Below the pieces are notes generated by a model. It did not search any database, was not told where the DNA came from, and saw only the letters and a list, made by a program, of their open reading frames with translations. This document shows positions 1 through 28,426 of a stretch of DNA of 28,426 nucleotides, piece after piece. This DNA is from a virus, in IMG/VR virus record IMGVR_UViG_3300037261_000049, positions 1 through 28,426 of that record; one strand, written 5' to 3'. How positions within the stretch are numbered: the first letter of the stretch is position 1; the number at the start of each line of letters is the position of its first letter. A program made the position numbers and the translations under genes.

Positions 1-337
1 TAGGAGGGTCTTCCGCTAACGCTCCAGGGTTGTTAGGTTCTGCTATTGCTTCAGTATCAATAGGCTCTGCAATTGACACTGTGATAGGTTCCTTGCCGTC
101 GTAGCGGTTGATGACAAGCGTATCTATTGACACTTGGGCCGTATCCGTCTTAGGCATGTTGGCAACGTATGGCACCATTTTCACAAGCAATTGAGCCATA
201 GATAGGGCTGTATGGTTTCCCTTGGCCGCTTTCTCTAGGAACCCTGTTAGCATCTTCTCATAATCATAGCCATTCTTAGCTAATGATTCTAACAGCCATA
301 CACTCTTTTTATTCTTACTACCAACAGGACGGGCCAT
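1..337 (-). CDS. Putative terminase small subunit / DNA-binding protein (partial)
   Basis: Leftward reading frame that runs off the left edge of the window. The 112 visible codons start MARPVGSKNKKSVWLLESLA, followed by a helical-looking region and an acidic, proline-containing tail. The short basic N-terminus of the type 'ARPxGSKNK' is common in phage small-terminase and similar DNA-binding proteins, and the position at the head of a leftward unit fits packaging genes. A GGAGAG ribosome site lies about 10 bases before the ATG. No catalytic motif is visible and the HTH is not obvious, so the terminase label is an inference from N-terminus and position. Confidence 0.5.
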   Translation of the reverse strand, partial: MARPVGSKNKKSVWLLESLAKNGYDYEKMLTGFLEKAAKGNHTALSMAQLLVKMVPYVANMPKTDTAQVSIDTLVINRYDGKEPITVSIAEPIDTEAIAEPNNPGALAEDPP

Positions 338-372
338 TTATGTTATATCTCTCCGTTATTTCACATTGTTTC

Positions 373-413
373 GTTAAGTTAAGAGGGTGAATTTGAGGTT
401 AAGTAATGTTAAG
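373..413. repeat. Four GTTAAG hexamer repeats (possible operator)
   Basis: GTTAAG occurs at 373, 378 (sharing one base), 398 and 408, all in the same orientation, between the start of the leftward gene and the first promoter-like box of the rightward side. The starts of the last three are 20 and 10 bases apart, close to whole helical turns, so a protein could bind them on one face of the DNA. On the minus strand they lie in the leader of the leftward gene. Role unknown: operator, late-activator site or origin element are all possible. Confidence 0.4.
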
Positions 414-442
414 AAAAGGCTTACAGCTCTGTAAAGGTTAGA

Positions 443-451
443 TGTTATACT
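443..451 (+). promoter_or_regulatory. Extended -10 promoter candidate (TGTTATACT)
   Basis: TGTTATACT is an extended -10 box identical to that of the strong promoter at 12674-12702. No good TTGACA lies 16-18 bases upstream; CTTACA is present but about 20 bases away. The predicted start near 458 would give a rightward transcript through the structured RNA at about 555-785. Confidence is limited by the poor -35. Confidence 0.4.
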
Positions 452-504
452 AAGGAATAGACTGACTATGTGGATGGTTTATAATACAGATATATGATAG
501 ACAC

Positions 505-520
505 TCATACGAATGTATGA
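505..520. repeat. Inverted repeat TCATAC-gaat-GTATGA
   Basis: A perfect 6-bp inverted repeat with a 4-base spacer lies between the extended -10 box at 443-451 and the structured RNA. It could be an operator half-site pair or a small RNA hairpin. There is no T tract, so it is not a terminator. Confidence 0.35.
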
Positions 521-554
521 TGAGAAGCAAACGGGTTTTGCACATTCACATAGT

Positions 555-785
555 TGTAGCCAACATCTGTTGTTCGTTAGGCTTATGGGGATTTCATCCC
601 CCGCCGTACTCACTCTTCGTCCCCGTGAGGGGACTCAGTAAACCTAACGGTAAACGGACGTAAGTAGGCACGAAGATGTTATAGTCAGATCCCCATTAAA
701 GATCTGCCGATGTTTTACCGGGCTAAGCTTCAATAGCTTATCTGGCTGGAAACGGGAGGTTATCTTAGTTCCTCGGTCCCTTGTT
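555..785 (+). ncRNA. Predicted structured noncoding RNA with pseudoknot
   Basis: This gene-free stretch pairs with itself repeatedly on the + strand. Perfect stems are 576-581/643-648 (GTTAGG/CCTAAC), enclosing two hairpins: 587-592/596-601 (GGGGAT/ATCCCC) and 619-624/629-634 (GTCCCC/GGGGAC), the latter capped by a GTGA tetraloop of the GNRA type and extended by 607-610/637-640. Next come 649-654/714-719 (GGTAAA/TTTACC), 686-691/701-706 (CAGATC/GATCTG) and 724-729/735-740 (TAAGCT/AGCTTA). A 7-bp pairing, 562-568/674-680 (AACATCT/AGATGTT), interleaves with 649-654/714-719 and so makes a pseudoknot. GNRA on this strand favours + transcription. It does not fit tRNA, tmRNA or RNase P; the group I intron topology was considered, but P6 is absent. 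Ends and function are unknown. Confidence 0.6.
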
Positions 786-823
786 TACATTGAACAATAC
801 GTCTATATGTCTTTCCATAAGTA

Positions 824-852
824 TTGACATATGAATACAGTATTATCATATT
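824..852 (+). promoter_or_regulatory. Possible sigma70 promoter
   Basis: TTGACA at 824-829 is followed after 17 bases by CATATT (847-852) in very AT-rich DNA (about 840-900). The -35 is perfect but the -10 is weak and lacks the TG extension of the better promoters in this window. Confidence 0.35.
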
Positions 853-906
853 CAATACGTTAAATATACAATAACATGGTTAACGAATGTTTATTTTTAC
901 AACCCC

Positions 907-935
907 TTGACAAATAACCTAATTCATGTTCTACT
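907..935 (+). promoter_or_regulatory. Early sigma70 promoter (TTGACA, TGn, TCTACT)
   Basis: TTGACA (907-912), a 17-base spacer ending TGT and TCTACT (930-935) repeat the arrangement CCTTGACAAA...TGT-TAtACT seen at 7334 and 12674. An AT-rich tract upstream resembles an UP element. Transcription would start about 941-943, only a few bases before the ATG at 948, and then run into the early genes. Confidence 0.55.
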
Positions 936-947
936 TACTCTATACCT

Positions 948-989
948 ATGAAATACACAGACCGAATGTTTTGGGCGCTTACTATATGA
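948..989 (+). CDS. Possible 13-residue leader peptide
   Basis: Tiny frame MKYTDRMFWALTI starting about 6 bases after the predicted transcription start of the 907-935 promoter, so initiation would be almost leaderless. There is no Shine-Dalgarno site. Its TGA overlaps the next ATG as ATGA at 986, the first of a chain of such overlaps. It is listed because of that arrangement; it may be chance. Confidence 0.25.
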   Translation: MKYTDRMFWALTI

Positions 990-1057
990 AACATCGAAAA
1001 GAAATTTTAAAGAAAAAGCTTGACAAATATCATAATAAGAGCAATACTGGAATATGA
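986..1057 (+). CDS. Possible small basic peptide (23 residues)
   Basis: The frame encodes MKHRKEILKKKLDKYHNKSN plus three residues: very lysine-rich and helical in character. It overlaps the preceding tiny frame by ATGA and the ATG at 1054 by another ATGA, which suggests translational coupling. A second promoter-like sequence (1020-1048) lies inside it. No recognised family. Confidence 0.3.
   Translation: MKHRKEILKKKLDKYHNKSNTGI
1020..1048 (+). promoter_or_regulatory. Possible second early sigma70 promoter
   Basis: TTGACA (1020-1025), 17 bases, AATACT (1043-1048). The TTGACAAAT context copies the promoters at 907 and 7334, but there is no TG before the -10. Predicted start about 1055, ahead of the ribosome sites at 1075 and 1112. 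Confidence 0.4.
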
Positions 1058-1125
1058 ACGAAATGCTTCTAACGGAGGTTAAGACTATGACCATGGAACC
1101 CAAGATTAACCAAGGAGGCCCGACG

Positions 1126-1266
1126 ATGAAGAATCGACCTTGCATCAAATGCCAAGTCAACCATTCAGGAAAATATGCCGTCTGCCAGAACTGCATTGAG
1201 GGGATCAATACTCAATGGACTGTCAATGCTCAGAACGCTTTAAAGAAGTTGCAGGCGGCTCTATGA
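1126..1266 (+). CDS. Small zinc-ribbon-like protein
   Basis: A 46-residue protein with two CxxC pairs (C6/C9 in CIKC and C20/C23 in CQNC), the usual layout of a small zinc knuckle. The start at 1126 was chosen because a full AAGGAGG lies 7 bases before it. ATG 1087 (with GGAGG at 1075) and ATG 1054 (coupled by ATGA to the preceding frame) are in the same frame and are alternative starts adding 13 or 24 residues. The stop overlaps the next gene's ATG. Function unknown; zinc binding is inferred from cysteine spacing only. Confidence 0.6.
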   Translation: MKNRPCIKCQVNHSGKYAVCQNCIEGINTQWTVNAQNALKKLQAAL

Positions 1267-1544
1267 CATGGATCATTACTAAAGATAAAGCTGGATGTTC
1301 TGCTATTTATGACGAAAAAGCTAACTATGAAATTGCATCTCACCTTGACCGAGTAGATGCTGAATTTATCATCAAGGCTTGCAATTCATTTCATAGCAAC
1401 TACAAAAAACTTGACTGTATGTTTGCGACGCTAAAAACACTAGAAAATCTCATTGAAAATAAAACATATACAGAATTAGATGACTGTTTAAACCTTATCA
1501 AAAGATCTCTAGAAAAAGTGGACCCCATTCAGCAGGTCGCCTAA
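1263..1544 (+). CDS. Hypothetical early protein
   Basis: A 93-residue protein starting MTWIITKDKAGCSAIYDEKA, with a mixed alpha/beta N-terminal half and a helical C-terminal half. The start at 1263 was chosen because it forms ATGA with the stop of the zinc-ribbon gene, implying coupled translation. No family recognised. Early position and small size fit a host-takeover protein, but that is inference. Confidence 0.65.
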   Translation: MTWIITKDKAGCSAIYDEKANYEIASHLDRVDAEFIIKACNSFHSNYKKLDCMFATLKTLENLIENKTYTELDDCLNLIKRSLEKVDPIQQVA

Positions 1545-1576
1545 ATGAAATCCAATCTACCAACGGAGGGGAAATA

Positions 1577-1693
1577 ATGAGTTATCTACAGAAGATACAT
1601 TTTGTTTTTAACGTGTTACGTTTTTTGGGGTTATACTCTGATAATCGACTAAGAACGGCTAAGGATTTTGTAGACCATTACTGGGGGGAATAA
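1577..1693 (+). CDS. Small hypothetical protein
   Basis: A 38-codon frame, MSYLQKIHFVFNVLRFLGLY and a short charged tail, preceded by a strong ACGGAGGGG site 7 bases upstream. The stop is one base before the next ATG. Aromatic and moderately hydrophobic, possibly membrane-associated. Unrecognised. Confidence 0.5.
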   Translation: MSYLQKIHFVFNVLRFLGLYSDNRLRTAKDFVDHYWGE

Positions 1694-1694
1694 C

Positions 1695-1994
1695 ATGATA
1701 ACGTTAGGAATGTCAGTAGTACAAACATGTATAGGACTTCTAGGGCTGGCCATTCTAGCCGGGTTCATCTTATTCGTGTTGACGTTGCCTATGCAAATCA
1801 GCATGGACAATAAAGAAAAGGCAGATAAGAAAGTCTTTGCTCTTAAAATGGCAAAAGAAGCATTAAAGCCTAAGCCCATTGTCCTATCCATCTCTGACCT
1901 GCAATACAAACGTGTTATGAAAACCATTACAAAAGAAGAGGATAGCCGTCTATCTTATTGGTATGAAGCACAAGCCTTTAAATATAGCCATTGA
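1695..1994 (+). CDS. Small single-pass membrane protein
   Basis: 99 residues with one strongly hydrophobic segment at about 9-32, followed by a charged, helical cytoplasmic-type tail (KEKADKKVFALKMAKEALK). The GGGGGGAA ribosome site is 5-6 bases upstream. Predicted inner-membrane protein of unknown role; early phage membrane proteins of this kind often inhibit host processes or affect superinfection, but nothing here proves that. Confidence 0.65.
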   Translation: MITLGMSVVQTCIGLLGLAILAGFILFVLTLPMQISMDNKEKADKKVFALKMAKEALKPKPIVLSISDLQYKRVMKTITKEEDSRLSYWYEAQAFKYSH

Positions 1995-2024
1995 AACGTA
2001 AACCAATACCTGTTAGACTGAAAT

Positions 2025-2126
2025 ATGAAACAAAACAATGTTAGTAAAGAAATACCGCCGTTCTGGGTTCTATGGACATATCTCGCAGAATATGAACGTG
2101 TTGGAATGGAATGGAGGAATGACTAA
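2025..2126 (+). CDS. Small hypothetical protein
   Basis: A 33-residue frame ending GMEWRND whose stop overlaps the next ATG (TAATG). No strong ribosome site, so it is less certain than its neighbours. Its codons contain the GGAGG that serves the following gene. No family recognised. Confidence 0.45.
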   Translation: MKQNNVSKEIPPFWVLWTYLAEYERVGMEWRND

Positions 2127-2461
2127 TGAAATCTGAAACGAAGTACACGCCCACGCCGTGGAAAGATAAACAGTATGGTGAACCTATTCGTCCTGGTGCA
2201 GCGGGTCGATGGCCGAGTGTAGCGGGCGCCGATGGATATGCTGTAGCCGATTGTAATATGTCATCCCGCAGTGAAAGTGAAGCAATGGCCAACACTGCCT
2301 ACATTGTGAAATGCGTCAATTGTCACGAGGAATTGGTAGCGGTTTTAAAACAAATGGTAGAAGAATTCGGTTTCAGTAAGACTCATATCGGCCTAGTCCA
2401 CGCAGAGAGGCAGGCCATAATGAAGGCAGAGCAAGCCATCGCCAAGGCGGAGGAGAAATAA
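2126..2461 (+). CDS. Conserved phage hypothetical protein (TPTPW family)
   Basis: 111 residues. It begins with the phrase YTPTPWKDKQYGEPIRPG, then a glycine-rich VAGADGYAVADCN segment and EAMANTAYIVKCVNCHEELV, ending in a helical charged tail. I recognise the pattern 'TPTPW ... EANAxFIVxAVNxHxxLV' as very frequent in phages and prophages, always without known function. GGAGG lies 9 bases before the start. A short-lived accessory role in the early program is plausible; none has been shown to my knowledge. Confidence 0.75.
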   Translation: MKSETKYTPTPWKDKQYGEPIRPGAAGRWPSVAGADGYAVADCNMSSRSESEAMANTAYIVKCVNCHEELVAVLKQMVEEFGFSKTHIGLVHAERQAIMKAEQAIAKAEEK

Positions 2462-2462
2462 C

Positions 2463-2612
2463 ATGGATAAATTTAAAGCATTAGAAATGCTACAAAATGT
2501 AGCAGATAACTTAGGAAACGATAGATTAACAGATGAATTAGAATGTATCTTAGCAAAACAAGTACTAACCGTAATGGACTGGATTTTACTATCAGTTAAT
2601 GAGAGGAAATAA
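2463..2612 (+). CDS. Small hypothetical helical protein
   Basis: 49 residues (MDKFKALEMLQNVADNLGND...), mostly helical, with a hydrophobic C-terminal stretch (VLTVMDWILLSV). GGAGGAG upstream and one base between the previous stop and this start indicate operon translation. Unrecognised. Confidence 0.6.
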   Translation: MDKFKALEMLQNVADNLGNDRLTDELECILAKQVLTVMDWILLSVNERK

Positions 2613-2613
2613 C

Positions 2614-2754
2614 ATGAAAACATACGACAAACTCTATCAATGCCGGGCCTGTAAACGTCCTGAATGGTGCAAAGTAACAGACCTAGGCTATAAGCTTATC
2701 GTATCCGCTTACGTATGCGGCACAACGTGTACATTCAAAAAAGAGGAGGAATAG
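2614..2754 (+). CDS. Small zinc-ribbon-like protein
   Basis: 46 residues with C10xxC13 (CRAC), C19 and a second cluster CGTTC (C37/C41), resembling a treble-clef or ribbon knuckle ending in a lysine/glutamate tail. Start chosen by spacing from GAGAGG. Function unknown; a nucleic-acid or protein adaptor is possible. Confidence 0.6.
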   Translation: MKTYDKLYQCRACKRPEWCKVTDLGYKLIVSAYVCGTTCTFKKEEE

Positions 2755-2757
2755 ACA

Positions 2758-2919
2758 ATGCTAGAGCGTATCCAATATCCTATTCTATGGTTTAAAGCTA
2801 AGTGGTCTGACTTATTGTTTCATTATCGTTTCAAACGTGCGCCTGTAATTGTCATGGGCAATTGTCTAGTGAAAGAAGTAAATAACAATCTTTACGTGGT
2901 AGGGACAATCAATGAATAG
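2758..2919 (+). CDS. Small hypothetical protein
   Basis: 53 residues, aromatic and basic N-terminal half (WFKAKWSDLLFHYRFKR), then VIVMGNCLVKEV. GAGGAGGAA ribosome site. Its last codons overlap the start of the next gene at 2912. Unrecognised. Confidence 0.55.
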   Translation: MLERIQYPILWFKAKWSDLLFHYRFKRAPVIVMGNCLVKEVNNNLYVVGTINE

Positions 2920-3130
2920 GCTTAGCGCAAGCATTATACGCCTTACAGTGTGGCTATGCCTCGCTACAATAGGGCTCACGCTCTTGGCTCTTGTTTCTAG
3001 GGCTGATAGCTCGTCATCCTCGCTAGATGACCTCCAAGGCGTAATAGTGCCTCAAATAGCCGTTTATGACGTTTCTGTAACGTCGCCTACATGGACTATC
3101 GACATACAAACTGTTAAGAGGGATAAATGA
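2912..3130 (+). CDS. Small membrane-anchored or exported protein
   Basis: 72 residues: a basic N-terminus, a hydrophobic segment at about 9-29 (LTVWLCLATIGLTLLALV), then ADSSSSSLDD and a beta-like domain. This could be a signal peptide or an N-terminal anchor placing the rest outside the cytoplasmic membrane. It overlaps both neighbours by a few bases. Function unknown. Confidence 0.6.
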   Translation: MNRLSASIIRLTVWLCLATIGLTLLALVSRADSSSSSLDDLQGVIVPQIAVYDVSVTSPTWTIDIQTVKRDK

Positions 3131-3294
3131 CCATTACAATGCTGTTTATTTGGTTGGCCTATAAGCTTCCCGTTCATGTTGATATGCCGTTGATGATAGC
3201 CCCACAAGCTGTATGCCCATTGAACCTATGGGAAGACACGCATACAGCCTTGGATATGCGTAACCTATTCAGAAGCGTAAAGGAACCTATTTAA
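3127..3294 (+). CDS. Small hypothetical protein
   Basis: 55 residues, hydrophobic N-terminus (MTITMLFIWLAYKLPVHVDM). Its ATG overlaps the previous stop (ATGA). Last of the run of very small early genes before the amidoligase. Unrecognised. Confidence 0.5.
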   Translation: MTITMLFIWLAYKLPVHVDMPLMIAPQAVCPLNLWEDTHTALDMRNLFRSVKEPI

Positions 3295-3303
3295 GGGGGA
3301 ATT

Positions 3304-4689
3304 ATGCCAAATAATAACGATAGTGTATTAAGCTTCAATCATCCTGCTAACGATAATCATAGACATAGCTCTGTTAGATCATACACCTATCATATGCCAT
3401 TCTCTCCGCCTGTTTTTTCTCTAGGGTGGGAATTAGAGGCTAATCATTCAGCAGCACGTTTACCCGCAGGGATTAATCAAATCTCTGACGGTAGTGTTGA
3501 CGGCGACGGTACTGAATATGTTGTACTTCCCTCTGTTACTCGGTCCCCCCGTTTCGTTCTAGGACTTCTTAAAGACTTAGTGCATAGCCCTAAGCTGAAT
3601 ACAGATAAATCATGTGGATTTCATATTCACATGAGTGTACAAAATGCAAAACTTCCTAAACTCCGTCAATGGTCATTAGCTACAGAGGCCCTAGCGCAAC
3701 GGATAGAAGAGTTAGCATTTAGAGCCGTACCAGAGGCTAGGAAAGAGAATCAGTACTGTAGAAAAATACAGCTTACGGGTTCTGGTACGTCTTTCCCATG
3801 TGAGAAGTATAGTAATTCTAGGCGGTATCACTGGCTAAACACCGTTGAAATGTTTAGACCGAATGGCATACGTACGGTAGAGGTAAGACTGCTAGGGAAT
3901 ACTCACCGATGGAAATACCTATTAGCGTGGTCTACCTTTTCCTTGTTGTTAGGCCGGGAAGGATGGAATCTTGCACATAAACCGTTTACTAGTTGGCAAA
4001 ACTCTATTGATAGGCTTTCAGACTTTTTGAAAGCGATTGAATTAGACATAAAACCTCTGAGTAAAAAACATGAACCCATTCCAGCATGGGTATATAGCAA
4101 TCTAAAAAACTTAGGGATTGATTTTACAGCATTTGATAGGCCGATGAAAAAGCTAGTACAGGCCGAGGCAGACGTATCAGACCATAGCAGAGTGTTTTAT
4201 TCAGATAATCAGGAAACAATACCGAATGAATCGAATGATGATGAATCGAATGATGATGAAGAGGATAATAGTTGTCCATGCGGATGTGGGGAAGAGGGAC
4301 GTTGTTATAGCCAGATGCACTTTGACGGGGACTGTGCTAGTAATGATTGTACTAATTGTCATTCAGAAGGTAATTGTGCCCCTGAACATTGTGGGTATTG
4401 TAGACGAGATGCGCATGATCACGGATCTTTATGTGCATGGAGTAGCTGTAACGTATGTAGTAGGCAACGCGCTATTTCTCAAATAGTGATAGCGTCTACT
4501 CCTGCCCTAGAACCACGAAGAGGCTATACTTATATTACTAGCTTAACACCCTTGTTAACAATTACTGGTATCGAAAATAATCCATACACCCTTAATATAA
4601 TAGCTAACAGTATGTTAAATCCCCATGAAGAGGCTTTAAGCCTAGAGCGTGAACGGTCATTACCTATTCAAAATGGAGGTACTTTCTAA
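3304..4689 (+). CDS. Amidoligase (COOH-NH2 ligase) with cysteine-rich tail
   Basis: 461 residues. The N-terminal two thirds carry hallmarks of the phage/bacterial amidoligase family (Amidoligase_2, glutamine-synthetase-like COOH-NH2 ligases, PF12224 type): GWELEAN at 41-47 with paired acidic residues, DGDGTEYV at 66-73, SCGFHIHMS at 103-111, YHWLN at 175-179 and VEVRLLGN at 192-199. Known members are thought to form amide or peptide bonds using ATP. An acidic linker (309-321, two copies of ESNDD) leads to 13 cysteines at 324-385, including three C-x4-C-x2-C units, probably metal-binding. It ends on the ATG of a glutamine amidotransferase, which may supply ammonia. Substrate unknown: host peptide, cell-wall peptide or a metabolite. 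The family call is firm; the tail is unusual. Confidence 0.8.
   Translation: MPNNNDSVLSFNHPANDNHRHSSVRSYTYHMPFSPPVFSLGWELEANHSAARLPAGINQISDGSVDGDGTEYVVLPSVTRSPRFVLGLLKDLVHSPKLNTDKSCGFHIHMSVQNAKLPKLRQWSLATEALAQRIEELAFRAVPEARKENQYCRKIQLTGSGTSFPCEKYSNSRRYHWLNTVEMFRPNGIRTVEVRLLGNTHRWKYLLAWSTFSLLLGREGWNLAHKPFTSWQNSIDRLSDFLKAIELDIKPLSKKHEPIPAWVYSNLKNLGIDFTAFDRPMKKLVQAEADVSDHSRVFYSDNQETIPNESNDDESNDDEEDNSCPCGCGEEGRCYSQMHFDGDCASNDCTNCHSEGNCAPEHCGYCRRDAHDHGSLCAWSSCNVCSRQRAISQIVIASTPALEPRRGYTYITSLTPLLTITGIENNPYTLNIIANSMLNPHEEALSLERERSLPIQNGGTF
4228..4257 (+). repeat. Tandem 15-bp duplication inside the amidoligase gene
   Basis: Two perfect copies of GAATCGAATGATGAT encode ESNDD twice in the acidic linker between catalytic and cysteine-rich parts. 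In frame, so it lengthens the linker without breaking the protein; typical of replication slippage. Confidence 0.8.
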
Positions 4690-5618
4690 TGTGCGGTCTA
4701 GGCGCTTTTATCGGAAAAGGAAATACAAATAGGCTTATTGCCCTAGGCTCTATGCTAGAGGATAGAGGGTCTGACAGTGTTGGACTTGCTTACGTCAAAG
4801 AGGGTAAAATTCAATTAGCTAAAATTGCAGAACGTCCCTGTTTAGCATTGAATATGTCGTTACGTCTATCCGTTACAGAAATGGCCATTAGCGGTATGGG
4901 TATTCTACATACCCGGCAAGCTACGCAAGGGGCAATCACAAGCGATAATGCACATCCGTTTTTGGATGACGGGATAGCATTTGCACATAACGGTATCATT
5001 CTGAATGATGATGAATTCGGGAAATATGCCGTTGATAGTCAATCGCTCATTCACGGTATCAAGGCTAAGGATTTCTCAAAGTATGAAGGGCCTATCGCCC
5101 TGCTATGGATACAGGACGGCAAGCTACATGCATATCGTTGTGGCAATCCTCTTTATAGAGGCCGGCACCATGGTGTTACCTACCTAGCTAGTGAGAATGA
5201 ACAATTAAAAGCTATCGGATGTACTTCTGTCAAGGAATTGAAGGAAGGATTTATCTACACGTTTCATTCTCCTGAAAATATGACAACAGAAAAGGTTAAA
5301 CGAAATAAGAGCATAGTATTTTCGTATCAAGGCAAAACATGGGATGATTTCCCATTAGACGGATGGAAAAAGCCTGAATACAATGACAAGCTAGACGCGC
5401 TGCAAATTAGCGAGGGAAGGAAATGGGATTATCCAAAAGAGAAAGAGGATTTTAGAACGCTAGAGGATATGGACCGAGATAGGATAACAACTGACTGGTG
5501 CGATATGTGTGGGTCCAAGGGTGAGCTTTCCGAGGGATATTGTCTAGATTGCATTATGTGGATGAAAGAGGAAGGTATGAAAGACTTACCGCCAGTGAAT
5601 CAATTAGAGGTACGATGA
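4689..5618 (+). CDS. Class-II glutamine amidotransferase with C-terminal zinc ribbon
   Basis: 309 residues. The N-terminal Ntn-hydrolase glutaminase domain is clear: catalytic Cys2 after Met removal (MCGLGAFIG), RGSDSVGLAY at 26-34, LHTRQAT at 73-79, NAHPF at 87-91 and AHNGI at 99-103. This domain hydrolyses glutamine and passes ammonia to a partner. No synthase domain follows; instead residues 271-288 hold a CxxC...CxxC zinc ribbon (C271, C274, C285, C288). The start overlaps the amidoligase stop (TAATG), so the two are almost certainly made together and may form an ammonia-dependent amide-forming complex. Acceptor unknown. Confidence 0.85.
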   Translation: MCGLGAFIGKGNTNRLIALGSMLEDRGSDSVGLAYVKEGKIQLAKIAERPCLALNMSLRLSVTEMAISGMGILHTRQATQGAITSDNAHPFLDDGIAFAHNGIILNDDEFGKYAVDSQSLIHGIKAKDFSKYEGPIALLWIQDGKLHAYRCGNPLYRGRHHGVTYLASENEQLKAIGCTSVKELKEGFIYTFHSPENMTTEKVKRNKSIVFSYQGKTWDDFPLDGWKKPEYNDKLDALQISEGRKWDYPKEKEDFRTLEDMDRDRITTDWCDMCGSKGELSEGYCLDCIMWMKEEGMKDLPPVNQLEVR

Positions 5619-5619
5619 T

Positions 5620-5796
5620 ATGAAAAAGAAGATTGTTTACGGGTTAGATGCTGGACGTACGCTTACAAAAGACGGTACACCTGTATTAACTTTTGCACGT
5701 CAAACGTTATCACTTGTTGACGCTGATATCTTAGCTCATAGAATTGTTAATGCATTAAATGAATTAGAGGATAGGCGTATAAAGGAGGATAAATAA
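5620..5796 (+). CDS. Small hypothetical protein
   Basis: 58 residues (MKKKIVYGLDAGRTLTKDGT...). It looks like a compact beta-hairpin followed by a helix (ADILAHRIVNALNELEDRR). One base separates it from the previous stop and its tail contains the AAAGGAGG site of the next gene. A 'DGTPVLTFARQT' phrase resembles small phage proteins of unknown function. Confidence 0.6.
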   Translation: MKKKIVYGLDAGRTLTKDGTPVLTFARQTLSLVDADILAHRIVNALNELEDRRIKEDK

Positions 5797-5797
5797 T

Positions 5798-5944
5798 ATG
5801 GGACCATGTACCGCCATTTCCGCGCAAGCATTAGAGCATAATTTAGTATGGCATAGCACGTTAGACGGTGGCGGATACTTTGCCTGTCATAACCTAGGAT
5901 GTGATTATGTAGAATCAGATATGACGGGCCACCAGGGAGGGTAA
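5798..5944 (+). CDS. Small Cys/His protein
   Basis: 48 residues with C4, H14, H20, C34, H35, C39 and a terminal H; the C-terminal half (FACHNLGCDYVESDMTGHQ) resembles a short zinc knuckle. Excellent AAAGGAGG site. Unknown function. Confidence 0.55.
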   Translation: MGPCTAISAQALEHNLVWHSTLDGGGYFACHNLGCDYVESDMTGHQGG

Positions 5945-5956
5945 GAAGGTACCAGA

Positions 5957-6046
5957 GTGTCAAAAATCTTTTTTACAGGCCTAGAATCAAATCCTAGGAA
6001 GTGTTATAACGTCAGACTGACTAAACAAGGGAGAATAAACACATGA
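5957..6046 (+). CDS. Possible small GTG-started protein
   Basis: A 29-residue frame from GTG 5957 (after AGAAGG) ending in TGA that overlaps the next ATG (ATGA). It contains GLESNPRK, and a matching phrase GLESNPTR appears in a second, unstarted copy near 6362, so the segment has been duplicated. It may be a real mini-protein or only the repeat element. Confidence 0.35.
   Translation: MSKIFFTGLESNPRKCYNVRLTKQGRINT
5978..5998 (+). repeat. Dispersed repeat, copy 1
   Basis: GGCCTAGAATCAAATCCTA (5978-5996) matches 18 of 19 bases at 6362-6380. The core can fold as CCTAG...CTAGG. Both copies sit at gene junctions. Confidence 0.6.
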
Positions 6047-6330
6047 GAGACATAGACGGTGTAATTGCAAAAAATAAAGAAGTCGGGGGAACATTCTTCA
6101 ACAATCGAACAGTGTTGTATTTTAAATCAAAAGTACTTCCCACAATGTATGGAGATAAATTTTTTATCTCTTATGACGTTGATGAGACGGGTACTAAGGC
6201 ATATGTTATTCGAGAGGTGTTAGAGTCTGGCCGTATCCGTCATGCCGAGGATAGAGGAATGGTGTATTCTACAAAGTCACAAGCGGTAAATGCCATTCGG
6301 TTACTCCTCAATGAGACGGCTAACGTCTAG
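6043..6330 (+). CDS. Hypothetical protein
   Basis: 95 residues (MRDIDGVIAKNKEVGGTFFN...), mixed beta strands with a C-terminal helix. AAGGGAG site 10 bases before the ATG; the start overlaps the preceding small frame. No family recognised; composition (CTA leucine codons, TAGAGG phrases) matches the rest of the 3-7 kb segment. Confidence 0.65.
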   Translation: MRDIDGVIAKNKEVGGTFFNNRTVLYFKSKVLPTMYGDKFFISYDVDETGTKAYVIREVLESGRIRHAEDRGMVYSTKSQAVNAIRLLLNETANV

Positions 6331-6340
6331 GGGAAGTATA

Positions 6341-6365
6341 GGCCGGTAAATACTTTTTATCGGCC
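6341..6365 (+). other. Stem-loop followed by repeat copy 2
   Basis: GGCCGGTAAA / TTTATCGGCC forms a 10-bp stem (one G-U) with a 5-base loop in the gap between genes ending at 6330 and starting at 6393. No U tract follows, so it is unlikely to terminate transcription; mRNA processing or stability is possible. Confidence 0.45.
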
Positions 6366-6380
6366 TAGAATCGAATCCTA
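6362..6380 (+). repeat. Dispersed repeat, copy 2
   Basis: GGCCTAGAATCGAATCCTA, one mismatch from copy 1 at 5978. It reads GLESNP in one frame but lacks a start codon there, so this copy looks like a decayed duplicate or a shared nucleic-acid element. Confidence 0.6.
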
Positions 6381-6392
6381 CGAGGTATCACA

Positions 6393-6554
6393 ATGGAGGA
6401 AGATGACAGTAGAAGTGTTGTAGATGAAAGACAACCATTCCATAGAGTAGACGGCAAATTAATCAGTCAGAGAGAATGGCAGGATAGGCTAAGACTAGCA
6501 GAGGAAGTGTTAGACGCCTTCAAGCGTCAAGCTAGATTAGATCACGAGCTATAG
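6393..6554 (+). CDS. Small hypothetical protein
   Basis: 53 residues, strongly charged (MEEDDSRSVVDERQPFHRVD...), with a helical C-terminal half rich in Arg/Glu. The ACGAGGT site comes directly from repeat copy 2. Unrecognised. Confidence 0.55.
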   Translation: MEEDDSRSVVDERQPFHRVDGKLISQREWQDRLRLAEEVLDAFKRQARLDHEL

Positions 6555-6591
6555 AGAGTAGGCTACAAAACATAATCATAAGGGTATAGAG

Positions 6592-6652
6592 CATAGGGGT
6601 TAGGCCTGATACTAGGGTCTAACCTCTAGGCATGTATACCTAGCCGTACTAT
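6592..6652 (+). promoter_or_regulatory. Structured leader hairpins before the SLOG gene
   Basis: Two hairpins precede a terminator-like stem: about 6594-6603 with 6619-6628 (core GGTTAG/CTAACC, extended with a G-U pair) and 6626-6630/6639-6643 (CTAGG/CCTAG). They share bases around 6626-6628 and so could be mutually exclusive. No promoter fits between them and the gene at 6699. Attenuation or riboregulation is possible; no known riboswitch class recognised. Confidence 0.4.
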
Positions 6653-6685
6653 GGCCCATGCCGTCGAAATGGGCCTATTCTATTT
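6653..6685 (+). terminator. Intrinsic terminator-like stem-loop
   Basis: GGCCCAT (6653-6659) pairs perfectly with ATGGGCC (6669-6675), followed by the T-rich tail TATTCTATTT. It lies only about 14 bases before the start of the next gene, with no promoter in between, so it may be a conditional terminator (attenuator). Confidence 0.55.
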
Positions 6686-6698
6686 GGAGGGATGACAT

Positions 6699-7034
6699 AT
6701 GAAGCTAGCAGTAGTAGGGTCTAGGACGTGGTGTATGTCAATGACGGTTAGTAGAGTGCTGGACGGGTTGTATCCCTCAGAGGTAGTATCAGGTGGTGCC
6801 TTAGGGGTTGATAGCTATGCCGAAGCATGGGCGCATTTACACCTGGTACCTTGCAAAGTGTTTAGGCCAGACTGGCCGAAATATGGCCGGCGCGCCGGGG
6901 CTTTGAGGAATCAACAGATAGTAGATTATTGTGACAAGCTTATAGCCTTTTGGGACGGTAAGTCTAAGGGTACGAAAATATCTATAAGCCTTGCCAAAAC
7001 AGCGGGTAAACTATTGCAGGTGTACTTAGAGTAG
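6699..7034 (+). CDS. SLOG-family protein (YspA/YpsA-like, DUF2493 type)
   Basis: 111 residues forming one compact Rossmann-like domain: MKLAVVGSRTW at the start, VVSGGALGVDSYAEAWA at 29-45, VFRPDWPKYGRRAGALRN at 54-71 and IAFWDGKSKGTKISI at 82-96. These are the signature blocks of the YspA cpYpsA-related SLOG family, which binds nucleotide-derived ligands; phage versions are common but uncharacterised. The GGAGGG site and ATG at 6699 follow a terminator-like stem. It might bind or degrade a nucleotide signal used in host defence; that is inference. Confidence 0.85.
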   Translation: MKLAVVGSRTWCMSMTVSRVLDGLYPSEVVSGGALGVDSYAEAWAHLHLVPCKVFRPDWPKYGRRAGALRNQQIVDYCDKLIAFWDGKSKGTKISISLAKTAGKLLQVYLE

Positions 7035-7105
7035 CTATTAAGACTTGTTAGGTCTAGCAGAGTAGACGTTAAGGGATATTAGCCTTTAAATAGGAGTGTA
7101 GCATT

Positions 7106-7324
7106 ATGCCCATACGAGAAACATTTCTTAACACCGACGTTTACAGATATTTTACCCTACCAAGTTTTGAAATGACGTTTACACAGAAATGTCACAAAAT
7201 GTCACAAAAACGGAGAGGGAATATGAAGGCCAAAAGAACGGAGAGTCCAAATATGGACTTTTTGCGCTCGGGCGGTTTTATTCCACTGGAAACGAAGATG
7301 ATGGTGGATGTCAGGAAACGATAA
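7106..7324 (+). CDS. Hypothetical basic protein
   Basis: 72 residues with AGGAG before the ATG; no recognisable domain. An in-frame ATG at 7223 with a better GGAGAGGG site would give a 33-residue form, so the true start is uncertain. The coding region holds a 10-bp tandem repeat and ends just before the strong promoter at 7334. A competing overlapping frame was judged less likely because it lacks a ribosome site and runs through that promoter. Confidence 0.4.
   Translation: MPIRETFLNTDVYRYFTLPSFEMTFTQKCHKMSQKRRGNMKAKRTESPNMDFLRSGGFIPLETKMMVDVRKR
7187..7206 (+). repeat. Two tandem copies of AAATGTCACA
   Basis: A perfect 10-bp direct repeat, one helical turn per copy, about 130 bases before the promoter at 7334. 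Could be an iteron-like or regulator-binding site, or slippage. Confidence 0.5.
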
Positions 7325-7333
7325 AGATAGGCC

Positions 7334-7361
7334 TTGACAAATTAGCTTCTCATGTTATAAT
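7334..7361 (+). promoter_or_regulatory. Strong sigma70 promoter (extended -10)
   Basis: TTGACA (7334-7339), 16 bases, TG at 7353-7354 and a perfect TATAAT (7356-7361). The start near 7368 leaves a normal leader with AGGAGA before the ATG at 7383. This is the best promoter in the window and drives 7383 onward. Confidence 0.8.
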
Positions 7362-7382
7362 AAATTCACAGGAGAATATTAA

Positions 7383-7568
7383 ATGCGAACAACAGACAAA
7401 ATGGTGTGGAGAAATGTCTCCCTCTTGGCAAAAAGGAGGGGGCGCCTGGGTACTCCCGTCAGTAAACAAGACTTGAAGACAGCTTATAGAATTATACGAG
7501 CTAACGCTATTGTAGATACCATTTTATGGAAGAGGAATTTCATAACAATCGAGGAAACAAATATATGA
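7383..7568 (+). CDS. Small basic hypothetical protein
   Basis: 61 residues, Arg/Lys-rich (MRTTDKMVWRNVSLLAKRRG...), first gene behind the strong promoter at 7334. AGGAGA site; the stop overlaps the next start as ATGA. No family recognised; charge suggests nucleic-acid contact. Confidence 0.6.
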   Translation: MRTTDKMVWRNVSLLAKRRGRLGTPVSKQDLKTAYRIIRANAIVDTILWKRNFITIEETNI

Positions 7569-7783
7569 CACCCTGCTTTAGCGATGCTGATATGAAGCGG
7601 TTGAAGAACAAGCCTCATAATCCTCATGAGGATCGAGCGCAGATCACTCATAGTGATTTAATGTCTCTCCTCGCCCGCCTGGAAGCTGGTGAACGATATA
7701 TTTCGTACCTTGATCCCAAGGTGTGCATTGATCCAGAGGGAAATGAATTACTTCTGGCATGGAGGAAATCATGCGGACGATAG
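7565..7783 (+). CDS. Hypothetical protein
   Basis: 72 residues (MTPCFSDADMKRLKNKPHNP...). The start at 7565 was chosen for the ATGA overlap. A helical centre (ITHSDLMSLLARLEAGERYI) resembles small phage proteins that accompany HNH genes. Its end overlaps the HNH gene. Confidence 0.6.
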   Translation: MTPCFSDADMKRLKNKPHNPHEDRAQITHSDLMSLLARLEAGERYISYLDPKVCIDPEGNELLLAWRKSCGR

Positions 7784-8223
7784 AACAACGGTTTTTTGCG
7801 AAGGTGATTAAAACTCCAAAGTGTTGGGCTTGGATTGGAGCCAAGGGAAGTAACGGATACGGCCAGATGCAGATGGGGCCAAGGAAGCAACAGGCGCACC
7901 GTATCGCATACGAATTATTTGTAGGCCCTATCCCCGAAGGATTAACGATTGACCATATTTGCCGATTCAAAGACTGTGTAAATCCTTCCCATTTGCGAAC
8001 CATGACGATGCTTGAAAATGTGATGGATGGATGCGTCAATGCCAAGAAAGATCATTGTCCGCAAGGCCATAAATACGACGAAGCCAACACGATCCATTAT
8101 CGGACTTTCCGCTATTGCCGCGAATGTAAACGCGCAAAAGACAAAGCCCATCATCTGAAATATCGTGATCGTATTCTTGCCCGTAAAAGAGAAGCCTGGC
8201 GCAAGGCGGCTGGCCGTGAGTAG
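7771..8223 (+). CDS. HNH endonuclease
   Basis: 150 residues. The block NGYGQMQMGPRKQQAHRIAYELF, followed by GLTIDHICRFKDCVNPSHL, is the classic HNH_3 core, with the metal-binding DH pair and the N/H of NPSHL. A C-terminal CPQGHKYD...YCREC zinc motif follows, frequent in homing-type endonucleases. The start at 7771 follows GGAGG; a longer frame from 7759 exists. Free-standing, possibly a homing nuclease that spreads the surrounding segment. Confident on family, not on target. Confidence 0.85.
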   Translation: MRTIEQRFFAKVIKTPKCWAWIGAKGSNGYGQMQMGPRKQQAHRIAYELFVGPIPEGLTIDHICRFKDCVNPSHLRTMTMLENVMDGCVNAKKDHCPQGHKYDEANTIHYRTFRYCRECKRAKDKAHHLKYRDRILARKREAWRKAAGRE

Positions 8224-8452
8224 CCTTCCGAAGTGGGTTGAGAAAGCAGATTGTAACAATGCCCAAGAAGATCCAATCGGATGCAGTATTTTTAAGTTGA
8301 AAGAAGCCCTCTTCATCGCTTGGGAGGCCATGAGCAAATTAGAGCATAGCGATCTTTGTGAATCTGCAAATAATTGTTGCGCTGATGAATGTTTTTGCGG
8401 GTGGCAAGATATTCAGGAAGCCCTACGCCGCATCGAGGAGGTGGGGAAGTGA
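8216..8452 (+). CDS. Hypothetical cysteine-containing protein
   Basis: 78 residues from GTG 8216, overlapping the HNH stop; AAGGCGG precedes the start. Six cysteines, four of them in CCADECFC. The helical end (WQDIQEALRRIEEVGK) overlaps the next gene. Higher G+C by eye than flanking DNA, like its neighbours up to 8882. Confidence 0.55.
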   Translation: MSSLPKWVEKADCNNAQEDPIGCSIFKLKEALFIAWEAMSKLEHSDLCESANNCCADECFCGWQDIQEALRRIEEVGK

Positions 8453-8601
8453 GCGAACAATCGGAAGCGCGTGACGGTTTGCGAAGTTTAAAAGTAATTA
8501 CGCGGGATATTCCAACCATCGAGCTTGAGAGCGTTCTTCAAAAAGCGGGATGGCTCGTTGAATATACGGGTGGGATCATGTTGGTAACAAGGCCGCGATG
8601 A
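8449..8601 (+). CDS. Small hypothetical protein
   Basis: 50 residues from GTG 8449 after GAGGAGGTGGGG. A helix then beta strands (ELESVLQKAGWLVEYTGG). Overlaps both neighbours by 4 bases, indicating coupled translation. Unrecognised. Confidence 0.5.
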   Translation: MSEQSEARDGLRSLKVITRDIPTIELESVLQKAGWLVEYTGGIMLVTRPR

Positions 8602-8882
8602 AAACCGTTGAGGAAGTGGCTGAGGAAATAGAGGGACGCATATTCACGATAGCAACGCAATGGAATGAAGGCATTAAGCCGTGGGACACCGAAGGGATAT
8701 GGAGAATTATCGCCCAAGCCCTCACGGCCTACGGTGACGCATGTGGAATGAAAAGGCATGACAATAGAGACAACGAAGTTCGCGTCGAAGCTTTGGAGGA
8801 AGCGGTGAAGGTGGTTTTGAAGACTTCCATGAAAAATGCTTTAGCAAATGAACTCGTTGAGCACATCCGCGCCCTCAAGTAA
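8598..8882 (+). CDS. Hypothetical helical protein
   Basis: 94 residues, almost wholly helical: EVAEEIEGRIFTIATQWNEG, then IAQALTAYGDACGM and EALEEAVKVVLKTS. The ATG overlaps the previous stop (ATGA). Similar arrangements occur as small cargo genes in phages; function unknown. Last gene of the compositionally distinct block. Confidence 0.6.
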   Translation: MKTVEEVAEEIEGRIFTIATQWNEGIKPWDTEGIWRIIAQALTAYGDACGMKRHDNRDNEVRVEALEEAVKVVLKTSMKNALANELVEHIRALK

Positions 8883-8893
8883 AAGGAGGACTT

Positions 8894-9262
8894 ATGATAA
8901 TAAAACTTATACTACTTGGAGTCCTACAAGTGACTAGCTATTGTCCACGGCCCCAGGAAACAAAACCGGAGTGTACCTCACGCGATCACTGTCGCACTTC
9001 GATAGATGATGGTGTGACACGGTTTGGTGTGGCTGTTTCCCAAGATATGTTAAAAGACGGACGTGTACATTATGGAGATGTACTGTGGATTAGAGGATAC
9101 GGATGGAGAGTAGCTAATGACACAATGAATGCTCGTTATAAAAATAGCATTGACTTAATGGTGATGAAGCATTCAGATGAGAAGCAAATTGGTTTACGCC
9201 ACCTACAGGTTTATGTGGCCAAAGGAGAACCTTATGCTGTACCGGGAGCATCCAAACAGTAA
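8894..9262 (+). CDS. 3D-domain (double-psi beta-barrel) protein
   Basis: 122 residues. After a short hydrophobic N-terminus (IIKLILLGVLQV, possibly a weak signal sequence) comes TSYCP, then GVTRFGVAVSQDML, HYGDVLWI, VANDTMNARYK and SIDLMVM. The three aspartates D62, D76 and D87 match the 3D domain named for conserved aspartates in MltA- and RlpA-related enzymes. Known homologues act on or bind peptidoglycan. Cysteines at 17, 27 and 33 could form a disulfide if exported. An AAAGGAGG site precedes the start. A wall-related role is likely; catalysis is uncertain. Confidence 0.7.
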   Translation: MIIKLILLGVLQVTSYCPRPQETKPECTSRDHCRTSIDDGVTRFGVAVSQDMLKDGRVHYGDVLWIRGYGWRVANDTMNARYKNSIDLMVMKHSDEKQIGLRHLQVYVAKGEPYAVPGASKQ

Positions 9263-9383
9263 GAAGACACCTAGCCGTAAGTCACGTAAAGGGGAAAGAA
9301 ACACAACCTTTATTTATAATTATACTTTAAGACGTAAACTCAATCGTGAGAAACGAGCTTTACAGGTGAATACAGAACAATGA
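9234..9383 (+). CDS. Small highly basic protein
   Basis: 49 residues (MLYREHPNSKKTPSRKSRKG...), more than a quarter Arg/Lys. The start lies inside the 3D gene, in another frame, and is chosen by AAAGGAGA. Likely nucleic-acid-binding by charge; no family recognised. Confidence 0.5.
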   Translation: MLYREHPNSKKTPSRKSRKGERNTTFIYNYTLRRKLNREKRALQVNTEQ

Positions 9384-9450
9384 AAAACGATACGAAAATA
9401 CAGTCTAATATGACTATCTTGTGATCAAAGACGGTGGTAGAAGGAAGAAC

Positions 9451-9933
9451 ATGAGTAATTACGGTCCAGACATGACACCAGCAATGAAAGCAGCTCTTGA
9501 AAAAGAGATTGCGGCTTTCGATAAGAATAAAACGTTGGCTGAAATAGAACGTGAATCTGTCAGTAAACAAAATGATCCTGGATATAGTGAATGGATTGCT
9601 CAACATGGAGAATTCTTCCATCAAGACCGATTAGATGATGTTCGAAAGTATGGTACGTTCTTAGAAGCAGAGCCCGATTTACTCTCAGAAGATGAAGCCG
9701 TAAACTTAACCAAACCTGACCTGCCTGACTATCTTGTTAAGGCTAAACAGGAAATTGACGACCTTCTTTCACACCGAGAGCTTCAAGTTTGGCGTCTAGT
9801 GATGCGGCAAGGAATGACACATGAGAAGGCAGCTAGTCTACTGCATGTTGGTGTTGGGTCGATACGAACGTATCTCCAACGAGCAAAGGCAAAGATAGAG
9901 AAGCATTTTAATCGAGGAGATACACATGAATAA
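9451..9933 (+). CDS. Sigma-region-4-like HTH transcription regulator
   Basis: 160 residues. The C-terminal HTH at about 106-150 (LSHRELQVWRLVMRQGMTHE, then AASLLHVGVGSIRTYLQRAKAKIEKH) closely follows sigma-70 region 4 / LuxR-like layout, where the GSIRTYL helix would contact DNA. The N-terminal half is acidic and lacks region 2, so it is not a complete sigma factor. ArpU-like late regulators in phages have this kind of domain. ATG 9451 was preferred over GTG 9421 because AGAAGGAAG precedes it. A switch to late transcription is a reasonable but untested role. Confidence 0.7.
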   Translation: MSNYGPDMTPAMKAALEKEIAAFDKNKTLAEIERESVSKQNDPGYSEWIAQHGEFFHQDRLDDVRKYGTFLEAEPDLLSEDEAVNLTKPDLPDYLVKAKQEIDDLLSHRELQVWRLVMRQGMTHEKAASLLHVGVGSIRTYLQRAKAKIEKHFNRGDTHE

Positions 9934-10135
9934 GTTACAAGACTACTGGAATAAGATTCAAGATTTTCTAGATATTAGTGGTGATTGTTGGATGGGTGCG
10001 CTGACAGCTACCGCCATTTTCCGTGTAGTGTATGCTGCCTTCGGGCATGTCCCGGTTAATGCAGCTGAGGCCGCAATTTATGGAAGCGCCGTAACGGCTT
10101 TTGCTTATTCAAATCGGGGAGGACCTAAATCATGA
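9926..10135 (+). CDS. Small membrane protein
   Basis: 69 residues with two hydrophobic stretches (about 23-40 and 44-60), rich in Ala/Gly, and a short polar C-terminus. The start overlaps the regulator's end. The layout is like a small holin, but the gene sits far from the lysis-like genes on the other strand, so holin is only one option. Confidence 0.55.
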   Translation: MNKLQDYWNKIQDFLDISGDCWMGALTATAIFRVVYAAFGHVPVNAAEAAIYGSAVTAFAYSNRGGPKS

Positions 10136-10683
10136 GTAACCATTTCAAGATATCATGTGCAGCGATACTGATAGGCACGGTGGCACTTCTGTTTGTCTAT
10201 CACTATCTCTCACAGCATGTGGAGCAGCTGATTCCGGGACTACGACCCCGAGCTGCCACTGTTTTGCCGTTGAAGGATAAGGAATTAGTGAGCTACAATG
10301 AAAAGACCCACACCTTAACAGTACAGACCCCCAATAAGACAGTAACTGAGTATGCTAAGAATCCAATAGTGGAACTGCGTAAGAATGGGGATGTAGTGAT
10401 TGGTCGTCATTTGGCTGGTTTTGAAAATGAATGGTTTATGGGAGTCGGATTAGTCTTATCAGGTCCAAGGTTTTTTGTAGGAGATAACCTTTTACACCTC
10501 AGCCGGTTTGACGTACAAGCTAGTGTAGGGGTTCCGTTTGAGAAGCAAACAGGATTTATACGGCTCTACGCCGGACTAGGCTGGAACTTTTATTCGAATA
10601 CATCGCTTAACTTGTCAGTGAATCCGTTAGCAGCGGCTCAAGCGATTCCTGATGTAGCTTTGTTTCTCAGTACGCGATTCTAA
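10132..10683 (+). CDS. Membrane-anchored or exported protein
   Basis: 183 residues: a hydrophobic segment at about 9-27 (AAILIGTVALLFVYHYL), a helical linker, then a beta-rich C-terminal two thirds with alternating hydrophobic residues (FIRLYAGLGWNFYSNTSLNL) and a terminal phenylalanine. That end resembles outer-membrane or beta-sandwich proteins. It overlaps the previous small membrane protein by 4 bases, so the two may work together at the envelope. Function unknown. Confidence 0.6.
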   Translation: MSNHFKISCAAILIGTVALLFVYHYLSQHVEQLIPGLRPRAATVLPLKDKELVSYNEKTHTLTVQTPNKTVTEYAKNPIVELRKNGDVVIGRHLAGFENEWFMGVGLVLSGPRFFVGDNLLHLSRFDVQASVGVPFEKQTGFIRLYAGLGWNFYSNTSLNLSVNPLAAAQAIPDVALFLSTRF

Positions 10684-10684
10684 T

Positions 10685-10786
10685 TTGCCCTAGCGTAAAG
10701 ACTCGAACGCGCCCTCTATAATGGGTTGGCCGGAGCTGGTGATGCAGTCATCCCTTTACAGGGAACCTGGTAGTCCAGCAGGGCAA
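10685..10786 (+). ncRNA. Second predicted structured RNA element
   Basis: In the 142-bp gap before 10826, TTGCCCT (10685-10691) pairs with AGGGCAA (10780-10786), directly stacked on GCTGG/CCAGC (10735-10739/10775-10779). Inside are TCCCT/AGGGA (10751-10755/10760-10764) and a weaker CCC/GGG stem (10712-10714/10723-10725). CTGG-TAGT-CCAG (10767-10778) is an alternative hairpin. The 7-bp closing stem recalls a tRNA acceptor, but no T-arm, D-arm or anticodon arm fits. It could be a small RNA or a 5' leader control element. Confidence 0.45.
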
Positions 10787-10825
10787 TTAATTTCAACATA
10801 GCACCTCAAAGGAGAAATAAACATC

Positions 10826-11293
10826 ATGTCAACAGCTAGTATAGACCGTCCTCAAACAGTTGAAAGTGTAACAGTCCTTCAGGTGGGCAAGTTCGGAATC
10901 CGGGTCGATGAAAAAAATTGGTACGGAGTGAACGATCCTGTCACGCCTCAACAGTTCGAAGCCGGAGAAGGGTATCGCGTAGCTGTTGTTACATCAAAGA
11001 CCGGTAAGAAGTATATTAGTGAAATCCTTGGGCAAGAAGAGAAACATGTTGCATCAGCACCACCTCAGGCTTCAGTTTCACCGTCAAATCCAAAGCCGTT
11101 AACTTCAACTCCTGTGACGCCATCTAAGTTAGATGAAAAGAGTATTCAGATTCAACGGCAAGGATTGTATCAGGCCGCTCTTCAGTCACCTGTTCTCAGT
11201 CAGTTTGTTACAGGGAATAATGTGACAGAGTATCTTAATCTCGTTCGTGCTGCCGCAGAAGCTGGGATTGCATTCGTTGCGGAACGTCCGTAA
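10826..11293 (+). CDS. OB-fold-like protein, possible ssDNA-binding accessory
   Basis: 155 residues. The N-terminal 15-70 (VTVLQVGKFGIRVDEKNWYG, then FEAGEGYRVAVVTSKTGKKYISEI) is short beta strands with basic and aromatic residues, as in OB folds. A proline/serine linker at about 75-100 leads to a helical C-terminus ending FVAERP. First gene of the replication module, directly before a RecB-like nuclease. SSB-like function is inferred from fold impression and place; the acidic SSB tail is absent. Confidence 0.5.
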   Translation: MSTASIDRPQTVESVTVLQVGKFGIRVDEKNWYGVNDPVTPQQFEAGEGYRVAVVTSKTGKKYISEILGQEEKHVASAPPQASVSPSNPKPLTSTPVTPSKLDEKSIQIQRQGLYQAALQSPVLSQFVTGNNVTEYLNLVRAAAEAGIAFVAERP

Positions 11294-11500
11294 ATGACAA
11301 CAGAAGACTTATGTATGTCTATACTCAAACGGGCCTGTATATATGCCATCCCCCCGTTTGTGTACCCCGGAGGGCATAGTTTCTGTCCAGATATAACCGA
11401 GGCTATCAGACAAGCTTATATCGGCGGGTACAGGGCCGGTAAAGCAGGAGAAGAGCCTGAAGTAGGGGTAATTGAGGATAATACAAATGGCACACTCTGA
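11294..11500 (+). CDS. Small hypothetical protein
   Basis: 68 residues (MTTEDLCMSILKRACIYAIP...), immediately after the preceding stop; its end overlaps the nuclease start. A helix TEAIRQAYIGGYRAGK is similar to short phage proteins of unknown function. Confidence 0.55.
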   Translation: MTTEDLCMSILKRACIYAIPPFVYPGGHSFCPDITEAIRQAYIGGYRAGKAGEEPEVGVIEDNTNGTL

Positions 11501-12128
11501 TACACTAATTGATGGATTGCCTGTTCCATCCGTCACGCAAATTACAGGAATGCTGGCCAAGCCATTCCTCATGGCCTGGTATGGGAAGTACGGAAATAGA
11601 TTGTGTATGCGGAAGCTAAAGGTATCAGGGCAGATTGGGGACCAGTTCCACGACCTTGTGAGTCAAATAGTAAACGGCATCAAAGTGGAGCCATCCACAC
11701 GACGGCTTAAAGGAATGTGTGCTTCATTCAGTGAATGGTGGAAAGAAAATCATTTCGTGCCCGAAGTACAAGAGTTCAAAGTGATTTCCACTAAACATAA
11801 ATACGCAGGAACGTTAGATGCGATAGGCACATTGAATGGAGAGATGGAGTTGGTGTTGCTCGATTGGAAATCTAGCTCAGGTATCTATCCCGAGATGGGA
11901 TATCAACTTGCTGCTTATATGGCGGCATACGCAGAGCAGCAGGGTACTAAGATCACGAAAGGATGGATTATCCAAGTAGACAAGAAACCACCGTATACCC
12001 TTCATACACGATTGTGGGAAGACTTGGATGCAAAGTTTGAATGCTTCTTAGGGTTGTTGAAGGTTTATCAGGATCTTCACCCAGCAAAGCCGCCAAAGGT
12101 CAAGAAGGAAAAGAAAGTTAAGGTATGA
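11487..12128 (+). CDS. PD-(D/E)XK nuclease, RecB/Cas4-like
   Basis: 213 residues from ATG 11487 (GAGGATAA before it; an in-frame start 15 bases earlier is less likely). Motifs in order: GDQFHD with H55; VPEVQEF near 91-97; AGTLDAIG with D111; LLDWKSSS with D126 and K128; and GYQLAAYMAAY with Q140 and Y144. This is the RecB-family order H, E, D, DxK, QxxxY. Such phage exonucleases process DNA ends during replication or recombination. The C-terminus is very lysine-rich. No iron-sulfur cysteine cluster is visible, so it is not a typical Cas4. Confidence 0.85.
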   Translation: MAHSDTLIDGLPVPSVTQITGMLAKPFLMAWYGKYGNRLCMRKLKVSGQIGDQFHDLVSQIVNGIKVEPSTRRLKGMCASFSEWWKENHFVPEVQEFKVISTKHKYAGTLDAIGTLNGEMELVLLDWKSSSGIYPEMGYQLAAYMAAYAEQQGTKITKGWIIQVDKKPPYTLHTRLWEDLDAKFECFLGLLKVYQDLHPAKPPKVKKEKKVKV

Positions 12129-12670
12129 ACACACCGTACTCAGGGGTGATGGTTGATTTGGAAGCAATGTCAACCGATTCTGATGCAGCTATTATCTCAA
12201 TCGGAGCTGTGAAGTTCTGGATCAATGTCAAACAGGAAACATTCACAGAGGATCAACTATTCTATACAGCCGTTAGTCTCAAGAGCAGCCAAGAAGCAGG
12301 ACTTCATATAAAAGCCGATACTGTGCTATGGTGGATGAAACAAGGGCCTGAAGCACGTAACGCCTTTAAGAATCCTGTATCTCTCGTTAGTGCCTTGAAT
12401 GCATTCAGTAGGTTTGTGCCGAAGGATGCTTTTCTCTTCGGAAATGGCGCAAACTACGACAATGTTGTTTTGAGGAATGCGTATAAAGCTGTGAATGTTG
12501 CGTATCCTATATCGTACAAACGAGATGTCTGCTATCGTACTATGTGCAAACTTGACGATGATCCTCCCCCGGCGTTTAAGGGAACGAAGCACAATGCACT
12601 TGATGACGCGTTTTGCCAAACTAGACACCTTATGTGTATCCTTGAAAAAGTGCCATGGGTACGCTTTTAG
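12125..12670 (+). CDS. DEDDh 3'-5' exonuclease (Rv2179c-like)
   Basis: 181 residues. MVDLEAMS places D11 and E13; FGNGANYDNVVL gives D112; and HNALDDA gives H156 and D161, the HxxxxD of DEDDh exonucleases. Sequence flavour (SIGAVKFW...LWWMKQGPEAR) is that of the Rv2179c-like / DnaQ-like group often found in phages. ATGA overlap with the nuclease gene. Substrate may be RNA or DNA; because the polymerase has its own proofreading domain, a separate role such as RNA or end trimming is likely. Confidence 0.85.
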   Translation: MNTPYSGVMVDLEAMSTDSDAAIISIGAVKFWINVKQETFTEDQLFYTAVSLKSSQEAGLHIKADTVLWWMKQGPEARNAFKNPVSLVSALNAFSRFVPKDAFLFGNGANYDNVVLRNAYKAVNVAYPISYKRDVCYRTMCKLDDDPPPAFKGTKHNALDDAFCQTRHLMCILEKVPWVRF

Positions 12671-12673
12671 CCC

Positions 12674-12702
12674 TTGACAAACTTGATTCTATATGTTATA
12701 CT
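12674..12702 (+). promoter_or_regulatory. Strong sigma70 promoter at the primase-helicase gene
   Basis: TTGACA (12674-12679), 17 bases, TG at 12694-12695 and TATACT (12697-12702). It overlaps the end of the upstream exonuclease region. The expected transcription start (about 12709) is only about 6 bases before the ATG at 12715, so mRNA from it would be nearly leaderless, while readthrough mRNA keeps the AGAGGA site. Confidence 0.75.
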
Positions 12703-12714
12703 CTAGAGGAACAC

Positions 12715-14475
12715 ATGGAACTGCTCGAAAATCAAGTACGCGCCTTATACCGTCTTCTAGGGCATGGAGATAATCCGAATGGGTATTCTGACTGTCGTTG
12801 TATTATTCCTGATGGTAGCGATATTCTTGTTACAGACGCTAATCAATCGAAGATGGTTAATAGATCTATCATTAAAGGTGAATCATCTGTCATTGAATGG
12901 GCACGACGCTATAATGGACAAGGGAATTGCTATATTGGACGGAGCGCCAGGGCGTCCGATGGTGCTTTGCTTGAATTTAGAACGATCACAGCAGATATTG
13001 ACCCAAATAGAGAGCACGGTACAGCAGCGACGTTGGAACTCTCTGCCACCGCTATACATGGAGCTAGGGCAGTATTGCAGCATTTTAGAGGGGGATACGT
13101 TGCCTCTAGCGGTAATGGTGCCCTTATTATTTATAGATTGCAGAATCCTGTTACAGCAGACTTTAAGGCCTTTGAAGCAAAGTATAAGCTATTTGAAGAC
13201 GAAATGCGTAAGGTGCTTCCATCGGGGGTTACATTAGATGCAACGTTTGACACTGCACGGTTGGTTAAGTTATTGGGAACGGTCAGTACCAAAGGTAATA
13301 GAGCTAATTGGCGACACTCCCGATTCCTTGACTTTCCTATACTTCCATATAAACGAAACGATATTTTGGAAGGAGTGGAATCATGTAGTGCAGTGGTTAA
13401 AAATCTCTCACTATCGAACTTCACCAATACGGTTTACAAGTCTCGTAGTGAATCCGACTTCGCCTTGGCAGTTCACTATAAAAAAGCAGGTCTTGGGAAA
13501 GAAGATACCCTTAAGGCTCTTAAAACTCATGCGCTGGGACGTAATGACAGAACAGATGACCATGAACGCATCTGTGCCAAAGTCTTTGATAAAGGAATAT
13601 CAGAACCTATTGAACAAGGCTTGCAATATTCGCAACCAGGAGATAACCTTGATGCCCATAGAGAAAGACTCTTTAACCGTAAAAGCCAAGACAAACCAGA
13701 ACTCAGTATCGGAGTCGAACTTATCGACCGTCTCACCTGGGGCCTTAGACGCGGAGAGGTCTTCACAATCGCCGCTCGCCCTTCAATTGGAAAAACTTCA
13801 ATTGCTGTCGCAGTTGCTGCAAGAATGGCGAGAGAGGGCAAGCGAGTGCTATTCTTCACTTCCGAAATGTCTACTGACACAACCTACGATAGACTCCTTC
13901 AAGTTTTATCAGGCGTTCCAGGAGATAAATTTAATACTGGGGACTTTACTGACGAAGAACGATCTATGCTTGATGAAGCTTACGAGGAACTTAAACGGTT
14001 TGGAGAACTGCTTACAATCTGTGATAGCACTTCTCCAGATATCCAACAAGTCACAAGAATTGCTAACAAAGTTGCCCCCGACCTTGTAATCTATGACCAC
14101 ATTCAACACATCGGTGGTGCGAGTGACAGCGCAAGAGATAATGTATCAAAGTTCATGCGGGGTCTCAAAGATATCGCTCGTTCTCTTGGCTGTGCTGTAC
14201 TGGCTCTTAGTCAAATTAGACGCTTGTATCGGGACATCAAAACAGGAAAAGAAATGCGGCCTTCTCTAAGTGATCTCAAGGAGAGTGGTACAATTGAGGA
14301 AGAGAGTGGAGCGGTGCTGCTCCTTAGCATCTTGTCGGATGAGCCCGAAAATCCTATACGATGCTTATATTCTGAACTTGCGAAGAATAGATACGGGCCT
14401 TTGGCAATTATAGGGATAGAAATGAATAAGCTTACAGCGTCGTTCAAGAATATGGAAGGAGAACCAGTAGCGTGA
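12715..14475 (+). CDS. AEP-type primase fused to DnaB-like helicase
   Basis: 586 residues from ATG 12715 (AGAGGA upstream; a start at 12655 would run through the promoter). The N-terminal part has primase-polymerase marks: ITADIDPN with D94/D96, GGYVASSGNGALIIYRL, and ARLVKLLGTVSTKGN resembling the third AEP motif. The C-terminal part is a RecA-like DnaB helicase: ARPSIGKTS Walker A (K about 360), LFFTSEMS, LVIYDHIQHI Walker B (about 458-467), ALSQIRR and DLKESGTIEEESGAVL. It would unwind the fork and lay primers, replacing host DnaB/DnaG. T7 gp4 is analogous, but its primase is TOPRIM, not AEP. Helicase call is certain; primase call is good but the family is divergent. Confidence 0.85.
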   Translation: MELLENQVRALYRLLGHGDNPNGYSDCRCIIPDGSDILVTDANQSKMVNRSIIKGESSVIEWARRYNGQGNCYIGRSARASDGALLEFRTITADIDPNREHGTAATLELSATAIHGARAVLQHFRGGYVASSGNGALIIYRLQNPVTADFKAFEAKYKLFEDEMRKVLPSGVTLDATFDTARLVKLLGTVSTKGNRANWRHSRFLDFPILPYKRNDILEGVESCSAVVKNLSLSNFTNTVYKSRSESDFALAVHYKKAGLGKEDTLKALKTHALGRNDRTDDHERICAKVFDKGISEPIEQGLQYSQPGDNLDAHRERLFNRKSQDKPELSIGVELIDRLTWGLRRGEVFTIAARPSIGKTSIAVAVAARMAREGKRVLFFTSEMSTDTTYDRLLQVLSGVPGDKFNTGDFTDEERSMLDEAYEELKRFGELLTICDSTSPDIQQVTRIANKVAPDLVIYDHIQHIGGASDSARDNVSKFMRGLKDIARSLGCAVLALSQIRRLYRDIKTGKEMRPSLSDLKESGTIEEESGAVLLLSILSDEPENPIRCLYSELAKNRYGPLAIIGIEMNKLTASFKNMEGEPVA

Positions 14476-14639
14476 CAATCATTTGCCCTCTGTGCGAACG
14501 GCCTATTGTTGATGGGGATCACATTAGGTTTACAGCTAAAGCTGTATTTCACAAAGCGCCTATTCCAGATACCCATGCCGTTGATGTATATGAAGAATTA
14601 AATATTGAGCATCTATTTTGTGGACAGGAGCAGGTATAA
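14472..14639 (+). CDS. Small zinc-binding protein
   Basis: 55 residues from GTG 14472, overlapping the helicase stop, with AAGGAG upstream. CPLCERP at the N-terminus and a C-terminal LFCGQ suggest a ribbon with three visible cysteines and histidines. Phage proteins of this sort are common; role unknown. Confidence 0.6.
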   Translation: MTIICPLCERPIVDGDHIRFTAKAVFHKAPIPDTHAVDVYEELNIEHLFCGQEQV

Positions 14640-15196
14640 TGGCTAAGCGCGTGTCAATCTACTCCGCCGTTAAAATGACCGGGCGGTATCAGGACGAAAT
14701 GAGATACGAAGCAGAGATGCTTAATCGTGTTCTTACTAATCACGGATTTGCATTACTCAGCCCTGTTTTAGAAGAAAACATACCGTTTGTACACGAGCTT
14801 TTGTCTAATGTTCCAGCGGAACTCTTAGAAAGTCATTGGAAGAGGGATAAGCAATTAATACGAGAGGCGGATATTCTTCTCGACTACTGCACACAGAATG
14901 CAAGCGATGGAGCCAATAAAGAATTGGCTTACGCCAGGTATTGCTTGTGGAAGCCGTGCGTGCGTGTCTGGAAGGGTCCAGGTGCCCTCATCAGCCGCAT
15001 GGAGGATGATATTGTCGCCCCGAGTCTGACCGATGCAATGTACTATATCCAAGAGAATTGGAGTGACTACCAGAAATTAGGGGTATGGCGTAATGCCATG
15101 TGGGCCAGATCGTTCCCTAAATGGATGAACTATCAAGCGGAAATGAGTAGACGGTATGGGATTAACAATCTAGTCAGTACAAAGGAGGTAATCTAA
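14639..15196 (+). CDS. Nucleoside 2-deoxyribosyltransferase-like protein
   Basis: 185 residues. RVSIYSAVKMTGRYQDEM opens a Rossmann-like fold, followed by DKQLIREADILLDYC and ASDGANKELAYARYCLWKPCVRVW, the 'ADIxxxD...G...ElayA' layout of nucleoside deoxyribosyltransferases and related SLOG-like proteins. Those enzymes exchange bases on deoxyribonucleosides or cleave N-glycosidic bonds. Genes for replication lie on both sides, so a nucleotide-metabolism job fits; a role in dealing with nucleotide signals of defence systems is possible. It overlaps the preceding stop (TAATG), with GACAGGAG upstream. Confidence 0.65.
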   Translation: MAKRVSIYSAVKMTGRYQDEMRYEAEMLNRVLTNHGFALLSPVLEENIPFVHELLSNVPAELLESHWKRDKQLIREADILLDYCTQNASDGANKELAYARYCLWKPCVRVWKGPGALISRMEDDIVAPSLTDAMYYIQENWSDYQKLGVWRNAMWARSFPKWMNYQAEMSRRYGINNLVSTKEVI

Positions 15197-15198
15197 CG

Positions 15199-15498
15199 AT
15201 GCCGTTCATTAAGCAAAATCGTAGAGAACTAGCTGGAAAGGGTCAACTACCAGATACACAAGTGGGAGATATTTGCTACATGATGTATAAGCCTATGGTG
15301 GATGAATGGAAGAAGAATCCATGCTGGACCACGGCTCATCATATTAAGAAATCAATGCTTCACGGGCTACATCTGACACACGTTGGTGGGTTGGCTTGTG
15401 ATGATTGTACAGCGCGTCACCTCGCATGGGATGTCTTCCTGTATAAGTATGTCCTACCTTATGAAAATCAAAAGGAGCTTGAAAATGGCACCATTTGA
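15199..15498 (+). CDS. Conserved phage hypothetical protein (DUF6899-like)
   Basis: 99 residues. The N-terminus MPFIKQNRRELAGKGQLPDT, then GDICYMMYKPMVDEWKK, resembles a phage family that starts MPxIxxxxR..L....P...GxLxY. The C-terminal half has CDDC and a HxxW helix. AAAGGAGG precedes the start. Function unknown. Confidence 0.55.
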   Translation: MPFIKQNRRELAGKGQLPDTQVGDICYMMYKPMVDEWKKNPCWTTAHHIKKSMLHGLHLTHVGGLACDDCTARHLAWDVFLYKYVLPYENQKELENGTI

Positions 15499-15643
15499 TG
15501 CAGATGAAGTGTTTAGAGTCATAGATGACAGTATATGTGTATTAACCACTGTCGATCCGTATAAAGCTCTAAAAAAGTTAAAAGAATTAATTGAAAAGCA
15601 CGATGTAACGGCTTGCTGGGTGGATTTTGAGCAACTCAAATGA
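15485..15643 (+). CDS. Small hypothetical protein
   Basis: 52 residues (MAPFDADEVFRVIDDSICVL...), start chosen by AAAAGGAG 8 bases upstream within the previous gene's end. Helical, acidic. The stop overlaps the next ATG (ATGA). Confidence 0.6.
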   Translation: MAPFDADEVFRVIDDSICVLTTVDPYKALKKLKELIEKHDVTACWVDFEQLK

Positions 15644-15750
15644 TTTCGTATGACTTTGATAAATTGACACATTTTGAGAAAGCAGTGATAGTATTGTTAG
15701 AAGCAATGGCTAAAAGTTTGAAGCGAATTGAGGATATTGATGCTCAATAA
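15640..15750 (+). CDS. Small hypothetical helical protein
   Basis: 36 residues (MISYDFDKLTHFEKAVIVLL...), probably one amphipathic helix. Coupled by ATGA to the preceding gene and overlapping the following one; no ribosome site of its own. Confidence 0.45.
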   Translation: MISYDFDKLTHFEKAVIVLLEAMAKSLKRIEDIDAQ

Positions 15751-16237
15751 ATACCGATTGAAGGACGGCAGTATTTACTGGCATAAATTATACTTCGCAT
15801 GGATACCAAGCATCTTCACAAAATACAGCCCTCCGCTTGGTAACTATAATTATGCATACTATCTCATCCGGCCTGATAAGTATGCAGTGGGTTTATATGA
15901 CCGAGTGAAATGGTTCATCCAGCGAGGACGAAGAGGATACAGTGACCAAGATGTGTGGGGATGGTGTGATCATCATTCAGAAATGATGGTGGGGGTGCTA
16001 CAATATCTGCGTAAGCACACACATGGATATCCACCCGGACTTACACCCGGTAAGTGGGATAAGAAATTAAAGGTCATGGAACAGGGATTCCAGACGGTTA
16101 TAGACGCAGGGAATGACTACACTTTGTACAAAACTCTTTCACCTAAAGAGTACAGGAAGCTCATATTCAGCCGTCGGCGCAAATTGATGCTTGGGCTTAA
16201 ATACTTTCGTAAACATTATTTTTCTTTATGGGATTAG
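15740..16237 (+). CDS. Conserved phage hypothetical protein (GYPxxLTP type)
   Basis: 165 residues. The central WFIQRGRRGYSDQDVWGW, then MMVGVLQYLRKHTHGYPPGLTPGKWDKKLKVMEQGF, is a pattern I recognise from many phages: 'RGWsdxDxW ... L..R...GYPxxLTxeeWDxiLxxMixgF', always uncharacterised. ATG 15740 after GAGG is preferred over an upstream TTG. The C-terminal helix is very basic. Presence in the replication module hints at a DNA or nucleotide role only by context. Confidence 0.7.
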   Translation: MLNKYRLKDGSIYWHKLYFAWIPSIFTKYSPPLGNYNYAYYLIRPDKYAVGLYDRVKWFIQRGRRGYSDQDVWGWCDHHSEMMVGVLQYLRKHTHGYPPGLTPGKWDKKLKVMEQGFQTVIDAGNDYTLYKTLSPKEYRKLIFSRRRKLMLGLKYFRKHYFSLWD

Positions 16238-16246
16238 GAGATTAAA

Positions 16247-16573
16247 ATGTCACATGGAACTACAGTCACTGTTAAACAAGCCAACTTTCAGAAGTTTGCA
16301 GAACTAATTAGCAATCAATTCAATCACGGAGGGGATAAGTATCAATTACCTGGTTTTGATGACCGCGAGGCAACAGATATCATTTCTTCAGTATTCGGAG
16401 GAGAGACAGAATTTGACTGGATTCTTGGTACTATGATGAAATATCTATTTCGCTTTAAGAACTTTCAGCGCGAAAAAGACTTATTGAAGGTGGCAACATA
16501 TTGTTATATTCTTTGGCTAAAACAAGGTAATCATCTAAAAGACTCACATGATGAAGATACAAAAAGAGGCTAA
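16247..16573 (+). CDS. DUF3310-like small protein
   Basis: 108 residues. HGGDKYQL near the N-terminal third, then DWILGTMMKYLFRFKNFQRE followed by DLLKVATYCYILWL, resembles the phage DUF3310 pattern 'H.Y ... GNxxKYixRw ... eDLkKaxwYL', sometimes fused to nucleotide kinases. TTAGGAG site. It abuts the polymerase gene; role unknown. Confidence 0.6.
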   Translation: MSHGTTVTVKQANFQKFAELISNQFNHGGDKYQLPGFDDREATDIISSVFGGETEFDWILGTMMKYLFRFKNFQREKDLLKVATYCYILWLKQGNHLKDSHDEDTKRG

Positions 16574-18409
16574 ATGGACGCGTTGATAGAAAAACCTGAA
16601 TCACCAACATTTGGCCCTGCTCAGTTCGGGGTGGAACTATGTATTAACCCTTCGGAGGTGCCTTATGGTACAACAGCCGTCATTGATGTTGAAACTGATG
16701 AAAAGGACAATTTTGTTGGTATTGGGGTTATGTGTAACCCCACTAGTGTTAGCTATTATTCTGTTCTTACTCCCGGCCTTATTGCTTATCTTAGTAGTGT
16801 CAATCTTGTTGGTCATCATATTAAGTCTGATGCACATTGGCTTAAATCTTGGGGAGTAGATATTAAGCCAATAAAATTAGTACAGGACACAATGCTTAAG
16901 TCCTATGTGCGTAACAGCACGAAAGAAAGTCATGGATTGAAGGACTTAGCTAAAGAGTATTTGGGCATGGAATGGCCTACTTATCAAGAGATGGTGGGGA
17001 CAGGCAAAAACAAGGTGACATTGGACAAGCAGGAGATAGGCCGGGTAGCTGCTTATTGTGGGATGGACTGTGTAGTCACATATCGCCTTAATGAGTGGAT
17101 GGACCGCTTTATGACTCCTGCACAGAAAGGCTATTACAATCAGATTGAACTTCCCACTATGCAACTCCTGTTTGCTATGGAAGAGAAGGGCGTTACCGTG
17201 GATGTGCCCTATTTACAGGCTTTAAAGGCTGACTTTGAGCAACAGGCTGCTTTGCTCCTTAAGAACCTTAAATGGACTATGGAATGCCGTAACTATGTGC
17301 CTCCACACCGTAAGAACTGCCCAAAGAAGGCCCATTTACACGAGTTTAATCCTGGTAGCCCTAAACAGATTCTCGCTGCGCTCATTTCCTTCGGATTCGC
17401 TCTAGAGGGCACAGCTAAAGAGGACTTAGAGGCTTACAGGGGCGATGAATTCATCAATATGCTCTTGGAATACCGTAAGGTCAACAAAGTAGTCAATACT
17501 TTCCTCGAAGCATGGCTTGCGTTGCCTACGCTCCCTAAAATACATACTACCTTTAGCCAAGTATCATTAGATGAGGGCTCAGGGGAATGGAAGGGCATAC
17601 GGACAGGTCGTTTGTCCTCTAAAGAACCTAATTTACAGCAAATTAGTAAGGCTGGGGATGCTGAAGAAGAAACAACTGGCAAAGCGCTTCGTTCAGCCTT
17701 CATTCCTAGTCCGGGCAAAGAATTAATCGTGTTTGACTTCGATCAATTCCAATACCGTATTCTGGCGCATTACACGAAAGAGCCTGTGCTTCTAAATGCG
17801 TTTCGTAATGGGAAGGATGTCCATGAAGCGACCGGAAAAGTTATCTTTGGGAAAGATACTGTTACAAAAGCAGAACGCGGGATTGCTAAAAATCTTAACT
17901 TTGCTGTTGTATTTGGGGCTCAGGCCGATAAAGTCGCACAGATGGCTAAGTGCTCAGTTGAAGAAGCTGAGAAATTCCTAGCCCTCTACTGGAAACGTCT
18001 CCCAGGTGTAACCCAGTGGATAAGTCGTACCAAGGCACTTGCACATATCCACAAGAGTGTTAAAACGATATTTGGTCGTATCGTTCCCTTACCTAATATT
18101 GACAGCAGGAACCGATTTGAGGTGATGCATGTTGAGAGGCAAGCAGTTAACTACATCATTCAAGGCGGCGAAGCGGATATTATGAAATTAGGGATGATTC
18201 AAGTTGCTAAGGCCGGATATACACCCATTCTCCAAGTTCACGATGAGCTACATTTTGAAGTACTCTGTAAAGAAGGTGATGTATATGATCAATTTCGTTT
18301 GGGACATGTTATGTCAGAAATTAAAATAATTCTAGAAAACGTCATTAAACTGGATGTTCCATTAATTGTGTCAGGGGGTCATGGAAAGTCATGGTTTCTT
18401 GCAAAATGA
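16574..18409 (+). CDS. polA: Family-A DNA polymerase with 3'-5' exonuclease
   Basis: 611 residues, without the 5'-3' exonuclease domain of bacterial PolA, as in phages. Proofreading: VIDVETD with D38/E40, HIKSDAHW with D86, and YCGMD with Y161/D165 (DEDDy). Polymerase: motif A VFDFDQFQYRILAH with D388; motif B RGIAKNLNFAVVFG with K439, F443 and F447; motif C QVHDELHF with H556, D557 and E558. The residue matching E. coli F762 is Phe (F443), not the Leu seen in many temperate-phage enzymes; the residue matching Y766 is Phe (F447), which is uncommon. Replicative enzyme working with the primase-helicase. The start directly follows the previous stop. Confidence 0.95.
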   Translation: MDALIEKPESPTFGPAQFGVELCINPSEVPYGTTAVIDVETDEKDNFVGIGVMCNPTSVSYYSVLTPGLIAYLSSVNLVGHHIKSDAHWLKSWGVDIKPIKLVQDTMLKSYVRNSTKESHGLKDLAKEYLGMEWPTYQEMVGTGKNKVTLDKQEIGRVAAYCGMDCVVTYRLNEWMDRFMTPAQKGYYNQIELPTMQLLFAMEEKGVTVDVPYLQALKADFEQQAALLLKNLKWTMECRNYVPPHRKNCPKKAHLHEFNPGSPKQILAALISFGFALEGTAKEDLEAYRGDEFINMLLEYRKVNKVVNTFLEAWLALPTLPKIHTTFSQVSLDEGSGEWKGIRTGRLSSKEPNLQQISKAGDAEEETTGKALRSAFIPSPGKELIVFDFDQFQYRILAHYTKEPVLLNAFRNGKDVHEATGKVIFGKDTVTKAERGIAKNLNFAVVFGAQADKVAQMAKCSVEEAEKFLALYWKRLPGVTQWISRTKALAHIHKSVKTIFGRIVPLPNIDSRNRFEVMHVERQAVNYIIQGGEADIMKLGMIQVAKAGYTPILQVHDELHFEVLCKEGDVYDQFRLGHVMSEIKIILENVIKLDVPLIVSGGHGKSWFLAK

Positions 18410-18567
18410 GAAAGCCACTTCCTAAACACTGGTATTTCATCTCTTATGGCGAGTGTCCGGTTTGTGGACACGATGATACCTATAGAGAACGTCGTTTAGG
18501 TGAAAAACCGGTTGATCCGAAAGAATGGCAGGAATGGCGTGAAGCATATGACGGATGTCTTCTATGA
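18406..18567 (+). CDS. Conserved phage zinc-knuckle protein
   Basis: 53 residues with CPVCGHDDTYRERR at 17-30 and a terminal YDGC. I recognise this as a frequent phage protein ('CPVCGxxxxxRERx...KP...W...YD.C'). ATGA overlap with the polymerase stop. Probably one zinc site; function unknown. Confidence 0.7.
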   Translation: MRKPLPKHWYFISYGECPVCGHDDTYRERRLGEKPVDPKEWQEWREAYDGCLL

Positions 18568-18785
18568 TCAACGACGAACTAGCTGGATTCATATTAACAC
18601 CTGAAACCGGAGGAGAATACTTTCGTCGTGTCATGGAAGCCGAGAAGAAAATGGGTCCTTTAAGTCAAGACGAACGTCTCACTATTCTGAAATCTCTTGG
18701 TAAATCTATTACATTAGGAGAACTGTTGGATATGATGGCAGGGAAGAGAGTATTGATAGTTAAGGATCAGGATGAAAAAGACTAA
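18564..18785 (+). CDS. Hypothetical protein
   Basis: 73 residues (MINDELAGFILTPETGGEYF...), helical, Glu/Lys-rich. The ATG at 18564 overlaps the previous stop (ATGA); another ATG at 18555 would add three residues. Its end overlaps the HNH gene. Unrecognised. Confidence 0.6.
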   Translation: MINDELAGFILTPETGGEYFRRVMEAEKKMGPLSQDERLTILKSLGKSITLGELLDMMAGKRVLIVKDQDEKD

Positions 18786-19146
18786 GGTCAAGAAAGAGTG
18801 GAGTCCTCATCCATACTTAGTAGCGGCTTTTCGCAAAGTCTGGTATTGGTCCCCAGAGCGACGACATGCATTAAGCTGTGCAAAGATAGGAAAAGATCAG
18901 TGGCAGTGTCGCACATGTCATAATGTTGTGGTTAAAGAAAAATACGTGACTAAGAAAGGCCGAAGCCGTACCAGAATGACAGGTAGTGTAGACCACATTG
19001 TCCCTATTGGTAAACAACCCCGTAGTTGGAGCGAGTACAATGAGTATTTAGCTAAAACGTTCTGTTCAGCAGACAACCTTCAGGTACTATGCAAATCTTG
19101 TCATTCCGCAAAGAGTAAGTCTGAGGGTAAAGAGAGGACTAAATGA
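18772..19146 (+). CDS. HNH endonuclease
   Basis: 124 residues. C46xxC49 (CRTC), GSVDHIVPIGK with the DH pair, and ADNLQVLCKSCHSAKS with the N and the terminal CxxC H: a complete HNH of the McrA/GmR87 style with a zinc site. Basic at both ends. In the replication module next to the polymerase; may be a homing nuclease or take part in DNA processing. Overlaps its upstream neighbour by 14 bases. Confidence 0.85.
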   Translation: MKKTKVKKEWSPHPYLVAAFRKVWYWSPERRHALSCAKIGKDQWQCRTCHNVVVKEKYVTKKGRSRTRMTGSVDHIVPIGKQPRSWSEYNEYLAKTFCSADNLQVLCKSCHSAKSKSEGKERTK

Positions 19147-19418
19147 AAAATGGGCTCGGTGGGCTAAAGAAAAAGTGGCAAAAACAGACTTTATCTGATA
19201 TAAAGAGACTGAAGCTTCCTGAGCCTGATCACGAATATGGATTTTCAACAGGTCTCTTAGAAAGACACTTGTCTCCTACTGAATTGGAGAGATTCTTTGA
19301 TTGGATGACAGGGCAAACTTGTGCAGTAGATGATAAACTAGGAGTGATTAATTATACTTGGGACGTTTTGCGTGGTCTGGATTACATCAGGCATGGTACT
19401 AAGACCTACTGGGACTAA
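19143..19418 (+). CDS. Hypothetical protein
   Basis: 91 residues (MKNGLGGLKKKWQKQTLSDI...), basic N-terminus then LSPTELERFFDWMTGQTCAV and WDVLRGLDYIRHG. ATGA overlap with the HNH gene. Possibly a DNA-associated accessory; no family recognised. Confidence 0.6.
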   Translation: MKNGLGGLKKKWQKQTLSDIKRLKLPEPDHEYGFSTGLLERHLSPTELERFFDWMTGQTCAVDDKLGVINYTWDVLRGLDYIRHGTKTYWD

Positions 19419-19427
19419 CGGAGCTTT

Positions 19428-20213
19428 ATGACCAATCAATTGAAGGTCCTCTGCATTGATATTGAGTCGATGCCTCTTGAGGTTTATAGTTGGAGTTTAG
19501 GGGATGTCCATATTCCATTAGACTTCCTTAAACGGGATTGGACAGTATGTGCTTGGGCAGCTCATTGGGTAGGTGAACCAGCAGAAGCTATAATGTACAT
19601 GGACAATCGTGGAAGACGTGACATATATAATGACAAAGGGCTCATAAAGGGCTTAGTGGAATTGATGAATCAAGCTGACATCATCATTGGACAGAATGTT
19701 AAATCCTTCGATATTCGTAAACTAGCAGCAAGGGCTGTATTTCATGGTTTACCTCCATTTAGGCCTGTCAATATTACGGATATCCTCACGGAAGAACGCC
19801 GAGTATTCGCCTTTACGTCTCACAAGCTGGCGTATAAGACGGAATTGATTAATGAACGATATAAGAAGCTCAAGCACGATAAATATCCTGGCTTTGATCT
19901 TTGGAAAGCTTGTATGGCTGATAAACTCGATGCTTGGAAAGAAATGGAAACGTATTGCAAGTATGACGTGCTCTCAACAGAGGAGCATTACCTCAAGGTG
20001 CAAGGATGGATCAGAACACATGCATTGGGTCCTGCTGATGGGATCATTCGCTGTAAGTGTGGAAGCACAAATCTTGAATCAAGAGGGTTTGCACACACTG
20101 ACGCAGGGAAATGGCGTATCTATCATTGCCGGGATTGTAAAAAATGGCCAAGAAGTCCCATTAATCTATTGACATCTACCCAGAAACGTGGTATACTTAG
20201 GGAGAGTAATTGA
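19428..20213 (+). CDS. DEDDy-type 3'-5' exonuclease with zinc ribbon
   Basis: 261 residues. LCIDIESMP has D11/E13, IIIGQNVKSFDIRKL gives N90/D95, and YCKYD gives Y176/D180, the DEDDy pattern of the PolB-exonuclease / YprB RNase H-like group. Residues 209-240 (CKCGSTNLE...YHCRDC) form a CxC...CxxC zinc ribbon. This is the third exonuclease near the polymerase, besides the DEDDh enzyme and the polymerase's own domain. Likely trims DNA or RNA during replication or recombination; substrate not decidable. Its end overlaps the next promoter. Confidence 0.8.
   Translation: MTNQLKVLCIDIESMPLEVYSWSLGDVHIPLDFLKRDWTVCAWAAHWVGEPAEAIMYMDNRGRRDIYNDKGLIKGLVELMNQADIIIGQNVKSFDIRKLAARAVFHGLPPFRPVNITDILTEERRVFAFTSHKLAYKTELINERYKKLKHDKYPGFDLWKACMADKLDAWKEMETYCKYDVLSTEEHYLKVQGWIRTHALGPADGIIRCKCGSTNLESRGFAHTDAGKWRIYHCRDCKKWPRSPINLLTSTQKRGILRESN
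20169..20197 (+). promoter_or_regulatory. Strong sigma70 promoter for the RNA-repair genes
   Basis: TTGACA (20169-20174), 17 bases, TG (20189-20190) and TATACT (20192-20197), located in the last codons of the exonuclease gene. The start would fall near 20204, within the GGAGAG site, about 11 bases before the ATG at 20215. Confidence 0.75.
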
Positions 20214-20214
20214 T

Positions 20215-21132
20215 ATGCACCTTAAATCTTACCCTTCCATATTCAACATGGGCCATAAGGCCGTTGCTGATCTATTAGTAGGACCTGTATACGTCCAAGA
20301 AAAAATCGACGGCAGTCAATTTTCATGGGGATTAGATGAAGAAGGAAATGTAATCACCCGTTCAAAAGGTGCTGAGATATTCTTAGAAACAGTTGATAAA
20401 CTGTTCAAAGGAGCTGTGGAATACGTCCATTCGGTCAAAGCATTGCTAGTGCCAGGTTGGACTTACAGGGGCGAAGTGCTGTGTCGTCCTCGTCATAACA
20501 CATTAGTATACGACCGCGTACCACGACACAATGTCGTGATATTTGACGTGAATACCAGTGAAGAAACATATTTAACTTATGAGAGTATGACGGAGTATGC
20601 CGCAGGATTGGATCTAGAGGTAGTACCGTTACTATACACAGGGATGGTAGAATCAGCTGATCAATTAAAGGCGTTCCTTGAAACACAGAGTTTCTTAGGT
20701 GGCCAAAAAGTGGAAGGTGTGGTGGTAAAACCGGTCGGGTATCACCTTTTTGGTGTTGATAAAAAAGCTTTGATGGGAAAGTATGTTTCTGAAGCCTTCA
20801 AAGAGATACATGGTGGCGAATGGCGCAAAGCGAATCCCTCTAACAATGAGATAGTCGAGAAAGTGGCGCTAGTGTACAAAACCCCTGCCAGGTGGCAGAA
20901 GAGTGTTCAGCATCTTAAAGAAGCAGGGCAGCTTGAGGATTCCCCTAGGGACATCGGGAAGATATTGAAAGAAATCAGTACTGATGTGTTAAAAGAATGT
21001 GAGCAAGAGATTAAAGAAGAACTGTTTAGGGCTGCTTGGCCTAAGATATCGCGTATCATCATAGCTGGGTTTCCCGAGTTTTATAAGTCAGAGCTTTTGA
21101 ATAAACAGTTTGTTACGGAGGAAAAGAAATGA
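20215..21132 (+). CDS. RNA ligase
   Basis: 305 residues from ATG 20215 (GGAGAG upstream; a start at 20188 would lie inside the promoter). Nucleotidyltransferase motifs: VQEKIDGSQF with adenylated lysine K30 and KIDGS; YRGEVLC; VVIFDVN; VEGVVVKP (motif IV); LMGKYVSE (motif V). This is the Rnl2-like / RNA_ligase family that seals nicked RNA with ATP. A long helical C-terminal part follows. With the overlapping HAD phosphatase it forms a repair pair that could mend tRNA cut by host anticodon nucleases. No polynucleotide kinase is visible in this window. Confidence 0.85.
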   Translation: MHLKSYPSIFNMGHKAVADLLVGPVYVQEKIDGSQFSWGLDEEGNVITRSKGAEIFLETVDKLFKGAVEYVHSVKALLVPGWTYRGEVLCRPRHNTLVYDRVPRHNVVIFDVNTSEETYLTYESMTEYAAGLDLEVVPLLYTGMVESADQLKAFLETQSFLGGQKVEGVVVKPVGYHLFGVDKKALMGKYVSEAFKEIHGGEWRKANPSNNEIVEKVALVYKTPARWQKSVQHLKEAGQLEDSPRDIGKILKEISTDVLKECEQEIKEELFRAAWPKISRIIIAGFPEFYKSELLNKQFVTEEKK

Positions 21133-21656
21133 AAGTACTCATGACGGATTTTGACGGCGTGTTAAATAGTGAAGCCAGTTTCCATATGGAAATACGTCGA
21201 AAGACGCTACATGTTTCTAATACTCTGTCAGTAGTGGCCTGTTCCAATCTTCAGTACATTCTTGATCAAGATCCAGAGATAAAGATAGTCATATCTTCCA
21301 CATGGCGTAAGATACACACGATGCAGGAACTGAAGAACATTCTTAATTCTTACGGAGTGAATCCGGCTAGAGTGATTGATAAGACTCCCTCCGTCTTTAG
21401 CGGAAATCGAGCCCATGAGATTAACTTATGGCTGGAAGAACATCCTGGGGATCATGTAGTGGTAATTTTAGATGATGACAACGATGTGCTTGGTGTAACA
21501 GATAAACGTTGTCATGTGTTCCAGACCACTTGGGAAGATGGATTGCTCTTTAAACAAGCTAAAATGATAAGTAAACTATTCCGTGAAGCATCAGAACCCC
21601 TTCCAGGGTGGACCGCAGACGGTGTGACGTATACTTCAAAGCAACCAGGAGTTTAA
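21129..21656 (+). CDS. HAD phosphatase of the RNA-repair (SAK) type
   Basis: 175 residues. MTDFDGVLNS gives the nucleophile D7 and D9; IVISSTWRKIH is motif II; NRAHEINLWLEEHPGDH and VVILDDDND are later HAD motifs. The order matches 'HAD domain in Swiss Army Knife RNA repair proteins', where it removes end phosphates. The start overlaps the ligase stop (ATGA), so they are co-made. Likely cleans 3' phosphates or cyclic phosphates before ligation; exact end chemistry is not visible. Confidence 0.8.
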   Translation: MKVLMTDFDGVLNSEASFHMEIRRKTLHVSNTLSVVACSNLQYILDQDPEIKIVISSTWRKIHTMQELKNILNSYGVNPARVIDKTPSVFSGNRAHEINLWLEEHPGDHVVVILDDDNDVLGVTDKRCHVFQTTWEDGLLFKQAKMISKLFREASEPLPGWTADGVTYTSKQPGV

Positions 21657-21657
21657 A

Positions 21658-21858
21658 ATGAAACGATTCCTATTCGGCGTTATCTTTGGTATTATAATCT
21701 TGTCACCTACATACCTGTATGTTTATAGCAAAGGTATGGTGGATGGGGTAGCGCATTACAGGCGCAGTGATAATTTCAAGTTGACCTTATTCAGTATGTT
21801 TGTGGCAGGTGTGCATGAAGCGTGTAGGCATCTGTATGAGTGCGGGGGGACTAGATGA
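21658..21858 (+). CDS. Small membrane protein
   Basis: 66 residues: KRFLFGVIFGIIILSPTYLYV, one membrane span or signal anchor at about 3-23, then a soluble tail with HEACRHLYECGG. Overlaps the protease gene by ATGA, so they may be made together at the envelope. Unknown function. Confidence 0.6.
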   Translation: MKRFLFGVIFGIIILSPTYLYVYSKGMVDGVAHYRRSDNFKLTLFSMFVAGVHEACRHLYECGGTR

Positions 21859-22484
21859 AAAGAGAAGCGATACTCATAGGCGGTGTTTTGGCCTTTCTAG
21901 TGGCTGGATTTCAGTCATGTTTTGGCGTATCCCCCGAAAGGATATACAAAGAGGCTAACTCGAAGGTGGTAATGATACATACGATTACGGCTACTGGCGG
22001 CGGAGAATGTAGTGGAGAGTTTATATCCAAAAATGGAAACGTTTTAACGTGCGCCCATTGTTTCGAGCACACGCCGAAGAAGATCTTTGTGAAGGATGCA
22101 GAAGGGATGGTATCAATCGGGAAAATAATAAAGATAGACCAGCGGTCAGACTTAGCTCTTTTGGATACACGTTTCGAGCGTAGACCCTACTTTAAGTTAG
22201 GGAGGGGGGTTAAAGTGGGGCAACAAGTATTCGCGCTAGGTTCCCCGTTAGGAATTCAAAACACAATGTCTGTAGGATGGGTTGAAAATACGCGTACGGA
22301 GTCTAGGCGGATTATTCTACATAGTGCCTTTATTAATCCAGGCAATAGCGGGGGTCCGCTAGTAGACACACACGGTAGGCTAGTAGGGGTTAATGAGGCT
22401 ATCATTATGGAGAATATACTACAGGCCGCACAAGCTCTGTATATAGCTATTGATGGCTCTGAGGTAAAGGAGTTCCTACGTTGA
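21855..22484 (+). CDS. Exported trypsin-like serine protease (DegP/HtrA type)
   Basis: 209 residues. The hydrophobic N-terminus at 5-24 (AILIGGVLAFLVAGFQSCFG) looks like a signal peptide. The catalytic triad is plain: H68 in VLTCAHCF, D99 in RSDLALLD and S165 in NPGNSGGPLVD, with GSPLG at 129-133. It lacks PDZ domains, so it is a single-domain S1C-type protease. It would act outside the cytoplasmic membrane, perhaps on envelope, receptor or lysis proteins. Unusual cargo for a phage replication arm. Codon flavour resembles the 3-7 kb segment rather than its direct upstream neighbours. Confidence 0.85.
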   Translation: MKREAILIGGVLAFLVAGFQSCFGVSPERIYKEANSKVVMIHTITATGGGECSGEFISKNGNVLTCAHCFEHTPKKIFVKDAEGMVSIGKIIKIDQRSDLALLDTRFERRPYFKLGRGVKVGQQVFALGSPLGIQNTMSVGWVENTRTESRRIILHSAFINPGNSGGPLVDTHGRLVGVNEAIIMENILQAAQALYIAIDGSEVKEFLR

Positions 22485-22561
22485 AGTACGAATATGTATT
22501 AGGACTATTGTTCTTTATGTGGGTGGGGGTTGTGTTAGGGTTACTATTGTGGATGAGTTAA
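22481..22561 (+). CDS. Miniature membrane protein, TTG start
   Basis: 26 residues, MKYEYVLGLLFFMWVGVVLG and a short end, nearly all one membrane span. The TTG start at 22481 overlaps the protease stop and is served by AAAGGAG 9-10 bases upstream; its TAA is immediately followed by the next ATG. Too short for routine gene calling. Probably real because of the ribosome site and tight packing. Confidence 0.5.
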   Translation: MKYEYVLGLLFFMWVGVVLGLLLWMS

Positions 22562-22837
22562 ATGCGCGTATACAAGCTTGATGAGAATCTGCAATGTAAG
22601 TGTGGACACAAATGGATAGATCATCACCATGGCGTCGTCCAAAATCCTGAGTATTCTGACTATCCTCTTAATATCAACGGATGTATTGGTGAGGAATGTG
22701 AATATAATCAGTTTGAGGGATACTTTGCACCTCGACACAAGGAAAAGACAATGTGCTTATGTAATAATTTCAGACCTCGATCCTTAAATGTCCAAAAGCT
22801 TGTAAATAAGTGGCGAACGGAGCATAAAAATGGATGA
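22562..22837 (+). CDS. Hypothetical Cys/His-rich protein
   Basis: 91 residues. LQCKCGHKWIDHHH at 10-23 and CIGEECEY plus CLCNNF later make a probable zinc-binding protein; similar 'C.CGH....H' phage proteins bind metal but have no known role. The start directly follows the previous stop. Confidence 0.6.
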   Translation: MRVYKLDENLQCKCGHKWIDHHHGVVQNPEYSDYPLNINGCIGEECEYNQFEGYFAPRHKEKTMCLCNNFRPRSLNVQKLVNKWRTEHKNG

Positions 22838-23189
22838 CATCCTGGGAGGTACACCTGATACACCAGATTTAGGAGCTAATCCACTAAATCTTATACAGCC
22901 AGTGGAAAACCTTGTCCAGCCTGTCGTGAATGCTGTAGAGAATACAGCCGCTGCACGTATCGGTGAGATACAGATGATTCCAATAACAGGCTCATCGGAT
23001 ATTGCGGCCTACGGCTATGATCCTGTTGAGTTTAAATTACAAGTACAGTTTACCAACAATAGAATTTATGTATACTCGAATGTTTCTCCGTCCGATTTTG
23101 CGGCGTTAAGCCAATCCGTAAGTAAGGGGAAGGCTATCTGGGATTTGAGACGAAATCCTGTCACATACCCCTTCGTGAGGCTGCAATGA
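22830..23189 (+). CDS. KTSC-domain protein
   Basis: 119 residues. Residues 48-119 (IQMIPITGSSDIAAYGYDPV, then LQVQFTNNRIYVYSNVSPSDF, and a final YPFVRLQ) match the KTSC domain, known alone in phages and at the C-terminus of some lysyl-tRNA synthetases; it is thought to bind RNA or nucleotides. The N-terminal 45 residues are Pro/Asn-rich and probably flexible. Its conserved cysteine position is replaced here (GSSDI). Overlaps its neighbours by a few bases. Confidence 0.7.
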   Translation: MDDILGGTPDTPDLGANPLNLIQPVENLVQPVVNAVENTAAARIGEIQMIPITGSSDIAAYGYDPVEFKLQVQFTNNRIYVYSNVSPSDFAALSQSVSKGKAIWDLRRNPVTYPFVRLQ

Positions 23190-23251
23190 ATTACATTTGC
23201 TATATGCATAGTCTGTTTTCGTGTCGATGGTGCTACTGGGGTGAAAAATGA
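23186..23251 (+). CDS. Possible micro-protein
   Basis: 21 residues (MNYICYMHSLFSCRWCYWGE plus K) linked by ATGA overlaps to the genes before and after it. CxxC and aromatic-rich. The two overlaps support it, but there is no ribosome site. Confidence 0.35.
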   Translation: MNYICYMHSLFSCRWCYWGEK

Positions 23252-23406
23252 CTAATAAAGAGAAAGCTATTCGACGTTTTGCTAAGGCAATGAGAGATGC
23301 TAATGTTGTATTTATGGTTGAAACAGGAAAATTTACACCTAATATGAACACATTCTGGTCTCTCTATATTGAAGCGTGTAGGGAAGAGGATAAAAATTAT
23401 GTCTGA
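23248..23406 (+). CDS. Small hypothetical helical protein
   Basis: 52 residues (MTNKEKAIRRFAKAMRDANV...), basic helical N-terminus. ATGA overlap upstream and 8-base overlap downstream. Unrecognised. Confidence 0.55.
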   Translation: MTNKEKAIRRFAKAMRDANVVFMVETGKFTPNMNTFWSLYIEACREEDKNYV

Positions 23407-24073
23407 TCCTAACGATATTATCAGCTCGCTTGAAGCCACAGAGAGTGATGTTCTTTCGATGAAGAAAGATCATTATGCTATGGGAGGGGGAACCAGGTCC
23501 CCAGCTCCTGTTGCACGTCCTCAAGCTGGTTTAAATGATGAGCTAGTGCAGATGCTGAAAATGGGCAAGAAATACAATCAATTCCAAGGGCTAGATCGGT
23601 GTATTCGTGTTCTTGATCCTGGCACTCCCAATCAACGGCACTGCTTTGCTATGATGGTGAAGGATATGACACGTAATATGGTCATCTGTTCTAGCTGTGA
23701 TCGTATCCGTGACGTGAATGCCAATCCAAAGGTCATTAACAGCTCTATGATACGATTAAGCCCTAAAGAGCTAGAAGAATTTCACATGAGTAAAGATCCG
23801 TTAGAGGATGCAAAACCAGTAAAAGTGAAACCCACCAAAAATCTCGCCAAAGCGGCGGAATTGAAGCCTAGGAGGCCTAAAGTGGCAGTACCTAATAAAG
23901 TAACAATAGAAGTGACAATGAAGGAACTCGAGAGTAATCCTGCTATTATTGATGTCCTTCTACAAAAGACGCTGGATGCTATTTTCGAACTTCCAGTCAA
24001 AAATTTCAGAGAAGCCGAAGAGATACGAAAAGTTAAAGAGAGAGTGGAAAGCTATCTGACAGGGGAGAAATAA
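23399..24073 (+). CDS. Hypothetical protein
   Basis: 224 residues from ATG 23399 (GAAGAGGATAA before it). Helical N-terminus, a middle block [19 protein letters not shown] with [11 protein letters not shown] (four cysteines, possible zinc site), a lysine/proline-rich linker at about 138-168, and a helical C-terminus. The modular look suggests an adaptor or nucleic-acid-binding protein. No family recognised. Confidence 0.65.
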
Positions 24074-24074
24074 T

Positions 24075-24575
24075 ATGAGTTATGCTGACACAATTGGTCA
24101 GTCTTTTGGCTTCTTAACAATTAAGTCTGTATTATTTAAAGATCAATATCACAATCCATATGGTCTTTGTGAATGTGTCTGTGGAACCCGTAAGATTATA
24201 GCACTAAATGGCGTAGTAAGCGGTATTGTCAAATCATGTGGTTGTTGGTTACGTGAATCAACTGGGAAAAGAACAAAGATATTACATACAACTCACGGTC
24301 ATAGTAGTCCACCGAGTTCAACGTATCGTTCTTGGATTAGTATGTGGGCACGAACTACTAATCCCCACCGCAACAGCTATAAAAATTATGGTGGACGAGG
24401 TATCACAGTATGTGATCGGTGGAAGCAGTTTGAAAACTTTTTACAGGATCTGGGATTACGACCAACAGGAACATCATTAGATCGTATTAATAATAGTGGT
24501 AATTATACACCAAAAAATTGTCAATGGGCTACGAGGAAAGAACAAGCAAATAATCGGAGGAAATGTTATGCGTGA
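24075..24575 (+). CDS. AP2/HNH-type homing endonuclease-like protein
   Basis: 166 residues following a well-known phage pattern: [10 protein letters not shown] at the start, CECVCGTRK...VKSCGCW zinc-like cysteines, [31 protein letters not shown] and [20 protein letters not shown], ending QANNRRK. These free-standing proteins carry AP2-like DNA-binding and HNH-like nuclease features and behave as homing endonucleases. It precedes and slightly overlaps the next gene. A GGGGAG site is upstream. Confidence 0.8.
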
Positions 24576-24939
24576 AGAATACTATATTAAAAATATGGAG
24601 AACTTTCATAATCGAATTAGCAATGTAGAGGATAAGCTAGGAGGAATTTACAGAGTGCTAGAGCAGATCATTGGCAAGGAATTGCTCCGGGGTCAAGCGC
24701 TGCACAAAGTGCTCATGGATAAAGCTGTCTTTACGGATCAGGAATTGAAGGTGGCATTGGACGCTCTGATTGCCGAAAGTAAAGCTGATCTAAAAGCTAT
24801 GGAAGAGAAAGCACAAGCCGAGAAAGCTAAGATTGAGTTACTCGTGCCAGCGAATGCGAACTTAACTCCGCCTGTAGACAACATTGCACCTGACGCGCCA
24901 GTAGTCCATCCAGATACCCTCGCTAAGTTACAGGAGTAA
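24568..24939 (+). CDS. Coiled-coil hypothetical protein
   Basis: 123 residues from ATG 24568 (CGGAGG upstream). Long heptad-like helices at about 5-90 ([40 protein letters not shown]), then a proline-rich tail. Oligomerisation is probable; function unknown. Confidence 0.65.
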
Positions 24940-24943
24940 AACT

Positions 24944-25438
24944 ATGAGCTGTCCAGTATGTAATATGAAACTTACGAGGGACGTATACGGCCTGATTGAC
25001 GAAGCCTGTGGGCCTTGCTCTCGTCAGATTAGGCAGATGCAAGCAGGATTCAATGGCGTAACACCTGAGCCCCAAAAGATTAAAGAGACTTGGGATAATA
25101 CGAGTGCCTTTGAAGAATGGAAAGCACAATTGCTTCCGAGTGACAGTGATAGTGTTTCTCTCCGTAAAAAAGATGCATATACAGTAATGGCATGTGATGT
25201 TCGGGATATGAAACTGACAGTGGGGCTTCCAACGTGGCTTCCGTTAGAAGAACAGGTTTACACAGGCTGGATATGTGAAGTGGCAAAAGATGAACGACTT
25301 CAAGAACTATTAGGACTTACATATAGCCAGCTCCTTGCAGTAAAAGCTGTTGTAAAGAAACGGCTTCAGAAACAGATGAATCTATACCGACATATCAAGG
25401 ATCTTGCGGATGGAGGTAAGAAAAATGGAAGGGTTTAG
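24944..25438 (+). CDS. Hypothetical protein with N-terminal zinc ribbon
   Basis: 164 residues. C3xxC6 and C22xxC25 form an N-terminal zinc ribbon; the rest is helical with a basic C-terminus (VKAVVKKRLQKQMNLYRHIK). The layout suggests a nucleic-acid-binding or regulatory protein. No family recognised. Confidence 0.65.
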   Translation: MSCPVCNMKLTRDVYGLIDEACGPCSRQIRQMQAGFNGVTPEPQKIKETWDNTSAFEEWKAQLLPSDSDSVSLRKKDAYTVMACDVRDMKLTVGLPTWLPLEEQVYTGWICEVAKDERLQELLGLTYSQLLAVKAVVKKRLQKQMNLYRHIKDLADGGKKNGRV

Positions 25439-25730
25439 CCTCAACGTTAACGGAATTGGAGGGAATGACCCTACTCCCCCTAAGAAAGAAGTATCTGTCG
25501 TGTGGGAATGCCAAGATAGTATCAATCCTGACTACAAATTGGTTGTCCTTCGGACTGAGCCTTACAAAGGCTTACTAACCGTATCTTGTAAAGACAAAGT
25601 ATTCTATACTCATCCTGTGCCTATCAGTTTCGATGCCAAATACGGTATAGATATGGGGGACTATGAGTCATGGGGCCATTTAGCCTGTGAAGTGACCCAA
25701 GCACATGAACGGCTTCAAGAGGGAGAGTAA
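25425..25730 (+). CDS. Hypothetical protein
   Basis: 101 residues from ATG 25425 (GGAGGT upstream). Beta-rich central part (DYKLVVLRTEPYKGLLTVSC). The start overlaps the zinc-ribbon gene. Unrecognised. Confidence 0.6.
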   Translation: MEGFSLNVNGIGGNDPTPPKKEVSVVWECQDSINPDYKLVVLRTEPYKGLLTVSCKDKVFYTHPVPISFDAKYGIDMGDYESWGHLACEVTQAHERLQEGE

Positions 25731-25895
25731 ATGAGTTTACGCCAACACGTAGTACACTACTGGCCACATTATAGCCTCAGTACTATTATTATTGGCCTAT
25801 TAAGTAGAATTGATTGGTTATGGGAAAAGACAGAATGGCTACGTGCTATGGTGGGGTGGGTAGAGAAGAAAAAGAAGAAACGGAGAAAGAAATGA
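25731..25895 (+). CDS. Small basic hypothetical protein
   Basis: 54 residues: aromatic N-terminal half and a run of Lys/Arg at the end (EKKKKKRRKK). GGGAGAG upstream; the stop overlaps the next ATG. May bind membrane or nucleic acid through the basic tail. Confidence 0.55.
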   Translation: MSLRQHVVHYWPHYSLSTIIIGLLSRIDWLWEKTEWLRAMVGWVEKKKKKRRKK

Positions 25896-26044
25896 TAACA
25901 CATATTGAAAAACGTAAACTAGCTCTAGCAACATTAGAATTTGAACGGTCATTACCTATTCAAGATTGGTGGGCTGCACGCCTGGATCAGAAGATTGAAG
26001 ACTTGAAACTTGCAATCATAGAACTTGAAAGGAGACAAAAATGA
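25892..26044 (+). CDS. Small coiled-coil-like protein
   Basis: 50 residues (MITHIEKRKLALATLEFERS...), two amphipathic helices around SLPIQDWW. ATGA overlaps on both sides. Unrecognised. Confidence 0.55.
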   Translation: MITHIEKRKLALATLEFERSLPIQDWWAARLDQKIEDLKLAIIELERRQK

Positions 26045-26139
26045 CTATGTTCTATACACACGCGTTTTACTACATGCTAGGATTTTTCGTCGGAATCATC
26101 TGTACTCTCATACTAATTCATTACACCTCTCCATACTAA
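26041..26139 (+). CDS. Miniature membrane protein
   Basis: 32 residues with one membrane span (YYMLGFFVGIICTLILIHYT). Coupled by ATGA; AAAGGAGA upstream. Unknown function. Confidence 0.55.
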   Translation: MTMFYTHAFYYMLGFFVGIICTLILIHYTSPY

Positions 26140-26140
26140 A

Positions 26141-26269
26141 ATGGCTACGCTTGAACAGCCAGAAGTGCCGATGATTGTATGTAAATGGTGCCGCGCTGCC
26201 ATTCATACAAAGTGTGAAGGCAGGAAACTCCATGGCTTCTGTCAATGCCAGTGTGACAGAGGCTATTAG
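26141..26269 (+). CDS. Small zinc-binding protein, last rightward gene
   Basis: 42 residues with CKWC, CEGRKLHGFCQCQC (six cysteines and a histidine): a likely one-site zinc protein. Its stop codon overlaps the stop of the leftward DUF5675 gene, so the two transcription arms meet here without a visible rightward terminator. Confidence 0.55.
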   Translation: MATLEQPEVPMIVCKWCRAAIHTKCEGRKLHGFCQCQCDRGY

Positions 26270-26682
26270 GAGGGAATATCATTAATTACAAGAGTGACAC
26301 TCTCGTCCGCATCAATGGCCGCTTGAAGTTTTGGGAACCAGGCATTGAACGCATCATGGGACCCGGAGATGTAATCATCGTTCTCGATTTTATTCCCCAA
26401 AAGGATACACCCATCAGTGTCAGCGTCGGTATTGCCAGAGTGGATACGAATGCCAGTAAAACCAGGTACGTCAAGTATGTGGGGCATGTCGCGCTTGAAT
26501 CTGACTGAAGCATCAATTATAACATTGTACGTACCAGCTGGAATAGCTGTATTATTCTGAACCTTCACCCCGTCAGGCCGTCGTACATCCTCTAAAGTAA
26601 AACACTCCATAGCGCCGTTTGTAAAAAACCTACCTAACATACTCTTATCCGTTCCTTTAAACCGATTAAGCATCAATTCCAT
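26266..26682 (-). CDS. DUF5675 family protein, possible cell-wall enzyme
   Basis: 138 residues. MLGRFFTNGAMECFTLEDVRR near the start, AIPAGTYNV, and GIRIHSGNTDADTDGCILLG at about 79-98 identify DUF5675. The H-x-G-N-T...D-x-GC block recalls the L,D-transpeptidase (YkuD) active site with catalytic cysteine, and similar phage proteins have been labelled L,D-carboxypeptidase/transpeptidase. AAGGAG precedes the ATG. It is the last gene of the leftward unit, beyond a terminator, where lysis genes often sit. An endolysin-type role is inference. Confidence 0.75.
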   Translation of the reverse strand: MELMLNRFKGTDKSMLGRFFTNGAMECFTLEDVRRPDGVKVQNNTAIPAGTYNVIIDASVRFKRDMPHILDVPGFTGIRIHSGNTDADTDGCILLGNKIENDDYISGSHDAFNAWFPKLQAAIDADESVTLVINDIPS

Positions 26683-26704
26683 AAATCTCTCCTTACATTT
26701 AGGC

Positions 26705-26723
26705 TATCCGGTAATCCCGGATA
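26705..26723 (-). other. Hairpin in the leader of the DUF5675 gene
   Basis: A perfect 7-bp stem TATCCGG/CCGGATA with a 5-base loop, between the leftward terminator and the DUF5675 ribosome site. No T tract. Possible mRNA control or 5'-end stabilising element. Confidence 0.5.
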
Positions 26724-26740
26724 ACTCACTTTACTCATAC

Positions 26741-26775
26741 AAAAAGAAAAGGCCGTGAGCACGAGGCTCACGGCC
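26741..26775 (-). terminator. Intrinsic terminator, leftward
   Basis: A perfect 10-bp GC-rich stem GGCCGTGAGC/GCTCACGGCC with a 5-base loop. Read leftward it is followed by TTTTCTTTTT, a textbook Rho-independent terminator. It separates the holin-like genes from DUF5675, so expression of the latter needs readthrough or a promoter not seen here. Confidence 0.85.
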
Positions 26776-26818
26776 CGGACGTTTCAGAGGAGGAGGTCTG
26801 AAGGTCCTAATGCGTCCG
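26776..26818 (-). other. Nested stem-loop with GGAGGAGG/CCTCCTCC loop
   Basis: TTCAGA/TCTGAA (26783-26788/26797-26802) encloses GGAGGAGG, itself within CGGACG/CGTCCG (26776-26781/26813-26818). In the leftward transcript the loop reads CCUCCUCC, which could pair with Shine-Dalgarno sites. Lies between the zinc-ribbon gene and the terminator. Confidence 0.5.
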
Positions 26819-26828
26819 TATACGAACG

Positions 26829-27041
26829 CTATAAACCTGGCCAATATTTCTTGTTCTCCGGCCACGGATATTTGTTCATCTCTTGTTCAGGTGAGAGTAC
26901 TTTCCCTAGATACTCTTCTAAGTCATAATTGTGGCCACAATGAGCACAGAACGTTATCAACCAATGCTTTCTAGTTATATTGTCCTTCTCAATACGTTCT
27001 GATACCTTTGCAAAGCGGCTGCATCCTGGACATTGTTTCAT
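26829..27041 (-). CDS. Small zinc-ribbon protein
   Basis: 70 residues with CPGC (4-7) and CAHCGH (32-37), a two-knuckle zinc ribbon, then an acidic segment and a Pro/Trp-rich end. Weak ribosome site. Leftward, after the holin-like genes. Function unknown. Confidence 0.6.
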   Translation of the reverse strand: MKQCPGCSRFAKVSERIEKDNITRKHWLITFCAHCGHNYDLEEYLGKVLSPEQEMNKYPWPENKKYWPGL

Positions 27042-27068
27042 AAGCTACACCACTCATTATCGTGCCGC

Positions 27069-27203
27069 CTATGCGCCAATAACAGCAGCAAGAATAGCAG
27101 CTAAAAACCCCATTTGCCACCGTTGATAGGAAAGAAGAGATTCAACTTTCGTTTCCACAATAGAAACGCGGTTAATCAATGCTGCCATGATAGAATTTGG
27201 CAT
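27069..27203 (-). CDS. Small XhlA/holin-like membrane protein
   Basis: 44 residues: an amphipathic helix (LINRVSIVETKVESLLSYQR) then a C-terminal membrane span (MGFLAAILAAVIGA). This helix-plus-tail-anchor layout is that of XhlA-like lysis proteins. GGGAG before the ATG. It fits a lysis module together with its neighbours. Confidence 0.55.
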   Translation of the reverse strand: MPNSIMAALINRVSIVETKVESLLSYQRWQMGFLAAILAAVIGA

Positions 27204-27222
27204 GTTATATTCTCCCAATCCC

Positions 27223-27681
27223 TCATTTAATATGAGGTAATATGAAACTTATCGTAGCTACAATAGCCATAATTCCACCAATAATCCAACCCCAGGTATC
27301 TTTACTCCCTCCACTTTTCCCTTGAGTCTCATATTGGCTCTTTTCCAAAGCAGATAATCGGTCATTAATGCCTGTACTAACAGCAGAGAGCTGTTGAGCA
27401 ACAGTTGCAGCGGTAGCTGCCACGAGAGTACGCAACGTTTCTGCGCTGGAACTAACTTGTGAGGCTAACACGGCAGCAGAAGCCACTGCTCGATCATTAG
27501 CAACGGCAACAGCCGAGATATCTACCGCTCTAATAGAGTCCAGACGACTAGATTCGGCTTTAGATAGCTGGATGGCATAATCGGCCCGTAGCTTCATCTG
27601 CTCATCAATACGGATGGCAAGCGCAGTGATCTTTTCATCCAAACGTTTCACCGATTCTTCAACACAGGGTATATTGTCCAT
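27223..27681 (-). CDS. Coiled-coil protein with C-terminal membrane anchor
   Basis: 152 residues. A long coiled coil (about 8-110, Ala/Val/Ser-rich, e.g. SIRAVDISAVAVANDRAVAS) leads to a Gly/Ser hinge and a membrane span at about 129-148 (TWGWIIGGIMAIVATISFIL). I recognise this as a frequent phage protein near lysis genes, often labelled holin or holin-like. AAGGAG before the start. Could be an antiholin, holin or spanin-type part. Confidence 0.65.
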   Translation of the reverse strand: MDNIPCVEESVKRLDEKITALAIRIDEQMKLRADYAIQLSKAESSRLDSIRAVDISAVAVANDRAVASAAVLASQVSSSAETLRTLVAATAATVAQQLSAVSTGINDRLSALEKSQYETQGKSGGSKDTWGWIIGGIMAIVATISFILPHIK

Positions 27682-27689
27682 TTGTCTCC

Positions 27690-28235
27690 TTAGGGTAGAA
27701 ATACATCAGGACGTAGATAGGGTGCTAAAGTCGAGAAGGGCGTTCCACTTTGTTCTGTTGCAGCTCTTCCCCATCCCGCCCTTAAATCAGGTGCGAAAAA
27801 ATTAGCAGGATCTTGTGATTTTGGAATATCCTTTGGTAAAAGCCCTTTTGCTTGTAAAACCACTTTAGGTACAGAACCAGGATCTGCGTCTCCAAATTCA
27901 GCTAATAGTTTCTCTGCCGGACCCCGTACCCCGTAAATAGGTTCTTCTGCACCATTTACACCCTTCATAATCCCTTTAATGTACACAACAATGTCTTGTA
28001 AGCCATTGCCTATAGCCTTGGCTCCGGCTGCTCCTTCAGACATACCACCAAGAGAGGCTTCTCCTGCGTTTCCAAGGCCTTTTAGGACGCCAGCGGCTCC
28101 TGTAGCCAAAGAGGGTAAAGACGTGACTAAATTCGCTGTACCCATCCCAGACGCCAGGCCATTCACAATAGCGTTAACGTTCCCAGGATCGGTATTCCCG
28201 TAAACTCCTGGTTCTATCTGTTCAGCGTTATTCAT
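27690..28235 (-). CDS. Hypothetical Gly/Ala-rich virion-type protein
   Basis: 181 residues, rich in Gly, Ala and Leu (LPSLATGAAGVLKGLGNAGE) in the first half, ending PYLRPDVFLP. Low-complexity Gly/Ala segments are common in internal virion or tail-associated proteins. 8 bases from the next leftward gene. No family recognised. Confidence 0.55.
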   Translation of the reverse strand: MNNAEQIEPGVYGNTDPGNVNAIVNGLASGMGTANLVTSLPSLATGAAGVLKGLGNAGEASLGGMSEGAAGAKAIGNGLQDIVVYIKGIMKGVNGAEEPIYGVRGPAEKLLAEFGDADPGSVPKVVLQAKGLLPKDIPKSQDPANFFAPDLRAGWGRAATEQSGTPFSTLAPYLRPDVFLP

Positions 28236-28236
28236 G

Positions 28237-28426
28237 TTATTGTGTCAATCCTTGATAGGTTTGAGCAGCGGCATTACCAAGGGCGGGGGCAGATTGAACG
28301 CCTCCTTGTATGGCTGGCCCTATTTTAGGGGCTCCCCATAAGCCTATTTTACCTAAAAGAGTCTTTTGGAGAGCATTTCTGGCTACGGCATTACGAATTT
28401 GGTCTAGAATACCAGGCGGAATGCCT
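28237..28426 (-). CDS. Hypothetical virion-type protein (partial, C-terminal end)
   Basis: The last 62 codons of a leftward frame that enters from the right edge, ending YQGLTQ. The visible sequence (ILDQIRNAVARNALQKTLLG; IGPAIQGGVQSAPALGNAAA) is Gly/Ala-rich like its neighbour, with which it nearly overlaps. Probably a structural or internal protein; start outside the window. Confidence 0.6.
   Translation of the reverse strand, partial: GIPPGILDQIRNAVARNALQKTLLGKIGLWGAPKIGPAIQGGVQSAPALGNAAAQTYQGLTQ

Follow-up and report, generated by a model that had tools for sequence, protein, structure and literature searches.

A probable structured RNA, and possible late leader, upstream of a TerS-like gene in an uncultured phage

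Known systems and the setting of the locus

N-dependent anti-termination in lambdoid phages makes use of nut sites, promoter-proximal RNA elements whose hairpin differs between related phages. In lambda-type nut sites, boxA and boxB go together with a cognate N protein. HK022 put RNA works via the zinc-binding domain of the RNA polymerase beta' subunit, with no phage protein involved. The packaging RNA of phi29, a phage without TerS, forms a ring on the portal and is encoded near an end or the packaging module; its sequence is variable and its structure is kept. The available text of PMC9378689 describes HK022 put as an element of about 70 nt with two stem-loops, found downstream of a phage promoter in two copies per phage and able to act on terminators at distances of 10 kb or more; it lies in early operons, and its two copies, putL and putR, resemble each other in sequence. 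In phiEco32, according to the available text of PMC8948821, the gp36 sigma factor uses the element tAATGTAtA, with transcription starting 6-8 bp downstream.

The locus described here occupies positions 555-785 of a 28,426-base virus record from IMG/VR (the window, i.e. the whole stretch analysed), between a minus-strand gene at 2-337 on the left and plus-strand genes on the right. The minus strand of this region very probably encodes a real structured RNA. Its apparent compact two-hairpin core (H2+H3, 57-63 nt in four phages), with a nearby promoter that is predicted from sequence boxes, may be comparable to HK022 put. Unlike put, which is early, present in two copies and similar in sequence between them, the RNA here heads a late arm, is single and is hypervariable. 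A covariance model (R2) run over 23.5-34.5 kb of HK022, where put presumably lies, gave a best match no better than E 4.3. The likeness to lambdoid nut is judged from position only. The phages here differ from phi29 in encoding a TerS-like protein, and the RNA has no Rfam match. The boxes resemble tAATGTAtA of the middle/late promoters read by the phiEco32 gp36 sigma; in the available text of PMC8948821, which mentions no structured RNA, six such promoters stand upstream of different genes, whereas the phages here have two neighbouring copies of the box. The RNA is in a known kind of place, is uncatalogued and is not classed as a member of put or nut. Searches of the open-access literature for a structured RNA upstream of terminase, a packaging RNA alongside TerS or a structured late leader returned nothing matching. 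Our preferred reading, to which we assign a probability of roughly 0.4, is that the RNA is the leader of a long late transcription unit and a cis-acting anti-termination or anti-pausing element of the nut or put kind.

Two genes of the window are of particular relevance:

2-337, minus strand: TerS-like gene, the first gene downstream of the RNA; its 3′ end is cut by the window edge
9421-9933, plus strand: sigma-70 region 4 protein, putative reader of the late promoter box described below

Neither Pfam nor PHROG gave a match for the gene at 2-337 itself, which is called TerS-like because its homologue in relatives precedes the genes for the terminase large subunit and portal. The plus-strand genes to the right of the region encode an amidoligase, a class II glutamine amidotransferase, the sigma-70 region 4 protein, a DnaB-like helicase and a family A DNA polymerase. 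The sigma-like protein has a 39% relative in record G002 and a weak partial one in record G004; no relative was found in 7/9 records searched, including the near-full-length G003. In an annotated phage collection the best terminase and portal matches were approximately 22-27% identical and every match was below 60%, and no close cultured relative of the phage group was found there. Searches of genome contigs with TerL and portal returned no relative, and when 340-1060 was compared by distant blastn with 50,697 phage records, only short chance matches came up. The DnaB-like gene (12655-14475, plus strand) contains two long alternative-frame ORFs, 12764-13237 and 13238-14089 (157 and 283 aa), both in one frame.

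The point of divergence of the two arms, with its A+T-rich flank at about 800-1050, would also be a suitable place for a replication-origin RNA, serving as a primer or forming an R-loop. We consider this very unlikely, given that gene direction explains the change in GC skew and that 337-1060 contains only a few short direct repeats, of which a promoter-like pair on the plus strand is the best. The earlier note on this DNA had offered control of an early/late switch or an origin-linked RNA as an inference; the position found is the head of the late arm. The plus-strand pair itself (906-923 and 1019-1036, copies of CTTGACAAATA..TAAT that are 89% alike) is likely to represent sigma-70 type early promoters in tandem, reading into the right arm.

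Folding and hairpins of the probable minus-strand RNA

The complementarities first reported for the region are present: 562-568 and 674-680 form a perfect 7-bp pairing, and 649-654 pairs perfectly with 714-719 (7 bp when taken as 648-654/714-720). Perfect helices of at least 6 bp number 10, vs 4.8 in 500 dinucleotide shuffles (2.6% of which reach 10), those of at least 7 bp number 5 vs 1.2 (0.6%), and crossing 7x6 helix combinations number 12 vs 1.5 (0.6%). As mutually exclusive helices are included, these counts show excess complementarity and not one structure. A pseudoknot had been built on the crossing pair 648-654/714-720; this pair has nothing comparative behind it and no support beyond complementarity, and the pseudoknot was dropped. 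Inspection by eye also led to the dropping of hammerhead, K-turn, 11-nt tetraloop receptor and group I core, Rfam being the tool-based test. Rfam 15 returned no match at gathering score in the window, with chance-level matches only below it, and none in eight relative loci, and ARAGORN found no tRNA or tmRNA in the window.

Relatives were found in IMG/VR by searches with TerS, TerL, portal and amidotransferase, yielding eight other loci with around 1 kb of sequence upstream of TerS: L003 (also L002 and L004), L005, L008, L009, L010, L012, L013 and L023. A G+C-rich segment of 137-173 nt lies upstream of TerS in seven of these eight. The exception, L005 (one of the nine TerS loci), has TerS and 1.1 kb upstream, in which neither such a segment (by eye) nor a convincing model match was found. 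For the eight segments, window included, the TerS strand has folding z-scores of -1.13 to -3.54 and the other strand -1.33 to -3.19, as compared with -2.77 to +1.44 for flanking stretches. The segments are therefore fold-prone, and folding alone does not separate the strands across loci. For the window region itself, the minus strand folds better than all shuffles (z -3.24, 0/200 as good), and the plus strand, where the RNA had first been placed, is only weakly better (z -1.63, 11/200 as good).

The elements recognised on the minus strand are:

571-613, minus strand: H3 unit with flanks GTGAG ... AAC, the sole match of covariance model R1 in the window (17.7 bits, E 0.0031)
576-609, minus strand: outer stem of H3, GTAcGGC/GCCTaAC, with junction ATAA to the inner hairpin
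587-601, minus strand: inner hairpin of H3, GGGGAT-GAA-ATCCCC (587-592/596-601), pair probability 0.85
615-638, minus strand: H2 hairpin with tandem G-A steps, CT-GA-GTCCCC(TCAC)GGGGAC-GA-AG, directly before H3, pair probability 0.99
562-680, minus strand: possible closing stem, AACATCT (680-674)/AGATGTT (568-562), a perfect 7 bp enclosing H2+H3, pair probability 0.77
686-740, minus strand: 5′ part with three more local hairpins (740-724, about 722-708 and 706-686), no counterpart shown in relatives

The H3 unit was defined from L003, L008 and L023, which share G[AT]GAG, a 6-bp outer stem, a hairpin of the GGG..GAA..CCC type, a junction whose last base is A, the second arm of the stem and G[TC]AACC. 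In their alignment of 12 pairs all cells are paired (36/36) and 5 pairs carry double changes; 3/500 shuffles were as good and slid controls were 40-58% paired. Covariance model R1 was trained on these three loci only, with the window left out, although the choice of H3 was not blind: an identity of 14 nt between the inner hairpins of L003 and the window, in syntenic place, had been noticed beforehand. Across 19 sources (233,473 bases), the window gave the best R1 match outside the training phages, in syntenic place and strand (E 0.026, covariance-model E-values being rough), followed by L026 (14.4 bits, E 0.27). Among 19 whole virus records, six had a match at E <=1, one each, comprising the three training phage types (three of the records being of the L003 type) and G005, where the match is weak. 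With the window added, 48/48 cells are paired, 9 cells show double changes and 0/500 shuffles were as good, in an alignment that was fitted to the structure. The stems were misregistered when MAFFT was applied to the full set of seven H3 units or to H2+H3; these alignments were left out of the counts, as was one of four H3 units.

Other loci are matched weakly or not at all. A second covariance model found L009 at the expected position with E 0.078, the best value among L009, L010, L012 and L013, while its match to L010 (in L059) had E 0.72; neither L012 (in L033) nor L013 was found at the expected place. More distant relatives (L027, L048, L049 and L051) gave no convincing model match. In the window, the outer H3 stem requires two 1-nt bulges and has a pair probability of 0.005, single-sequence folding preferring a competing stem (TACTTAC/GTGAGTA), and enforcing H2+H3 costs approximately 9 kcal/mol (-62.2 vs a minimum of -71.5). 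The helix of 562-568 with 674-680 could be the closing stem of the domain; helices enclosing the hairpins are also found in other segments, and these are not alignable with it.

In H2, GA stands on either side of a hairpin (AA and GA in L003), and more pairs follow. A descriptor of this layout matched 6/8 segments on the TerS strand and 1/8 on the other, against a mean of 0.31 and a maximum of 3 in 300 dinucleotide-shuffle sets; it was drawn, as was that for H3, after the sequences had been seen. The first H3 descriptor matched 5/8 segments in place, missed the window, L012 and L013, and gave one antisense match in L012. A slightly stricter form of H2 has 37 matches in 466,946 strand-bases of the 19 sources and, in both strands of the window, a single one, at 615-638 minus, adjoining H3. 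The linker between H2 and H3 is 4-5 nt in the four phages that share the core (L003, L008, L023 and the window) and longer in L010 (22 nt) and L012 (18 nt). The strand-specific H2 signal and the R1 match are the main grounds for assigning the RNA to the minus strand. With this assignment a GNRA loop falls away: the 6-bp stem 619-624/629-634 exists and encloses GTGA on the plus strand, and the minus strand reads TCAC.

Could all of this be chance complementarity in a G+C-richer spacer, with an accidental hairpin similarity to other phages? The E-values are rough, the H2 and H3 descriptors are post hoc, and the 14-nt match to L003 was seen before H3 was chosen. Taken together, the helix excess, the covariation in H3, the R1 matches, and the strand bias of H2 with its single match in the window make this explanation, already disfavoured, highly improbable. 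The claim that the divergent control region holds a new structured RNA is supported by covariation in relatives, by the match of a model built without the window and by the lack of an Rfam family, with the RNA moved from the plus strand to the minus strand.

Variation among relatives

The segment varies greatly even between close relatives. L008 and L013 come from one metagenome and have very similar TerS; many flanking 50-nt windows are 72-100% identical, vs 26-52% across the RNA. This applies to the stretch from about -860 to 0 before TerS. With flanks alike and the RNA divergent, the RNA and its neighbourhood look either exchanged as a cassette or very fast-evolving. Letters that change fast while the shape is kept would fit an RNA recognised by a phage partner that changes just as fast. 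No reading frame is conserved over the RNA, the longest ORFs having at most 73 codons and varying in strand and place among loci. A search of viral contigs for the hairpin pattern GGGGATGAAATCCC-N0-3-TAAG returned six stretches, three from the L002-L004 phage type and three in unrelated contexts. Between the RNA and the second promoter-like box, L012, L013, L008 and L023 have a conserved box, GCACGCGC..AGCT....GT.....CCCGTC, and among the viral contigs searched only these four carry it.

The region adjoins TerS and is co-oriented with the packaging genes, which raises the question of whether it is a packaging element, either a pac- or cos-type TerS site or a pRNA-like RNA, with the hairpins serving as DNA landmarks or motor parts. 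Record IMGVR_UViG_3300006162_000016 lacks, between its two ends, exactly L033:3711-4701, an interval of 991 bases that holds both promoter-like boxes, the RNA and TerS; both flanks are 100% identical in the two records. However, L033 and others read through this interval, so variable sequence may have caused the contig break during assembly. Moreover, the strand-specific G-A steps suggest an RNA, a TerS-like gene is present, unlike in phi29-type phages, and no Rfam match was obtained. We therefore regard a packaging role as distinctly unlikely.

Promoter-like boxes and the late arm

In relatives, one promoter-like box lies just before the RNA (P1) and a second before TerS (P2). In the 58.8-kb relative G003, GGGACCTATATAGTGTA occurs twice with 0 mismatches and nowhere else within 3 mismatches. 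The 58.1-kb relative G002 has a different box, likewise present twice with 0 mismatches and with no other occurrence within 3. One copy precedes the RNA and the other TerS in both. The boxes of L008, L012 and L013 resemble the phiEco32 gp36-sigma element tAATGTAtA. In the window, the candidates are:

784-792, minus strand: candidate late promoter box P1, CAATGTAAA, resembling tAATGTAtA and placed like P1 of the relatives
539-547, minus strand: weak candidate P2, GAATGTGCA, about 200 nt before TerS, chosen by eye after the P1/P2 pairs of the relatives

Loose matches to tAATGTAtA number 15 in the window, CAATGTAAA at 792 minus being one of them, and the P2 assignment is only a guess. Transcription from P1 would start at about 778-776.

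All ORFs of at least 100 codons between 13.4 and 40.0 kb of G003 run in one direction but one (21,625-22,281), and P1, the RNA and P2 head this late-gene block of approximately 27 kb. The convergent early arm is preceded by a strong terminator-like site at 40,654, and two weaker ones lie inside the late arm (15,080 and 25,997). No terminator-like site was found on the TerS strand within around 1 kb upstream of TerS in any of the nine loci.

On the preferred reading, the minus strand of 555-785 would encode the structured 5′ leader of a late transcript that starts at about 778 and runs towards TerS and then the genes for packaging and structure. Transcription from P1 would be by RNA polymerase with a phage sigma factor, and the leader would act in cis on that same polymerase, as nut or put do, so that two adjacent promoters could serve the late arm of some 27 kb. 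A cis effect on elongation is favoured since a unit of this length, read from two adjacent promoters, would gain by it, and since a similar-sized promoter-proximal two-hairpin RNA, put, is known to have one. Against this, one would expect more sequence conservation in an element whose only partner is the host polymerase, and the second promoter-like box after the RNA means that the late genes could be read without it.

The main rival is that P1 serves the RNA alone, giving a separate late small RNA, perhaps after processing, that acts in trans against a defence system or on targets of the host or the phage, with TerS read from its own promoter P2. The placing of one box before the RNA and another before TerS suits this, as does the contrast between flanks and RNA in L008 and L013, which looks like cassette exchange. 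Against it, no terminator-like site was seen after the RNA in 9/9 loci, and we consider the explanation possible but doubtful. A more specific form of the leader reading is a new class of leader RNA that modifies RNA polymerase where the late operon of about 27 kb begins, either by itself or together with a phage partner that co-evolves with it, its recognition being swapped as a cassette so that each late RNA works only with its own factors; this we hold to be unlikely.

If the leader reading is true, the RNA represents an uncatalogued family in a phage group for which no close cultured relative was found, and a small RNA sited where the whole late programme could be decided. With its kept shape, fast-changing letters and twin boxes, it would offer a case in which co-evolution between an RNA signal and a transcription factor of the phage can be tested. 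As regards the extent of the genomes compared, the DNA polymerase gene of G002 (the record behind L010) is split over both contig ends with overlapping residues, and this 58-kb contig therefore probably closes.

Follow-up and report, generated by a model that had tools for sequence, protein, structure and literature searches.

A minimal phage cassette of a Cys-rich amidoligase and a class II glutamine amidotransferase, a candidate two-component amide ligase

The DNA analysed here (the window) comprises 28.4 kb (28,426 nucleotides) from IMG/VR, virus record IMGVR_UViG_3300037261_000049. Its early-side region contains two adjacent genes on the + strand, encoding an amidoligase (3304..4689; 461 amino acids, PF12224 Amidoligase_2) and a class II glutamine amidotransferase (GATase; 4689..5618; 309 amino acids), the nucleophile of which is Cys2. 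The amidoligase stop codon TAA (4687-4689) and the GATase start codon ATG (4689-4691) have one base in common. Each gene is preceded by its own Shine-Dalgarno-like sequence, read as AAGGGGG 5' of the amidoligase (3293..3299, +) and as GGAGG for the amidotransferase (4675..4679, +). The two open reading frames and their one-base overlap are exact to the base as given in the initial annotation, and both enzyme identities proposed there were matched by Pfam and PHROG families.

Downstream of the pair are genes for a DnaB-like helicase, PolA, nucleases and an RNA ligase. Location upstream of replication genes (DnaB-like helicase and PolA) would suit a pair that amidates phage DNA bases or a nucleotide. 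However, this is very unlikely, as no gene of the window was recognised as encoding a base-modification enzyme and relatives of the ligase and GATase have no nucleic-acid-binding assignment. Other genes in the window include one 3' of the pair for a protein of the nucleotide- or ligand-binding YspA/YAcAr SLOG family (PF10686; 6699-7034). The RNA ligase gene (PF09414; 20188-21132) has a four-base overlap with a HAD_SAK_2 'Swiss Army Knife RNA repair' phosphatase-like gene (21129-21656), and these two are likely to form an RNA or tRNA repair pair. A trypsin-like serine protease with a hydrophobic N-terminus (PF13365; 21855-22484) is unusual for a phage early/middle region. Two genes encode HNH-type endonucleases, possibly homing (7759-8223 and 18772-19146), which 24075-24575 resembles without a Pfam match.

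The same adjacent gene pair is kept in relatives at 54-65% identity and dN/dS was about 0.1-0.2 in the comparison of L010 with L012, the only one in which dS was unsaturated. Together these indicate that the pairing is more than chance. Purifying selection acts on both genes, most dS values being saturated.

A profile made from an alignment of GATases, with amidoligase-linked GATases as seeds, recovered 80 loci from IMG/VR. The alignment was needed, as single window proteins used as IMG/VR queries found two remote amidoligases and zero GATases, and variability ruled out scanning with a wide alignment of amidoligases. In 76 of the 80, the GATase had an amidoligase on its own strand, next to it or close by within the locus; this frequency describes this GATase clade and not all GATases. 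In the remaining four the contig ends where the amidoligase would be expected. Most neighbouring amidoligase and GATase genes overlap or are within about 26 bases of each other. This survey of homologue neighbourhoods, which had been suggested as a check, thus favours the earlier view of amidoligase and GATase as a functional unit. In bacterial genomes, the profile of the window-clade GATase gave 80 loci. All of these lacked a nearby amidoligase, and no prophage or host copy of the pair was found among them. The open frames of these bacterial loci (443-697 amino acids) suggest asparagine synthetase/GlmS-type proteins.

A GATase flanked by two amidoligases, found in 14 loci, is a further minimal form. 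In the central 5 kb of L027, L028, L029, L042, L045, L053, L070, L078 and L086, the two flanking amidoligases are different and both carry a Cys-rich domain of their own at the N-terminus. Solitary PF12224 amidoligases with no GATase nearby are encoded by a Porphyromonas phage (L181), Bacillus phage 035JT001 (L182) and Faecalibacterium phage FP_Taranis (L183), indicating that amines other than ammonia could serve this family. Bacillus phage 035JT001 has a gamma-glutamyl cyclotransferase gene about 1 kb 3' of the amidoligase.

Phage cassettes containing an amidoligase and an amidotransferase have already been published (PMC5498523, PMC10580990), so the novelty implied by the initial annotation was too high. 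In annotated examples, the full cassette consists of the amidoligase, the GATase, a PF14395 COOH-NH2 ligase, a protein of roughly 190 amino acids and an ATP-grasp ligase, often with a gamma-glutamyl cyclotransferase; a gene table is available for UFV-P2 (PMC3890496). In PMC5498523 it was named a peptidoglycan modification cassette and superinfection exclusion was suggested. An amidoligase and GATase (PF12224, PF13522) have also been reported in OM43 phages, with the same role suggested (PMC10580990). No experiment defining the substrate of a phage cassette was found in the literature searched.

Full cassettes of phiEco32, LUZ24/PaP3, RIO-1/HP1 and Alcaligenes phage QDWS535 have, as in the window, a PF12224 amidoligase beside a class II GATase that has a CxxC...CxxC ribbon at its C-terminus, and a one-base gene overlap like that of the window is also seen in QDWS535. 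In the window GATase this ribbon (C271, C274, C285 and C288; 5499..5552, +) is the one common to phage cassette GATases, which supports common descent, although it is missing from the GATase of L013. Unlike the full cassettes, the window, its relatives L010, L011 and L012 (54-65% identity) and the more distant L013 have only the amidoligase and GATase. Neither a PF14395 ligase nor a phage ATP-grasp ligase was found in the window, a genome fragment, or in ten minimal-type relatives, the records of which were searched from end to end (58.8, 55.6, 62.3 and 90.8 kb records among them); these records are linear by classification and might be incomplete. The same searches recovered both ligases in two full-type control records. 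A gamma-glutamyl cyclotransferase (PF06094) was likewise not found in the window or the records of L010 to L013, and is present in several other minimal types. OM43 phages MEP401/402, reported with PF12224 and PF13522, would have a minimal pair like that of the window. Arthrobacter Laroyevirus (Edmundo) also has one amidoligase and one GATase, with no PF14395 or ATP-grasp ligase seen beside the pair, but it differs from the window in that a neighbouring gene is annotated as a hydrolase (AIG2-like in cluster AL) and the amidoligase has no Cys-rich module. What is new is the type of cassette, minimal and with a Cys-rich amidoligase, while the pairing itself was already known. The initial annotation mentioned neither the Cys-rich part of the ligase nor the missing cassette genes.

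The window amidoligase scored 29 bits against PF12224 (E = 1.2e-6), above the gathering cut-off of 22, and its relatives score up to 123 bits; the PHROG match is also to amidoligase (E = 3.7e-5). An alignment of 36 relatives, a structural model and a structure search place the catalytic glutamine synthetase (GS)-like domain at residues 35-215 (3406..3948, +). Residues E43, E45, D62, S64, E71, H107, H109, R146, Y175, E193, R195 and W209 are invariant in the 36 phage amidoligases, and the ExE, GxHxH and ExR patterns among them resemble the metal, histidine and Glu-x-Arg motifs of glutamine synthetase. In the AlphaFold2 model, the core (residues about 35-285) is good, with pLDDT mostly above 85, and the C-terminal third is poor. 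The core aligned best with glutamine synthetases (Z 10.8 over 172 residues, rmsd 3.2) and with YbdK-type carboxylate-amine ligases (Z 10.7 over 199 residues, rmsd 4.9), giving a predicted glutamine-synthetase-like fold. The model also matched 38 viral models at E ≤ 0.001 and those with names are almost all amidoligases. A GS-like ligase fold and conserved acidic, His and Arg residues, the lack of either of which the initial annotation had named as refuting its reading, were thus both recovered, the first as a prediction and the second in all 36 sequences. The window protein has the predicted fold and metal/ATP-type residues of the YbdK/glutamate-cysteine ligase/glutamine synthetase superfamily but no sequence-level match to its solved members, a search of solved structures by sequence with the amidoligase family giving nothing significant. 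In tblastn against 50,697 phage records, the window amidoligase had no match at 1e-5, only marginal matches (E up to 10).

The short and modest PF12224 match (29 bits) might be taken as a sign that the enzymes are decayed or non-catalytic. This is extremely improbable given that the catalytic residues are invariant, the frames are intact and overlapping in relatives and dN/dS is low in the one unsaturated comparison.

The GATase scored 24 against GATase_4, above the cut-off of 23, and 25.6 against GATase_6, narrowly below the cut-off of 27; its PHROG match is to a GlmS-type amidotransferase (E = 6e-17). All 28 GATases aligned start with MCG, placing the catalytic Cys directly behind Met. Across these 28 relatives R76, N101, G102 and D116 are invariant and T79 is nearly so; together they correspond to the glutamine/oxyanion residues R73, T76, N98, G99 and D123 of GlmS. 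The model aligned with PurF at Z 24.5 (200 residues, rmsd 2.2), with GlmS at Z 24.2 (200 residues, rmsd 2.3) and with EgtC at Z 21.8, and the predicted fold is GlmS/PurF-like. The protein has in common with the glutaminase domains of GlmS and PurF the fold, the N-terminal Cys and the glutamine-binding residues, but a short C-terminal CxxC ribbon is present in place of a synthase domain. Identity with GlmS or PurF proper was rejected, as there is no synthase domain and scores are far under the equivalog cut-offs.

From the lack of a synthase domain, the amidoligase had been deduced to be the acceptor of ammonia. The domain is indeed absent, but ammonia transfer does not follow from this alone: EgtC, whose structures also match the model strongly, is one of the stand-alone class II GATase-like enzymes that act as gamma-glutamyl amidohydrolases. 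In ergothioneine synthesis EgtC partners EgtA, a GS-fold ligase. By analogy, the amidoligase might add a gamma-glutamyl group (or other amine) that is then trimmed by the GATase-like protein acting as an Ntn hydrolase rather than as an ammonia donor. Many amidoligase loci of the full, double and solo types also contain a gamma-glutamyl cyclotransferase, as would suit such a pathway, but the window-clade records have none. In sequence-profile comparisons, GlmS and PurF matched the GATase far better (E = 8e-27 to 5e-20) than did EgtC (E = 0.15). Against the EgtC model TIGR03442, the window protein scored 15.3 bits (E = 0.009), missing the equivalog cut-off of 218.65 bits; the L012 GATase reached E = 6e-6, still far under the cut-off. 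While the grouping of the GATase with degradation genes in PMC5498523 would agree with a trimming hydrolase, we consider this role rather unlikely.

The C-terminal third of the amidoligase distinguishes it from full-type enzymes. An acidic low-complexity linker, NESNDDESNDDEEDN, encoded by an exact 15-nt tandem repeat (4226..4270, +), leads into a Cys-rich module (residues 324-385; 4273..4458, +) with 13 Cys and 3 His, all of which are identical in the amidoligases of the window, L010, L011 and L012. In the +1 frame over the linker is a methionine-rich ORF (4226-4486), which is probably due to chance. Judged from its residues, the module probably binds metal of the zinc type and its sixteen Cys/His ligands would fit four zinc ions; AlphaFold2 predicted this part at low confidence. 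It is followed by a fast-diverging tail (4459..4686, +), predicted to be mostly disordered, in which the window protein is about 28-33% identical to its relatives, compared with 69-77% in the core. Identities between members of the window clade are 69-83% for the core and 28-49% for the tail beyond the module.

Scored as at least two CxxC motifs, a Cys-rich extension was present in 33 of 35 minimal-type amidoligases and in none of 39 full-type ones (non-redundant, complete sequences), with Leptolyngbya L184 counted as full-type on the basis of an ATP-grasp ligase annotated beside its amidoligase. The two minimal-type proteins without it are from L013 and Arthrobacter phage Edmundo. The extension is C-terminal in the window clade and N-terminal in other minimal types, where a wide alignment compared with solved structures gave weak LIM/zinc-ribbon matches (E of 0.1 or worse). 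Independent support for the association of minimal cassettes with the module is thin, because labels change few times on the amidoligase tree; a tree-based test contained 1-2 independent pairs only, putting significance out of reach.

The pair could be a remnant of the full peptidoglycan modification cassette, retaining one step on peptidoglycan precursors (for example, amidation of D-Glu or diaminopimelate) that alters wall hydrolysis or superinfection. A role in peptidoglycan modification is the published hypothesis for the family, in the passages on the cassette in PMC5498523 and in PMC10580990, where Iyer et al. 2009 are cited for it, and the same two enzymes and CxxC ribbon are present in full cassettes. 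MurT-GatD (PMC3267633) supplies a cellular precedent in which a ligase and a separate glutaminase amidate peptidoglycan. This likeness to the window pair is by mode of action and is an analogy only, since MurT is a Mur ligase and GatD a class I GATase, families unrelated to those of the window. No direct evidence for peptidoglycan as the target was found in the literature searched. Moreover, minimal-type records lack the other predicted peptide ligases and full-type amidoligases lack the Cys-rich module, which together suggest a changed substrate. A retained step on peptidoglycan is therefore possible, although we would not expect it.

Our preferred interpretation, to which we assign a probability of about 0.58, is that the pair is a two-component glutamine-dependent amide ligase, for which we infer the transfer of ammonia between the proteins, metal binding, the type of substrate and the purpose of the reaction. 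Removal of Met would expose Cys2 of the GATase, allowing it to hydrolyse glutamine to ammonia. With ATP, the GS-fold amidoligase would form an activated carboxylate, which the released ammonia would attack to give a carboxamide. This minimal form would act without the COOH-NH2 and ATP-grasp ligases, and the Cys-rich module would probably bind zinc and help to dock a macromolecular substrate. A macromolecule is a better guess than a small metabolite because other ligases for building a peptide are absent and a zinc module is probable. The substrate would most likely be a host protein or cell-wall precursor, modified early in infection. For the anti-defence role that had also been considered plausible no evidence was found; a known defence system was rejected, as PADLOC models gave no match.

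More speculatively, minimal amidoligase systems may form a separate functional class, in which a single-step pair amidates a host macromolecule (a protein being the most interesting case) and a zinc-type module recognises the substrate in place of the ligases of the full cassette; we regard this as a tentative proposal with the balance against it.

Hundreds of sequenced phages have an amidoligase cassette, common phages of Pseudomonas aeruginosa and E. coli among them. With the two-gene version, two proteins and one probable reaction are left to work out, making reconstitution far easier. Should substrate selection lie with the Cys-rich module, the module would provide a direct handle for finding the substrate by pull-down and would allow amidation of a protein or other macromolecule to be told apart from synthesis of a small peptide. 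A minimal cassette with a Cys-rich ligase thus makes an old question simpler to approach by experiment.
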